This document shows positions 1 through 41,056 of a DNA stretch of 41,056 nt, piece by piece. The stretch comes from Candidatus Hydrogenedentota bacterium (GTDB lineage: Bacteria; Hydrogenedentota; Hydrogenedentia; Hydrogenedentales; SLHB01), in contig JACRLJ010000013.1 in NCBI GenBank assembly GCA_016215105.1, positions 5,917 to 46,972 on the forward strand. Reading direction: 5' to 3'. The notes beneath the pieces were generated by a model, which did no database searches, was not told the DNA's origin, and saw nothing but the letters and a program-made list of their open reading frames with translations. Position numbers and translations under genes: made by a program. Within the stretch, counting starts at the first letter, position 1. Each line of letters begins with the position of its first letter.

Positions 1-1
1 G

Positions 2-1435
2 ATGGAAATCGTGCGTTGCGTGACGCTCCTGCTGGCGGCGGCTTCGACGTATGATTTGATGAGGGACCGGCGTTGGCGAGGGCGGGTTCTCGACGCGATC
101 GCGGTGTCGGGTTTTTTGGTAGCCGTTCTGGGCATTGGACAGTATGCGGGGTTGCTGTCCGGTTTGTTTCCCGTCTATCCGTCGTACACGCAGAGGGTCT
201 ATTCGGTTTTCGGCAATCAGGATCTGTTTGGGGGGTACTTGGCTGTCGTCTTGGCGGTTTCGTTGATGCGTTTGTCTGGGCGGCCGCGGTGGTTTTCTGT
301 TCGGCTGTTCGCGATTGGATGTGTATGTCTGGGGCTGTTGTTGTCGGCGTCCCGCACGGCGTGGCTGGCCGCAGCGGCGGGTTGCCTTGTGACGCTGTAC
401 CACGTCCGTTGGTCCCGTGTCCGGTGGCTGACCGTGTTGGGCGTCATCGGGGTTGTTGTGGCGACTGGGGTGTTGCTTGCGCCGCAGGCCACGTTGCATC
501 GGATTGCGACGACGTTTCACGCCGAGGATCATGGGGGCCGGCTTCGGCTGTGGTTTTGGGACGGAGCTGTCCGGATGATTCGCGACCATCCTGTGGCAGG
601 AGTGGGGCCGACCAACTTTGCGTATTGGAGTCCGCGCTACCTGGGCGCGGCGCTACGCGCGCCTGGGGGCGGGGGGTACGACCACAACGAGTTGCTGGTG
701 GACCATCCTCACAGCGAGCCGCTCGGATTATTCGCGGAGTACGGCGCGCTGGGCGTGGTTTGCGGCGTGTGGATGCTTGTCCGGCTTATTCGTTGTGGCG
801 GCGGAGCGGAGTGGGGCGGGTTGACGGCGCTGATTGTCTTTTCGCTGTTCAATGCGCCATTTCATAGCGCGCCGCACGCGCTTGCGGGACTCGTGTTGGC
901 GAGCGCACTTTTGGGCAGACGGTTCAGCGCAACGCGCACGAGGTCCGGTTGGCTCTATGGTTTGGCGGCGGCGGGTTGCACGGTTTTCTTTGCTGGCGCG
1001 GTATTACTCCCGAGCGTGTGGCTTCGAAGCGCGGAGGATGAGCACTTGGCGCGGCGTCCACCGTTTGCCCAGTACGAGCGTTGCACCTTGTATGCCTGGC
1101 CCAACGCGACGGCCCAGCTCAAGTACGGGATTGCTTTGCTGGAGGCAGGGCGCTATTCGGAAGCGCGGCGCGCATTCACGGACGCGATGAAAGGCACGGA
1201 TACCGGCGAGGTGTACTTGGCGCTGGCGTTGCTGGAGTGGCGGACCGGCGCGCCCGTTCCGGCGAGAGCGTGGCTGGACGAGTGTTTGTGGCGATGGCCT
1301 TCGAGCCGCGACGCATGGTTCTTGCTGGCGTTGTCTTCGACGGGGGAGGAACGCGAGGGTGTGTACCGTCAGGCGGAGTTGTGGTTGACGCCGGATGCGC
1401 TAAATCGAATCAAGACTGATTTGGCTGGACGGTAA
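2..1435 (+). CDS. O-antigen ligase/polymerase-like membrane protein with C-terminal TPRs (5' partial)
   Basis: This is an inner-membrane protein of the O-antigen ligase/Wzy polymerase type, which joins or polymerises surface polysaccharide on the periplasmic side. The visible 477 residues begin inside the hydrophobic region: several membrane segments fill about residues 1-160, followed by a periplasmic stretch with the family-like sequence RLWFWDGAVRMIRDHPVAGVGP and a histidine-rich loop (DHPHSEPLGLFAEYG), then more membrane segments to about residue 345. The C-terminal 120 residues look like TPR helices (ALLEAGRYSEARRAF). Family members are usually longer and carry more N-terminal membrane spans, so the ATG at base 2 is probably internal and the true start lies upstream of the window. 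The 3' end overlaps the convergent TPR/zinc-ribbon gene by 26 bases. Confidence 0.8.
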   Translation: MEIVRCVTLLLAAASTYDLMRDRRWRGRVLDAIAVSGFLVAVLGIGQYAGLLSGLFPVYPSYTQRVYSVFGNQDLFGGYLAVVLAVSLMRLSGRPRWFSVRLFAIGCVCLGLLLSASRTAWLAAAAGCLVTLYHVRWSRVRWLTVLGVIGVVVATGVLLAPQATLHRIATTFHAEDHGGRLRLWFWDGAVRMIRDHPVAGVGPTNFAYWSPRYLGAALRAPGGGGYDHNELLVDHPHSEPLGLFAEYGALGVVCGVWMLVRLIRCGGGAEWGGLTALIVFSLFNAPFHSAPHALAGLVLASALLGRRFSATRTRSGWLYGLAAAGCTVFFAGAVLLPSVWLRSAEDEHLARRPPFAQYERCTLYAWPNATAQLKYGIALLEAGRYSEARRAFTDAMKGTDTGEVYLALALLEWRTGAPVPARAWLDECLWRWPSSRDAWFLLALSSTGEEREGVYRQAELWLTPDALNRIKTDLAGR

Positions 1436-2897
1436 CGCGGGGCGGCAACACACTATAGATGATGACTGTTCCCGCGAGTGGGGCCAGTTTCGAGTCCAGA
1501 TCGCGCCAACTGATTACGAGATGGTACGTCTTTCCGGGGGCGATGCGTTGAGAGAAGCGGAAGGGAACAGTGGTGATGTCCTTGTAGAGTTCGGTCTTGC
1601 CAGCATTCCGAAAGTCAGCGACTAGCGGGGGCGTATCACGCGCGGGAACGATTTCGAACGCCACGCGCCCGATTTTGTGATCCAGCCAGCTCGACCCGGT
1701 GGGATTCCACTCGATGACATATTCGGACGGCAGGAGCGCGTTACGGACGGGGTGCGCGCCGGGTGTTCCGGCCAAGTTGAATTGGCGCACGGAGCTCGCA
1801 ATCCTGGCGGATTCGAGAATGGGACGCGGCCCTTCAATCGCAACGATCGTGACTGCTTCCAGGACGATGACCGTCAGGCCTTGAACGAGCCAGAGGGCCG
1901 GGGTTCGGAGGATTCCCGGCCGATACGCTGCGGCGACAATGATGAACGAGCCGAGCGCGGCCACAAGCAGGCTATAGATAGCAAAGCGCGGTGGCAGCCA
2001 CGTCGCGGCGCAGGTGGCGGAGGCAAGCAGGAGTCCCGCGACGTTATGGGTTGAGTTTGCGGCATTGACGCGGAGGAGCTTGGCGCTGAACCTAAACGCC
2101 AGCGGCCACGCGAGAAGCAAGACCGCGGCAGTGATGGTGCGCGTCAAGATCAGATTTCGAGCCAGCATCTCGTACGCCGTGACGGACGCAGGAAGACTGT
2201 CGACTCTGGATTCGATTGCTGCCCACTGCTGAAGTGTGAAGTAGACGGTCACCGACAGGAATGCGACGATGGCGAGTCCGCCGGACATGGTCCAGACCCA
2301 CGAATCGACGCGGGGCGTTCCCGGCGATGTTGCGCGCGCGCCACCAGCCCGGAGCACGGTAAGCGGCGCGTGGCATTGCCAGCAACGTTCGAATTCTTCA
2401 CCGTTCTGGGCTCCACAGTTCGGGCAGACCATTCCGGGCTGCAATTTGGCTCTTGGGTCGAGTTCCGGCGGCGGCGTCTCTCGGCCTTTCATGTCTTGAG
2501 GGATGGCCTGCAACCTGCTCACATTGCCCGCCGCCACGGGGTGTTTGGGGTCATCGGCGGCAATGCGCTCCCAGACTTTTGCCGCGTCATCGATATGGCC
2601 GGCCGACTCGAGCACGCGCGCCAGCTGCTCCCTGAGGCATACCTCGCCGGGCCACACATCGATGGCTTCGTTGAGTTCACGGAGCGCTTCCTTATACTTG
2701 CCGAGCCGGTAATAGGTCGCGGCGAGATAGCGCAGGACGTTTTGTTTACGAATCCATTCCTTTTTCAGTACGAGTAGATGTTCGAGGGCGTCGCGATATT
2801 CCCAAGACATGTAGAGCTTCTTGACGAGGCGCCATCGCTGGGGATAGTCCTGTGGATGGGATTCCACGTATTGTGTTAGATCCCACAGATCAGACAT
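1410..2897 (-). CDS. TPR and zinc-ribbon multi-pass membrane protein
   Basis: The product has 495 residues and no assigned function. Residues about 15-125 form TPR-like helical repeats (YLAATYYRLGKYKEALRELN). A zinc ribbon with C158, C161, C172 and C175 follows (CPNCG...CWQC), then about five hydrophobic membrane segments between residues 203 and 345, and a soluble C-terminal domain rich in beta structure. This order places the TPRs and zinc ribbon in the cytoplasm; the C-terminal domain is probably extracytoplasmic. The start ATG is preceded by GAGGG at a good distance. It is convergent with the polysaccharide ligase gene. The architecture suggests a scaffold or envelope-sensing role, which is inference only. 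Confidence 0.8.
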   Translation of the reverse strand: MSDLWDLTQYVESHPQDYPQRWRLVKKLYMSWEYRDALEHLLVLKKEWIRKQNVLRYLAATYYRLGKYKEALRELNEAIDVWPGEVCLREQLARVLESAGHIDDAAKVWERIAADDPKHPVAAGNVSRLQAIPQDMKGRETPPPELDPRAKLQPGMVCPNCGAQNGEEFERCWQCHAPLTVLRAGGARATSPGTPRVDSWVWTMSGGLAIVAFLSVTVYFTLQQWAAIESRVDSLPASVTAYEMLARNLILTRTITAAVLLLAWPLAFRFSAKLLRVNAANSTHNVAGLLLASATCAATWLPPRFAIYSLLVAALGSFIIVAAAYRPGILRTPALWLVQGLTVIVLEAVTIVAIEGPRPILESARIASSVRQFNLAGTPGAHPVRNALLPSEYVIEWNPTGSSWLDHKIGRVAFEIVPARDTPPLVADFRNAGKTELYKDITTVPFRFSQRIAPGKTYHLVISWRDLDSKLAPLAGTVIIYSVLPPRVTVQPNQS

Positions 2898-3021
2898 CTA
2901 AGTCCCTCGAATCTCCGCGTGACGATCCGACGTCAACATCAAATAGGTCCGAATAGAGAACGCATTACCCCACGCAGCCCTCAAACTTCGTTCCTTGCAT
3001 CATTGCCTGCGTCCGCGCTTA

Positions 3022-3276
3022 CTACTTCTTGGTCTTCTTGCGGGTCTCAATCTTGCGCCGTTTTTGGAACCATTGTAGCGCCGCGTTCGCGGCCCACGCG
3101 ACAATACCGGCGCCGAGCGCCGCGAGCAGAAATCCCATACCGACAGGAATTATGAACTCTTCCTCGGGGTCGACGATCCGCATGCAGTAGTAGATGGCCG
3201 GCGGCGAAAGAACGACGAACACGATACCCCAGAACGTCCACCCCGCCACGAACGTATTATCATTCTTTTTTGTCAC
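3022..3276 (-). CDS. Small two-helix membrane protein downstream of histidine kinase
   Basis: This 84-residue hypothetical protein starts at GTG 3276, which overlaps the TGA stop of the upstream kinase gene by four bases (GTGA) and is preceded by AAGGGAG at five bases. That gives strong support for translational coupling. A longer reading in the same frame would run antisense-like through the kinase gene and is not credible. Two hydrophobic helices are visible at about residues 11-30 (GWTFWGIVFVVLSPPAIYYC) and 42-62 (GMGFLLAALGAGIVAWAAN), separated by an acidic loop (DPEEEF), and the tail is strongly basic (KRRKIETRKKTKK). It is probably an inner-membrane protein. Its function is unknown; the coupling suggests a partner of the kinase. 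Confidence 0.75.
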   Translation of the reverse strand: MTKKNDNTFVAGWTFWGIVFVVLSPPAIYYCMRIVDPEEEFIIPVGMGFLLAALGAGIVAWAANAALQWFQKRRKIETRKKTKK

Positions 3277-4565
3277 GCAGACTCCCTTGTTTCGGGCCGG
3301 ACGGGAAGACTCAGGCGGAAAAGGGCTCCGCCTTCCGGGGCACGCCCGGCGCAGATTTGGCCGCCGTGTTCGGCGATGATCTTCTTGGTGACGGCCAGGC
3401 CCAGGCCGGTGCCTTGGGCGCCCTTGGTGGAGAAGAACGGGGCGAACACGGCTTCGAGGTTCTCCTCGGGGATTCCGGGCCCATTGTCCGCGATTTCGAT
3501 AACGATAGTCCCGTCGGCGAGGGTTTCGGCCGAAACACGAATGACGCCATCGGTTGCGGGAACGGCATCCGCGGCGTTCATCATGAGGTTGAGCAGGCAA
3601 CTGAATATGCCGCGGGAATCGACGGAAATTGAGCCACGAACTTTTTCGAGGTGGACATTCAGTTGGATGCTTTTCCTGACAAGCAGGCCGTAGAAGGTCT
3701 GAACGACATCATCCAGCAACGCCTGGAGTTGGATATCCTCGTAGGTTGGCTTTCTCGGTTTCGAGAACGCGAGCATGTCTTCGACCAGATGTGAAATGCG
3801 CCGAGTGCTGCGCTGGAAGATAGGCCAGCTTTGCCTCAGGAAGTCGAGGTTGTTCTTGGCAAGGCCCTGATCGATGAGATCGGCGCTGCCGCGCATACCG
3901 GTGATAATGTTTTTCGTGTAGTGGGACAGGCCGGCGACGGCTTGGCCGATTGCGGCCAGGCGTTCCGCGCGCAGGTTGTCCTCGATTAGCCGGGCATTGG
4001 CTATCGCCGTAGCCGCGAGGGATGAGAACATCTCCATGACATGCGCGTCCGTGTCGGTGAACGCGCCCCCGCCGACTTTGTTGACGACCTCGAGGACGCC
4101 GACCAGCGCCTCGCGGTCGATCATGGGGACAGCGAGAACCGAGCGGGTCTGGAACTTGCTGGCGGCGTCGGCAGCGCGGTAGAAGCGCTCATCTTTTTCG
4201 ACATCGGGGACGTTGATGCATTCGCGCGTCGCGGCGGCAACCCCGGCGATACCCTGGTTGAGTTTCAGGCGCACGAGACTTTTCAGCGCCTGTTGGTTGC
4301 CTTGTTCACCGAGGGTAACTTGAAAGTAGAGGTCGTTGCGTTGCTCATCGAAGAGCATGAGCGAGCACGCTTCGGCGTTGGCGACCTGTTTGCTTTCCTC
4401 CATGATGCGTTCCAGGAGGGTATCCAGCTCGGTGATTGCGGAGATGAGGCGATGGGTGCGGTAGAGTGTGTCGACGATCCGGCGCATTTCGTCCGGGGAG
4501 ACGTTGGCGAGCCAGGGAACACTCTCAGTGATAGGTGAACTCACGTCAGCGCCGTCCGTTGTCAT
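3273..4565 (-). CDS. GAF-domain sensor histidine kinase
   Basis: A 430-residue soluble two-component sensor kinase. An N-terminal GAF domain spans about residues 30-185. The dimerisation/phosphoacceptor helix has H215 in GLSHYTKN, with the H-x-x-K-N form rather than the common H-E-x-R-x-P. The C-terminal ATPase domain shows the N box (NLMMNAADAVP, about 325), G1 (DNGPGIP, about 357) and G2 (GTGLGLAV, about 385). No membrane segment is visible, so it probably senses a cytoplasmic signal. The start chosen is ATG 4565, overlapping the M28 gene by 20 bases; the open frame continues further upstream, but only antisense-like sequence within that gene. No response regulator lies beside it, so the target is unknown. 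Confidence 0.9.
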   Translation of the reverse strand: MTTDGADVSSPITESVPWLANVSPDEMRRIVDTLYRTHRLISAITELDTLLERIMEESKQVANAEACSLMLFDEQRNDLYFQVTLGEQGNQQALKSLVRLKLNQGIAGVAAATRECINVPDVEKDERFYRAADAASKFQTRSVLAVPMIDREALVGVLEVVNKVGGGAFTDTDAHVMEMFSSLAATAIANARLIEDNLRAERLAAIGQAVAGLSHYTKNIITGMRGSADLIDQGLAKNNLDFLRQSWPIFQRSTRRISHLVEDMLAFSKPRKPTYEDIQLQALLDDVVQTFYGLLVRKSIQLNVHLEKVRGSISVDSRGIFSCLLNLMMNAADAVPATDGVIRVSAETLADGTIVIEIADNGPGIPEENLEAVFAPFFSTKGAQGTGLGLAVTKKIIAEHGGQICAGRAPEGGALFRLSLPVRPETRESA

Positions 4566-5583
4566 CGAAATAGGTGTCCAGCTCAGCGAGGGAATGATAG
4601 ACCACATCGCCGACCGCTTGCAAACTGGCCGGGCAGACTTTTTCGATTGTGTCATTTGGGGTGTGCCAATTCCGCTGGTGCTCGAGCACGGAGCCTCCGT
4701 AGCTGAAGTCGATGAGTTCGAGCGCGGGTACTCCAGCTCTTCGGAAGGGAATGTGGTCATCCTGGACTGTTTGCGGCATGGAGAGGAAATGCTTTCCATA
4801 TCCCAGCCGATCGGCGACGTTCCACACGATGGACGCCAGCCAATCGGGCGCTCCCCCGTCGCGATTGATGCCGAGGTAACAGTCACCGATCATATCGACG
4901 TTGACCATCACCTTGATCTCATCGAGCCTATGCTGTTCGCGGAGTTTGACGACGTATTCGCGGCTTCCGTAGAGACTGTCGGTATCCGACCATTCCTTGA
5001 AGGCTTCTTCGCCGTCGAAAAAGATGAGCCAGACGCTGCGTCCGGCGCGCTTAGCTCCAAGGGTGCGCGCGAATTCGATCATCCATGCGGTGGTTGAACC
5101 GCCGTCGTTCGCCCCGACGAATCTGAATTCGGGGAAGTACTTGGTGTCATAATGATTGCCGATGGCGAGCGCGCCGGGTTTGGTCCCTTGAACAATTCCG
5201 GTGAGATTGACCATCTTGCGCACGCCAATTGGCGTGCTGGCATCAAACGCCTGCTCAGAGACCTCGAGGCCCGCGGCAGTCAATTCGCGCTTGATGTAGT
5301 CGCGCGTTCGGGCTGCTTCTTCGCTGCCCGCGGGCCGCGGGCCAATCTCGACGATCCTTTTGAGATCAGCGTATGCGCGTTCGCCATTGAATGGAGATTC
5401 GGCGTGGCGAATTTCGGTTCGCTGTGCTTCGCTGGGCTTAAGGGTTCTGTTGAGGACTTCCGCGGTGATGAAGAGCAAGATAAAGGCGACGACGCCTCCT
5501 ACCACTATTACTTTCATGGCCGTATGCCCTTCCGCGAAGGCGGGCAGGTGAAACGAGTCTCCGACAGAACTCTTTTTGGCCAC
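4546..5583 (-). CDS. Membrane-anchored M28-family glutaminyl-peptide cyclotransferase-like enzyme
   Basis: A 345-residue protein with one N-terminal membrane helix (about 23-41) and an extracytoplasmic M28 zinc-enzyme fold. Candidate metal and catalytic residues are H144 (NHYDTK), D160 (GANDGG), E192/E193 (FFDGEEAF), D230 (NVDMIGD), H277 (DDHIPF) and H307 (NWHTPND). The segments IFFDGEEAFKEW, DSLYGSRE and QDDHIPF closely resemble, from memory, those of animal glutaminyl cyclase (QPCT), which forms N-terminal pyroglutamate. The alternative is an M28 aminopeptidase, which normally binds two zinc ions. The start is GTG 5583 with GGAG seven bases upstream. The gene overlaps the downstream histidine kinase, so the two are probably one operon. 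Confidence 0.85.
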   Translation of the reverse strand: MAKKSSVGDSFHLPAFAEGHTAMKVIVVGGVVAFILLFITAEVLNRTLKPSEAQRTEIRHAESPFNGERAYADLKRIVEIGPRPAGSEEAARTRDYIKRELTAAGLEVSEQAFDASTPIGVRKMVNLTGIVQGTKPGALAIGNHYDTKYFPEFRFVGANDGGSTTAWMIEFARTLGAKRAGRSVWLIFFDGEEAFKEWSDTDSLYGSREYVVKLREQHRLDEIKVMVNVDMIGDCYLGINRDGGAPDWLASIVWNVADRLGYGKHFLSMPQTVQDDHIPFRRAGVPALELIDFSYGGSVLEHQRNWHTPNDTIEKVCPASLQAVGDVVYHSLAELDTYFDDNGRR

Positions 5584-5638
5584 ATTTTGCTCCGTTGAGT
5601 CAGATTCGCGGGACGAACTGACGCTATAGTTTCATCCT

Positions 5639-5700
5639 CGAAAAGTGGGGACAGACACGCTTTTCACACTGCCGAAAAGCGAGTCAGTCCCCGTTTTTTG
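5639..5700. repeat. REP-like imperfect palindrome with T-run
   Basis: An imperfect hairpin: GGGGACAGACACGCTTTTC pairs with GAAAAGCGAGTCAGTCCCC, followed on the plus strand by six T. It sits between two minus-strand genes. The GGGGACAG...CTGTCCCC style is typical of REP elements associated with REP-type tyrosine transposases, though no such gene is in the window. It could also end transcription of the flagellar operon, but on that strand no T-run follows. Confidence 0.6.
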
Positions 5701-5777
5701 CTCGACTGCGGCGTTCAGTTAAGTTGCTTTCGTTTCGAGCCACTACACTAGATTCGGCAGTTGGCGCGTTGCCAGGG

Positions 5778-6080
5778 TCAGTCCCGGCCACGTTCCGAAC
5801 CTGGTTTCATGCGCTTGTTCAGGCCATAGACGAAAACGAGAATCTCGGCGATGGCTCGATAGAGTATCTCGGGTATTTCGGCGGTGACGTCCAGCTTCGA
5901 TAGTACGGCGACGAGATCGGGGTCTTCGTGGATATACACACCGTGTTGCTGCGCGAGTTCGAGAATCCTTTCGGCCAGGAGGCCTGAACCTTTGGCGACG
6001 ATACGCGGCGCGGCATCTCCCGCGGCGTCGTAGCGCACGGCGACGGCTTTGCGGCGGCGTTCTGGCGCCTGATCTGTCAT
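5778..6080 (-). CDS. FhlB: stand-alone FlhB C-terminal-domain protein
   Basis: A 100-residue cytoplasmic protein matching the cytoplasmic domain of FlhB/EscU-type export switch proteins without the membrane part. Characteristic stretches are AVAVRYDAAGDAAPRIVAKG, where the basic AVRYD region is followed by IVAKG, and HGVYIHEDPDLVAVLSKLDV, like the substrate-switch region of FlhB. The NPTH autocleavage motif of true FlhB is absent, as in the known FhlB family. Its start overlaps the stop of the FliK-like gene by four bases (ATGA), and it is the last gene of the flagellar operon. It probably modulates flagellar export or hook-length switching together with its FliK-like neighbour. Confidence 0.85.
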   Translation of the reverse strand: MTDQAPERRRKAVAVRYDAAGDAAPRIVAKGSGLLAERILELAQQHGVYIHEDPDLVAVLSKLDVTAEIPEILYRAIAEILVFVYGLNKRMKPGSERGRD

Positions 6081-7495
6081 GCGGTCACGTCAATTCCGGC
6101 AAAACGCCGCATGAGGTTGGCGGCTTCGAGCATTCGATTGCCATTCCAGAGGGAAGCATGCACCGTGGCGCCAGGATAGCCGGCAAGCGAGAGTTTTTCC
6201 ACAAGTTCGCCCGCCGCGGCCTGAATTGCGTCGACGGCTGCGGTGTCGGTGGCTCGGAACGAGCAGATGCACCGACCGGCGCAGACGCTTAGGTTGATCC
6301 ACAGGTCGCCGAGGCGCGTCGTGGACAGGTCGAACGCTACCGTGGCGTCGGAACCGGTCGAGGCGTTTCGTTGTCCGTGGCCATCGGACAGGACATGAAT
6401 CTGGGCGTGCCGGATTGGGCTGTCGGCGCCGAACGGGAGTTCAATGAACCAGTAAGGAGATGTCCCTCCGTGCAGATTTTGCAGCTGGGTTCCGCTGAGC
6501 CGATCCAAGACACGCCCTGCCGCGCGCTCGAACTCGGCGAGCTTGCCTGTTGCGTTCAACTGGCTCGTAAGCTCGACGGACTTTCGCAATGAGCCAATGA
6601 GACTTCGCAAGTCGGCTTCCAACTGTTGACCTAACTCCGGATCGAGTCCGGAGAGCAATGCCTTGGAGAGAATGGCCTCGATATTCTTCCCGCCGTTTCG
6701 GACCGCCTGTTCGAGCGCGGCGCGGAACGACTTGTCGTCCAGGACGATAGTTCTTGCGACGGTTTCCTCAAGGCGCCGGGCGGTTTCTGGCGCAACGGCG
6801 TTCTGAGCGGCGGCCTCTCGCACGAGGGAGGCAATGCGGGAGAGATCGTCCGCCAGTGAGCCACGTGAGACGAAGAGGGATAGCAGGGTTCGCAGCGCCG
6901 GTTCCTTGACGGGTAACGCGGAAGGCGCCAGTGATACCGCGGTGTCTGCCGATTCGAGTGAACCCAATGATGTGAGCACGGCTTCGACAATTGCCGGGAG
7001 TGGCGCCGCCGCGAGAGTGGCGGGCGGGCTGAGGGGCGATTGCTGCGGAAGGATACGCACCTGCAACGCGTCGCGGTTCTGGACGACCTGCGCGGTGACC
7101 GTTTGTCCTGGCAGCAAGGCGACATCTTCCTCTAGTAGCGGAATGTTCAACCCTGCGGCGACCAAGACGAAGTTTCCCGGTGCGCCTTGCACGGTACCTT
7201 GAAGCAATTGACCTGCGCGCAACGCGGCTTGCGGAGCGGCGGACGATTGCTGCGGGAGGATACGCAATTGCAGTGTGTCACGATCCTGAACGACTTGCGC
7301 GATCACGGATTGTCCCGGCAGCAAGGGGGTACTTTCTTCCAACGGCATGCTCAATCCGGCGGCGGCGAGAACCAGATTTCCCGGCGTACCTTGAACGATT
7401 CCTTGAAGCAACTGACCAATACGCAGCGAGGCGGAGGGGAGTCCCGAAATAGGACCCGCATTAATGATAGGATTTACGCCGAGCGGACCGGCCAT
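6077..7495 (-). CDS. FliK-like flagellar hook-length control protein with internal tandem duplication
   Basis: A 472-residue protein. Residues about 22-85 and 87-151 are a tandem duplication (LRxGQLLQGxVQGxPGNxVL...LLPGQxVxAQVVQxRDxLQxRILPQQS). The middle (about 160-330) is helical and low in distinctive motifs. The C-terminal 150 residues (PYWFIELPF, then LGDLWINLSV, then LAGYPGATVHASLW) fit the Flg_hook/FliK C-terminal domain, which contacts FlhB. It starts one base after the stop of the DUF6115-like gene, with AAGGA upstream, and overlaps FhlB at its end. The position next to an FlhB-domain protein supports a role in hook-length control and export switching. The family assignment comes from the C-terminus and context. 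Confidence 0.75.
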   Translation of the reverse strand: MAGPLGVNPIINAGPISGLPSASLRIGQLLQGIVQGTPGNLVLAAAGLSMPLEESTPLLPGQSVIAQVVQDRDTLQLRILPQQSSAAPQAALRAGQLLQGTVQGAPGNFVLVAAGLNIPLLEEDVALLPGQTVTAQVVQNRDALQVRILPQQSPLSPPATLAAAPLPAIVEAVLTSLGSLESADTAVSLAPSALPVKEPALRTLLSLFVSRGSLADDLSRIASLVREAAAQNAVAPETARRLEETVARTIVLDDKSFRAALEQAVRNGGKNIEAILSKALLSGLDPELGQQLEADLRSLIGSLRKSVELTSQLNATGKLAEFERAAGRVLDRLSGTQLQNLHGGTSPYWFIELPFGADSPIRHAQIHVLSDGHGQRNASTGSDATVAFDLSTTRLGDLWINLSVCAGRCICSFRATDTAAVDAIQAAAGELVEKLSLAGYPGATVHASLWNGNRMLEAANLMRRFAGIDVTA

Positions 7496-7496
7496 G

Positions 7497-8375
7497 TTAG
7501 CGTTCCTTGTCGGAGCGCAGACCGAGAATGAGCCGAACTTCGCCCTTGCCGATGCCTAGTTCGGTGGAGATTTGCGCGACGGACATTCCAGCGTCGCTGT
7601 ATTCGTATACTCGCGCCTGAATTGGCGTCACTTTGCTCTTGCCGTTTCCGGACACGAAGGGGCGCGCGGCTACCGGCGTATCGGGATTTGGGCGCGGGTC
7701 TTCGGCGCTTGCGGATTCGTCGAGGTTCAGCAGTGCGCGAAACGCTTGACGCGCGGCCTCGGCGTCGCTGGGTTGGGATGGGACATGAACTTCAGGCGCG
7801 GGTTCCTCGATCATGGCTGCGCCAAAATCGAGACCGACCCAATTGTCGATCACGTCGTGGGCGCTTGAATTGGGCTCATGGCCGCCTAACACGTGCAGTG
7901 AAGGCGGGATGGGTGTCCGCGCAAGGTGATCGGGTGTTACGTCTGGAGATTCGAGGGACGTATGCCGGGGCGCAGATTCCTGCGGCTGATCTTCGCGCGC
8001 GTATGCGACCTGTTTTTGGACGCTCGACAACTCCTCGGACGTTTTCTCGAGGCGGAGCGACACAACGCGAACGTTTTCTCGCAGCGCATCCAGGTCCTTG
8101 AGCGCGGAATCCACAGTTTGGCGAATGAGGATGACTTTCTTGTCGAGGCTTTCGTTTAGTTGACGCGCCAGGTCCTTTTGCTGACGCAGCATATCGCGCA
8201 TGGTCTGGAAAAGAATCATCATGTTGGTGAGGTCGGATTGAGTGTTGCTGAGGCGTTGCTTGCGTTCGCGCTCGATAAGGCGGTACAGGATGACGGCCAT
8301 GACTAGACTGGCGGCCAGAAAGATAAACTGGGCAACCGTAAAGAAGTCTGTAAGTATGGCTCTGAACTCCGCCAT
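7497..8375 (-). CDS. DUF6115/DUF2802-like flagellar-locus protein with membrane helix, coiled coil and HTH
   Basis: A 292-residue protein with one N-terminal membrane helix (about 12-32, FTVAQFIFLAASLVMAVILY), a long charged coiled coil (about 35-125), a Pro/Ser/Asp-rich linker, and a C-terminal helix-turn-helix-like region (about 252-288: GMSVAQISTELGIGKGEVRLIL). That C-terminal signature is typical of the DUF6115/DUF2802 proteins found in flagellar and chemotaxis operons of several phyla. Function in the family is unclear. The start ATG 8375 has GAGGAG eight bases upstream. It lies between the small flagellar hypothetical gene and the FliK-like gene; the 204-base gap before it is the only sizeable break in this operon and holds two short hairpin repeats. 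Confidence 0.75.
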   Translation of the reverse strand: MAEFRAILTDFFTVAQFIFLAASLVMAVILYRLIERERKQRLSNTQSDLTNMMILFQTMRDMLRQQKDLARQLNESLDKKVILIRQTVDSALKDLDALRENVRVVSLRLEKTSEELSSVQKQVAYAREDQPQESAPRHTSLESPDVTPDHLARTPIPPSLHVLGGHEPNSSAHDVIDNWVGLDFGAAMIEEPAPEVHVPSQPSDAEAARQAFRALLNLDESASAEDPRPNPDTPVAARPFVSGNGKSKVTPIQARVYEYSDAGMSVAQISTELGIGKGEVRLILGLRSDKER

Positions 8376-8491
8376 TCGTTTTTCTCCTCAGGCGTGGCCC
8401 GAGCCCTGAGATTCGCCCATCTTGAGGGGCGCGTTGTGTAACACTCTTCTAGGCGCCTGTTTGCGAAGGTTTCGGTCTACTCGTCCTTGGC

Positions 8492-8559
8492 GGCGAATGG
8501 GGACATTCGCCCTCCCGTCCACGCGCTCCGACCGGCGAATGAGGAGGTTCGCCCTCCCG
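8492..8559. repeat. Two copies of a 26-bp hairpin repeat (family C)
   Basis: Two near-identical units occur at 8492-8517 and 8534-8559 with the pattern GGCGAATGRGGANRTTCGCC followed by CTCCCG; each can fold as a short hairpin (GGCGAATG/CATTCGCC). A third copy with compensating changes lies at 26776-26801. They interrupt the flagellar operon between the DUF6115-like gene and the upstream small gene. Confidence 0.75.
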
Positions 8560-8579
8560 CGACGGCGTCTTGAGCCGGC

Positions 8580-8921
8580 TCAGACGGTAACGTCGAGCGT
8601 GATTCCTTCGGAATCGTCCGCGATTACCGGTTTCTCGCCCGCGTTCGGCGGCTTCTCCGAGGTATCCGAGCCCGCGCCGGTTTCAGCGTTGCGCTTGCGT
8701 CGCCGCCCGATGTATGGATTCCGTCTGCGCGCTTCCTTCTCAACCTGATCCGAGGTGGTATGCGATTCCTGGACCTGGGTTTCGGTCTGCAGCCGGGTTT
8801 CTTGGGCGCTGGCCGCGAGGCGTTGTTGCGCCGCTAACGAGGCGCGGTCCTGCACTTGCTGGACGCGCTCCGCCTGGGTCACCCTTCCCATTTCGGTTTG
8901 CAGGTCCACTGGCTGCGGCAT
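8580..8921 (-). CDS. Small hydrophilic flagellar-operon protein
   Basis: A 113-residue, Gln- and Glu-rich, probably helical cytoplasmic protein beginning MPQPVDLQTEMGRVTQAERV. Short proteins with this style (PVDLQ..., V..Q, then many Gln) occur next to fliA in many flagellar loci, but no function is established. Its ATG overlaps the TAA stop of fliA by one base (TAATG), so translation is probably coupled. The C-terminus ends in a hydrophobic strand (EGITLDVTV), which is shared by similar small flagellar-locus proteins as I remember them. No membrane segment or signal peptide is seen. Confidence 0.7.
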   Translation of the reverse strand: MPQPVDLQTEMGRVTQAERVQQVQDRASLAAQQRLAASAQETRLQTETQVQESHTTSDQVEKEARRRNPYIGRRRKRNAETGAGSDTSEKPPNAGEKPVIADDSEGITLDVTV

Positions 8922-9679
8922 TAGATATGTCCTCGAACCACCTTACGCAAGGTTTTGACGGCGGCGCTGTGAATCTGACACACGCGCGACTCGGACACTT
9001 CCAGGACGACCCCGATTTCTTTCAGGGTCAGTTCCTGATAGTAGTATAAGTTTAGCACTTTTTGCTGCTGATCGGGCAACTTCTGGATTGCTTTGACAAG
9101 CGTTTCCTGACGTTCTCTGCTTTGCGCCTCGACTTCGGGGCTTGCGGAGGCGAGGTCGGGGGCAACCCGCGAGCGGCGCGAATCCTCGCTGTCTTCTGAG
9201 GGAAGGTAGTCGTCGAGGGAGAGGATCTGCGCGGTCTGTAACTGGCTCAGGGTTTCGTCGATTTGGTCTTCGGTAGTTCCCAGTTCAGCGGCGATATCTT
9301 GCGCCGACGGTTCTTGGCCTTTTTCGTTTCGGAGTTTCTGGGTAGCGGAAGCAACTTTGCGGCCCATCGCACGGAGCGATCGGGGCGCCCAATCGAGGGA
9401 TCGGATTTGATCGATGATGGCGCCTCGGATGCGAATCGAGGCGTAGGTTGGGAACTTGATGTCTTGGCGGTGGTCGAACTTTTCGACTGCGTCGAGCAGT
9501 CCGAGTATGCCCCAGCTAACGAGGTCGTTCATTTCGACGCTGGAGGGCACATGGATTGCCATCCGGCCCGCGATATACTTGACCACGCGCATGTGGCGCA
9601 GGATCAATTGTTCGCGGGCTGACGCATCTCCGTGTTCACGCCAGCGAATCCAGAGCGTCTTCTCATCGGTTGTGGTCAA
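8921..9679 (-). CDS. fliA: Flagellar sigma factor FliA/WhiG family (sigma-28)
   Basis: A 252-residue sigma factor lacking region 1.1, as expected for the FliA/WhiG group, which directs RNA polymerase to late flagellar and motility promoters. Region 2 is clear (DLVSWGILGLLDAVEKFD, then FPTYASIRIRGAIIDQIR and DWAPRS), region 3 follows (EPSAQDIAAELGTTEDQI), and region 4 has a good helix-turn-helix (LTLKEIGVVLEVSESRVCQI). The reading frame overlaps the FliN gene upstream by four bases and the small downstream gene by one. No FlgM anti-sigma gene is visible in the window. Confidence 0.95.
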   Translation of the reverse strand: MTTTDEKTLWIRWREHGDASAREQLILRHMRVVKYIAGRMAIHVPSSVEMNDLVSWGILGLLDAVEKFDHRQDIKFPTYASIRIRGAIIDQIRSLDWAPRSLRAMGRKVASATQKLRNEKGQEPSAQDIAAELGTTEDQIDETLSQLQTAQILSLDDYLPSEDSEDSRRSRVAPDLASASPEVEAQSRERQETLVKAIQKLPDQQQKVLNLYYYQELTLKEIGVVLEVSESRVCQIHSAAVKTLRKVVRGHI

Positions 9680-10599
9680 CGCAGGCTCTCTATGCGCTCA
9701 CGAGTGCTAACGATTTCCGTAATGCGAATGCCGAATTTTTCGTCAACCACGACGACATCACCACGGGCAATGAGCTTGTCATTGACCAAGAGGTCAATGG
9801 GTTCATCGACAGCGCGGCCGACCTCGAAAATGGACCCCGGTCCCAGCGCGAGGATGTCCGCGATGGGCATTTCGATACGACCGAGCCGGGCGGTGGCCAT
9901 CAAGCGGATATCGAGGATCATGTCCATATTCGATGGCATGGGTATATCGGACTTCCCGGCGGCATTGGGTAAGTTCGTCATGGTGTTTTCCTGTCCAGAA
10001 GGCGTGACTTGTGTGTTGGAGGGACTCGGAGCCGCACTAGCCGCTCCGCCTGGTCCTGCGGAAACTCCGCGTGTCAGCCGTTCGAGGCTGTCGGACAACA
10101 GAAGCGCGGCGCGCCCATCGATACCGGGAGGTATGGCGTAGGGAAAGAGGGCTACGGTAGCGGAGCCTTCCATCCGGGCAACGAGATCGGCGGCGCCTGC
10201 GCCCGTTACCTGGAGATCGGTCATTTCGACATCGACGCCATAGCGTTCTTTGAGGTTGCTGACGCCACCGCCCAGGCAGGGGTCAGCGATCTCTTTCAGC
10301 GAGCCAAGGTCGTCGTTGTTCAGAGTATCTTTGGCTTCTGCGGCGCCGGACAAGACTAGCGACGCCAGCCGGGCGGCGTCCTGAGTCGTGAGCAACAGGG
10401 CCACGCCTCCGCCGCTCTTGATTTTGGCGTGTGCGGCGAACGGAAACTGCTGAGAAAGTTTCGCCAGTTCGTCAGGGCTTGCGGCACGAATCTCCGGTTC
10501 TCCGTGCGAACTCGTCACGCCCAACATTGCGTCAATCACGTCAAAGACGCCTTTGAGAAATCCTTGCGCCATCTGGACGGCTGCGGCTTCGTTCAGCAT
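9676..10599 (-). CDS. fliN: Flagellar motor switch protein FliN/FliY
   Basis: A 307-residue switch-complex protein. The C-terminal 80 residues form a typical FliN/SpoA domain (DIRLMATARLGRIEMPIADI, then VDEPIDLLVNDKLIARGDVVVVDEKFGIRI). The N-terminal about 165 residues resemble the CheC/FliY-type domain, with two weak acidic-asparagine segments, followed by a Pro/Ser linker. It is longer than E. coli FliN (137 residues) and closer to FliY of Firmicutes and spirochaetes. It forms the C-ring with FliM and controls rotation and export. Seven bases separate it from fliM. Whether it retains CheY-phosphatase activity cannot be told here. Confidence 0.9.
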   Translation of the reverse strand: MLNEAAAVQMAQGFLKGVFDVIDAMLGVTSSHGEPEIRAASPDELAKLSQQFPFAAHAKIKSGGGVALLLTTQDAARLASLVLSGAAEAKDTLNNDDLGSLKEIADPCLGGGVSNLKERYGVDVEMTDLQVTGAGAADLVARMEGSATVALFPYAIPPGIDGRAALLLSDSLERLTRGVSAGPGGAASAAPSPSNTQVTPSGQENTMTNLPNAAGKSDIPMPSNMDMILDIRLMATARLGRIEMPIADILALGPGSIFEVGRAVDEPIDLLVNDKLIARGDVVVVDEKFGIRITEIVSTRERIESLR

Positions 10600-10606
10600 C
10601 TGTAGG

Positions 10607-11587
10607 TCATTCCCGAATCAGTTCGGTTACGCGCACCGCGCTGGACTCTTTCCTGCGGCCCGGCATGGCCCGGAATTTTGGGGTCTTGTCCACCTCGATA
10701 ACGATGGGGCCATCAGACGGGGCGTCCAACTGCAACACGTCACCTGGCTGCAAACGCACCAAGTCCGACAGAGGCAGGTAGGCATGGCCCAGGACCGCGT
10801 CTATCTGTACAGGCGCTTTGCGCAGTATGCGGTCAATTGTATTTCGCGTGAGTGACGCCATCTCAGGGGTCATTCTACGCGTAAAGCTGGCCTGCTGCGA
10901 GATTTGATCCAACACGGGTGTCAAGACCACGAGCGGGATACACATGTTCATGGCGCCGACCAATTCGCCAATGTGGATCTCGTAACCGACCAAGATCACC
11001 ATTTCGCTTCCAGCCACGATCTGCACGATGAGAGGATCGCTTTCTTGGGACACCAAGCTCAGGCGAAACTCGATCAATTGGTCCCAGGAGCGTTTGAGGC
11101 ATTCGAGAAACATGGTGATGATTCGGTGGATGATGCGTTCTTCAATTTCGGTAAGCTCGCGCGGCTCCGCAAGGCCGCGGCCTTTTCCACCCAGGACGCG
11201 GTCGACCATGGGAAAGACCAGGGCGGGGCTTAGTTCGATGATACCGTTTCCTTCGAGCGGCGCCATGCTGATGATATTCAGTGAGGTGGGCCGCGCGACG
11301 GAAAGGATGAATTCGTCGTAAGTGAGTTGGTCGATAGACGTGAGGTCCACACGTACCACGGTACGCAAGAACGGGGGGATTACGATACTCACTTCTCGAG
11401 AGAAGGCCTCAAAGAGGCTTTGCAGACCTTTGAGTTGTTCTTTGGATACTCGTTCGGGGCGTCGGAAATCGTAGGCGGTGAGCGTGTTCCCCGGTTGCGG
11501 CGGTTCGGAGACAGAGGTCTCGGCCTCCCCTTCGCCCACGGCGCTTAGCAGGAGGTCAACTTCGTCCTGACTGAGGATATCCGCCAT
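10607..11587 (-). CDS. fliM: Flagellar motor switch protein FliM
   Basis: A 326-residue FliM. The N-terminus MADILSQDEVDLLLSAVGEG is the conserved CheY-P-binding segment and fixes the start at ATG 11587, although the frame stays open upstream. The middle domain contains the conserved LxSIDQLTYDEFI and GGKGRG-type loop (DRVLGGKGRGLAEPRELTEIE), and the C-terminal SpoA domain includes RAPVQIDAVLG-like sequence (RKAPVQIDAVLGHAYLPLSDL...LQPGDVLQLD). It connects the MS-ring-bound FliG with FliN and receives CheY-P. It is the first gene of the operon; about 245 bases of leader separate it from the promoter at 11839-11867. Confidence 0.93.
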   Translation of the reverse strand: MADILSQDEVDLLLSAVGEGEAETSVSEPPQPGNTLTAYDFRRPERVSKEQLKGLQSLFEAFSREVSIVIPPFLRTVVRVDLTSIDQLTYDEFILSVARPTSLNIISMAPLEGNGIIELSPALVFPMVDRVLGGKGRGLAEPRELTEIEERIIHRIITMFLECLKRSWDQLIEFRLSLVSQESDPLIVQIVAGSEMVILVGYEIHIGELVGAMNMCIPLVVLTPVLDQISQQASFTRRMTPEMASLTRNTIDRILRKAPVQIDAVLGHAYLPLSDLVRLQPGDVLQLDAPSDGPIVIEVDKTPKFRAMPGRRKESSAVRVTELIRE

Positions 11588-11838
11588 CACATCACCCGCT
11601 ACGAGTCCAACCTTGACTGGACAGACTCGGTTCCGCTTCCGTACCTGCGTCGTCCGCGCGGCCGGCGCAGGCTCGTCAGACATGGAAATAACGTCAGCGA
11701 CTCTGGGGTCGTGAATAGACGGCCGCAAGGGGGCTGATCCACGGACTGCTCTCCCAGAGCTGGATCCCCTTTACGATCCGCAGACGTTCGAAGCGATGGT
11801 TTCATCTGGATCGAGGGGAAAATCCACTCTTTACAGGG

Positions 11839-11867
11839 AGTATAGCAGAAGCGTAATCGCTTAGCAA
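11839..11867 (-). promoter_or_regulatory. Sigma-70-type promoter of the fliM operon
   Basis: Reading the minus strand, TTGCTA (11867-11862) is followed after exactly 17 bases by TATACT (11844-11839). Transcription would start near 11832, giving a leader of about 245 bases before fliM. No sigma-54 or sigma-28 type box was recognised here, so the operon containing fliA seems to be read by the housekeeping polymerase. Confidence 0.65.
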
Positions 11868-11991
11868 GGTCTTGGGAGAGGTATAACACATTATGAAACC
11901 TATAGATACAGATGGGTGAGACGGCGCGTGAACGGGACGTGGGTAGCGCATATGCTCATACTTTGCGAACTTTAGTACAGAGACTCCCGGG

Positions 11992-12145
11992 AATCCGGCC
12001 AGAGAGTCGGCTTTTTGACCGCGCCTCTGGTAATCCGGCCAGAAAGTCGGCCTATTGACGCGGCGCGGCCAGAAAGCATCTGTAAGTCGTTTGGCGCTAT
12101 TGCTCTTGTCGGGTTCTGGTAGAAGGAGGCTTTTTGGCCGCGCCG
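11992..12145. repeat. Dispersed repeat family B, short plus full copy
   Basis: The full copy 12032-12145 begins AATCCGGCCAGAAAGTCGGC, continues through TTGACGCGGCGCGGCCAGAA and AGCATCTGTAAGT, and ends GGAGGCTTTTTGGCCGCGCC. The copy at 34990-35110 matches both outer parts, while the middle about 35 bases differ. The preceding short copy (11992-12030) joins the two ends directly, like an internal deletion derivative. A decayed copy lies at 20173-20215. Confidence 0.7.
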
Positions 12146-12268
12146 CGAACGCTCTTGGCGCCGTGAATTTCAGTCAATGCGGTGTGTCAACCCATTGCGA
12201 GACCGACTCGTAAACCTCAGAGCTAGCAAGAGAGTCTATAGTGGCAGTAAGGACCCGTATCCTCCCTT

Positions 12269-12309
12269 TGTGCGCGGACGACCGACCGCTGGCCGGTTGT
12301 CCGCGCACA
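12269..12309. terminator. 41-base inverted repeat
   Basis: TGTGCGCGGAC at 12269-12279 is the exact complement of GTCCGCGCACA at 12299-12309, with further pairing inside (ACCG/CCGGT). It lies 70 bases after the end of the deacetylase gene on the minus strand, so it may terminate that transcript; no T-run follows, so a mobile hairpin repeat is the alternative. Confidence 0.5.
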
Positions 12310-12378
12310 CCCGTTCTATCCGGACTTGGCAAATGACTCGTTACGGTTCTCTGTCTCCAGAAACGGTCGAACTAAAGT

Positions 12379-13212
12379 CTAACCTATTCTCATGAGGCGG
12401 TTTAGGAGTCGTCTTCCACGTATACCGACGGGGCAATCCAGCAGGCGCAGCCCATCCAGATCGCCGGTCACCTTTGCTTGAAAGGTATCCAGTGAATCTG
12501 AGCGATCAATCCAAATTCGTCTTAACACCCAGGGATTGGAGTTCATGGTATTGACACCGTACTGGTTTGAGACGGCAACGGAGTATCCCGCCCGTTGGGC
12601 TAAACGCACTGTAGCGCCGGTGAAATCCAGGGACGACCCGAAGGGGTAGGCGAACGCGGGGACGGGACGATTGAGGGTTTCTTCGAGGATACGCTTTGAC
12701 GTTGACATTTCCTCGAGTTGCGCGAGTTCGTCGAGCGAGGATAGATGCGGGTGCGTCATGGTGTGGGAGCCGATTGTGACGCCCATCGCGGCGATTTCGC
12801 GTAGTTCGTCCCACGACATGAGGCGCGCTACTTCAGGGTCGGCTTCGTCTCGGATGCTAGTCCCTGCGCGGCCTGCGATCATGAATACGGTGGCCGGCAG
12901 TCCGAGCTCGTGGAGGACTGGCGCGGCGTTGACGAGGTTATCGCGGTATCCGTCGTCGAATGTGATGGCGACACCGTTCTTGGAGAGGACGTGGTCATCG
13001 AGCGTCACGACGGGGCAATTGGCGTGAAGCCACTCCATTTGGGCGCGGAACGCTTCTGGCGTGACGTTCATTTCGTGCGAACTGGAGCCCACGTTGTGGT
13101 AGGTGAGGATACGCACGCAGGGTGGCGGGACACGGAGGACGGGCCCGGCCATGCGGACGAGGGACTTGAACGCGCGTTTGATCGCGATTTTGGCGCTATG
13201 CCCCGCCGGCAA
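12379..13212 (-). CDS. Polysaccharide deacetylase (NodB-like, CE4)
   Basis: A 277-residue carbohydrate deacetylase of the NodB homology family, which removes N- or O-acetyl groups from polysaccharide. Motif 1 is TFDDGYRDN with D86 and D87; motif 2 is SHTMTHPHL with metal ligands H150 and H154; the expected YPFG motif follows (AFAYPFGSS). The chosen start is TTG 13212, because AAGGAG lies seven bases upstream; ATG 13152 is the alternative and has no such site. With the TTG start the gene overlaps the upstream glycosyltransferase by 17 bases. No clear signal peptide is seen, only a basic N-terminus with a short hydrophobic stretch. It probably acts on the same glycan as its neighbour. Confidence 0.85.
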   Translation of the reverse strand: MPAGHSAKIAIKRAFKSLVRMAGPVLRVPPPCVRILTYHNVGSSSHEMNVTPEAFRAQMEWLHANCPVVTLDDHVLSKNGVAITFDDGYRDNLVNAAPVLHELGLPATVFMIAGRAGTSIRDEADPEVARLMSWDELREIAAMGVTIGSHTMTHPHLSSLDELAQLEEMSTSKRILEETLNRPVPAFAYPFGSSLDFTGATVRLAQRAGYSVAVSNQYGVNTMNSNPWVLRRIWIDRSDSLDTFQAKVTGDLDGLRLLDCPVGIRGRRLLNRLMRIG

Positions 13213-14062
13213 TGGCTGACTCCTTGGCGCGCAGCAGACCCCAGGCGTATCCGCAGGCGTAGGCGCAATAGGCGGCGAAGCGCATAGTCTGGCCGGTGAA
13301 TAGCGCGCGGAGCAGACGCAGCGGGTAACGGATAATGCGAAACGGCAGGCTTGTGCGCGCAACGAAGCTGGCGGCGTCGAGTTCCTCGTGCGTTTCGTAG
13401 ACACAATCGCGCTGGAACTTCCACGCGTACGCGGAACCGAAGCCGTTGCGAAAGAACTGGCGAAGGAGTTGGCGCCAACTGCCGGGAAGGGGGTGGTAAA
13501 TGCGCGCGTTTGGCACGAGGACTACCCGGTAGCCGGCGGCGCGGAGGCGGACTCTCAAGTCGGGATCGAGACCCCGAATGATGTCCTCGCGTTCGCGCCC
13601 GACCTCTTCAAAAACGCGTTTAGGAATTGCGCAACAGCCGTGACAAGCCAAGTCGCTGTCGGTGACTTTGTCTACTACCGGAGTGTTGAAACGGGGAAAC
13701 TGCAACGCGGCGCGGCGTTGGAATGCGGAGGCGTCCGGAGCAAGGACGATGCTGGCGCCGGCCATCCCGATGGCGGGATCGGCGTCAAGTGTGTCGACCA
13801 GCTTTTGAAAGACGGAGTTGTCCGCAAGACGGCTGTCGTCATCGAGGACGATCAGTATTTCACCTTTAGCGTTCGTGGCGCCTTGGTTGATCGCTTTTCC
13901 TTGAGGAGAAACCCCCTTTATGACGTGAACGTCGTAGTCGGAGAAGGTTTGTTCTTCGACGCTTGTCAACAGGCGCGGCACGCAGCCGTTACGATGGCCG
14001 TCCCAGGAAGGAATGATGACGGATACGCGCGGCGGACAGTATCTCGCATTGTCTTGTTCCAT
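13196..14062 (-). CDS. Family 2 glycosyltransferase
   Basis: A 288-residue GT2 enzyme that transfers a sugar from a nucleotide donor. The N-terminal Rossmann-like part (PRVSVIIPSWDG) is followed by the donor-binding acidic motif ILIVLDDDSRLAD at about residues 70-82 and an acceptor-side region with GLDPDLRVRLRAAGYRVVLV. The C-terminal part has amphipathic or membrane-associating helices (LPFRIIRYPLRLLRALF). There is no obvious ribosome binding site before ATG 14062. It is coupled to the polysaccharide deacetylase, which suggests assembly and modification of an envelope glycan. The sugar specificity cannot be read from the sequence. Confidence 0.85.
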   Translation of the reverse strand: MEQDNARYCPPRVSVIIPSWDGHRNGCVPRLLTSVEEQTFSDYDVHVIKGVSPQGKAINQGATNAKGEILIVLDDDSRLADNSVFQKLVDTLDADPAIGMAGASIVLAPDASAFQRRAALQFPRFNTPVVDKVTDSDLACHGCCAIPKRVFEEVGREREDIIRGLDPDLRVRLRAAGYRVVLVPNARIYHPLPGSWRQLLRQFFRNGFGSAYAWKFQRDCVYETHEELDAASFVARTSLPFRIIRYPLRLLRALFTGQTMRFAAYCAYACGYAWGLLRAKESAIAGGA

Positions 14063-14279
14063 ATTTAGCGAGTATAGCGTTGCCCGTGGTGACGGTCAAC
14101 GGGTTCGGAGCTGCGGCGCGTTCGCGCGGTTGCGTTACGGCGTGGCTGACGTGATGCGGTTGGTCAGGTTGATTATCTGGGTGGTAATTGGCTATCTTAC
14201 GCGCAGCGATGCCTTGTACATTGGGTTGGGCGCCGCGGCTGTGCAAGCGTTTCACGGGGCGTGGGAGAACAAATCAAAA

Positions 14280-15554
14280 ATGAATACCGCAAAGTTGACT
14301 CTCAATGGCAAGGACTACGAGCTTCCGGTGGTGGTGGGTTCGGAGGGCGAAGTCGGTATTGACATATCGAATCTGCGCGCACAGAGCGAGGCAGTCACGC
14401 TTGACCCGGGCTATGGCAATACAGGGGCGTGTAAGAGCGCGATCACGTTTATCGACGGCGACAAGGGCATTCTGCGGTATCGCGGCTATCCCATCGAACA
14501 GTTGAGCGAACATGCGAAGTTTCCGGAGGTCGCGTATCTACTGATCTACGGCAACCTTCCGAACGAGACGCAGTTGCGCGAATGGCGCAAGAAGCTGACG
14601 GATAACAGCTACATTCACGAAGATATGATCCGGTTCTTCGATCATTACCCGCCTACCGCGCACCCGATGGCGATACTCTCGGCGATGGTGGCGTCCTTGT
14701 CGACGTATTATCCCGATATAGAAGATGAGGACAACTGGAACCTGAACATCGTCCGTGTGCTGGCCAAGGCGAAGACTATCGCGGCGTTTTCGTACAAGAA
14801 GTCGATTGGTCAACCGGTGGTGTATCCGCTGGCGAAGAACTCGTATGTGGCGAATTTTCTTCGGATGATGTTTGCGACCCCTGCGGAGCCCTACGAGGTC
14901 CCGGAAGTGCTGGAACGGGCGCTGAATTTGCTGCTCATCTTGCATGCCGACCACGAACAGAACTGCAGTACCTCGACGGTGCGCATGGTCGGCAGCGGCC
15001 ATGCGAATCTGTACGCGTGCATTTCCGCGGGTATCTGCGGTTTGTGGGGGCCGCTCCACGGCGGAGCGAACCAAGAAGTTATTGACATGCTGAAGGCGAT
15101 AAAAGCCGACGGCGGGAACTACAAGAAATATGTCGAGTTGGCTAAGGACAAGAACTCCGGCTTCAAACTGATGGGCTTCGGGCACCGGGTGTACCGCAAC
15201 TTCGATCCGCGCGCCAAGATACTGAAAAAGTCGGCGGACGACGTATTGAAGGAGCTGGGCATCAAAGATCCGTTGCTGGACATCGCCAAGAATCTCGAGG
15301 AAGTGGCGTTGAATGACAGCTACTTTGTCGAGCGCAAGCTGTATCCCAATGTGGATTTCTATAGCGGCATCATCTATCGCGCGATGGGCATTCCGGTGAA
15401 CATGTTCACGGTGATGTTCGCGTTGGGCCGGATTCCGGGATGGATCGCTCACTGGAAGGAAATGCGCGAGGAGCCGGGTTCTCGAATTCACCGTCCGCGT
15501 CAGATTTATACGGGCGAAAAGGAACGCAACTACATTCCGGTCGGAAAGCGGTAG
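14280..15554 (+). CDS. gltA: Citrate synthase
   Basis: A 424-residue type II-like citrate synthase that condenses acetyl-CoA and oxaloacetate to citrate in the TCA cycle. Diagnostic regions are HADHEQNCSTSTVR, GPLHGGANQEV with the substrate-binding His, FGHRVYRNFDPRA with the catalytic His, and YPNVDFYSG with the catalytic Asp. The start MNTAKLTLNG matches the family's usual N-terminus; the frame is open further upstream but that part lacks family features. GGGAG lies about 12 bases before the ATG, rather far. The gene is monocistronic and followed by a perfect 14-bp hairpin. Confidence 0.95.
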   Translation: MNTAKLTLNGKDYELPVVVGSEGEVGIDISNLRAQSEAVTLDPGYGNTGACKSAITFIDGDKGILRYRGYPIEQLSEHAKFPEVAYLLIYGNLPNETQLREWRKKLTDNSYIHEDMIRFFDHYPPTAHPMAILSAMVASLSTYYPDIEDEDNWNLNIVRVLAKAKTIAAFSYKKSIGQPVVYPLAKNSYVANFLRMMFATPAEPYEVPEVLERALNLLLILHADHEQNCSTSTVRMVGSGHANLYACISAGICGLWGPLHGGANQEVIDMLKAIKADGGNYKKYVELAKDKNSGFKLMGFGHRVYRNFDPRAKILKKSADDVLKELGIKDPLLDIAKNLEEVALNDSYFVERKLYPNVDFYSGIIYRAMGIPVNMFTVMFALGRIPGWIAHWKEMREEPGSRIHRPRQIYTGEKERNYIPVGKR

Positions 15555-15579
15555 ACCGGGGTTTCATATTTTGGGTGAT

Positions 15580-15610
15580 ACGAAGGGCACGCCAATGGCG
15601 TGCCCTTCGT
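15580..15610 (+). terminator. Perfect hairpin after gltA
   Basis: ACGAAGGGCACGCC (15580-15593) and GGCGTGCCCTTCGT (15597-15610) form a 14-bp perfect stem with a three-base loop, 25 bases after the gltA stop. There is no long T-run, so termination strength is uncertain. Confidence 0.65.
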
Positions 15611-15684
15611 GTATCCATGAGTTGGTCTTCCAGTGAGCGGGCTCACGTGATCTTGCGGTGACCTTCGGTTGGCTTGGGGGCGAT

Positions 15685-15780
15685 GATTCTTTCGCCCCTC
15701 CGGGGCTGACGCTCTGGGGGGCGGGGTCCCACGGCTTACGCCGTGGGCTACGATCTTTCGCCCCTCCAGGGCTGACGCGC
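15685..15780. repeat. Dispersed repeat family A (CGCCCCTCCGGGGCTGACGC type)
   Basis: Two units of TTCGCCCCTCCGGGGCTGAC / TTCGCCCCTCCAGGGCTGAC flank the palindrome CCCACGGCTTACGCCGTGGG. Related arrangements lie at 32000-32100 and 34840-34940. Similar CCCACGGCTTACGCCGTGGG hairpins are widespread between genes in Planctomycetes-like genomes, as I remember them. The rest of the 15555-15913 gap holds no supported gene. Confidence 0.7.
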
Positions 15781-15913
15781 GCGCCGTACGGGGTGTGGCT
15801 TCCGTGTCGGGGCGTTTGCACGTTGACAGCAGACTCTTCCCTTCGGTCAGAATGACACGGTGCGGAATTCTTGGTTGTAGTGTTCGGGCGTTAGAGCCGT
15901 ATGGATTGCGGTG

Positions 15914-18100
15914 TCAGCCGCGGCCGGTCTCCGAATGCTGACTCAACAGGCGGAGTCCGTTGAAGATGACGAGGAGGGAAGCGCCCATGTCGGCGGCGAT
16001 TGCCATCCAGAGGGTGGCGTAGCCGAGCAGGGCCAGGGTGATGAATGCGGCTTTGAGGCCGAGCGCAAAGGCGATGTTTTGGCGAATGACGCGGAGCACG
16101 CGGCGGGAGTGCTTGATTAGCCAGGCGAGCTTGCTGAGGTCGTCGGACATGAGGGCGATGTCGGCGGTCTCGATTGCCGCGTCGGAGCCGGCGGCGGCCA
16201 TGGCGATGCCGAGGGTGGCGGTGGCCATGGCGGGCGCATCGTTGACGCCGTCGCCGACCATGGCGACGTGACGGTAATCGCGCATCAATTGTTCAATGGC
16301 GTGGACCTTGTCCTCGGGGAGCAACTCGGCCTGGAAATCGTCCACGCCGGATGCGGCGGCGATGGCGCGTCCGGTGCCTTCGTTGTCGCCGGTGAGCAGA
16401 GTGATTCGTTCGATACCGGCTTTGCGTAGCGCTTGTACGGCCGGGGCGCTGTGCGGGCGGAGTTTGTCGGCGACGCTGATGAGTCCGCACACGTGATTGT
16501 CGTTGCCGATGACAAGGACGGAGTGGCCCGCGTCCTCGAGGGCGAGGGCCTTGTCATGGACTTCCGGCGTTTCTCCGCCCTTTTCGTGCAGGAGGCGGTG
16601 GCTTCCGATCCAGAAGTCGCGTCCGTTGATGAAGGCTTCGGCGCCTTTGCCACGCACGGCTTGGTACATCTCGGCGGCGGTGTAGATGACTCCCGCGGCG
16701 TTGGCCCGGCGCAGGACGGCGCGGGCGAGGGGATGTTCGCTGGGAGCTTCGAGGGCGGCGGCGCGCTCGAGGAGTTCGTGTTCGGTGTGACCGTTGAGTG
16801 GAACGATTTCCTGGACCTCGGGTTGGCCGTGGGTGAGCGTGCCGGTTTTGTCCAACGCGATGGCGCGGAGATGGGCGGCGGCTTCGAGGTACACGCCGCC
16901 TTTAATCAGGACTCCGGCGCGCGCGGCGGCGGTGAGTCCGGCGACGATGCTAACGGGGGTGGAAATGACGAGCGCGCAGGGACACGCGATGACGAGGATC
17001 ACGAGGCCTTCGTAGAACCAAGTTTTCCATGCCGCGTGAACCAAGAGCGGCGGCGCGAAGGCGGTCAGCAGCGCGAGCGCCATCATCGCGGGGGTGTAGT
17101 AGCGGGCAAATCGCTCCACCCATTGCTCGCTCGGAGCGCGTTTGGATTGGGCCTCCTCGACGCGGCGGATGAGCCGGGCGAGCGTGGTGTCGGCGGCGGG
17201 TTTGGTGACGGTGAACTCGAATGCGCCTTCGTTGTTGATGGTGCCCGCGAATACTTCGGCGCCGAGGGCTTTTTCGATGGGCTGGGATTCGCCGGTGATG
17301 GAGGCCTGGTTGATCGAGGTCGCGCCTTTGCTGAGTACGCCGTCGAGCGGGACGCGTTCGCCGGGGCGGACCAGCACGGTGACGCCGACGGGGACGTCTT
17401 CGACGGGCTTCTCTTCGATGTCGCCGTCGTGGGGGCAGCGGTAGCGGGCCATGGCGGGGGCGAGGTCCATCAGCGCACGAATGGCGTTGCGCGCGCGGCC
17501 CACGCTCCAGGACTCGAGCAGGAGCGCCACGGCGAATAGAAACGCGACGGTGGCCGCCTCGAACCATTGGTTAATGGCGAGCGCGCCGATGACGGCGACG
17601 GTCATAAGCAGGTTCATGTCGGGGAGCAGGCGGCGCGCGGAGTAGGCGGCCTTGGGGGCGATGAACCAGCCGCCGGAAACCATCGCGGCGAGGTAGCAGA
17701 CGGCGCTGAACCAGGGGAGGTCGTGGCCGGGTTCGTCGGCGCCGGCGAACGCGTGAAGGAAGCCGTGAGCGGAGGCGTGGACGAGGTATCCGGCGGCGAG
17801 CGTGGCGCCGGAGATGGCGCAGACGCCTGCGCGGGCGTTGCGAGTCCAGATGGATTGCTTGACCGTGGCGGCGGCGACGTGTGTGTCCCACGGGACGGCC
17901 TGCATGCCGGTTCGAGCGACGGCGCTGCAAATCGCGTCGGCGCTGCATCCGGGGGCGCCCGAAGTGACGATGAGCTTGCCGTTGAGGAGGTCGAACGCAA
18001 GGTTCTCGTCGCCGCCGGCCAGAGGCCCGACTTCGCGCTTGAGGATCGCGATTTCCTCGGCGCAGTCGAGGCCGCGTACTTTGAAGGATAGCGTGGTCAT
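15914..18100 (-). CDS. Heavy-metal P1B-type ATPase (Zn/Cd/Pb exporter type)
   Basis: A 728-residue P1B-type ATPase that pumps soft or divalent metal ions out of the cytoplasm. An N-terminal HMA-like domain carries GLDCAEE (residues 9-15) instead of the common GMxCxxC, leaving one Cys plus acidic residues, as in many Zn/Cd pumps. About eight membrane helices follow. The TGES loop is near 268, the metal site ACPCALVIS near 372, the phosphorylated Asp in DKTGTLTHG near 415, the HP locus in SEHPLA, and the hinge GDGVNDAP near 614. The CPC motif and acidic HMA site favour Zn/Cd/Pb over Cu. No metal-responsive regulator lies beside it. Confidence 0.92.
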   Translation of the reverse strand: MTTLSFKVRGLDCAEEIAILKREVGPLAGGDENLAFDLLNGKLIVTSGAPGCSADAICSAVARTGMQAVPWDTHVAAATVKQSIWTRNARAGVCAISGATLAAGYLVHASAHGFLHAFAGADEPGHDLPWFSAVCYLAAMVSGGWFIAPKAAYSARRLLPDMNLLMTVAVIGALAINQWFEAATVAFLFAVALLLESWSVGRARNAIRALMDLAPAMARYRCPHDGDIEEKPVEDVPVGVTVLVRPGERVPLDGVLSKGATSINQASITGESQPIEKALGAEVFAGTINNEGAFEFTVTKPAADTTLARLIRRVEEAQSKRAPSEQWVERFARYYTPAMMALALLTAFAPPLLVHAAWKTWFYEGLVILVIACPCALVISTPVSIVAGLTAAARAGVLIKGGVYLEAAAHLRAIALDKTGTLTHGQPEVQEIVPLNGHTEHELLERAAALEAPSEHPLARAVLRRANAAGVIYTAAEMYQAVRGKGAEAFINGRDFWIGSHRLLHEKGGETPEVHDKALALEDAGHSVLVIGNDNHVCGLISVADKLRPHSAPAVQALRKAGIERITLLTGDNEGTGRAIAAASGVDDFQAELLPEDKVHAIEQLMRDYRHVAMVGDGVNDAPAMATATLGIAMAAAGSDAAIETADIALMSDDLSKLAWLIKHSRRVLRVIRQNIAFALGLKAAFITLALLGYATLWMAIAADMGASLLVIFNGLRLLSQHSETGRG

Positions 18101-18391
18101 GTTGTCCTGCCGAACATGGGGTTAGTGTACACGGTCTGGGGCACACGACACGAGTCTGAAACTGCGAATGGCGCGGGCCATACTCGGTTAGAACGATGGA
18201 GGGGATCTATCGACAGATTTCATAGCGCGGCGTGGCCGCAACCAAAACGGAGAACCGCGAACTAAGATAGGGGAAAAAAGAGCGATCCACAGATGCAACA
18301 AGTTTTCGAAGGTTGAAGAAAGGAAAATCGCGGTTCTGAACGTGAGTAGGACAGATTGAAGAGAATTCTCGTGACGCGGCGTACGCCCTGG

Positions 18392-18740
18392 CTAATCTTC
18401 GTCTGGAACGAATTCAATGTTCTTGCCGCAGTGGGGGCACAGGCGCGACCTTTGAAGGGCTTTGCGTTGTTTGGCCAAGCATATCTCTTCCATAAAGCCG
18501 GAGCTGATGATCCCTGTGGGAAGGGCGAACATGCCTATCCCGAGAAACGCGAGGCAGGCGGCCATAATCTTTCCAGCGGCGGTTATTGGGAAGACGTCAC
18601 CGTACCCGACGGTGGTGAGGGTGACAACGGCCCACCACATCGAGGCGGGGATGCTCGAGAACTTATCCGGCTGCGCGTCGTGTTCGGCGACAAAAATGAC
18701 GATTGCGGCAACCAGGACCAGAAGCGCGGCACGGGGCGGA
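18392..18740 (-). pseudogene. Truncated voltage-gated-type K+ channel (pore module only)
   Basis: The minus strand encodes the C-terminal pore half of a Kv-type channel: outer helix (ALLVLVAAIVIFVAEHDAQP), pore helix and selectivity filter TLTTVGYGDVFPIT, inner helix (LAFLGIGMFALPTGIISSGF), and a CPHCGK tail motif. Homologues have four more helices (S1-S4) upstream. Here the sequence before about 18740 changes to low-quality frame overlapping the divergent MFS gene, and no credible start codon with a ribosome site is present near the break. It therefore looks like a 5'-deleted remnant. A functional two-helix KcsA-like channel is possible if translation starts further upstream in the same frame (open to 18946). 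Confidence 0.6.
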
Positions 18741-18829
18741 AGGGATGGGAAAGATTTGTGGTTGATTGAGGGGTGGAGTGCGGTGATAATTGCGGGCTTG
18801 GCGCTGTGCGTGGAGCGCGGCAGGAAGGG

Positions 18830-20014
18830 ATGTTTGTGTCGATACGAGTTCAGTTGTCGTTGTTCTTTGGGGCGGTGATTTGCATGTCGATGGCGACGGG
18901 GGTGCATGATTCGATATTCAACAATTTCCTTTCGGACACGTTTCACATGTCAGCGGAATCGCGGGGGTATTTGGAGTTTCCGAGGGAGACGCCGGGCTTC
19001 TTGACGGTGTTGTTAACGGGGATATTGAGCGCGTTGCCGGTGACTCGGATGGGCGTTACGGGGACGCTGTTGTTTGGGGTGGGAATGATCGGCATCGCGA
19101 CGATGGGCGGGTCGTATTGGCCGATGATGGCGATGATGGTGATCGGGAGCGCCGGAATGCATTTGTTACAGCCGGTGGGGTCTTCGGTGGCGCTGGCGTT
19201 GAGCGATGCAGCAAATCGGGGCCGCCGGATGGGGCAAGCTGGCATGGTCAGCACCGTGGGGACGGTCTTGGGGACCGGGTTGGTGCTGTTGGTGTTGAGC
19301 CGGTTCTCGGCGCAGTACCAGATTGGGTTTGCGTGCGCGGCGGCGTTGGGTGTGGCGGCAGCGGTGATCTATGGCTTTATGCACATCCCGGACTTGCATC
19401 AACCGCGAACGCGCCCGACATTGAAGAAGAAGTTCAGCCTGTATTATTTGCTGGAGTTCTTTTTTGGAGCACGCAAACAGATATTCATTACGTTTGGTCC
19501 GTGGGTGCTGATCAAGGTGTACGGGGTAGACACCGGCCGCATGGCGGGATTGTTGCTTATCGCCGCGTTAATTGGGATAGCGTTTCAGCCGATTCTAGGG
19601 GCGATAATTGATCGTTTTGGTGAGCGGAGCGTGATGATCGCGGATGGGCTCCTGTTAAGCGTGGTATGCATTGGGTATGGGTTTGCGGCCTGGTGGATGG
19701 GTAGCACGGAGCGGGCGTTGCCTATCGCGTGCGGGTGCTACATTGCGGACAACCTCCTGTTCGCACTGGGAAGCGCGCGCGCGGTCTATCTGTCGCGGCT
19801 GACGTCTTCGCACGATGAATTGACGTCGACGTTGGCGATGGGAGTTTCGATCAATCATATTGCTTCGATGACGATTCCCGCGGTGGCCGGTATGATCTGG
19901 TTTCACTTCGGGTACGAGCGGGTGTTTGCGGTGGCGGCATTGCTGGCGTTGGCGCTGGCGGCGCTGGGGACGCGGACACCGTCGAAGTGGCAGCATGATG
20001 CGGCGGGAGTCTAG
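18830..20014 (+). CDS. Major facilitator superfamily transporter
   Basis: A 394-residue protein with about 12 hydrophobic helices, fitting a single MFS transporter. Family features include the N-terminal HDSIFNNFLSDTFHMSAESRG with EFPRETPGF, the loop DRFGERSVMIADG between helices of the second half, and the C-terminal INHIASMTIPAVAG. The start at ATG 18830 is the best choice; the ATG at 18773 would add a poorly conserved hydrophilic tail. Transport substrate is unknown. It is divergent from the truncated K+ channel, and the junction between the two may be a recombination or deletion point. Confidence 0.85.
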   Translation: MFVSIRVQLSLFFGAVICMSMATGVHDSIFNNFLSDTFHMSAESRGYLEFPRETPGFLTVLLTGILSALPVTRMGVTGTLLFGVGMIGIATMGGSYWPMMAMMVIGSAGMHLLQPVGSSVALALSDAANRGRRMGQAGMVSTVGTVLGTGLVLLVLSRFSAQYQIGFACAAALGVAAAVIYGFMHIPDLHQPRTRPTLKKKFSLYYLLEFFFGARKQIFITFGPWVLIKVYGVDTGRMAGLLLIAALIGIAFQPILGAIIDRFGERSVMIADGLLLSVVCIGYGFAAWWMGSTERALPIACGCYIADNLLFALGSARAVYLSRLTSSHDELTSTLAMGVSINHIASMTIPAVAGMIWFHFGYERVFAVAALLALALAALGTRTPSKWQHDAAGV

Positions 20015-20393
20015 GGTCTGGGGTGTGGGGTGTGCTTAGTCGATACTGTTGTCACTCGTGTTACGCATAACGTACCATGGGTTTCAATTGATTCAGTTGG
20101 GGTTGTCTGGCCGCAATGGTGTTTTCAATGAGACGGCCCTTCTTATCCGTAACGGGCGCGCACGTGATTTAGGAATTCGACAAGAAAGCCGGCTTCTTGA
20201 CGCGGCGCCGCCGTAGCCAGGAAGAGATTAGAGATATCGCATTTGAGAACCAGGACTTACGAGCACAGACAAGCGAATGAAAAGAGAACTGGGTAAGACG
20301 ACTCGAGTGTGAACTTCCGCGAAGGAATGAAAGAAATAGGACGGCAAGTAACACCGAACTTGTTGACAAAGAAGCTAACGGGAGAGCCGCCAG
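20015..20393. other. Gene-free intergenic region
   Basis: No supported gene. It contains a decayed copy of repeat family B at about 20173-20215 (AATTCGACAAGAAAGCCGGC then TTCTTGACGCGGCGC) and the leader of the following gene with GGGAG upstream of its ATG. Confidence 0.55.
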
Positions 20394-23366
20394 ATGTTGA
20401 ACTACTTTGTATCGATCTCGTGTCTGTCGCTGCTGCTGATGGTGGTGTGTGGCGAAGCGTCGGCGGCGGAGCCGTCCGTGCCGGAGAACTTGTACCGTGG
20501 CGAGTTGGTGTCGTACCCAGGCCCGTGGAGCTTTCAGCTTGGGAAGTCGCACATCATACTGGTGACGGACGACGAGTTGGAGGCGCTGGCGGACCCGGAC
20601 AAGAAGATCAACATGTCGCTGGGGCATACGCCGAATGAAGTGAGCCTGCGCGAGATCTGCGAGCGTGCGAAGGCGGCGGGGCATCGGACGTTGATCTTTG
20701 CGTTCGACCACTTCTTTGCGCAATACCGGCCGGGTCAAGAGGGCAAGCCGCGGCGGTACACGCCGGACATGGACGAGTACATCCAGCGCATCGCCGCGGT
20801 TGGGAAGTTTGCGCAGGGATACGGTTTGGGGTTGGAGTTGAGCCTCCTGAGTCCGCTGGAGATCGGAAAGGTCTACGAGACGAAGACCGGCGAATCGGGC
20901 ATCTGGATGCATTATCGCAAAGGCTTGCGCGACCCGAAGACAGGGGCATTCAGCGTGCAGCTTTGGCGGCAACAGCGCTGGGCGAACAACAAGGGGCCGA
21001 TCGATGTGGAGGACGCCGGGGTGCGCGTGTTCGCGTTCAAGGAGAAGGGGGTACCCGGCACTGAGTACCGTGAAGTGGCCGCATCGTCGATCGTAGAATT
21101 GACGAAGGGTGTACAAGTCGAGCGGTATCCCAATTTGGTGGCGCACGCGGGTGAGTATCGGGCGGAACGCGTTCGCGTACACGGAACGATAGAGACGAAG
21201 GAGGACGATCTGGACCGCGTGCTTGTGGTTCAGCAGTATCGCACGCCGGAGATGGATTACTTCAGCCCGAAGGCGCTTCCATTTCTTAAGGAGTTGATAG
21301 ACAAGTACGCGGCGGCGGGGGTGAAACTGAACGGGCTGTATTCGGACGAGATGCATATCCAGCAGGACTGGGCGTATTTCGGGCATCATGACAACGGAGA
21401 GTTTGCGCTGCGGTATGTGAGCAAGGGGCTGGCGGATCGATTTGCGGAATTGTATGGGGCCGAATACAAGGACTTCGCGAAGTACATGGTGTACTTTCTT
21501 CACGGGCAGGAGGATACGGCGAGCGACCTGAGCGCGAAAGAGGGCATGATGGAAGTCTTTGGCGCGACGCCGGAAGACACGCGGCGGACGGCGCTGTTTC
21601 GCGCACGCTACTATCATTTGCTGCAGGACGGCGTGGTGGATTTGTTTGTGCAGGCGAAGCATTACGCCGAGCAGAAGATGGGGCACAAGCTCGAGGCGCG
21701 GGCGCACGCGACGTGGGCGGAAAGCCCGACCATTGACAAGTGGAACGTAGGCCGGCAAAGCCATGCGTCCAATCAGTACGAGTACACGTCAAACTTCGTG
21801 TGGTCGGATACGGTTCACCAAGCGGCGTCGGCGTGCTATGACTACTTCAAGTGGGGTGACTTTCTGACCGGCAACGGGAACGACCACGCGGAAGGCGGCT
21901 GGATCGATAGGGATTACTTTGCGCTGGCGTTGGGGTGTTCGACAGGGATACTGAACGAGGTCCCGTATTCGTATGCGGCGCATTGGGGAATGCCGGGTGA
22001 AATAAGCCGGCGGCGGATGTCGCTGGTGAATGTGTATGGGGCCGCGGGCGAGCCGCAGTATGGCATCGTGCAGGACTTGCAGCACCGCGATACGGACGTG
22101 TTGATGCTGTATCCGCTGGATCTTGTGTCGGTCGAAGAGCGGTTCGGGAGTTGGATGACGCAGTATGGTTACGCCAACTACGTGACGCAGGCCAAGCTGC
22201 TGGAACGGGGTGTGGTAAAGGGCGGGGCGATTGAAATGGCGGGGCGCCGGTTTACGACACTGGTGACGACGTTCGAGCCGTTTCCGTCGCGGCGGTTGCT
22301 CGAGCTGATGAAGGCATTCGCGGAGAGTGGCGGCCGGGTCGTGTGGTCGGGTCCTCCGCCGGTGTTGACGTTGGAAGGCGACTCTGCGCTGGACACGTGG
22401 CAGGGTCTGTTCGGGGTTGACTATGAGCCAGGGGCGAGCGAAGGCGTGATTGCTCCGGCGAAGATGGTTTCGTTTGACGGGCCATTTGCGAAAGTGGCGC
22501 CGCAGACCGTGCCGACGGATCTTTTGGTGGATCGTGTGTACCCCGTCACTCCGAAGGAAGGGACGGTGGCGGCCGGCCGCATGAAGGGATGGACTGTCGC
22601 GACGCATCGGGCGGTCCCTGGCGGCGGGAGCCTTACGTTCCTCGGCTACCGTCCCCGGGACGACCAGTCAAAAAGTTTGGGGTATGAGACGCGGAATTGG
22701 TTCGAGGTGTTGGACACGTTGGGGGCCTATCCAGCGTCGGGGAAATTCGCGGGTGTCAACGACAATACGGACTACGTGTCGCGAACGAGCGATTTTCTGA
22801 CGTGCCGCTTTCCGAACGGGGCGGTTGCGGTTGCGCGGCACTTCCGCGAATTGGATGAAGATTGGCCTGGCGGGTTTGCGCGAAAACCGGAAGAGGACAA
22901 GGCCTATCTTGATACCCATCCGCTGCCGTCGGAGTCGCTGGAACTGAAGGATTTTGGTGTCAACGGTCACAGCGTGACGTACACCGGATCGCAAGCGATG
23001 TGTTTTCGCGTATCGGAAGCAGGTGACCTGATCGCGTTTTCGGGGCGTGGATGCAAGGGCGTTGCTGTTGACGGCCGCGAGTTCGTGTTTTCAGACCAGG
23101 AGCTGGGGCAGATCTGCTGGGCTCCAGTACCGGAAGCGCGCCGTGTGGAAAAGGGCGCGGTTGTGCAGCTGATGGTTGGCGGCGCGGGCACGGTTCGTAT
23201 TCCGGCGGCGTCGATACCTGAAGGAGTGGGGCTGGTATCGGAGGGGAGCACCCTGGGCAGCCGGGGCGCTGCGATACCGAGCCGTCGCGAGAACGGCGCC
23301 TTGGTGTTCGAGATCACGCCGGAGATTGCCGGCCGGTGGATCTTTGGCGTGCCTGGGGGCGCGTAG
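20394..23366 (+). CDS. Large secreted glycoside-hydrolase-like protein (GH-A/GH42/GH106-like)
   Basis: A 990-residue exported protein. A signal peptide occupies about residues 1-25 (hydrophobic core SCLSLLLMVVCG, cleavage near ASA-AEP). Residues about 30-560 look like a TIM-barrel glycosidase domain; GVKLNGLYSDEMHIQQDW around residue 315 holds an acidic pair that could be catalytic. Residues about 565-700 (DVLMLYPLDLVSVEERF, then FTTLVTTFEPFPSRRLLELMKAFAESGGRVVWSGPPP) resemble the glutamine-amidotransferase-like domain seen in GH42 and GH106 enzymes. The tail is beta-rich. The family cannot be fixed by eye. GGGAG precedes the ATG. It probably degrades an extracellular or periplasmic glycan. 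Confidence 0.7.
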   Translation: MLNYFVSISCLSLLLMVVCGEASAAEPSVPENLYRGELVSYPGPWSFQLGKSHIILVTDDELEALADPDKKINMSLGHTPNEVSLREICERAKAAGHRTLIFAFDHFFAQYRPGQEGKPRRYTPDMDEYIQRIAAVGKFAQGYGLGLELSLLSPLEIGKVYETKTGESGIWMHYRKGLRDPKTGAFSVQLWRQQRWANNKGPIDVEDAGVRVFAFKEKGVPGTEYREVAASSIVELTKGVQVERYPNLVAHAGEYRAERVRVHGTIETKEDDLDRVLVVQQYRTPEMDYFSPKALPFLKELIDKYAAAGVKLNGLYSDEMHIQQDWAYFGHHDNGEFALRYVSKGLADRFAELYGAEYKDFAKYMVYFLHGQEDTASDLSAKEGMMEVFGATPEDTRRTALFRARYYHLLQDGVVDLFVQAKHYAEQKMGHKLEARAHATWAESPTIDKWNVGRQSHASNQYEYTSNFVWSDTVHQAASACYDYFKWGDFLTGNGNDHAEGGWIDRDYFALALGCSTGILNEVPYSYAAHWGMPGEISRRRMSLVNVYGAAGEPQYGIVQDLQHRDTDVLMLYPLDLVSVEERFGSWMTQYGYANYVTQAKLLERGVVKGGAIEMAGRRFTTLVTTFEPFPSRRLLELMKAFAESGGRVVWSGPPPVLTLEGDSALDTWQGLFGVDYEPGASEGVIAPAKMVSFDGPFAKVAPQTVPTDLLVDRVYPVTPKEGTVAAGRMKGWTVATHRAVPGGGSLTFLGYRPRDDQSKSLGYETRNWFEVLDTLGAYPASGKFAGVNDNTDYVSRTSDFLTCRFPNGAVAVARHFRELDEDWPGGFARKPEEDKAYLDTHPLPSESLELKDFGVNGHSVTYTGSQAMCFRVSEAGDLIAFSGRGCKGVAVDGREFVFSDQELGQICWAPVPEARRVEKGAVVQLMVGGAGTVRIPAASIPEGVGLVSEGSTLGSRGAAIPSRRENGALVFEITPEIAGRWIFGVPGGA

Positions 23367-23390
23367 GGCGGAGGGGATCTGTGTTGGAGG

Positions 23391-23458
23391 AGATCTTAGA
23401 TCTGAGATCTGAGATTTGAGATTTCAGAATTAAGAATTACGAATTAAGAATTACGAAT
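23391..23458. repeat. AT-rich short tandem repeats
   Basis: Tandem 7-mers of the form GAGATCT/GAGATTT are followed by two exact copies of the 14-mer AATTAAGAATTACG. The segment is strikingly AT-rich compared with its surroundings and lies between the glycosidase-like gene and the URO-D gene. Confidence 0.75.
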
Positions 23459-23543
23459 GCTGGGTGGCGGGACGACTTGCAGATTCCGTGGTTTGGACTT
23501 CTTTGAGGGAATGAACGAATATGACTGTTAGACGTATAGCGTC

Positions 23544-24545
23544 ATGAATCATCGTGAACGATTTCATGCATTGATGAATTTTCAGGCGGTGGATCGGCTT
23601 CCGCTTATCGAGTGGGCGACTTGGTGGGACCGGACTATTGCGCGGTGGCACGATGAGGGGCTGCCGGAGGAGCTTACCGACGGCGCGGAGATACGGGCGT
23701 ATTTTGGGCTGGACCCGTACTACCAGATGTGGTTTGGCGCGCGCGGCCCCGGCGCGCCGGCGCCTGCTCACCACGGGGCGGGTATCGTTTCCGATATGGA
23801 TGGGTATCGCGCCATCAAGCAGTACCTTTATCCGGAGCCGGACCTCGTTGTGGATAGGGCGACGCTGGAGCATTGGGCGCGCAGGCAGGCCGAAGGCGAG
23901 GCGGTGATCTGGATCACGATCGAGGGCTTCTTCTGGTATCCCCGCACGTTGCTTGGCATCGCGGAGCATCTTACGGCGTTTTACGAGCAGGCGGAGTTGA
24001 TGCACGTGATGAATGAGGATTTGCTCGCGTACCATCATCGGATTCTCGACGCGGTGTTTCCGATTTGCCGGCCCGATTTCATGACCTTCGCGGAAGACAT
24101 GTCGTATAACCATGGCCCGATGCTTTCGAGCGATTTGTTCCGCCAGTTCATTACGCCCTGCTACCGGCGGATCATCCCGAAGATTACGGAGGCCGGCGTT
24201 ATACCGATCATCGATACGGACGGGGATGTCACCCAACTGGTACCGTGGTTTGCGGAAGCGGGTGTGGACGCGTTCCTGCCGCTGGAGCGGCAGGCTGGGT
24301 GCGATATCTTGGCGCTGAAGCGGCAGTTTCCTGGGGTGCGGCTGATAGGCGCGTATGACAAGATGGTGATGACGCAGGGCGAGGCGGCGATGCGCTCCGA
24401 ATTTGAGCGGTTGCTTCCGGCGATGAGGCAGGGCGGCTTTATTCCTTCGGTGGACCATCAAACGCCTCCCGGCGTGCCGCTGGCCGAATACAGGGTATAT
24501 CTTAGACTGCTTCGCGAGTATTGCGCGCGCGCCGCAACAGGGTAG
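23544..24545 (+). CDS. Uroporphyrinogen decarboxylase-family (URO-D) protein
   Basis: A 333-residue protein of the URO-D/MtaA-like superfamily. The start MNHRERFHALMNFQAVDRLPLIEW is the usual opening of the non-haem members (NxRERFxAxxxxxxxDRxP). Later features are FAEDMSYNHGPMLSSDLFRQFI and PIIDTDGDVTQLVPWFAEAGVDAFLPLE, followed by LIGAYDKMVM and FIPSVDHQTPPGVP. The H-x-C zinc motif of methylcobamide methyltransferases is replaced by DTDGD, so it is probably neither a methyltransferase of the MtaA type nor HemE. Such proteins are common and uncharacterised in Planctomycetes, Lentisphaerae and related groups, often near sugar genes. No good ribosome site precedes the ATG. Confidence 0.85.
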   Translation: MNHRERFHALMNFQAVDRLPLIEWATWWDRTIARWHDEGLPEELTDGAEIRAYFGLDPYYQMWFGARGPGAPAPAHHGAGIVSDMDGYRAIKQYLYPEPDLVVDRATLEHWARRQAEGEAVIWITIEGFFWYPRTLLGIAEHLTAFYEQAELMHVMNEDLLAYHHRILDAVFPICRPDFMTFAEDMSYNHGPMLSSDLFRQFITPCYRRIIPKITEAGVIPIIDTDGDVTQLVPWFAEAGVDAFLPLERQAGCDILALKRQFPGVRLIGAYDKMVMTQGEAAMRSEFERLLPAMRQGGFIPSVDHQTPPGVPLAEYRVYLRLLREYCARAATG

Positions 24546-24645
24546 CCAGCGCCGCTCGCGTCTTGACGCCCCGCTCATTGCCCCGCCATGAAGGCCTGTG
24601 CGAAAATGCCGTGCGTCCAGTGTTCGGCAGCGTACGGGAGCGATC

Positions 24646-25410
24646 ATGTTTCACGAGAAGAAGGTCGTGGTGGTTATGCCGGCGTACAACGCGGCGAAGA
24701 CGATCAAGAAGACCTACGATGAGGTAATGGCTCAGGAGATTGTCGATCTGGTGATCGTCGTTGACGACGCCAGCGACGACGCTACGTCCGAGATCGCCCG
24801 CGCATTGCCGAAGACGCTGTTGCACGTTCACGAAAAGAACAAGGGTTACGGGGGAAACCAGAAGACGTGCTACCGGCTTGCCTGCGAGCAGGGGGGCGAT
24901 ATCGTGATTATGGTTCACCCCGATTATCAGTACACGCCGCTGCTGATTCCGGCAATGGCTTCAATGATCGGCAATGGGTTGTTTCATTGCGTGCTTGGCT
25001 CGCGCATACTTGGAGGGCAGGCGCTCAAGGGGGCGATGCCGTATTGGAAATATGTCTCGAATCGCTTCCTGACGCTATTCGAGAACTTGCTCTTGGGGGC
25101 GAAGTTATCCGAGTATCACACGGGCTATCGGGCTTTCTCGCGATCACTGCTTGACGAGCTGTCTCTGGAGAATAACTCGGACGATTTCATATTCGACAAT
25201 CAAATGTTGGCGCAGATTCATTGGCTTGGCTATACGATTGCGGAGGTGAGTTGTCCCACGAAGTATTTTCCCGAGGCGTCGTCGATCAATTTCCGCCGCA
25301 GCGTGAGGTACGGGTTTGGGTGTCTTTGGACGGGGCTGGTGTTTCGTTTGTCGAAGATGGGGTTGTGTTCGTCGAGGTTGTTCCGGGGCAAGAATGGGGC
25401 TTGTTCGTGA
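24646..25410 (+). CDS. Family 2 glycosyltransferase, dolichol-phosphate-mannose-synthase-like
   Basis: A 254-residue GT2 enzyme similar to polyprenol-phosphate sugar transferases. It has KVVVVMPAYNAAKTI at the N-terminus, the acidic donor motif VIVVDDASDDAT, KGYGGNQKTCYRLA, and MVHPDYQYTP, where most relatives have a DxD-like DADGQ/DPDYQY motif. The later HTGYRAFSRSLL is also characteristic. It lacks C-terminal membrane helices of the flippase-linked type but may attach to the membrane. ATG 24646 is chosen because GGGAG lies five bases before it; an upstream in-frame ATG at 24598 has none. The role is probably to make a lipid-linked sugar for envelope glycans. Confidence 0.85.
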   Translation: MFHEKKVVVVMPAYNAAKTIKKTYDEVMAQEIVDLVIVVDDASDDATSEIARALPKTLLHVHEKNKGYGGNQKTCYRLACEQGGDIVIMVHPDYQYTPLLIPAMASMIGNGLFHCVLGSRILGGQALKGAMPYWKYVSNRFLTLFENLLLGAKLSEYHTGYRAFSRSLLDELSLENNSDDFIFDNQMLAQIHWLGYTIAEVSCPTKYFPEASSINFRRSVRYGFGCLWTGLVFRLSKMGLCSSRLFRGKNGACS

Positions 25411-25466
25411 TTGGTGCGCGGTTGGGCTGGGCGGGCGTTGTGGGTTGAGTTTTTGGCGCTCCGGCT

Positions 25467-25489
25467 GCCTGCGCTCGTCGAGCGCAGGC
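25467..25489. repeat. Short perfect hairpin
   Basis: GCCTGCGCTCG and CGAGCGCAGGC are exact complements around a single T. It lies just after the GT2 gene and could act as its terminator. Confidence 0.55.
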
Positions 25490-25504
25490 GTACTTAGGCG
25501 GATT

Positions 25505-25569
25505 GGACATATAAGACGAATAGGACGTATAGGACAGGCGGGCGGATTTGAGTTTCCGCCCGCCTGTCC
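25505..25569. terminator. Bidirectional terminator next to GGACATATA-type repeats
   Basis: GGACAGGCGGGCGGA (25532-25546) and TCCGCCCGCCTGTCC (25555-25569) form a 15-bp perfect stem with an eight-base loop between the convergent GT2 and pstS genes. It is directly preceded by near-tandem GGACATATAA / GGACGTATA units (25505-25531). Confidence 0.75.
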
Positions 25570-25577
25570 GGGTTTAT

Positions 25578-26462
25578 TCATTTCAACGGCACGAAACCTT
25601 CTTCACGGACGATAGTTTGTCCCTCGGGGGAGAGGCAGAACTCGATAAACTTTCCGGCGGCCCCGTTGGGCTTTCCGTTGGTGTAGCAGTGCAACGGACG
25701 CGCGATGGGATATTGACTGGAACGCACGGTCTCCTCGGTCGCCTCTATTGCTGGCGTGTTGGCGTCTTTCCTTACCTTCAAGACCTTGACCCGGTCTTTG
25801 GCTCCGGCGGCGTACCCGAGGCCGACATAGCCGATCGCGGTCTTGTCGGTGGCGACGGCTTCAATGATGGCGGAGGTGGTTGGCATCATGCGGACGCTGG
25901 TGGCGTAATCCTTTTTCCCGAGCACGAGTTCTTGGAAGAATACGTAGGTGCCCGAACTCGTCTCGCGGGTAAGAACGATTATCTTGCCTTTGGGTCCGCC
26001 GAATTGATCCCATTCGGTGGCTTCGCCGGTGAAGATCTGTTTGAGTTGCTCGAGGGAGATCTCAGTCAGAGGGTTGTCCTTGTTCACGACAATCGCGATA
26101 CCGTCCAACGCAACATTGGTTTCGATAGGGGTAATTCCATTTTCCGCCGCCTTTTTCTTTTCTTCGGGTTTGATGTCGCGCGAGGCGTTGCAGATATCGG
26201 TCGTGCCGTTGAGCAATGCTGAGATACCGATTCCGGAGCCGCCGCCTGTTACGGCGACGCTAGCATCCGGATACTTCTTCATGAACTCTTCCGCCCAATG
26301 CGCGGACAACTGGACGAGGGTATCGGAACCTTTGACGGTGACATTGCTCTTGCCAGCCTTCTCCGCCAGGGCGGCGCGGCTTCCCAGCGTTAGGAAGACG
26401 GCGAGCGCGGCTGCTGTGGCGAGACGCGCGAATGGCTTATTCGTGGCGTTCGTAGGTGTCAT
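25578..26462 (-). CDS. pstS: Phosphate ABC transporter substrate-binding protein PstS
   Basis: A 294-residue periplasmic phosphate-binding protein. The signal peptide is about residues 1-33 (LATAAALAVFLTLGSRAALA). The mature part has VKGSDTLVQL, the phosphate loop GGGSGIGISALLNGTTDICNASR, IVVNKDNPLTEIS, LTRETSSGTYVFFQE with a second phosphate-binding segment, and AIGYVGLGY. It is the last gene of a three-gene unit behind the outer-membrane porin, starting two bases after the stop of the 66-residue gene. The PstCAB permease genes are not in the window, so the protein is encoded apart from them or serves another system. Confidence 0.92.
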   Translation of the reverse strand: MTPTNATNKPFARLATAAALAVFLTLGSRAALAEKAGKSNVTVKGSDTLVQLSAHWAEEFMKKYPDASVAVTGGGSGIGISALLNGTTDICNASRDIKPEEKKKAAENGITPIETNVALDGIAIVVNKDNPLTEISLEQLKQIFTGEATEWDQFGGPKGKIIVLTRETSSGTYVFFQELVLGKKDYATSVRMMPTTSAIIEAVATDKTAIGYVGLGYAAGAKDRVKVLKVRKDANTPAIEATEETVRSSQYPIARPLHCYTNGKPNGAAGKFIEFCLSPEGQTIVREEGFVPLK

Positions 26463-26464
26463 GA

Positions 26465-26665
26465 TTAGAGACCTTTCTGGCCGTTTGTGATTTCGCGCGG
26501 AGGGTTCGCGATGAGATTGTAGAAATTGACTCCGGCCGTGAGCGTGCCGAATGTGGCGGTAGTGGCGCCGGCGAGGATTTGAAGCTTTTGGAACATGCCG
26601 GCGACTTCGACGGGGCTGGCCGCTAGCGCCGGAATACCGCGGGAAACGGGGCTGATGTGGTTCAT
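26465..26665 (-). CDS. 66-residue protein between porin and pstS
   Basis: A small hypothetical gene. ATG 26665 has TAGGAG eight bases upstream, and the stop is two bases before the pstS start, so it appears truly translated and coupled to pstS. The product has no signal peptide and no obvious full membrane segment; residues about 20-55 (VEVAGMFQKLQILAGATTATFGTLTAGVNFYNLIANPP) are mildly hydrophobic and Ala/Thr/Gly-rich, so it might associate with the membrane. I do not recognise a family. Its place in a probable phosphate-starvation operon suggests a link with phosphate uptake or its control. Confidence 0.65.
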   Translation of the reverse strand: MNHISPVSRGIPALAASPVEVAGMFQKLQILAGATTATFGTLTAGVNFYNLIANPPREITNGQKGL

Positions 26666-26775
26666 GGTGTCTTCTCCTATTTGATGGTTTTAGTTAGTAG
26701 CCGCCTGCGGCGGCGCTAAACGACATATTCTCCTAAGGACACGATTGCGTTAGTACGGTCCTATGCGCCCGGACC

Positions 26776-26801
26776 GGCGGATGAGGACATCCGCCCTCCC
26801 G
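26776..26801. repeat. Third copy of hairpin repeat family C
   Basis: GGCGGATGAGGACATCCGCC followed by CTCCCG. Compared with the copies at 8492 and 8534, A-to-G and T-to-C changes on opposite arms keep the stem paired. Confidence 0.7.
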
Positions 26802-26831
26802 AACGCTCCGTACTTACCTCCGCACTTTGTC

Positions 26832-28202
26832 TTAGAATTTGATATTCAAGTCGGCTTGCAGGCGTTGATAGGGGCCGTCAACGTTTTCACGTCCGCCCCA
26901 GACGGGCAGCAGGCGTATCCAATCGCTTCCGCGGTTGTCGTTAATGAAATAGGTCAATGCGAGGCGCACGCTCGAGGTGGCGGCATATTCAGCGCCGAGG
27001 ATGTGACCTCGGGCGTTGGCGCCGCCGCCGGAGAAGTCGGAGTCGGTGAAGGCGCCGACAACCGCGTCACGTTGGACATCACGGTACTCGTATTTCAGAG
27101 CCCAGGACTTGGGCGCGACGCACTTACCCAGGCTAAGACCGAGGGCCCATGCGGTGTCGCCCCGGCTTTGATCAAAGTATCGGTCGGCGCGGGCGGTGTT
27201 GACTACGTAGTCGCCGTAGATGGTCAGGGGGAGTCTTCCGACGGGGAAAGTCACTTCTGCGAACGCCTCTGCAAGATTGTAGTCTTGCGCATAGAATCCC
27301 ATCGCGTCAGCGGCGGCGGACAGCATGATGGGGTTAAGCGAGTTCCCGAAATTGTCCGTGTTGGTATAGAACGTGCGGAAACCTTTGGCGTGGATGTAGT
27401 CGTAGTAACTGAGGCCGAGGAGCGCGCTGGTGAGTCCGTCTTCGGTAAAGGAATACTTGGCGATACCTTGGACACCTAGCAGTTGGGAGTCGTAGTCCGT
27501 GGAGTTTTCCTGGATCTGGAAGTAACCGCCGTTGAGCGAGAGCTCCCAGTTGTCGATGGCGCGGTTGGTGTAGGTGAAGGCGAGTCCTTCGGGGGTGAGA
27601 TCCTGGTCCCAGATCGTCTGGGTCTTTCCGGGGGTGTAGAAGGGATTCTTCATTTTTCCGCCGTAGACGTTGAGTCCGGTCAGGGCTACGGGGTGGTAAT
27701 CAAAGTAGAGGAGGTCAATGGCGATGGGCTTCTTCGAGAACCCTCCGGTAAGGGATTGATTGGTGCTGATAGGGTCATAGTTTTCGCCGCTGGCGAGTTG
27801 TGCGACGGCGTTCCACTCGTCGCTGATCTTCCAATTGAAGTTCAACCGCAGCCGCAGGCGTTGCCGATCTCGGGTATCCGGGGTCTTGACCGGAATCAAG
27901 TTTGGGATGCGGTAGCCCGGAAAGAGGGTGCTTGGGTCCTGGTGGATGTATTCAAATCGGTACCGCAGGTCCCCACTGACTTTGACCTTGTCAAATCCAT
28001 TCTTTTCGACCGCAGTCTTGCTGGTCTCGAGCTGGTCGATGCGTTTCATACAATCGGCAATGACTTGTTGCTCATCAAGGACGACTTTGCGCAGCCGCTC
28101 GATTTCTCCCTTTAGCTCGCCGCTGTCGGGCGGCGGATCTTGAGCGAACGCCGCGGCGGCACAGCCTAGTGAACCGATCACAGCCCATAGCCATCTACTC
28201 AT
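26832..28202 (-). CDS. Outer-membrane porin (putative phosphate-regulated)
   Basis: A 456-residue outer-membrane beta-barrel protein. The signal peptide is residues 1-21 (WLWAVIGSLGCAAAAFAQ). A short coiled coil follows (about 28-60, LKGEIERLRKVVLDEQQVIA), as in trimeric porins with periplasmic stalks. The remainder alternates amphipathic strands and ends LQADLNIKF with a terminal Phe, the sorting signal for outer-membrane insertion. The start is ATG 28202, with GGGAG eight bases upstream; the longer frame to 28253 has no such site. It heads the unit with the 66-residue gene and pstS. Together with the repeat array upstream, this suggests an OprP/OprO-like phosphate porin by role rather than by proven homology. 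Confidence 0.85.
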   Translation of the reverse strand: MSRWLWAVIGSLGCAAAAFAQDPPPDSGELKGEIERLRKVVLDEQQVIADCMKRIDQLETSKTAVEKNGFDKVKVSGDLRYRFEYIHQDPSTLFPGYRIPNLIPVKTPDTRDRQRLRLRLNFNWKISDEWNAVAQLASGENYDPISTNQSLTGGFSKKPIAIDLLYFDYHPVALTGLNVYGGKMKNPFYTPGKTQTIWDQDLTPEGLAFTYTNRAIDNWELSLNGGYFQIQENSTDYDSQLLGVQGIAKYSFTEDGLTSALLGLSYYDYIHAKGFRTFYTNTDNFGNSLNPIMLSAAADAMGFYAQDYNLAEAFAEVTFPVGRLPLTIYGDYVVNTARADRYFDQSRGDTAWALGLSLGKCVAPKSWALKYEYRDVQRDAVVGAFTDSDFSGGGANARGHILGAEYAATSSVRLALTYFINDNRGSDWIRLLPVWGGRENVDGPYQRLQADLNIKF

Positions 28203-28252
28203 GTTCGTTCTCCCTCGCATTTGTTTTTCCGCTATCGCTTTTGCAGGACCCA

Positions 28253-28340
28253 AGTATGAGGCGAAGGTTATTGGGATGTGGTTAGGTGAGGATTAGGGTG
28301 GCGCTAGGGTTTGGTTAGATCGTGATTAGGAGTGTGTTAG
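28253..28340 (-). promoter_or_regulatory. Seven tandem 11-bp repeats (candidate Pho-box array) and -10 box
   Basis: Reading the minus strand, seven consecutive 11-base units begin at 28340, 28329, 28318, 28307, 28296, 28285 and 28274: CTAACACACTC, CTAATCACGAT, CTAACCAAACC, CTAGCGCCACC, CTAATCCTCAC, CTAACCACATC and CCAATAACCTT. The CTAA core recurs every 11 bases, the spacing used by PhoB-type regulators. A possible -10 box CATACT lies at 28258-28253, about 50 bases before the porin ATG. No -35 box is evident, as is usual for PhoB-activated promoters. Confidence 0.75.
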
Positions 28341-28391
28341 GACGGCGGGAGGGTGGAGTGGAGAGGTCGGACAGGTTGGACGGAGCAGACC

Positions 28392-28431
28392 TAACAGCCG
28401 ATGGTATGCAGGCGCATCGGCCGTGCTGTTA
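28392..28431 (-). terminator. Imperfect hairpin after the PHP-domain gene
   Basis: AACAGCCGATG pairs imperfectly with CATCGGCCGTGCTGTT about 45 bases after the stop codon of the CehA-like gene; it probably ends that transcript before the pho-type array. Confidence 0.45.
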
Positions 28432-28473
28432 AGAAGATCGACAATCCACTGTGATTGGTGGAGCAGAGGGTGG

Positions 28474-30231
28474 CTAGTTGAGGTACTTCGGCTCAATTTT
28501 GCGTATATTGGAAGGGGGCACGAACATGTCCGGGTTGAACTCTTCCTGATACTTTGTCTGAATCTTGATCCAGGCTTGTTCGGGGTCGAGGTCTTTGCGC
28601 ACGACGATAATGTCGTCGAAATAGACTGGGCTGGACATGGCGAGCACTTCCGAGCCTCCAAAGCCTTCGGCGGGGCCTTCGCCAATGACCTGGACGCGGT
28701 AGACGGAGTAATCGAGGGGAATCTGATCAAACTTCATGATGAACGCGTTGTCTTCGATCTTCTGCGCGATGATGGGCAGACCATTGCGCAGCACTTCAAC
28801 CTTCCTGCCCTTCGCACGGGTAATGATGACCTGTAATTCGGTCAGAACGCCCAAGGGGGCGACACCGCCCATCGAGATGTCGATTTTGCCGTCTTTTTTG
28901 ACGTCGGCGCAGAACTGAATCGTCGGGCCTTCGGGGCCGGAAGATATGTATGTTCGTCCGAGCCGGATTCCTTCGAGGATCGCGGGCCACGACTTATCTT
29001 TGGCGTAGACACAGGTGATGGGCGCGCCCATGGCGACTTTGGGACTCGTGGTGCTGCTGCCCGCGATGGCGCACGCCCGGAGTTGGCGCGCGAGCTCGCT
29101 GTCCCAAAAAGCCACAGCCTGGCCGTTGGCGGACAGTCTGTTCATGGACGCGGCCTCGGCGATAGAGTAGGCGAATCGGGTCTTCACTTTGAGTTTGTTT
29201 GGCTCGGTAAGCTGTTCGACATTCATGGGGGGGACGCCGCGCCAGTCGCGGCACCAGACTTCGATCGCGTTGACGAATTGCAGGCCCCACTGCCACGGCG
29301 CCGTTGGAAAACAGGGATGGGCGACGGCGAACACGCCGCCCTGCGCCTGGAGCAGCCTCAGCACGGCTTGGCCTTCTTCCTGGGAATGCACGATGTCAGG
29401 CATGGTGCGGGGGCCGTAGATGAGCGCAACCCCTTCCTTGTCGGAGCCCCATTCCATGGCCGGAATCAGCGCGACCCTATCGGACTTGAAGCCGGGATCG
29501 GTACAGGCGGCCAAGGTATTGCGGTCCGTGATGGCCAGGAAGTCGAGGCCGGCTTTTTCGGCGCGTTCTACCAGGTCGGGCACGGATTCGGTATTCTTCC
29601 CTCGGCCTTCGCCATAGCTGGAGTGCGCATGCAGTTCGCCGCGATACCATCCGCTTTGTTTGGCGAGCACCGGCGCGGGGAAGGTCAATTTTTGCTTATG
29701 CGGCACGCTCGAGGCGTCGTTCGGGTCGGTTCCTTCCTTTTGCTCGACGGAGTCCAGTGCGAGATCTAAATCGCGATCAAAGGCCTGGAGCGGGGTTTTA
29801 CCGCTGGAGCCAGGCGCCAGATTCAGCAGTATGGATGCGGGCTGCTTTTCAGAGACGACGACTTCTTTGGCGTGGACGAGAAATGGGAGACCCGCGCTGT
29901 AGACATAAATGTCCGCGTGGTACTTTCCGACGGGGAATTGTCCGTGCGCGCGTCCTTTTGGGGCGTCGATGGAAATCGGGTCGCCGCCTGCGGTGTTGCG
30001 CAGTTCCACTTTCGCGGGAAGCTCGCGAGAGATCAAATCGGTGATGTCGATGGTTACTTCGCCCATGGGACCGTTTGCAGCCGGGGTTGACGGGGCAGCG
30101 GCTGGGGGGACGCTTTCGGCGGGAGTCTCGGGCTTGGCTTTCGGCGCGCGTTCCTTCTTGGCTGCGGCATGTGCTGTCAAGCACAGCGATAATGCTGCAA
30201 TTGCGAGTACGAGTGAACGCATGATTGGCAC
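28474..30231 (-). CDS. Secreted CehA/McbA-like PHP-domain protein lacking one metal ligand
   Basis: A 585-residue exported protein. A signal peptide (MRSLVLAIAALSLCLTAHA) is followed by a Lys/Ala/Pro-rich linker, a beta-rich domain (about 55-145), and a PHP metallohydrolase domain. Visible metal-site residues are H201 and H203 (GELHAHSSYGEG), E260 (IPAMEWGS) and H305 (VAHPCFP). The usual TDH motif reads TDRNT, with R237 encoded by CGC in place of the expected His, so the site may be altered. The C-terminal about 150 residues are beta-rich. The GTG start at 30231 is favoured by GAGGAG six bases upstream. It follows the Gfo/Idh/MocA gene on the same strand. Confidence 0.8.
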   Translation of the reverse strand: MPIMRSLVLAIAALSLCLTAHAAAKKERAPKAKPETPAESVPPAAAPSTPAANGPMGEVTIDITDLISRELPAKVELRNTAGGDPISIDAPKGRAHGQFPVGKYHADIYVYSAGLPFLVHAKEVVVSEKQPASILLNLAPGSSGKTPLQAFDRDLDLALDSVEQKEGTDPNDASSVPHKQKLTFPAPVLAKQSGWYRGELHAHSSYGEGRGKNTESVPDLVERAEKAGLDFLAITDRNTLAACTDPGFKSDRVALIPAMEWGSDKEGVALIYGPRTMPDIVHSQEEGQAVLRLLQAQGGVFAVAHPCFPTAPWQWGLQFVNAIEVWCRDWRGVPPMNVEQLTEPNKLKVKTRFAYSIAEAASMNRLSANGQAVAFWDSELARQLRACAIAGSSTTSPKVAMGAPITCVYAKDKSWPAILEGIRLGRTYISSGPEGPTIQFCADVKKDGKIDISMGGVAPLGVLTELQVIITRAKGRKVEVLRNGLPIIAQKIEDNAFIMKFDQIPLDYSVYRVQVIGEGPAEGFGGSEVLAMSSPVYFDDIIVVRKDLDPEQAWIKIQTKYQEEFNPDMFVPPSNIRKIEPKYLN

Positions 30232-30372
30232 GGGAGTCTCCTCGTTGAATCTTGATAAAGGAATATACCGGTCACTGACGTGCAACGCAACATGGGGCCG
30301 AACCGGTCGGACAGGTCGGACGGGGTGGCGGCTACCGTTCTTGGGGGATGTGCTGGCAATCCCATCGCGTAT

Positions 30373-31563
30373 TCAGCCCCATCGTTTCAGGGGATGTGAA
30401 CGGTCCTTCAAGGGCAGCGGCGCCCGGGCGCCCCTCACGTAAGCTTCGTAGACCGCTTGCGTCATTTCGAGCGAATCACGACCGTCTTGCAGACTCAACG
30501 CGGGATTCCGATTTTCCTGGATGGCGGCGATGAGGTCGTTAACGATTGGCGCATTGCGCTCCTTGTTGGCGTCCTTGAACTTTATGTCTGGAGCGTTGGG
30601 GAGCGGCTCCCACGGGATGTTCTTTCCACCGGGCGCCCAGGATGGGTCGCGGAGTACGAACACGGCGGGCATTCCCGGTGTGGCGTCCATGCGTACTGTG
30701 ACAACGCCTTTTGAACCGAGGATGTCGAGGCCCCAGCGTCCGCCGTTCTTGTCCTTATTCTTGGTTGTACCGTAGTACCCTTTTACCCCGTTTGCGAAAC
30801 CAAAGGTGGCTTGGATGCGATCTCCGACAATCTTTCCGAGGGGCTCGGTGGGATCGTGGACATCCGCTTTGGTGGCGGGTTTGCCATTGACGGTAATGTC
30901 CGCTTCGCACCATTCGGGATTGCCCGCGAAGAAGCGCATGAGGTCAAAGATATGCGTTCCGAGAACGAGCAAGTCCTCGCCGCCGGCGCGATCGTCTTCT
31001 TTTCCTCGTCCGCGCAGTTCAAGGACTTCGCCGATAATTCCGTCATCGACAATTAGTTTCTTGGCGTGTTGGACGAGCGCGGTCGCGCGAAAGTTGTAGG
31101 CGACGGCCCACTTGAGGCCTTTGGCTTCCGCGGCTTGGACCATTGCGTCTGCGTCGGACAAGTCGTCGGCGACGGGCTTCTCGATAATGCCGTGCGCGCC
31201 GTGTTCAGCAGCCGCGAGCAGGTATTCACGATGATGCAGCGTCCAACGGGGACCGATCGCAACGAGATCGGGTTTCTCCTTGTCGAGCATTTCGCGGTAG
31301 TCCGCGTAGGCGTGTTGGGCCTTTGCCTGGTCGGCGTGCGAGCGGCGGCCGGCCTCATCCGGGTCGGCCAGTCCGACGACATCGACGTCGTCCCGCATCG
31401 CGAAGCACAAGTGCATGTTGTGGCCGTATTCGCCTTGCTTGCTGTCGCCAATGACGCAGGCGCGATATCTCTTCTTATCCGCCGCACCAAGAGCACTTTG
31501 GGACAGGATTGCCGCCGCGGGCAGCGCGGCTGCCGCGAGAAATGCGCGTCGATTCAAACTCAT
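30373..31563 (-). CDS. Tat-exported Gfo/Idh/MocA-family oxidoreductase
   Basis: A 396-residue NAD(P)-dependent oxidoreductase of the Gfo/Idh/MocA family, acting on sugars or related alcohols. The N-terminus MSLNRRAFLAAAALPAAA is a twin-arginine signal, so the folded enzyme with its cofactor is exported. A Rossmann domain follows (RACVIGDSKQGEYG; the GxGxxG motif is weak), with VVGLADPD, the signature EKP at residues 128-130, and NFRAT. A GTHIFDLMRFFAG helix holds the conserved His of the catalytic region. AAGGAG lies seven bases before ATG 31563. It lies 21 bases after the acyl-CoA-binding-protein gene and before the CehA-like gene. The substrate is unknown. Confidence 0.9.
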   Translation of the reverse strand: MSLNRRAFLAAAALPAAAILSQSALGAADKKRYRACVIGDSKQGEYGHNMHLCFAMRDDVDVVGLADPDEAGRRSHADQAKAQHAYADYREMLDKEKPDLVAIGPRWTLHHREYLLAAAEHGAHGIIEKPVADDLSDADAMVQAAEAKGLKWAVAYNFRATALVQHAKKLIVDDGIIGEVLELRGRGKEDDRAGGEDLLVLGTHIFDLMRFFAGNPEWCEADITVNGKPATKADVHDPTEPLGKIVGDRIQATFGFANGVKGYYGTTKNKDKNGGRWGLDILGSKGVVTVRMDATPGMPAVFVLRDPSWAPGGKNIPWEPLPNAPDIKFKDANKERNAPIVNDLIAAIQENRNPALSLQDGRDSLEMTQAVYEAYVRGARAPLPLKDRSHPLKRWG

Positions 31564-31584
31564 GTACGCTCTCCTTGGATGTGA

Positions 31585-31860
31585 CTAGTGTTTCTTGTCC
31601 GCCGCCTGCAAGGACTGGACCAACTCTACGTATTGGCGCTTGGCGTCGTCCTGAGAAATGCCGTCCAGCGCTTTCCATGCGTCGAATTTGGCCCGTGCGA
31701 CGAAATCCAGCATACCGGGGCGCTCTCCGGCGCAATTACCTAGTGAACCCTGCTTGAACAGGCCGTATAGCGTGAGCATGGTCGCGCTGTCGGGCGCTGA
31801 GGACAGTTTCTTGACCGCTTCGCTGGCTTGCGTGAATTCGGCTGAAATATCCTGAGACAT
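31585..31860 (-). CDS. Acyl-CoA-binding protein (ACBP)
   Basis: A 91-residue helical protein that fits the ACBP fold, which binds medium- and long-chain acyl-CoA esters in the cytoplasm. The most conserved part is present: LTLYGLFKQGSLGNC, then RPGMLDFVARAKFDAWKAL and the closing DAKRQYVELVQSL. ACBP is chiefly eukaryotic but occurs in scattered bacteria. ATG 31860 is chosen because GGAGG lies seven bases upstream; the frame continues to 31929 without features. It is 21 bases from the following Gfo/Idh/MocA gene, so the pair may be cotranscribed, though a functional link is not obvious. Confidence 0.92.
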   Translation of the reverse strand: MSQDISAEFTQASEAVKKLSSAPDSATMLTLYGLFKQGSLGNCAGERPGMLDFVARAKFDAWKALDGISQDDAKRQYVELVQSLQAADKKH

Positions 31861-32265
31861 GGCGCGTTCCTCCAGTGAAGTTCTCTGTCGCGGGCGGCTG
31901 CGGCGCGGCCAACCGAGTACTTTATACACCCTTTCTCAGTCGTTCTGGAAATTTGACGGATGCGGCGGCCGACAAAGGAACTGCGGAAGCGCGGGGGTAT
32001 GCTGCGCCCCTTCGGGGCTGACGCTCGGTGGGGCGGGTGATCCGGGGGTTCCCTATCGGTCACCCCCGGCTACTCTCCTGGCGTCCCTCTGGGACTCAAG
32101 AAAGTGATGTCTCGTGCAGCCCGGAAGCGCGACGACACCGGATCCCGGTGTGCGACGTCCAGGTAATCCGATAGCGCAACGAACCTCGGGGGAAAAAGCA
32201 TTGTAGCCCTAGCGTGGCAAATTGGAAGTTGGCGGGGCTACAATGGGCCGCAAAAGGAGTCTCTT
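31861..32265. other. Divergent intergenic region with a family A repeat
   Basis: No supported gene. A diverged copy of repeat family A lies at about 32000-32100 (GCGCCCCTTCGGGGCTGACG, then the hairpin CCGGGGGTTCCC...CACCCCCGG). The region must hold promoters for both the ACBP operon and the alpha-galactosidase gene, but no clear boxes were recognised. Confidence 0.55.
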
Positions 32266-34770
32266 ATGTTCAAACTCGGGTTCTCTAGCATCCTCGCGGG
32301 GGTATTCATGACACTGACGTCGATTCCATCGGCATTTTCCGTAACAGTCACGCCGGAAGAGCAGGCACAGGCGCATCGCTGGGCGGCGGCCAAGTTTGAT
32401 GGCAAGTCGGATGCGCCGCCTGTGACGCAAGGGATCGAGGTGGTCGCGAATAACGACGCAGTTCAGTTGAACTCTCGCGCTGGAAAACCGTTGCGAATTG
32501 GCGACAAGGAATACACTCGCGGGTTGTACTGTCACGCCGTGAGCAAGGTCATTGTCCGGCTTCCGGGGGCTGGAAAGACGTTTAACGCTGTCGCGGGGGT
32601 GGATAGCAATGAGCAGACCAGCGGGGGACGCGGGAGCGTCGTGTTCAGCGTGAGCGCCGGGGGGACGGAGCGATTCCGTTCCGGTGTAATGAGGGAAGGA
32701 ATGCCTGGGGCGCCGGTTGAGGTGGACTTGGGGGGCGCTACGGAATTTGTGCTCGAGGTGGGCGATGCCGGAGATGGCATTTCGTGCGATCAGGCGGATT
32801 GGGCCGAGGCGCGGGTCATTCTAGCGGACGGGCGCGCGTTGATGGTGGGTAATCTGCCGCTTCTGGGCGGGAGTGACGCGGCCGCGATCACAACTGAACC
32901 GCCGTTCTCGTTTACGTATGGAGGTAAGCCGTTCGCGGAGATTCTCAAGGACGAGGCCTCGTGGAAAGTAGTGCGTGGAACGAGCGCGCCGGATGGCCCG
33001 CGCTCACGACATGAGGTGACCTACCACCACGCCGCGACGGGTCTCGAGGTGCGGTGCGTTGCGGTTGAGTATCTGGACTTTCCGACGGTCGAATGGACGC
33101 TGTACTTCAAGAACACAGGCACGGCGGACACTCCCATCATCGAGCAGATCAATGCGCTCGATATTCGAACGCATTGCGGCGCCAAAGGCGGGTTTGTGTT
33201 GCGCCATCACACGGGCAGTCCGTACTCCGCAACGGACTATCAGCCGTTTGAGACTCCGCTCGGGCCGAAGTCGGCAAAACATATCGCGACGTCGGGCGGA
33301 CGGCCTACGGACGCCAATCTTCCGTATTTTAATATCGAGACGCAGGGACGCGGTCTTATTGCGGTGGTTGGCTGGCCGGGGCAGTGGGCGGCGGAGTTTG
33401 CGCGGGACGATACGAATGGGCTGCGTGTGAGCGGCGGTCAGGAATTGACGCATTTCACGCTGCATCCCGGTGAGGAAGTGCGGGGTCCGCTGGTGGCGCT
33501 TCAGTTCTACGAGGGGGACTTCGTTCGTTCACAGAACATTTGGCGGCGTTGGATGGTTGCGCACAATGTGCCACGTCCAGGAGGAAAGCTGCCGCCCTCA
33601 CCGCAGATGGCGGCATGTAGTTCGCATCAATTCGGCGAGATGATCAACGCGAACGAAGAGAACCAAATCCTGTTCGTGGATCGTTATCTCGAAGAGAAAC
33701 TGCCGCTGGACTATTGGTGGATGGACGCGGGCTGGTACTTCAACGCTACCGGCTGGCCCAACACCGGGACGTGGGAGGTCGACACCAAGCGCTTTCCGCG
33801 AGGACTGCGGGCGATTACGGACCACGCCCACGCAAAAGGCGTGAAGAGCATTGTTTGGTTTGAGCCGGAACGGGTGACACCGGGAACGTGGCTGTACGAG
33901 AAGCATCCGGAGTGGCTGCTGGGGAAAGATGGGGAGCAGAAGTTGCTCAATCTCGGCAATGCCGAAGCGCGCGCCTGGCTGACCGACCATGTGGACGGGT
34001 TGTTGACGAATCAGGGAATTGACTTGTATCGGCAGGACTTCAACATGGAGCCGCTGGAGTATTGGCGGAAGAACGACGCGGCAGACCGTCAGGGCATAAC
34101 GGAAATTCAGCACGTGACGGGGTACTTGGCGTATTGGGATGAACTGCGCAAACGCCATCCGAATATGCTGATTGACTCCTGCGCGTCGGGTGGACGCCGT
34201 AACGATCTGGAGACCTTGCGGCGCGCCGTTCCCCTGCTGCGAAGCGACTTTATACTCGAACCGGTGAGCCAGCAGTTGCACACGTACGGAATATCGTTTT
34301 GGATGCCGTTCTTTGGTACGGGCGTGAATTCGTTTGACCCGTACGTGTTCCGCAGTCAGATGTGCCCCAACATTATCTCGTGCTATGACGTGCGAAAGGC
34401 GGACTCGGATTACGAATCACTGCGGAAGATGTTGCGGCAGTGGCAGGACATTGCGCCCGACTATTACGGTGACTATTACCCACTCACGTCGTATCACGTC
34501 GAAGGTGACGTGTGGATGGCGTGGCAGTTCGACTGTCCCGAGGAGGGCCGGGGATTTGTGGCGGCGTTCCGCCGGTCCGAGAGCCCGTATGGCGCCGCGA
34601 CGTTCGTACTGCGCGGTCTGGAGCCCGCGTCGCGGTACGAGGTGAAGAATCTTGATGAGACCGAGGCCACGCTGATCACGGGAGGCGATTTGATGGAGAA
34701 AGGGCTGACGATTACCGTGTCAACCAAGCCGGGATCGGCGCTCCTTACGTATCGGCGTGCAGCGAAATAG
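32266..34770 (+). CDS. Secreted NPCBM-containing GH36 alpha-galactosidase
   Basis: An 834-residue exported glycosidase. A signal peptide spans about residues 1-25. An NPCBM-type carbohydrate-binding domain covers about 55-190 (typical YTRGLYCHAVSKVIVRLPGAGKTFNAVAGVD). The GH36 catalytic part follows, with WWMDAGWYFNATGWPNTGTWEVD, VKSIVWFEPERV, the nucleophile Asp D591 in YRQDFNMEP, SCASGGRRNDLETL, and the acid/base Asp D661 in LLRSDFILEP. The expected reaction is hydrolysis of terminal alpha-galactosides. AAAGGAG lies six bases before ATG 32266. The gene is monocistronic and flanked by repeat-rich gaps on both sides. Confidence 0.92.
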   Translation: MFKLGFSSILAGVFMTLTSIPSAFSVTVTPEEQAQAHRWAAAKFDGKSDAPPVTQGIEVVANNDAVQLNSRAGKPLRIGDKEYTRGLYCHAVSKVIVRLPGAGKTFNAVAGVDSNEQTSGGRGSVVFSVSAGGTERFRSGVMREGMPGAPVEVDLGGATEFVLEVGDAGDGISCDQADWAEARVILADGRALMVGNLPLLGGSDAAAITTEPPFSFTYGGKPFAEILKDEASWKVVRGTSAPDGPRSRHEVTYHHAATGLEVRCVAVEYLDFPTVEWTLYFKNTGTADTPIIEQINALDIRTHCGAKGGFVLRHHTGSPYSATDYQPFETPLGPKSAKHIATSGGRPTDANLPYFNIETQGRGLIAVVGWPGQWAAEFARDDTNGLRVSGGQELTHFTLHPGEEVRGPLVALQFYEGDFVRSQNIWRRWMVAHNVPRPGGKLPPSPQMAACSSHQFGEMINANEENQILFVDRYLEEKLPLDYWWMDAGWYFNATGWPNTGTWEVDTKRFPRGLRAITDHAHAKGVKSIVWFEPERVTPGTWLYEKHPEWLLGKDGEQKLLNLGNAEARAWLTDHVDGLLTNQGIDLYRQDFNMEPLEYWRKNDAADRQGITEIQHVTGYLAYWDELRKRHPNMLIDSCASGGRRNDLETLRRAVPLLRSDFILEPVSQQLHTYGISFWMPFFGTGVNSFDPYVFRSQMCPNIISCYDVRKADSDYESLRKMLRQWQDIAPDYYGDYYPLTSYHVEGDVWMAWQFDCPEEGRGFVAAFRRSESPYGAATFVLRGLEPASRYEVKNLDETEATLITGGDLMEKGLTITVSTKPGSALLTYRRAAK

Positions 34771-35107
34771 AACGCGGGTCTGAAGGCGCTAGAGTGGCGC
34801 GTCATGCTGTTGGCGTCATAACGTACACGCACCAATCGAGAGCTCTTTCGCCCTTCCAGGGCTGGGCCTTGGACTGGGCGTGATCCCGCGGTTTGCACCG
34901 TGGGCTACCTTCTTGCGCCCCTAGCCGGGGCTGAATGCGCACATGGGTCTGGGGCGTGTGTCGTCTCGATTGTGAATCTTCGCGCTAGGAATCCGGACAG
35001 AAAGTTGGCTTTTTGACGCGGCGCGGCCAGAAAGCATCTGTAAGTTGTTCAATACCAGCGACGGCTCGTGCGGAGTTTAGCTATGCGGAGGCCTTCCGGC
35101 CGCGCCT
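34771..35107. repeat. Repeat-filled gap: family A then family B copies
   Basis: No supported gene. A family A copy lies at about 34840-34940 (TTTCGCCCTTCCAGGGCTGG, then CCCGCGGTTTGCACCGTGGG). A full family B copy lies at 34990-35110 (AATCCGGACAGAAAGTTGGC to GGCCTTCCGGCCGCGCC), with the same order of sub-blocks as the copy at 12032-12145. Its end touches the stop codon of hpt. Confidence 0.7.
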
Positions 35108-35653
35108 CTAGCGACCTGATTCCTCTGGCGTCTTGCCGTCGAGGACGGTGTAGATATTGGGTAGATTGCGATGTTGTTCATCGAGGTCGAGGCCGTAACC
35201 CACGACAAAATGGTCCTCGATGGTGAATCCGGTGTACTCGCAGTCGACGTGGAATCGCCTTCGGGATGGTTTATCCAGCAGGACGGCGAGGGCGACACTT
35301 TCGGGTTCGAGTTCCGTAAGGCGCTTTTCGATAAGGGCGGTGGTTGTTCCGGTGTCGAGGATGTCTTCCACGAGAAGAACGTGTTTATCTTTCAGTGACT
35401 GCTCGGGCATCATCGAGATCTGAGGGGGCTGCCAGGCGGTCATTCCGCTATAGCTCTTGGCGCGGATGAATTCGAGAGAGACCGGGACCGTGATTTTCCG
35501 AATGAGATCCGAGGCGAAGATGATACTCCCTTTGAGTACGACCACGACGACGATTTCACGGTTGGCGTAATCCTGCGAGATAGCGGCGGCCATTTCGGCC
35601 ACCCGTTGCTGGATCTGCTCGTTCGTGAGCAGGGGCGTTTCAGACAAGCGCAT
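35108..35653 (-). CDS. hpt: Hypoxanthine phosphoribosyltransferase
   Basis: A 181-residue purine-salvage enzyme that makes IMP or GMP from hypoxanthine or guanine and PRPP. Conserved segments are VVVVLKGSIIFASDLIRKI, the PRPP-binding loop VLLVEDILDTGTTTALI, LLDKPSRRR, and DHFVVGYGLDLDEQHRNLP. The start ATG 35653 lies inside the end of tilS (14-base overlap) with GAGG six bases upstream. The tilS-hpt order is a common bacterial pairing, which supports both assignments; ftsH, the frequent third member, is not here. Confidence 0.95.
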   Translation of the reverse strand: MRLSETPLLTNEQIQQRVAEMAAAISQDYANREIVVVVVLKGSIIFASDLIRKITVPVSLEFIRAKSYSGMTAWQPPQISMMPEQSLKDKHVLLVEDILDTGTTTALIEKRLTELEPESVALAVLLDKPSRRRFHVDCEYTGFTIEDHFVVGYGLDLDEQHRNLPNIYTVLDGKTPEESGR

Positions 35654-37016
35654 TGCATACCTCAATTTCAATCACGTTTCGGGTTTCGGGGGTAACCGCC
35701 GCGTGAGCGCTGATGGCGTGGCCGATGATCCACGCGATTCGTCCGTTGGCGGTCAGTATTAGTTGCTCGCTTCTAGCCGCGGAGGGCATTCCCATGTCGA
35801 TAAAGTAGTCCTTGAGTTTTCGCGTGCCCGTCATGCCCAACGGGGTGAAACGGTCACCGGGAAGGCGATGGCGCACCACGAGGGACTCCCCCAGTGCGTC
35901 GGCGTCGAATAACTGGCAACGTGGGGTACAGTGGCGTGCCGGACCGCCCTCCAAAGGGGCCATACGATACCGTACGAGGAAGCGTTTTTCAAAGGCGGTG
36001 GTTTCGCCGGGCAGAGATAGTTGGACTTCGCTCGGGCCGGGCTTTTCGCTGGCGGTCTCGAATTCGGCCACCCGCCGGGTGATACGGAGGCGGAGGCCCG
36101 AACCGAGATCTACCTCGTGACCGGCGGCCGCGTCCAGGACGGCGCGGCGTGCGGCCTCGACGATGTCGAAAGGACAATCCACTCCGTGGCGCCAGCCTAG
36201 AAGCGTTAACGCGCGCCGCTGTAGCGCTGGATGCCCGTCGGCGAACGCGGCCCGCGCGATATACCCTTCCTGAGTTACACACGAATCCAGGAAGGCGTTC
36301 GCGAGGTCTTCCATGAGGCCGTTCTCATCGCGTTGGATAATGGCGAGCCGCTCGAGCGCCTCGCGAACGCGCGGGTTGTATTCGCGTTCCAGCGTGGGTA
36401 GGAGACCGTGCCGGATCTGGTTGCGACGGAAACGCGTGTCGGTGTTCGAATGATCACTGCGATATGCGACACGGTGGCAGTCTAGGTAGCCAAGAATGTC
36501 GACTTTTTGACAGGCTAGCAACGGGCGAATGACACGAATGCCCAGGTGATCTTGAACTGGAGGAATGCCGGCTAGACCACGAGGCGACGTCCCGCGGACA
36601 AACCGCATCAGGAGGGTTTCGACTTGATCGCCGGCATGGTGGCCGGTGGCAATGGCGGCGCACCCGCGGTCGTGCGCGATCCTGGTTAGAAAATCGTAGC
36701 GCGCCGTGCGGGCGTAGTTCTCGAAGGATTGCCGTGCGAGCAGCGCTTCGCGGACGATGTCACGTACTTCGAGGTGAATAGGGATGCCCAATTCCTGTGC
36801 CTTGGCTTCGACGAACTTGGCGTCCTCCGCGCTTTCGCCGTTGCGCGTTCCATGATCGAGGTGGGCAACTTCCAGGTTGTGACCAAGGGTAAGCAGCGCG
36901 TTCAGCAGACAAATCGAGTCGGGGCCGCCGGATACCGCCGCGAGAATCTTGTCACCGGCCTGAATCATGGCGTGACGAGCGATGGTTTCGGCAATTGTAT
37001 CGAGTAGAGTAGGCAT
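35640..37016 (-). CDS. tilS: tRNA(Ile)-lysidine synthetase
   Basis: A 458-residue enzyme that uses ATP and lysine to convert C34 of tRNA-Ile(CAU) to lysidine, changing its decoding from AUG to AUA. The PP-loop ATPase motif is ILAAVSGGPDSICLLNAL, followed by VAHLDHGTRNGES and IATGHHAGDQVETLLMRF. The C-terminal domain is present (LKDYFIDMGMPSAARSEQLIL, then GRIAWIIGH). ATG 37016 is preferred to an upstream TTG at 37031, since neither has a good ribosome site. It overlaps hpt. A CAU-anticodon tRNA gene lies about 2.8 kb away. Confidence 0.93.
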   Translation of the reverse strand: MPTLLDTIAETIARHAMIQAGDKILAAVSGGPDSICLLNALLTLGHNLEVAHLDHGTRNGESAEDAKFVEAKAQELGIPIHLEVRDIVREALLARQSFENYARTARYDFLTRIAHDRGCAAIATGHHAGDQVETLLMRFVRGTSPRGLAGIPPVQDHLGIRVIRPLLACQKVDILGYLDCHRVAYRSDHSNTDTRFRRNQIRHGLLPTLEREYNPRVREALERLAIIQRDENGLMEDLANAFLDSCVTQEGYIARAAFADGHPALQRRALTLLGWRHGVDCPFDIVEAARRAVLDAAAGHEVDLGSGLRLRITRRVAEFETASEKPGPSEVQLSLPGETTAFEKRFLVRYRMAPLEGGPARHCTPRCQLFDADALGESLVVRHRLPGDRFTPLGMTGTRKLKDYFIDMGMPSAARSEQLILTANGRIAWIIGHAISAHAAVTPETRNVIEIEVCNALV

Positions 37017-37169
37017 TTGGGGCAGCGGCAAGTTTCGTGTCTTTCTGGTTCACACGTGAGCGTGTCCTTCCAGAACACTACCATCTTGGCGCCAGGGGAT
37101 TAAAATGCGGTCGCTACTCTGGGAGGCGGGAACCGCCGTGACGGGAGCGCTACTTCGAGGTTAAGCGCG

Positions 37170-37199
37170 GTGACTGGCCGCTGCGCAGCGGCCAGTCAC
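37170..37199. repeat. Perfect 30-bp palindrome
   Basis: GTGACTGGCCGCTGC (37170-37184) is followed immediately by its exact complement GCAGCGGCCAGTCAC (37185-37199). It lies between tilS and the preceding secreted-protein gene, both read on the minus strand. It may be a terminator for the latter or a mobile repeat. The following 100 bases include a GGCCGCGAAAGAACGCAGAG segment of a type seen between genes elsewhere. Confidence 0.7.
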
Positions 37200-37304
37200 G
37201 GAAGACAGGCGGATGGCATAGCTTGGCAAAGCTGCACTCAAACCATTTGGCCGCGAAAGAACGCAGAGAACTCTAGAGGCGCGGCCGCTGAAATTAGACT
37301 TGAG

Positions 37305-37928
37305 CTATCGCAGCGCGTTTTGAACGGGTACGAGACTGGATTGTTCGATATAGGGCAATAGCAGGCCGGCCCCGGCCCTTTCTCCGCCGAGCTGCACGGT
37401 TCCCCAGCTTGCGCGCGCGGCGGCCTCTCGGACTTTTTGGACTGCGGGCAGCAACATACCCACCACGATCGAGAAGTCCTCCGGGGATTGGAAACTACCG
37501 ATTTCTGTCCTTACCGAGCCGTCACCAAACATCAGCGTACCTCGGTCGTCAATGGATAGTTCGAAGAACACATCGAAGAAGGATTTCACCGCGGGCAGGA
37601 GCTTTCCCGCGGGGTCTTGCGGCGGTCCGGGGTTCTGGAAAACCTTGGTGAACAGCGCGTTGCCGTGCGAGTCCACTATGGTTACCTCAGCACGCGCCCG
37701 CTGTACCGCCGGCAGCAGGAGACGGGACCGGGCCGATTCATTTGGTCCCAGAACAAACGGTCCCGCAGTAAAGATGCGGACGCTTCCGTCGCCGAAGGCG
37801 AACTCGATGGAACCTCTGTTGGATTCCGCGCGTACGCGGTCCCCCGGGGTCAAGACTAGCAACGCCAGAAGTAGCGCCGCAGCAACCGGAATCATCGTCC
37901 GACGAAACGCACGAACACTTCTCGACAT
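37305..37928 (-). CDS. Secreted protein built from DUF1559-like motifs
   Basis: A 207-residue exported protein. The signal peptide is about residues 1-35 (RRTMIPVAAALLLALLVLTPG). The mature part repeats LLPAV(Q/K) three times, the last within MLLPAVQKVREAAAR. It has FGDGSVR twice and LLLPYIEQSSLV near the end. These three phrases are signatures of DUF1559 pseudopilin-like proteins of Planctomycetes (LLPAVQAAREAARR, LLPYIEQ, DGSVRF), but the pilin N-terminal methylation site and helix are missing and the order differs. The start ATG 37928 has AAGGAG eight bases upstream. The function is unknown. It may be an outgrowth of DUF1559 genes or a partner of type II-like pseudopili. Confidence 0.7.
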   Translation of the reverse strand: MSRSVRAFRRTMIPVAAALLLALLVLTPGDRVRAESNRGSIEFAFGDGSVRIFTAGPFVLGPNESARSRLLLPAVQRARAEVTIVDSHGNALFTKVFQNPGPPQDPAGKLLPAVKSFFDVFFELSIDDRGTLMFGDGSVRTEIGSFQSPEDFSIVVGMLLPAVQKVREAAARASWGTVQLGGERAGAGLLLPYIEQSSLVPVQNALR

Positions 37929-38025
37929 GTTTGGCACTCCTTTTCCGTTAGTTTACGCGCTCACCGTCCGCTAAAGCGGACAATCCTAAGGCGGCCCGGC
38001 CGCAACGGCAGAGTCATAGGTATGA

Positions 38026-38078
38026 CTTCTTTGTCCGCAACATCTACGCGAACAAGGTGGAAGTTGCGGACAAAGAAG
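38026..38078. repeat. Hairpin with 16-bp perfect stem
   Basis: CTTCTTTGTCCGCAAC (38026-38041) pairs exactly with GTTGCGGACAAAGAAG (38063-38078) across a 21-base loop. It lies upstream of the DUF1559-motif protein gene. Confidence 0.65.
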
Positions 38079-38534
38079 CTATAGTCCTACGCAGCTGAAC
38101 TGCGTTGCGTTTGCGTGGCTTCGCTGGAGCCGATGGCTTCGTAGCCATATTCAAAAATGCTCTTCCAGGGCTTGACAGGCGTTGCGAGAAAGAAAACAAC
38201 ACGGCATGGCTGGGAATTCCGACCTGAACTGCCGCAACACTCTTCACCGAGCACGCCGTGATTTTGCTACATCAAACAGGTATGTGCTGCAAGAGGGGCG
38301 CTGTGGGGTACGTTGCCAGACTCACGCCGAAACAGTCGTGAAAACCGGAAGAGCCGTACAGCGTTCGCGAAAAGCCTTTCCGCCTAGGCGCGACCGCGTT
38401 TGGCGCTACGATGTGATGAGGAGTAGGCACGATGTGGCGTATGGGCGTAGCAAACGAGCCCAATTGCGGGCCATACAGGACTCTCAAGAGCCAACTGAGT
38501 CAAGGGCAAAGCGCAGATAACGGATGAAAGGAAG

Positions 38535-38570
38535 GGGCCCGCCTAGTTCGCGGACACACTAAGCGGGCCC
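38535..38570. terminator. GC-rich hairpin
   Basis: GGGCCCGC at 38535-38542 pairs with GCGGGCCC at 38563-38570, with an extended imperfect stem (CTAG/CTAA). No gene lies close enough to assign it. Confidence 0.4.
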
Positions 38571-39311
38571 ATAACAGAGACGTTATTTGGCCAGATGGAA
38601 ATGAACCCCCGTCAAAGGATTGGTAAAGATTCGGTAAATGATTTTCGAATCTCAGGAATGGGGCAATCTTGCTTGCGCGTCCGCGCACGTTTGAGCCGTG
38701 AACAGCGTGCTTGTTGGTCGACCTGTCCCGGCATCGTCTTGGAGTGTCTTTCGTTGCCATGCCCCGATACAACTACAAGTGGGCTTGGGACGCAAGTGGA
38801 GGACGGCTAGGCAGGCGACCTTGCCACAGTCCAGGAATCTCTCAATCTGGATTCGGCAGTTGATACGATGCGGATTCATCGAATTCCCGTGAAACTAGAA
38901 TATTGCGGCATACGCGCGGGGTCGGTTTACCCGGACAGTTCAATTTGGCCAGGGCGCTCGACGTCCCGATATGGCTGGGCGGTGTGATTGGAAACTGTCC
39001 TCTGGCGACGCTGGAGGGCTGCGTATGGACTCACGGTGGAATCGCGGGGACAGTTGCGGGGGCGGCATTATCTGGTCAGCGATGACAACTATTGCAGCGT
39101 ATTGGAGTTGAGCTGTCTTGCTTCGTAGCAATGAGTCGCGGTCGTAAGTATCTTGATCTAAAGCAGTTAAGACAGAGTCTTCCAGTTGGCGCGCGATATG
39201 CGGCGCGTTGCCGGTTGCGGTGAACCGTCTCTTTGAACTGTTCGAAGAGCTGGACTCTATCGCGGAGGTCTTGGACTCGATGAGTCCAAGGAATTACGGA
39301 AAGGGAGTGTC

Positions 39312-39428
39312 ATGGGTTGCAGAGAATATAAGGCCCCCCAAGTAGTAGAGTATGGCGATGTCAAGGACATCGTTCTTGGCGCAGCACTCGTCTCGGTTGT
39401 AGATCACCTGCCTACGAATTTCGCATAG
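39312..39428 (+). CDS. Lasso-peptide-like RiPP precursor peptide (38 aa)
   Basis: A 38-codon gene with a strong ribosome site: AAGGGAG four bases before ATG 39312. The leader reads YKAPQVVEYGDVKDIVL (residues 6-22) and fits the lasso-leader pattern Y-x-x-P-x-(V/L)...G-D/S-(V)...L, recognised by the RRE (B1) protein. The likely core is GAALVSVVDHLPTNFA (residues 23-38): Gly1 followed by Asp9, allowing a nine-residue macrolactam ring with a seven-residue tail. The penultimate leader residue is Val (V21) where lasso leaders normally have Thr, a shape-similar change. No leader peptidase or asparagine-synthetase-like cyclase is recognisable in the window. Alternatives are another RiPP class using the same leader type, or a non-modified peptide. 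Confidence 0.7.
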   Translation: MGCREYKAPQVVEYGDVKDIVLGAALVSVVDHLPTNFA

Positions 39429-39788
39429 TCGCTATACCGTGGGTCCGGGACCTAAACGATTGCGTGGGGCGACCACCAACGCTGCGCGCCGACTTCGGCG
39501 CTCGGCTGGAGGTGACGAGAGCAAGGTCGATAGGTATTTGGGGGGAAGACGTATACGGGCGGTTTCGGATTGCTCTTGGCGCATAGCGCAGACTAGTTCA
39601 GCGCGCGAACAGGGTCTTGTATGGATGCCATTCTTGAACGCTCCAGGCTCCCAGGGGCAAAGTGGGACGAGTTTGATCGTCCGCAGCGTCGAAGTCGCGT
39701 ATGACTGGACGTGTTTGTTGCGCGAGGCGGCAGGAAGAATGAAGCCCAAGGGTTGTTCTTGTAAACCCTTGGGCTGTAATTGTTTAAT
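39429..39788. other. Gene-free region between precursor peptide and tRNA
   Basis: No supported gene. One frame on the plus strand (about 39332-39583) reads like possible degraded coding sequence but has no start codon. A hairpin at 39743-39775 (AGCCCAAGGGTT paired with AACCCTTGGGCT) follows the tRNA on its own strand and is probably the tRNA terminator. Confidence 0.5.
39743..39775 (-). terminator. Hairpin downstream of the tRNA
   Basis: A 12-bp perfect stem (AGCCCAAGGGTT / AACCCTTGGGCT) with a nine-base loop, 13 bases beyond the CCA end of the tRNA. Confidence 0.6.
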
Positions 39789-39865
39789 TGGTAGCGGTGC
39801 ACGGATTCGAACCGCGGACACGTGGATTATGATTCCACTGCTCTAACCAACTGAGCTACACCGCC
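39789..39865 (-). tRNA. tRNA with CAU anticodon (probably tRNA-Met)
   Basis: A 77-base cloverleaf with encoded CCA. The acceptor stem is GGCGGTG/CACCGCT with one G-U pair at the end, the D arm GCTCAGTTGGTTAGAGC, and the anticodon stem GTGGA/TCCAC around loop ATCATAA, giving anticodon CAU. The T arm is CGCGG-TTCGAAT-CCGTG and the discriminator is A. It has no initiator-type features, so it is an elongator tRNA-Met or tRNA-Ile2 (lysidine-modified). The general shape is closer to tRNA-Met, but identity elements were not tested. Confidence 0.93.
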
Positions 39866-39935
39866 ACATGAATATGTGGTGAATCGCGCGCCCCAGGTTC
39901 CAGGGACATCCGTAACCTCAGGGAACGACGGCGCA

Positions 39936-39965
39936 AGCATAGCAAATGATGATTGGTTTTGTCCA
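39936..39965 (-). promoter_or_regulatory. Putative promoter of the tRNA gene
   Basis: On the minus strand TGGACA (39965-39960) is followed after 18 bases by TATGCT (39941-39936). It would start transcription about 65 bases before the mature tRNA. Confidence 0.45.
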
Positions 39966-40273
39966 ATTCGTGATTGCAGCGGGTAGACGTCAATGCATGC
40001 GGCCAGACGCTTAAGCTGGACTGGGAAGCCTGTGCTATACTCCGTCTCCTGAATTCCTCAAACGCCGACGCGGAGCAGATTGCCGGGATATCTCCGCTGA
40101 ACAATTGGCGAGTTGGATAAGTGATCGTTTGGCCAGATCTGCCGCTGGCAGCGAGCGCTCGATGCTCTTTTAGTTTCATAGTCAGCGTCGTCAGCATCAG
40201 AAACGAGGACGCGGCCGACAGCGAGTTCGCGTCCTCGAGCGCGAGACTGCGGAAAGCTAAGCCAGGGCCAAGA
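39966..40273. promoter_or_regulatory. Intergenic region with possible plus-strand promoter
   Basis: No gene is supported. On the plus strand a TATACT box at 40036-40041 lies about 230 bases before the following gene; its -35 box is weak, so this is tentative. Confidence 0.35.
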
Positions 40274-41056
40274 ATGGTGAGGCAATACAGAATTAGCGGG
40301 ACGTTTCGACGCACGGCGTCTAACCTGATCGCATTGGCCGCGTTGGGACTGGCGCCGGCCGCGTTCGCAACGGTCGCTGAGGACTATACCATTAAGGCCA
40401 GCGCCATTGTTCAAGATTCGCCGCCGCAAATCACATTGACGTGGCCCTCCACCAAGGGTGCGCAGCCGATCCAGGTCTACCGGAAATTGGACGAAGACAC
40501 CACTTGGACTCAGCGGTTAAAGACGGACCTCGCTTGCACCGCGACGGAGTACCGCGACGCCAACGTGGCCGTGGGCGTAGCGTACGAGTACATGCTTTAC
40601 CAACCGGAGCTGCGGGGCCGTCCTCCGAAGCGCGGCTATGTCTCTGCAGGCATCCGTGTACCCGCCGTCGACGACTGCGGGAAGATCGTGTTGATTGTCG
40701 AGCGTAGTTGTGCGCTGGTACTTACCGACGAGTTGTCACGGCTCGCTCAAGATCTGATGGGAGACGGCTGGATTGTACGGCGGCACGATGTAGGGCGCTC
40801 CGATCCCGTGACGAGTATTAGGGCTCTCATTCAAGCGGAGTACACGGGAGACTCTGCCCACGTCAAAGCCGTGTTTCTTTTCGGACATGTCCCCGTGCCC
40901 TATTCGGGGAATCTCAATCCTGACGGCCATTCAGAGCATCGCGGGGCTTGGCCGGCCGATGCGTTCTATGGCGCCATGAACGGAGACTGGACCGATCGTC
41001 TGGTCAATGCCGCCACTGCGGCGCGCACGGAAAATCGCAATATCCCGGGGGACGGC
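40274..41056 (+). CDS. Large secreted protein, 3' partial (gingipain/C25-like region)
   Basis: An open frame of 261 codons runs from ATG 40274 off the end of the window. A signal peptide is visible at about residues 1-32 (basic start, then LIALAALGLAPAAFA). Residues about 40-125 look like a fibronectin-type III-like beta domain (ITLTWPSTKGAQPIQVYRKL, then GVAYEYMLYQ). From about 136 the sequence resembles the alpha/beta part of caspase-fold peptidases of the C25 type: KIVLIVERSCALVL, HVKAVFLFGHVPVPYSG, then DGHSEHRGAWPADAFYGAMNGDW. The catalytic region is probably beyond or near the end, so function is unproven. The stop codon is outside the window. Confidence 0.75.
   Translation, partial: MVRQYRISGTFRRTASNLIALAALGLAPAAFATVAEDYTIKASAIVQDSPPQITLTWPSTKGAQPIQVYRKLDEDTTWTQRLKTDLACTATEYRDANVAVGVAYEYMLYQPELRGRPPKRGYVSAGIRVPAVDDCGKIVLIVERSCALVLTDELSRLAQDLMGDGWIVRRHDVGRSDPVTSIRALIQAEYTGDSAHVKAVFLFGHVPVPYSGNLNPDGHSEHRGAWPADAFYGAMNGDWTDRLVNAATAARTENRNIPGDG

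Follow-up and report, generated by a model that had tools for sequence, protein, structure and literature searches.

Introduction

The core of a lasso peptide begins with Gly (rarely Ala, Ser or Cys) and carries Asp or Glu at one of positions 7–9. Among the described systems closest to the one reported here are the linear polyphosphorylated peptides (LPPs), which have been placed in Bacillota only. LPP clusters encode an RRE, an HprK-like kinase, an NTP transferase, a SipW-like peptidase and an MsbA-like transporter but no cyclase, and Ser3 of the LPP core bears multiple phosphates (Popov et al. 2026, PMC13381572). Others are the phosphorylated lasso peptides of the Bsf and paeninodin types. 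Bsf precursors have leader Tyr, Pro and Leu at -17, -14 and -12, and some have Ile or Val at -2 (PMC10368454). In clusters of both kinds, lasso and LPP, the known HprK-like kinases act on the core by phosphorylating a Ser (PMC10368454, PMC13381572).

The DNA analysed here, which we call the window, is a stretch of 41,056 nucleotides forming the end part (5917-46972) of contig C23 in a Candidatus Hydrogenedentes MAG (G000; 6.68 Mb, 171 contigs, 95.2% complete, 2.6% contaminated). It contains a 38-aa frame which a preliminary description, made from the window alone, had read as an orphan lasso-type precursor whose core would close into a nine-membered ring. We find that the frame belongs to a family of precursors, and that it is probably one of eight RiPP precursors that lie dispersed in the genome and are converted in trans into linear peptides phosphorylated on Ser, by a system that resembles that of the LPPs in operation while using a lasso B2 peptidase.

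Results

The window precursor and its family

The precursor gene (39312..39428, +; ATG start, MGCREYKAPQVVEYGDVKDIVLGAALVSVVDHLPTNFA) is an orphan copy. It is preceded by a ribosome-binding stretch, GGAAAGGGAGTGTC (39298..39311, +), and a GAAAGGGnnnnTC-ATG site is common to most of its seven paralogues in the genome. The leader, residues 1-22 (39312..39377, +), reads Y(-17)xxP(-14)xV(-12)...V(-2) and, when G23 is taken as the first core residue, fits the Bsf spacing exactly. The frame and its ribosome site are thus as the preliminary description gave them, and so are Y6, P9, G15-D16, G23, D31 and the Val at leader position -2 (V21). Its proposal that the leader is of lasso type and belongs to a genuine RiPP precursor is supported both by the family of paralogues and by the model NF033521 (lasso_leader_L3), which matches residues 6-23 of the peptide at 21.1 bits (cut-off 19). 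Judged on these sequence features, the frame is a real gene, more than a chance ORF. A tRNA-Met gene lies downstream of it (39789-39865, -).

Searching with a fixed DNA pattern of the leader recovered none of the copies, and we used a protein profile instead. Built from five precursors, the window copy and four on contig C127, it found further orphans on contigs C33, C166 and C148, giving eight precursors with this leader over five contigs of the source genome. The four on C127 lie in locus L012 at 8172+, 8390+, 9251- and 9072-. GC content and tetranucleotide make-up are consistent among the contigs that bear precursors, which makes contamination unlikely. A related genome, Candidatus Hydrogenedentes bacterium TH-Jun18-22 (G035; contig CANKTP010000052.1; MAG 88% complete), carries four precursors in tandem between nucleotidyltransferase and kinase genes. 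These two genomes are the only holders of the family among the 68 genomes of the order and among 386 in a wider sample, the profile finding no precursor in the 384 others at E<=1e-4.

Over the 17 leader codons from the Tyr, the window and C33 copies have 6 identical, 8 synonymous and 3 nonsynonymous codons, and the window leader differs mostly by synonymous changes from the C166 copy as well. Many leader pairs show a synonymous excess; the picture varies among the others, and in some of these nonsynonymous codons outnumber synonymous ones. Together with the common ribosome site, the synonymous changes indicate translation of the frames and selection on them, the case being clearest for the window, C33 and C166 copies; the leader that the precursors have in common is under purifying selection. 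The window copy is far from the maturation cluster, at an intergenic site where we found no sigma-70-like promoter. This would suit a relic, a dispersed copy that arose from the cluster by duplication and has since lost its expression or processing. However, its intact frame, conserved ribosome site, conserved core Ser and mostly synonymous leader changes make such a relic very improbable.

Stretches that resemble one another, with for example NNLQM.SGRAA in one frame, lie among the C127 precursors (L012:8055-8130 and L012:8560-8700) and at window 34921-35052 (-), and have the look of an interspersed repeat. Searching the window by exact pattern, with 3 mismatches allowed, did not recover the repeat-like stretch.

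The maturation cluster

The preliminary description reported that maturation genes were absent near the frame, which is right for contig C23. Such genes sit elsewhere in the genome: the search for B1 and B2 that it proposed found both, on C127 with sister precursors, a result that supports the processing in trans that it had considered. A single PF13471/lasso B2 gene and a single strong PqqD gene are present in the genome, next to each other. The cluster in L012 runs on the minus strand through genes for an HprK-like kinase (12609-11620), a PqqD-type B1 or RRE (11416-11129), a lasso B2 peptidase (11157-10681) and a PF14907 nucleotidyltransferase (10748-9540). B1 scores 76 bits as a member of the PqqD family and 77.6 bits with lasso_PqqD_Bac, just under the cut-off of 80. 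B2 scores 93.6 bits with NF033537 (cut-off 33) and has both of the invariant residues, Cys84 and His119.

The kinase is a putative one. It matches HprK_rel_A at only 39 bits (cut-off 200), the match being confined to the P-loop region, and the assignment draws also on conserved residues (P-loop Lys157/Thr159, His136 and Asp174) and on synteny. It has no significant sequence relative in the PDB, and the only other relative found in a search of the genome contigs was that in the G035 locus. No dedicated exporter was found within the C127 cluster. A second, weaker PqqD-like protein is encoded at L015:9036-9419 (contig C139), beside an ABC-transporter permease and ATPase and away from any precursor.

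All four genes are linked to precursors in both genomes. Identities between the G035 and C127 proteins are 62% for B1, 52% for B2 and 46% for the nucleotidyltransferase (BLAST), and 48% for the kinase (pairwise alignment). The combination of a discrete RRE, an HprK-like kinase (a call that rests on the weak match) and an NTP transferase, with no cyclase, is thus present at L012 9540-12609 and at L053 6829-10426 in G035. Linkage of the PF14907 gene to precursors in both genomes, and the addition of hexoses to phospho-Ser by a PF14907 homologue in pseudomycoidin (PMC8498205), would also fit a core modified by unrecognised enzymes. The PF14907 protein alone might, for example, nucleotidylate or glycosylate the core, or a divergent neighbour (L012 12827-13708) might methylate it, and phosphorylation would then play little or no part. 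We consider this improbable, as the kinase, at that 48% identity, is equally conserved in both clusters and no methyltransferase-like gene of this kind was seen in the cluster of G035.

The core and the search for a cyclase

The predicted core of the window precursor, GAALVSVVDHLPTNFA (39378..39425, +), follows from the leader register, the cleavage site being placed by leader spacing. Eleven of the precursors were aligned, and invariant among them are M1, the leader residues Y6, P9, E13 and G15, and a core Ser (S28 in the window peptide) within [IVL]xS[LVF], which in the window reads LVSV. The twelfth precursor, with core SVQSLLGV, agrees with this element. On the aligned sequences, what is conserved across the 12 precursors is therefore [IVL]-x-S-[LVF] and not Gly1/Asp9. 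The codon of Ser28, core Ser6, lies at 39393..39395 (+), and given its invariance and the HprK-like kinase in the C127 cluster, this Ser is the predicted phospho-acceptor.

The Gly1/Asp9 core of the preliminary description is literally present in the window copy but is not conserved in the family. With the register fixed by the leader, Gly1 with Asp or Glu at 7-9 occurs in 1 of the 12 precursors, the window copy, and at least one such fit among the 12 arises in 15% of core shuffles. A usable acid is absent from 3 of the 8 cores of the source genome and from all 4 predicted G035 cores, PIQSLTNG, VNIQSLVG, QIQSLRG and SVQSLLGV, which are of 7-8 residues and contain neither Asp nor Glu. If the leader length is allowed to vary, the lasso core pattern appears in 4 of the 12.

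Five precursors of the source genome contain an S-[LVF]-[IV]-[DE]-H block, and in four of these a Gly stands exactly eight residues before the acid. Three of these four are paralogues of the window copy, one each on C127, C33 and C148, with GGPVLSLID, GGPICSLVD and GNQIVSFVE, respectively. This spacing has p about 0.002 in a linker shuffle, where the copies are paralogous, and so not independent, and the test was chosen after the sequences had been seen. It is the kind of pattern to be expected if the window peptide and three paralogues were true lasso precursors, with a Gly1-Asp/Glu9 ring closed in trans by an unassembled cyclase or by a divergent Asn-synthetase homologue. The presence of a lasso leader, B1 and B2 would fit this, as would the Gly1 and Asp9 that the window core has when Tyr(-17) sets the register. 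However, the three paralogues would need leaders 2-6 residues longer than the window-copy register allows, and the cores with no usable acid would be left out.

The reading also requires a cyclase. There is no cyclase gene in the C127 cluster or in the G035 cluster, whereas in four plasmid lasso-type regions an Asn-synthase gene accompanies the related B2 or kinase genes, next to them or nearby. The source genome has ten PF00733 stretches, and the Asn-synthetase homologues that were scored against the lasso cyclase model NF033535 fall far short of its cut-off. G035 gave no cyclase-model match at 1e-10. We built a tree from the six complete homologues of the source genome, the four plasmid-borne cluster genes and the cyclase of G042, a genome whose complete lasso-like cluster served as a contrast; fragments at the ends of contigs C78 and C88 were left out. 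A branch with support 100/99 separates the five lasso-cluster reference proteins from all six homologues, while long branches make placements inside each side unsure. The homologues on C5, C26, C31, C55, C71 and C161 were set aside as cyclase candidates on the model scores and the tree. Those on C55 and C71 resemble lasso cyclases in having no Met-Cys start of the glutamine-dependent synthetases, but the divergent homologues lie in glycosyltransferase settings. As the two assemblies are 95% and 88% complete, a cyclase could be missing from them.

Overall, it seems unlikely that these peptides are lassos, though this is the strongest of the alternatives that we considered. The nine-membered ring of the preliminary description is not supported, in view both of the cluster without a cyclase, the complete Asn-synthetase homologues grouping apart from lasso cyclases, and of the 11 of 12 homologous precursors without the ring residues in the leader-fixed register, the four G035 cores being free of acid. 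That description had tied its lasso proposal to B and C homologues in the genome and to conservation of leader and core: the B homologues and a conserved leader were found, and a lasso-type C and a conserved Gly1/Asp9 were not.

Discussion

A lasso-type cutting enzyme and a kinase without a ring-closing enzyme make a linear, phosphate-tagged peptide a likelier product than a lasso. In the mechanism that we propose for maturation in trans to linear phosphopeptides, B1 would bind the YxxPxV leader of all eight copies, orphans such as that of the window included. The kinase would phosphorylate the [IVL]xS[LVF] element at its invariant Ser, and the nucleotidyltransferase would perhaps extend this phosphate with a sugar or nucleotide. 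B2 would remove the leader and, as no lasso-type cyclase was found, the products would remain linear. Both the cleavage site and the phosphorylation are assigned here by analogy with the described systems.

The likeness to the LPPs extends from the enzymes to the substrates. A stand-alone RRE, an HprK-like kinase and an NTP transferase are core genes in both, in a biosynthetic set with no cyclase, and both have a YxxPxV leader, a phospho-acceptor Ser in the core (predicted here) and several precursors with variable C termini. The differences are as clear. The peptidase here is a lasso B2 transglutaminase-like cysteine peptidase, whereas that of the LPPs is a SipW-like signal peptidase, none of which was recognised on inspection of the ORFs of the C127 and G035 clusters. 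The LPP motif YxxPxVLxHQxIxFETxxS is absent, with only YxxPxV in common; the C127 cluster has no MsbA-like transporter; the precursors are scattered over five contigs; and the host belongs to the Hydrogenedentes. The C127 system is LPP-like in its working, yet its peptidase and leader motif put it outside the LPPs, and, with no cyclase found, it departs from the lasso peptides on that count.

Bsf- and paeninodin-type clusters share with this one B1, B2, an HprK-like kinase and a PF14907-type nucleotidyltransferase (PMC10368454, PMC8498205), as well as the Tyr(-17)/Pro(-14)/Leu-Val(-12) spacing and Ile or Val in place of Thr at -2. They differ in that no cyclase gene is present here, most cores have no Gly1 with Asp or Glu at 7-9, the G035 cores have only 7-8 residues, and the conserved core residue is the Ser of [IVL]xS[LVF]. 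In its arrangement the system recalls the prochlorosins (PMC10783134), whose dispersed precursors depend on one promiscuous enzyme: in both, numerous precursors have a common leader ahead of differing cores and share one set of maturation genes. The prochlorosins are lanthipeptides, with another leader, other enzymes and other chemistry.

More broadly, the two genomes may represent a cyclase-free branch of lasso machinery in the Hydrogenedentes, in which B1, B2, kinase and nucleotidyltransferase turn dispersed precursors in trans into linear phospho-Ser peptides down to 7-8 residues, a counterpart to the LPPs, independent of them, that has kept the lasso peptidase. We hold this wider proposal with evenly balanced confidence. 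If it is true, lasso-type leader recognition and peptidase operate without ring closure in a second phylum, with a peptidase that differs from that of the LPPs, and few RiPP products of lasso-type machinery would be simpler than the G035 cores. A lasso leader with B1 and B2 alone would then not predict a lasso, a point of consequence for genome-mining tools in which these leaders carry the label 'lasso'. With their one maturation locus, the scattered precursors also form a small natural set in which to study how the RRE and B2 measure leader length and which cores they tolerate.

Related genes occur in other genomes of the comparison. In G002, a locus (L054:951-7056) holds B1, B2, an HprK-like kinase, glycosyltransferases, an NTP-transferase-like gene recognised by inspection and an ABC transporter, with no cyclase in the cluster; in G019 (L055) only B1 and B2 lie on a short contig. 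We set both loci aside, finding no YxxP or WxxP precursor near B1. The PF14907 homologue of G039, which is unrelated, has as its neighbour a LanM-like gene identified by eye. In the source genome itself, an MsbA-like ABC exporter is encoded on contig C166 (L050:9883-11778), 1.3 kb downstream of the orphan precursor there.
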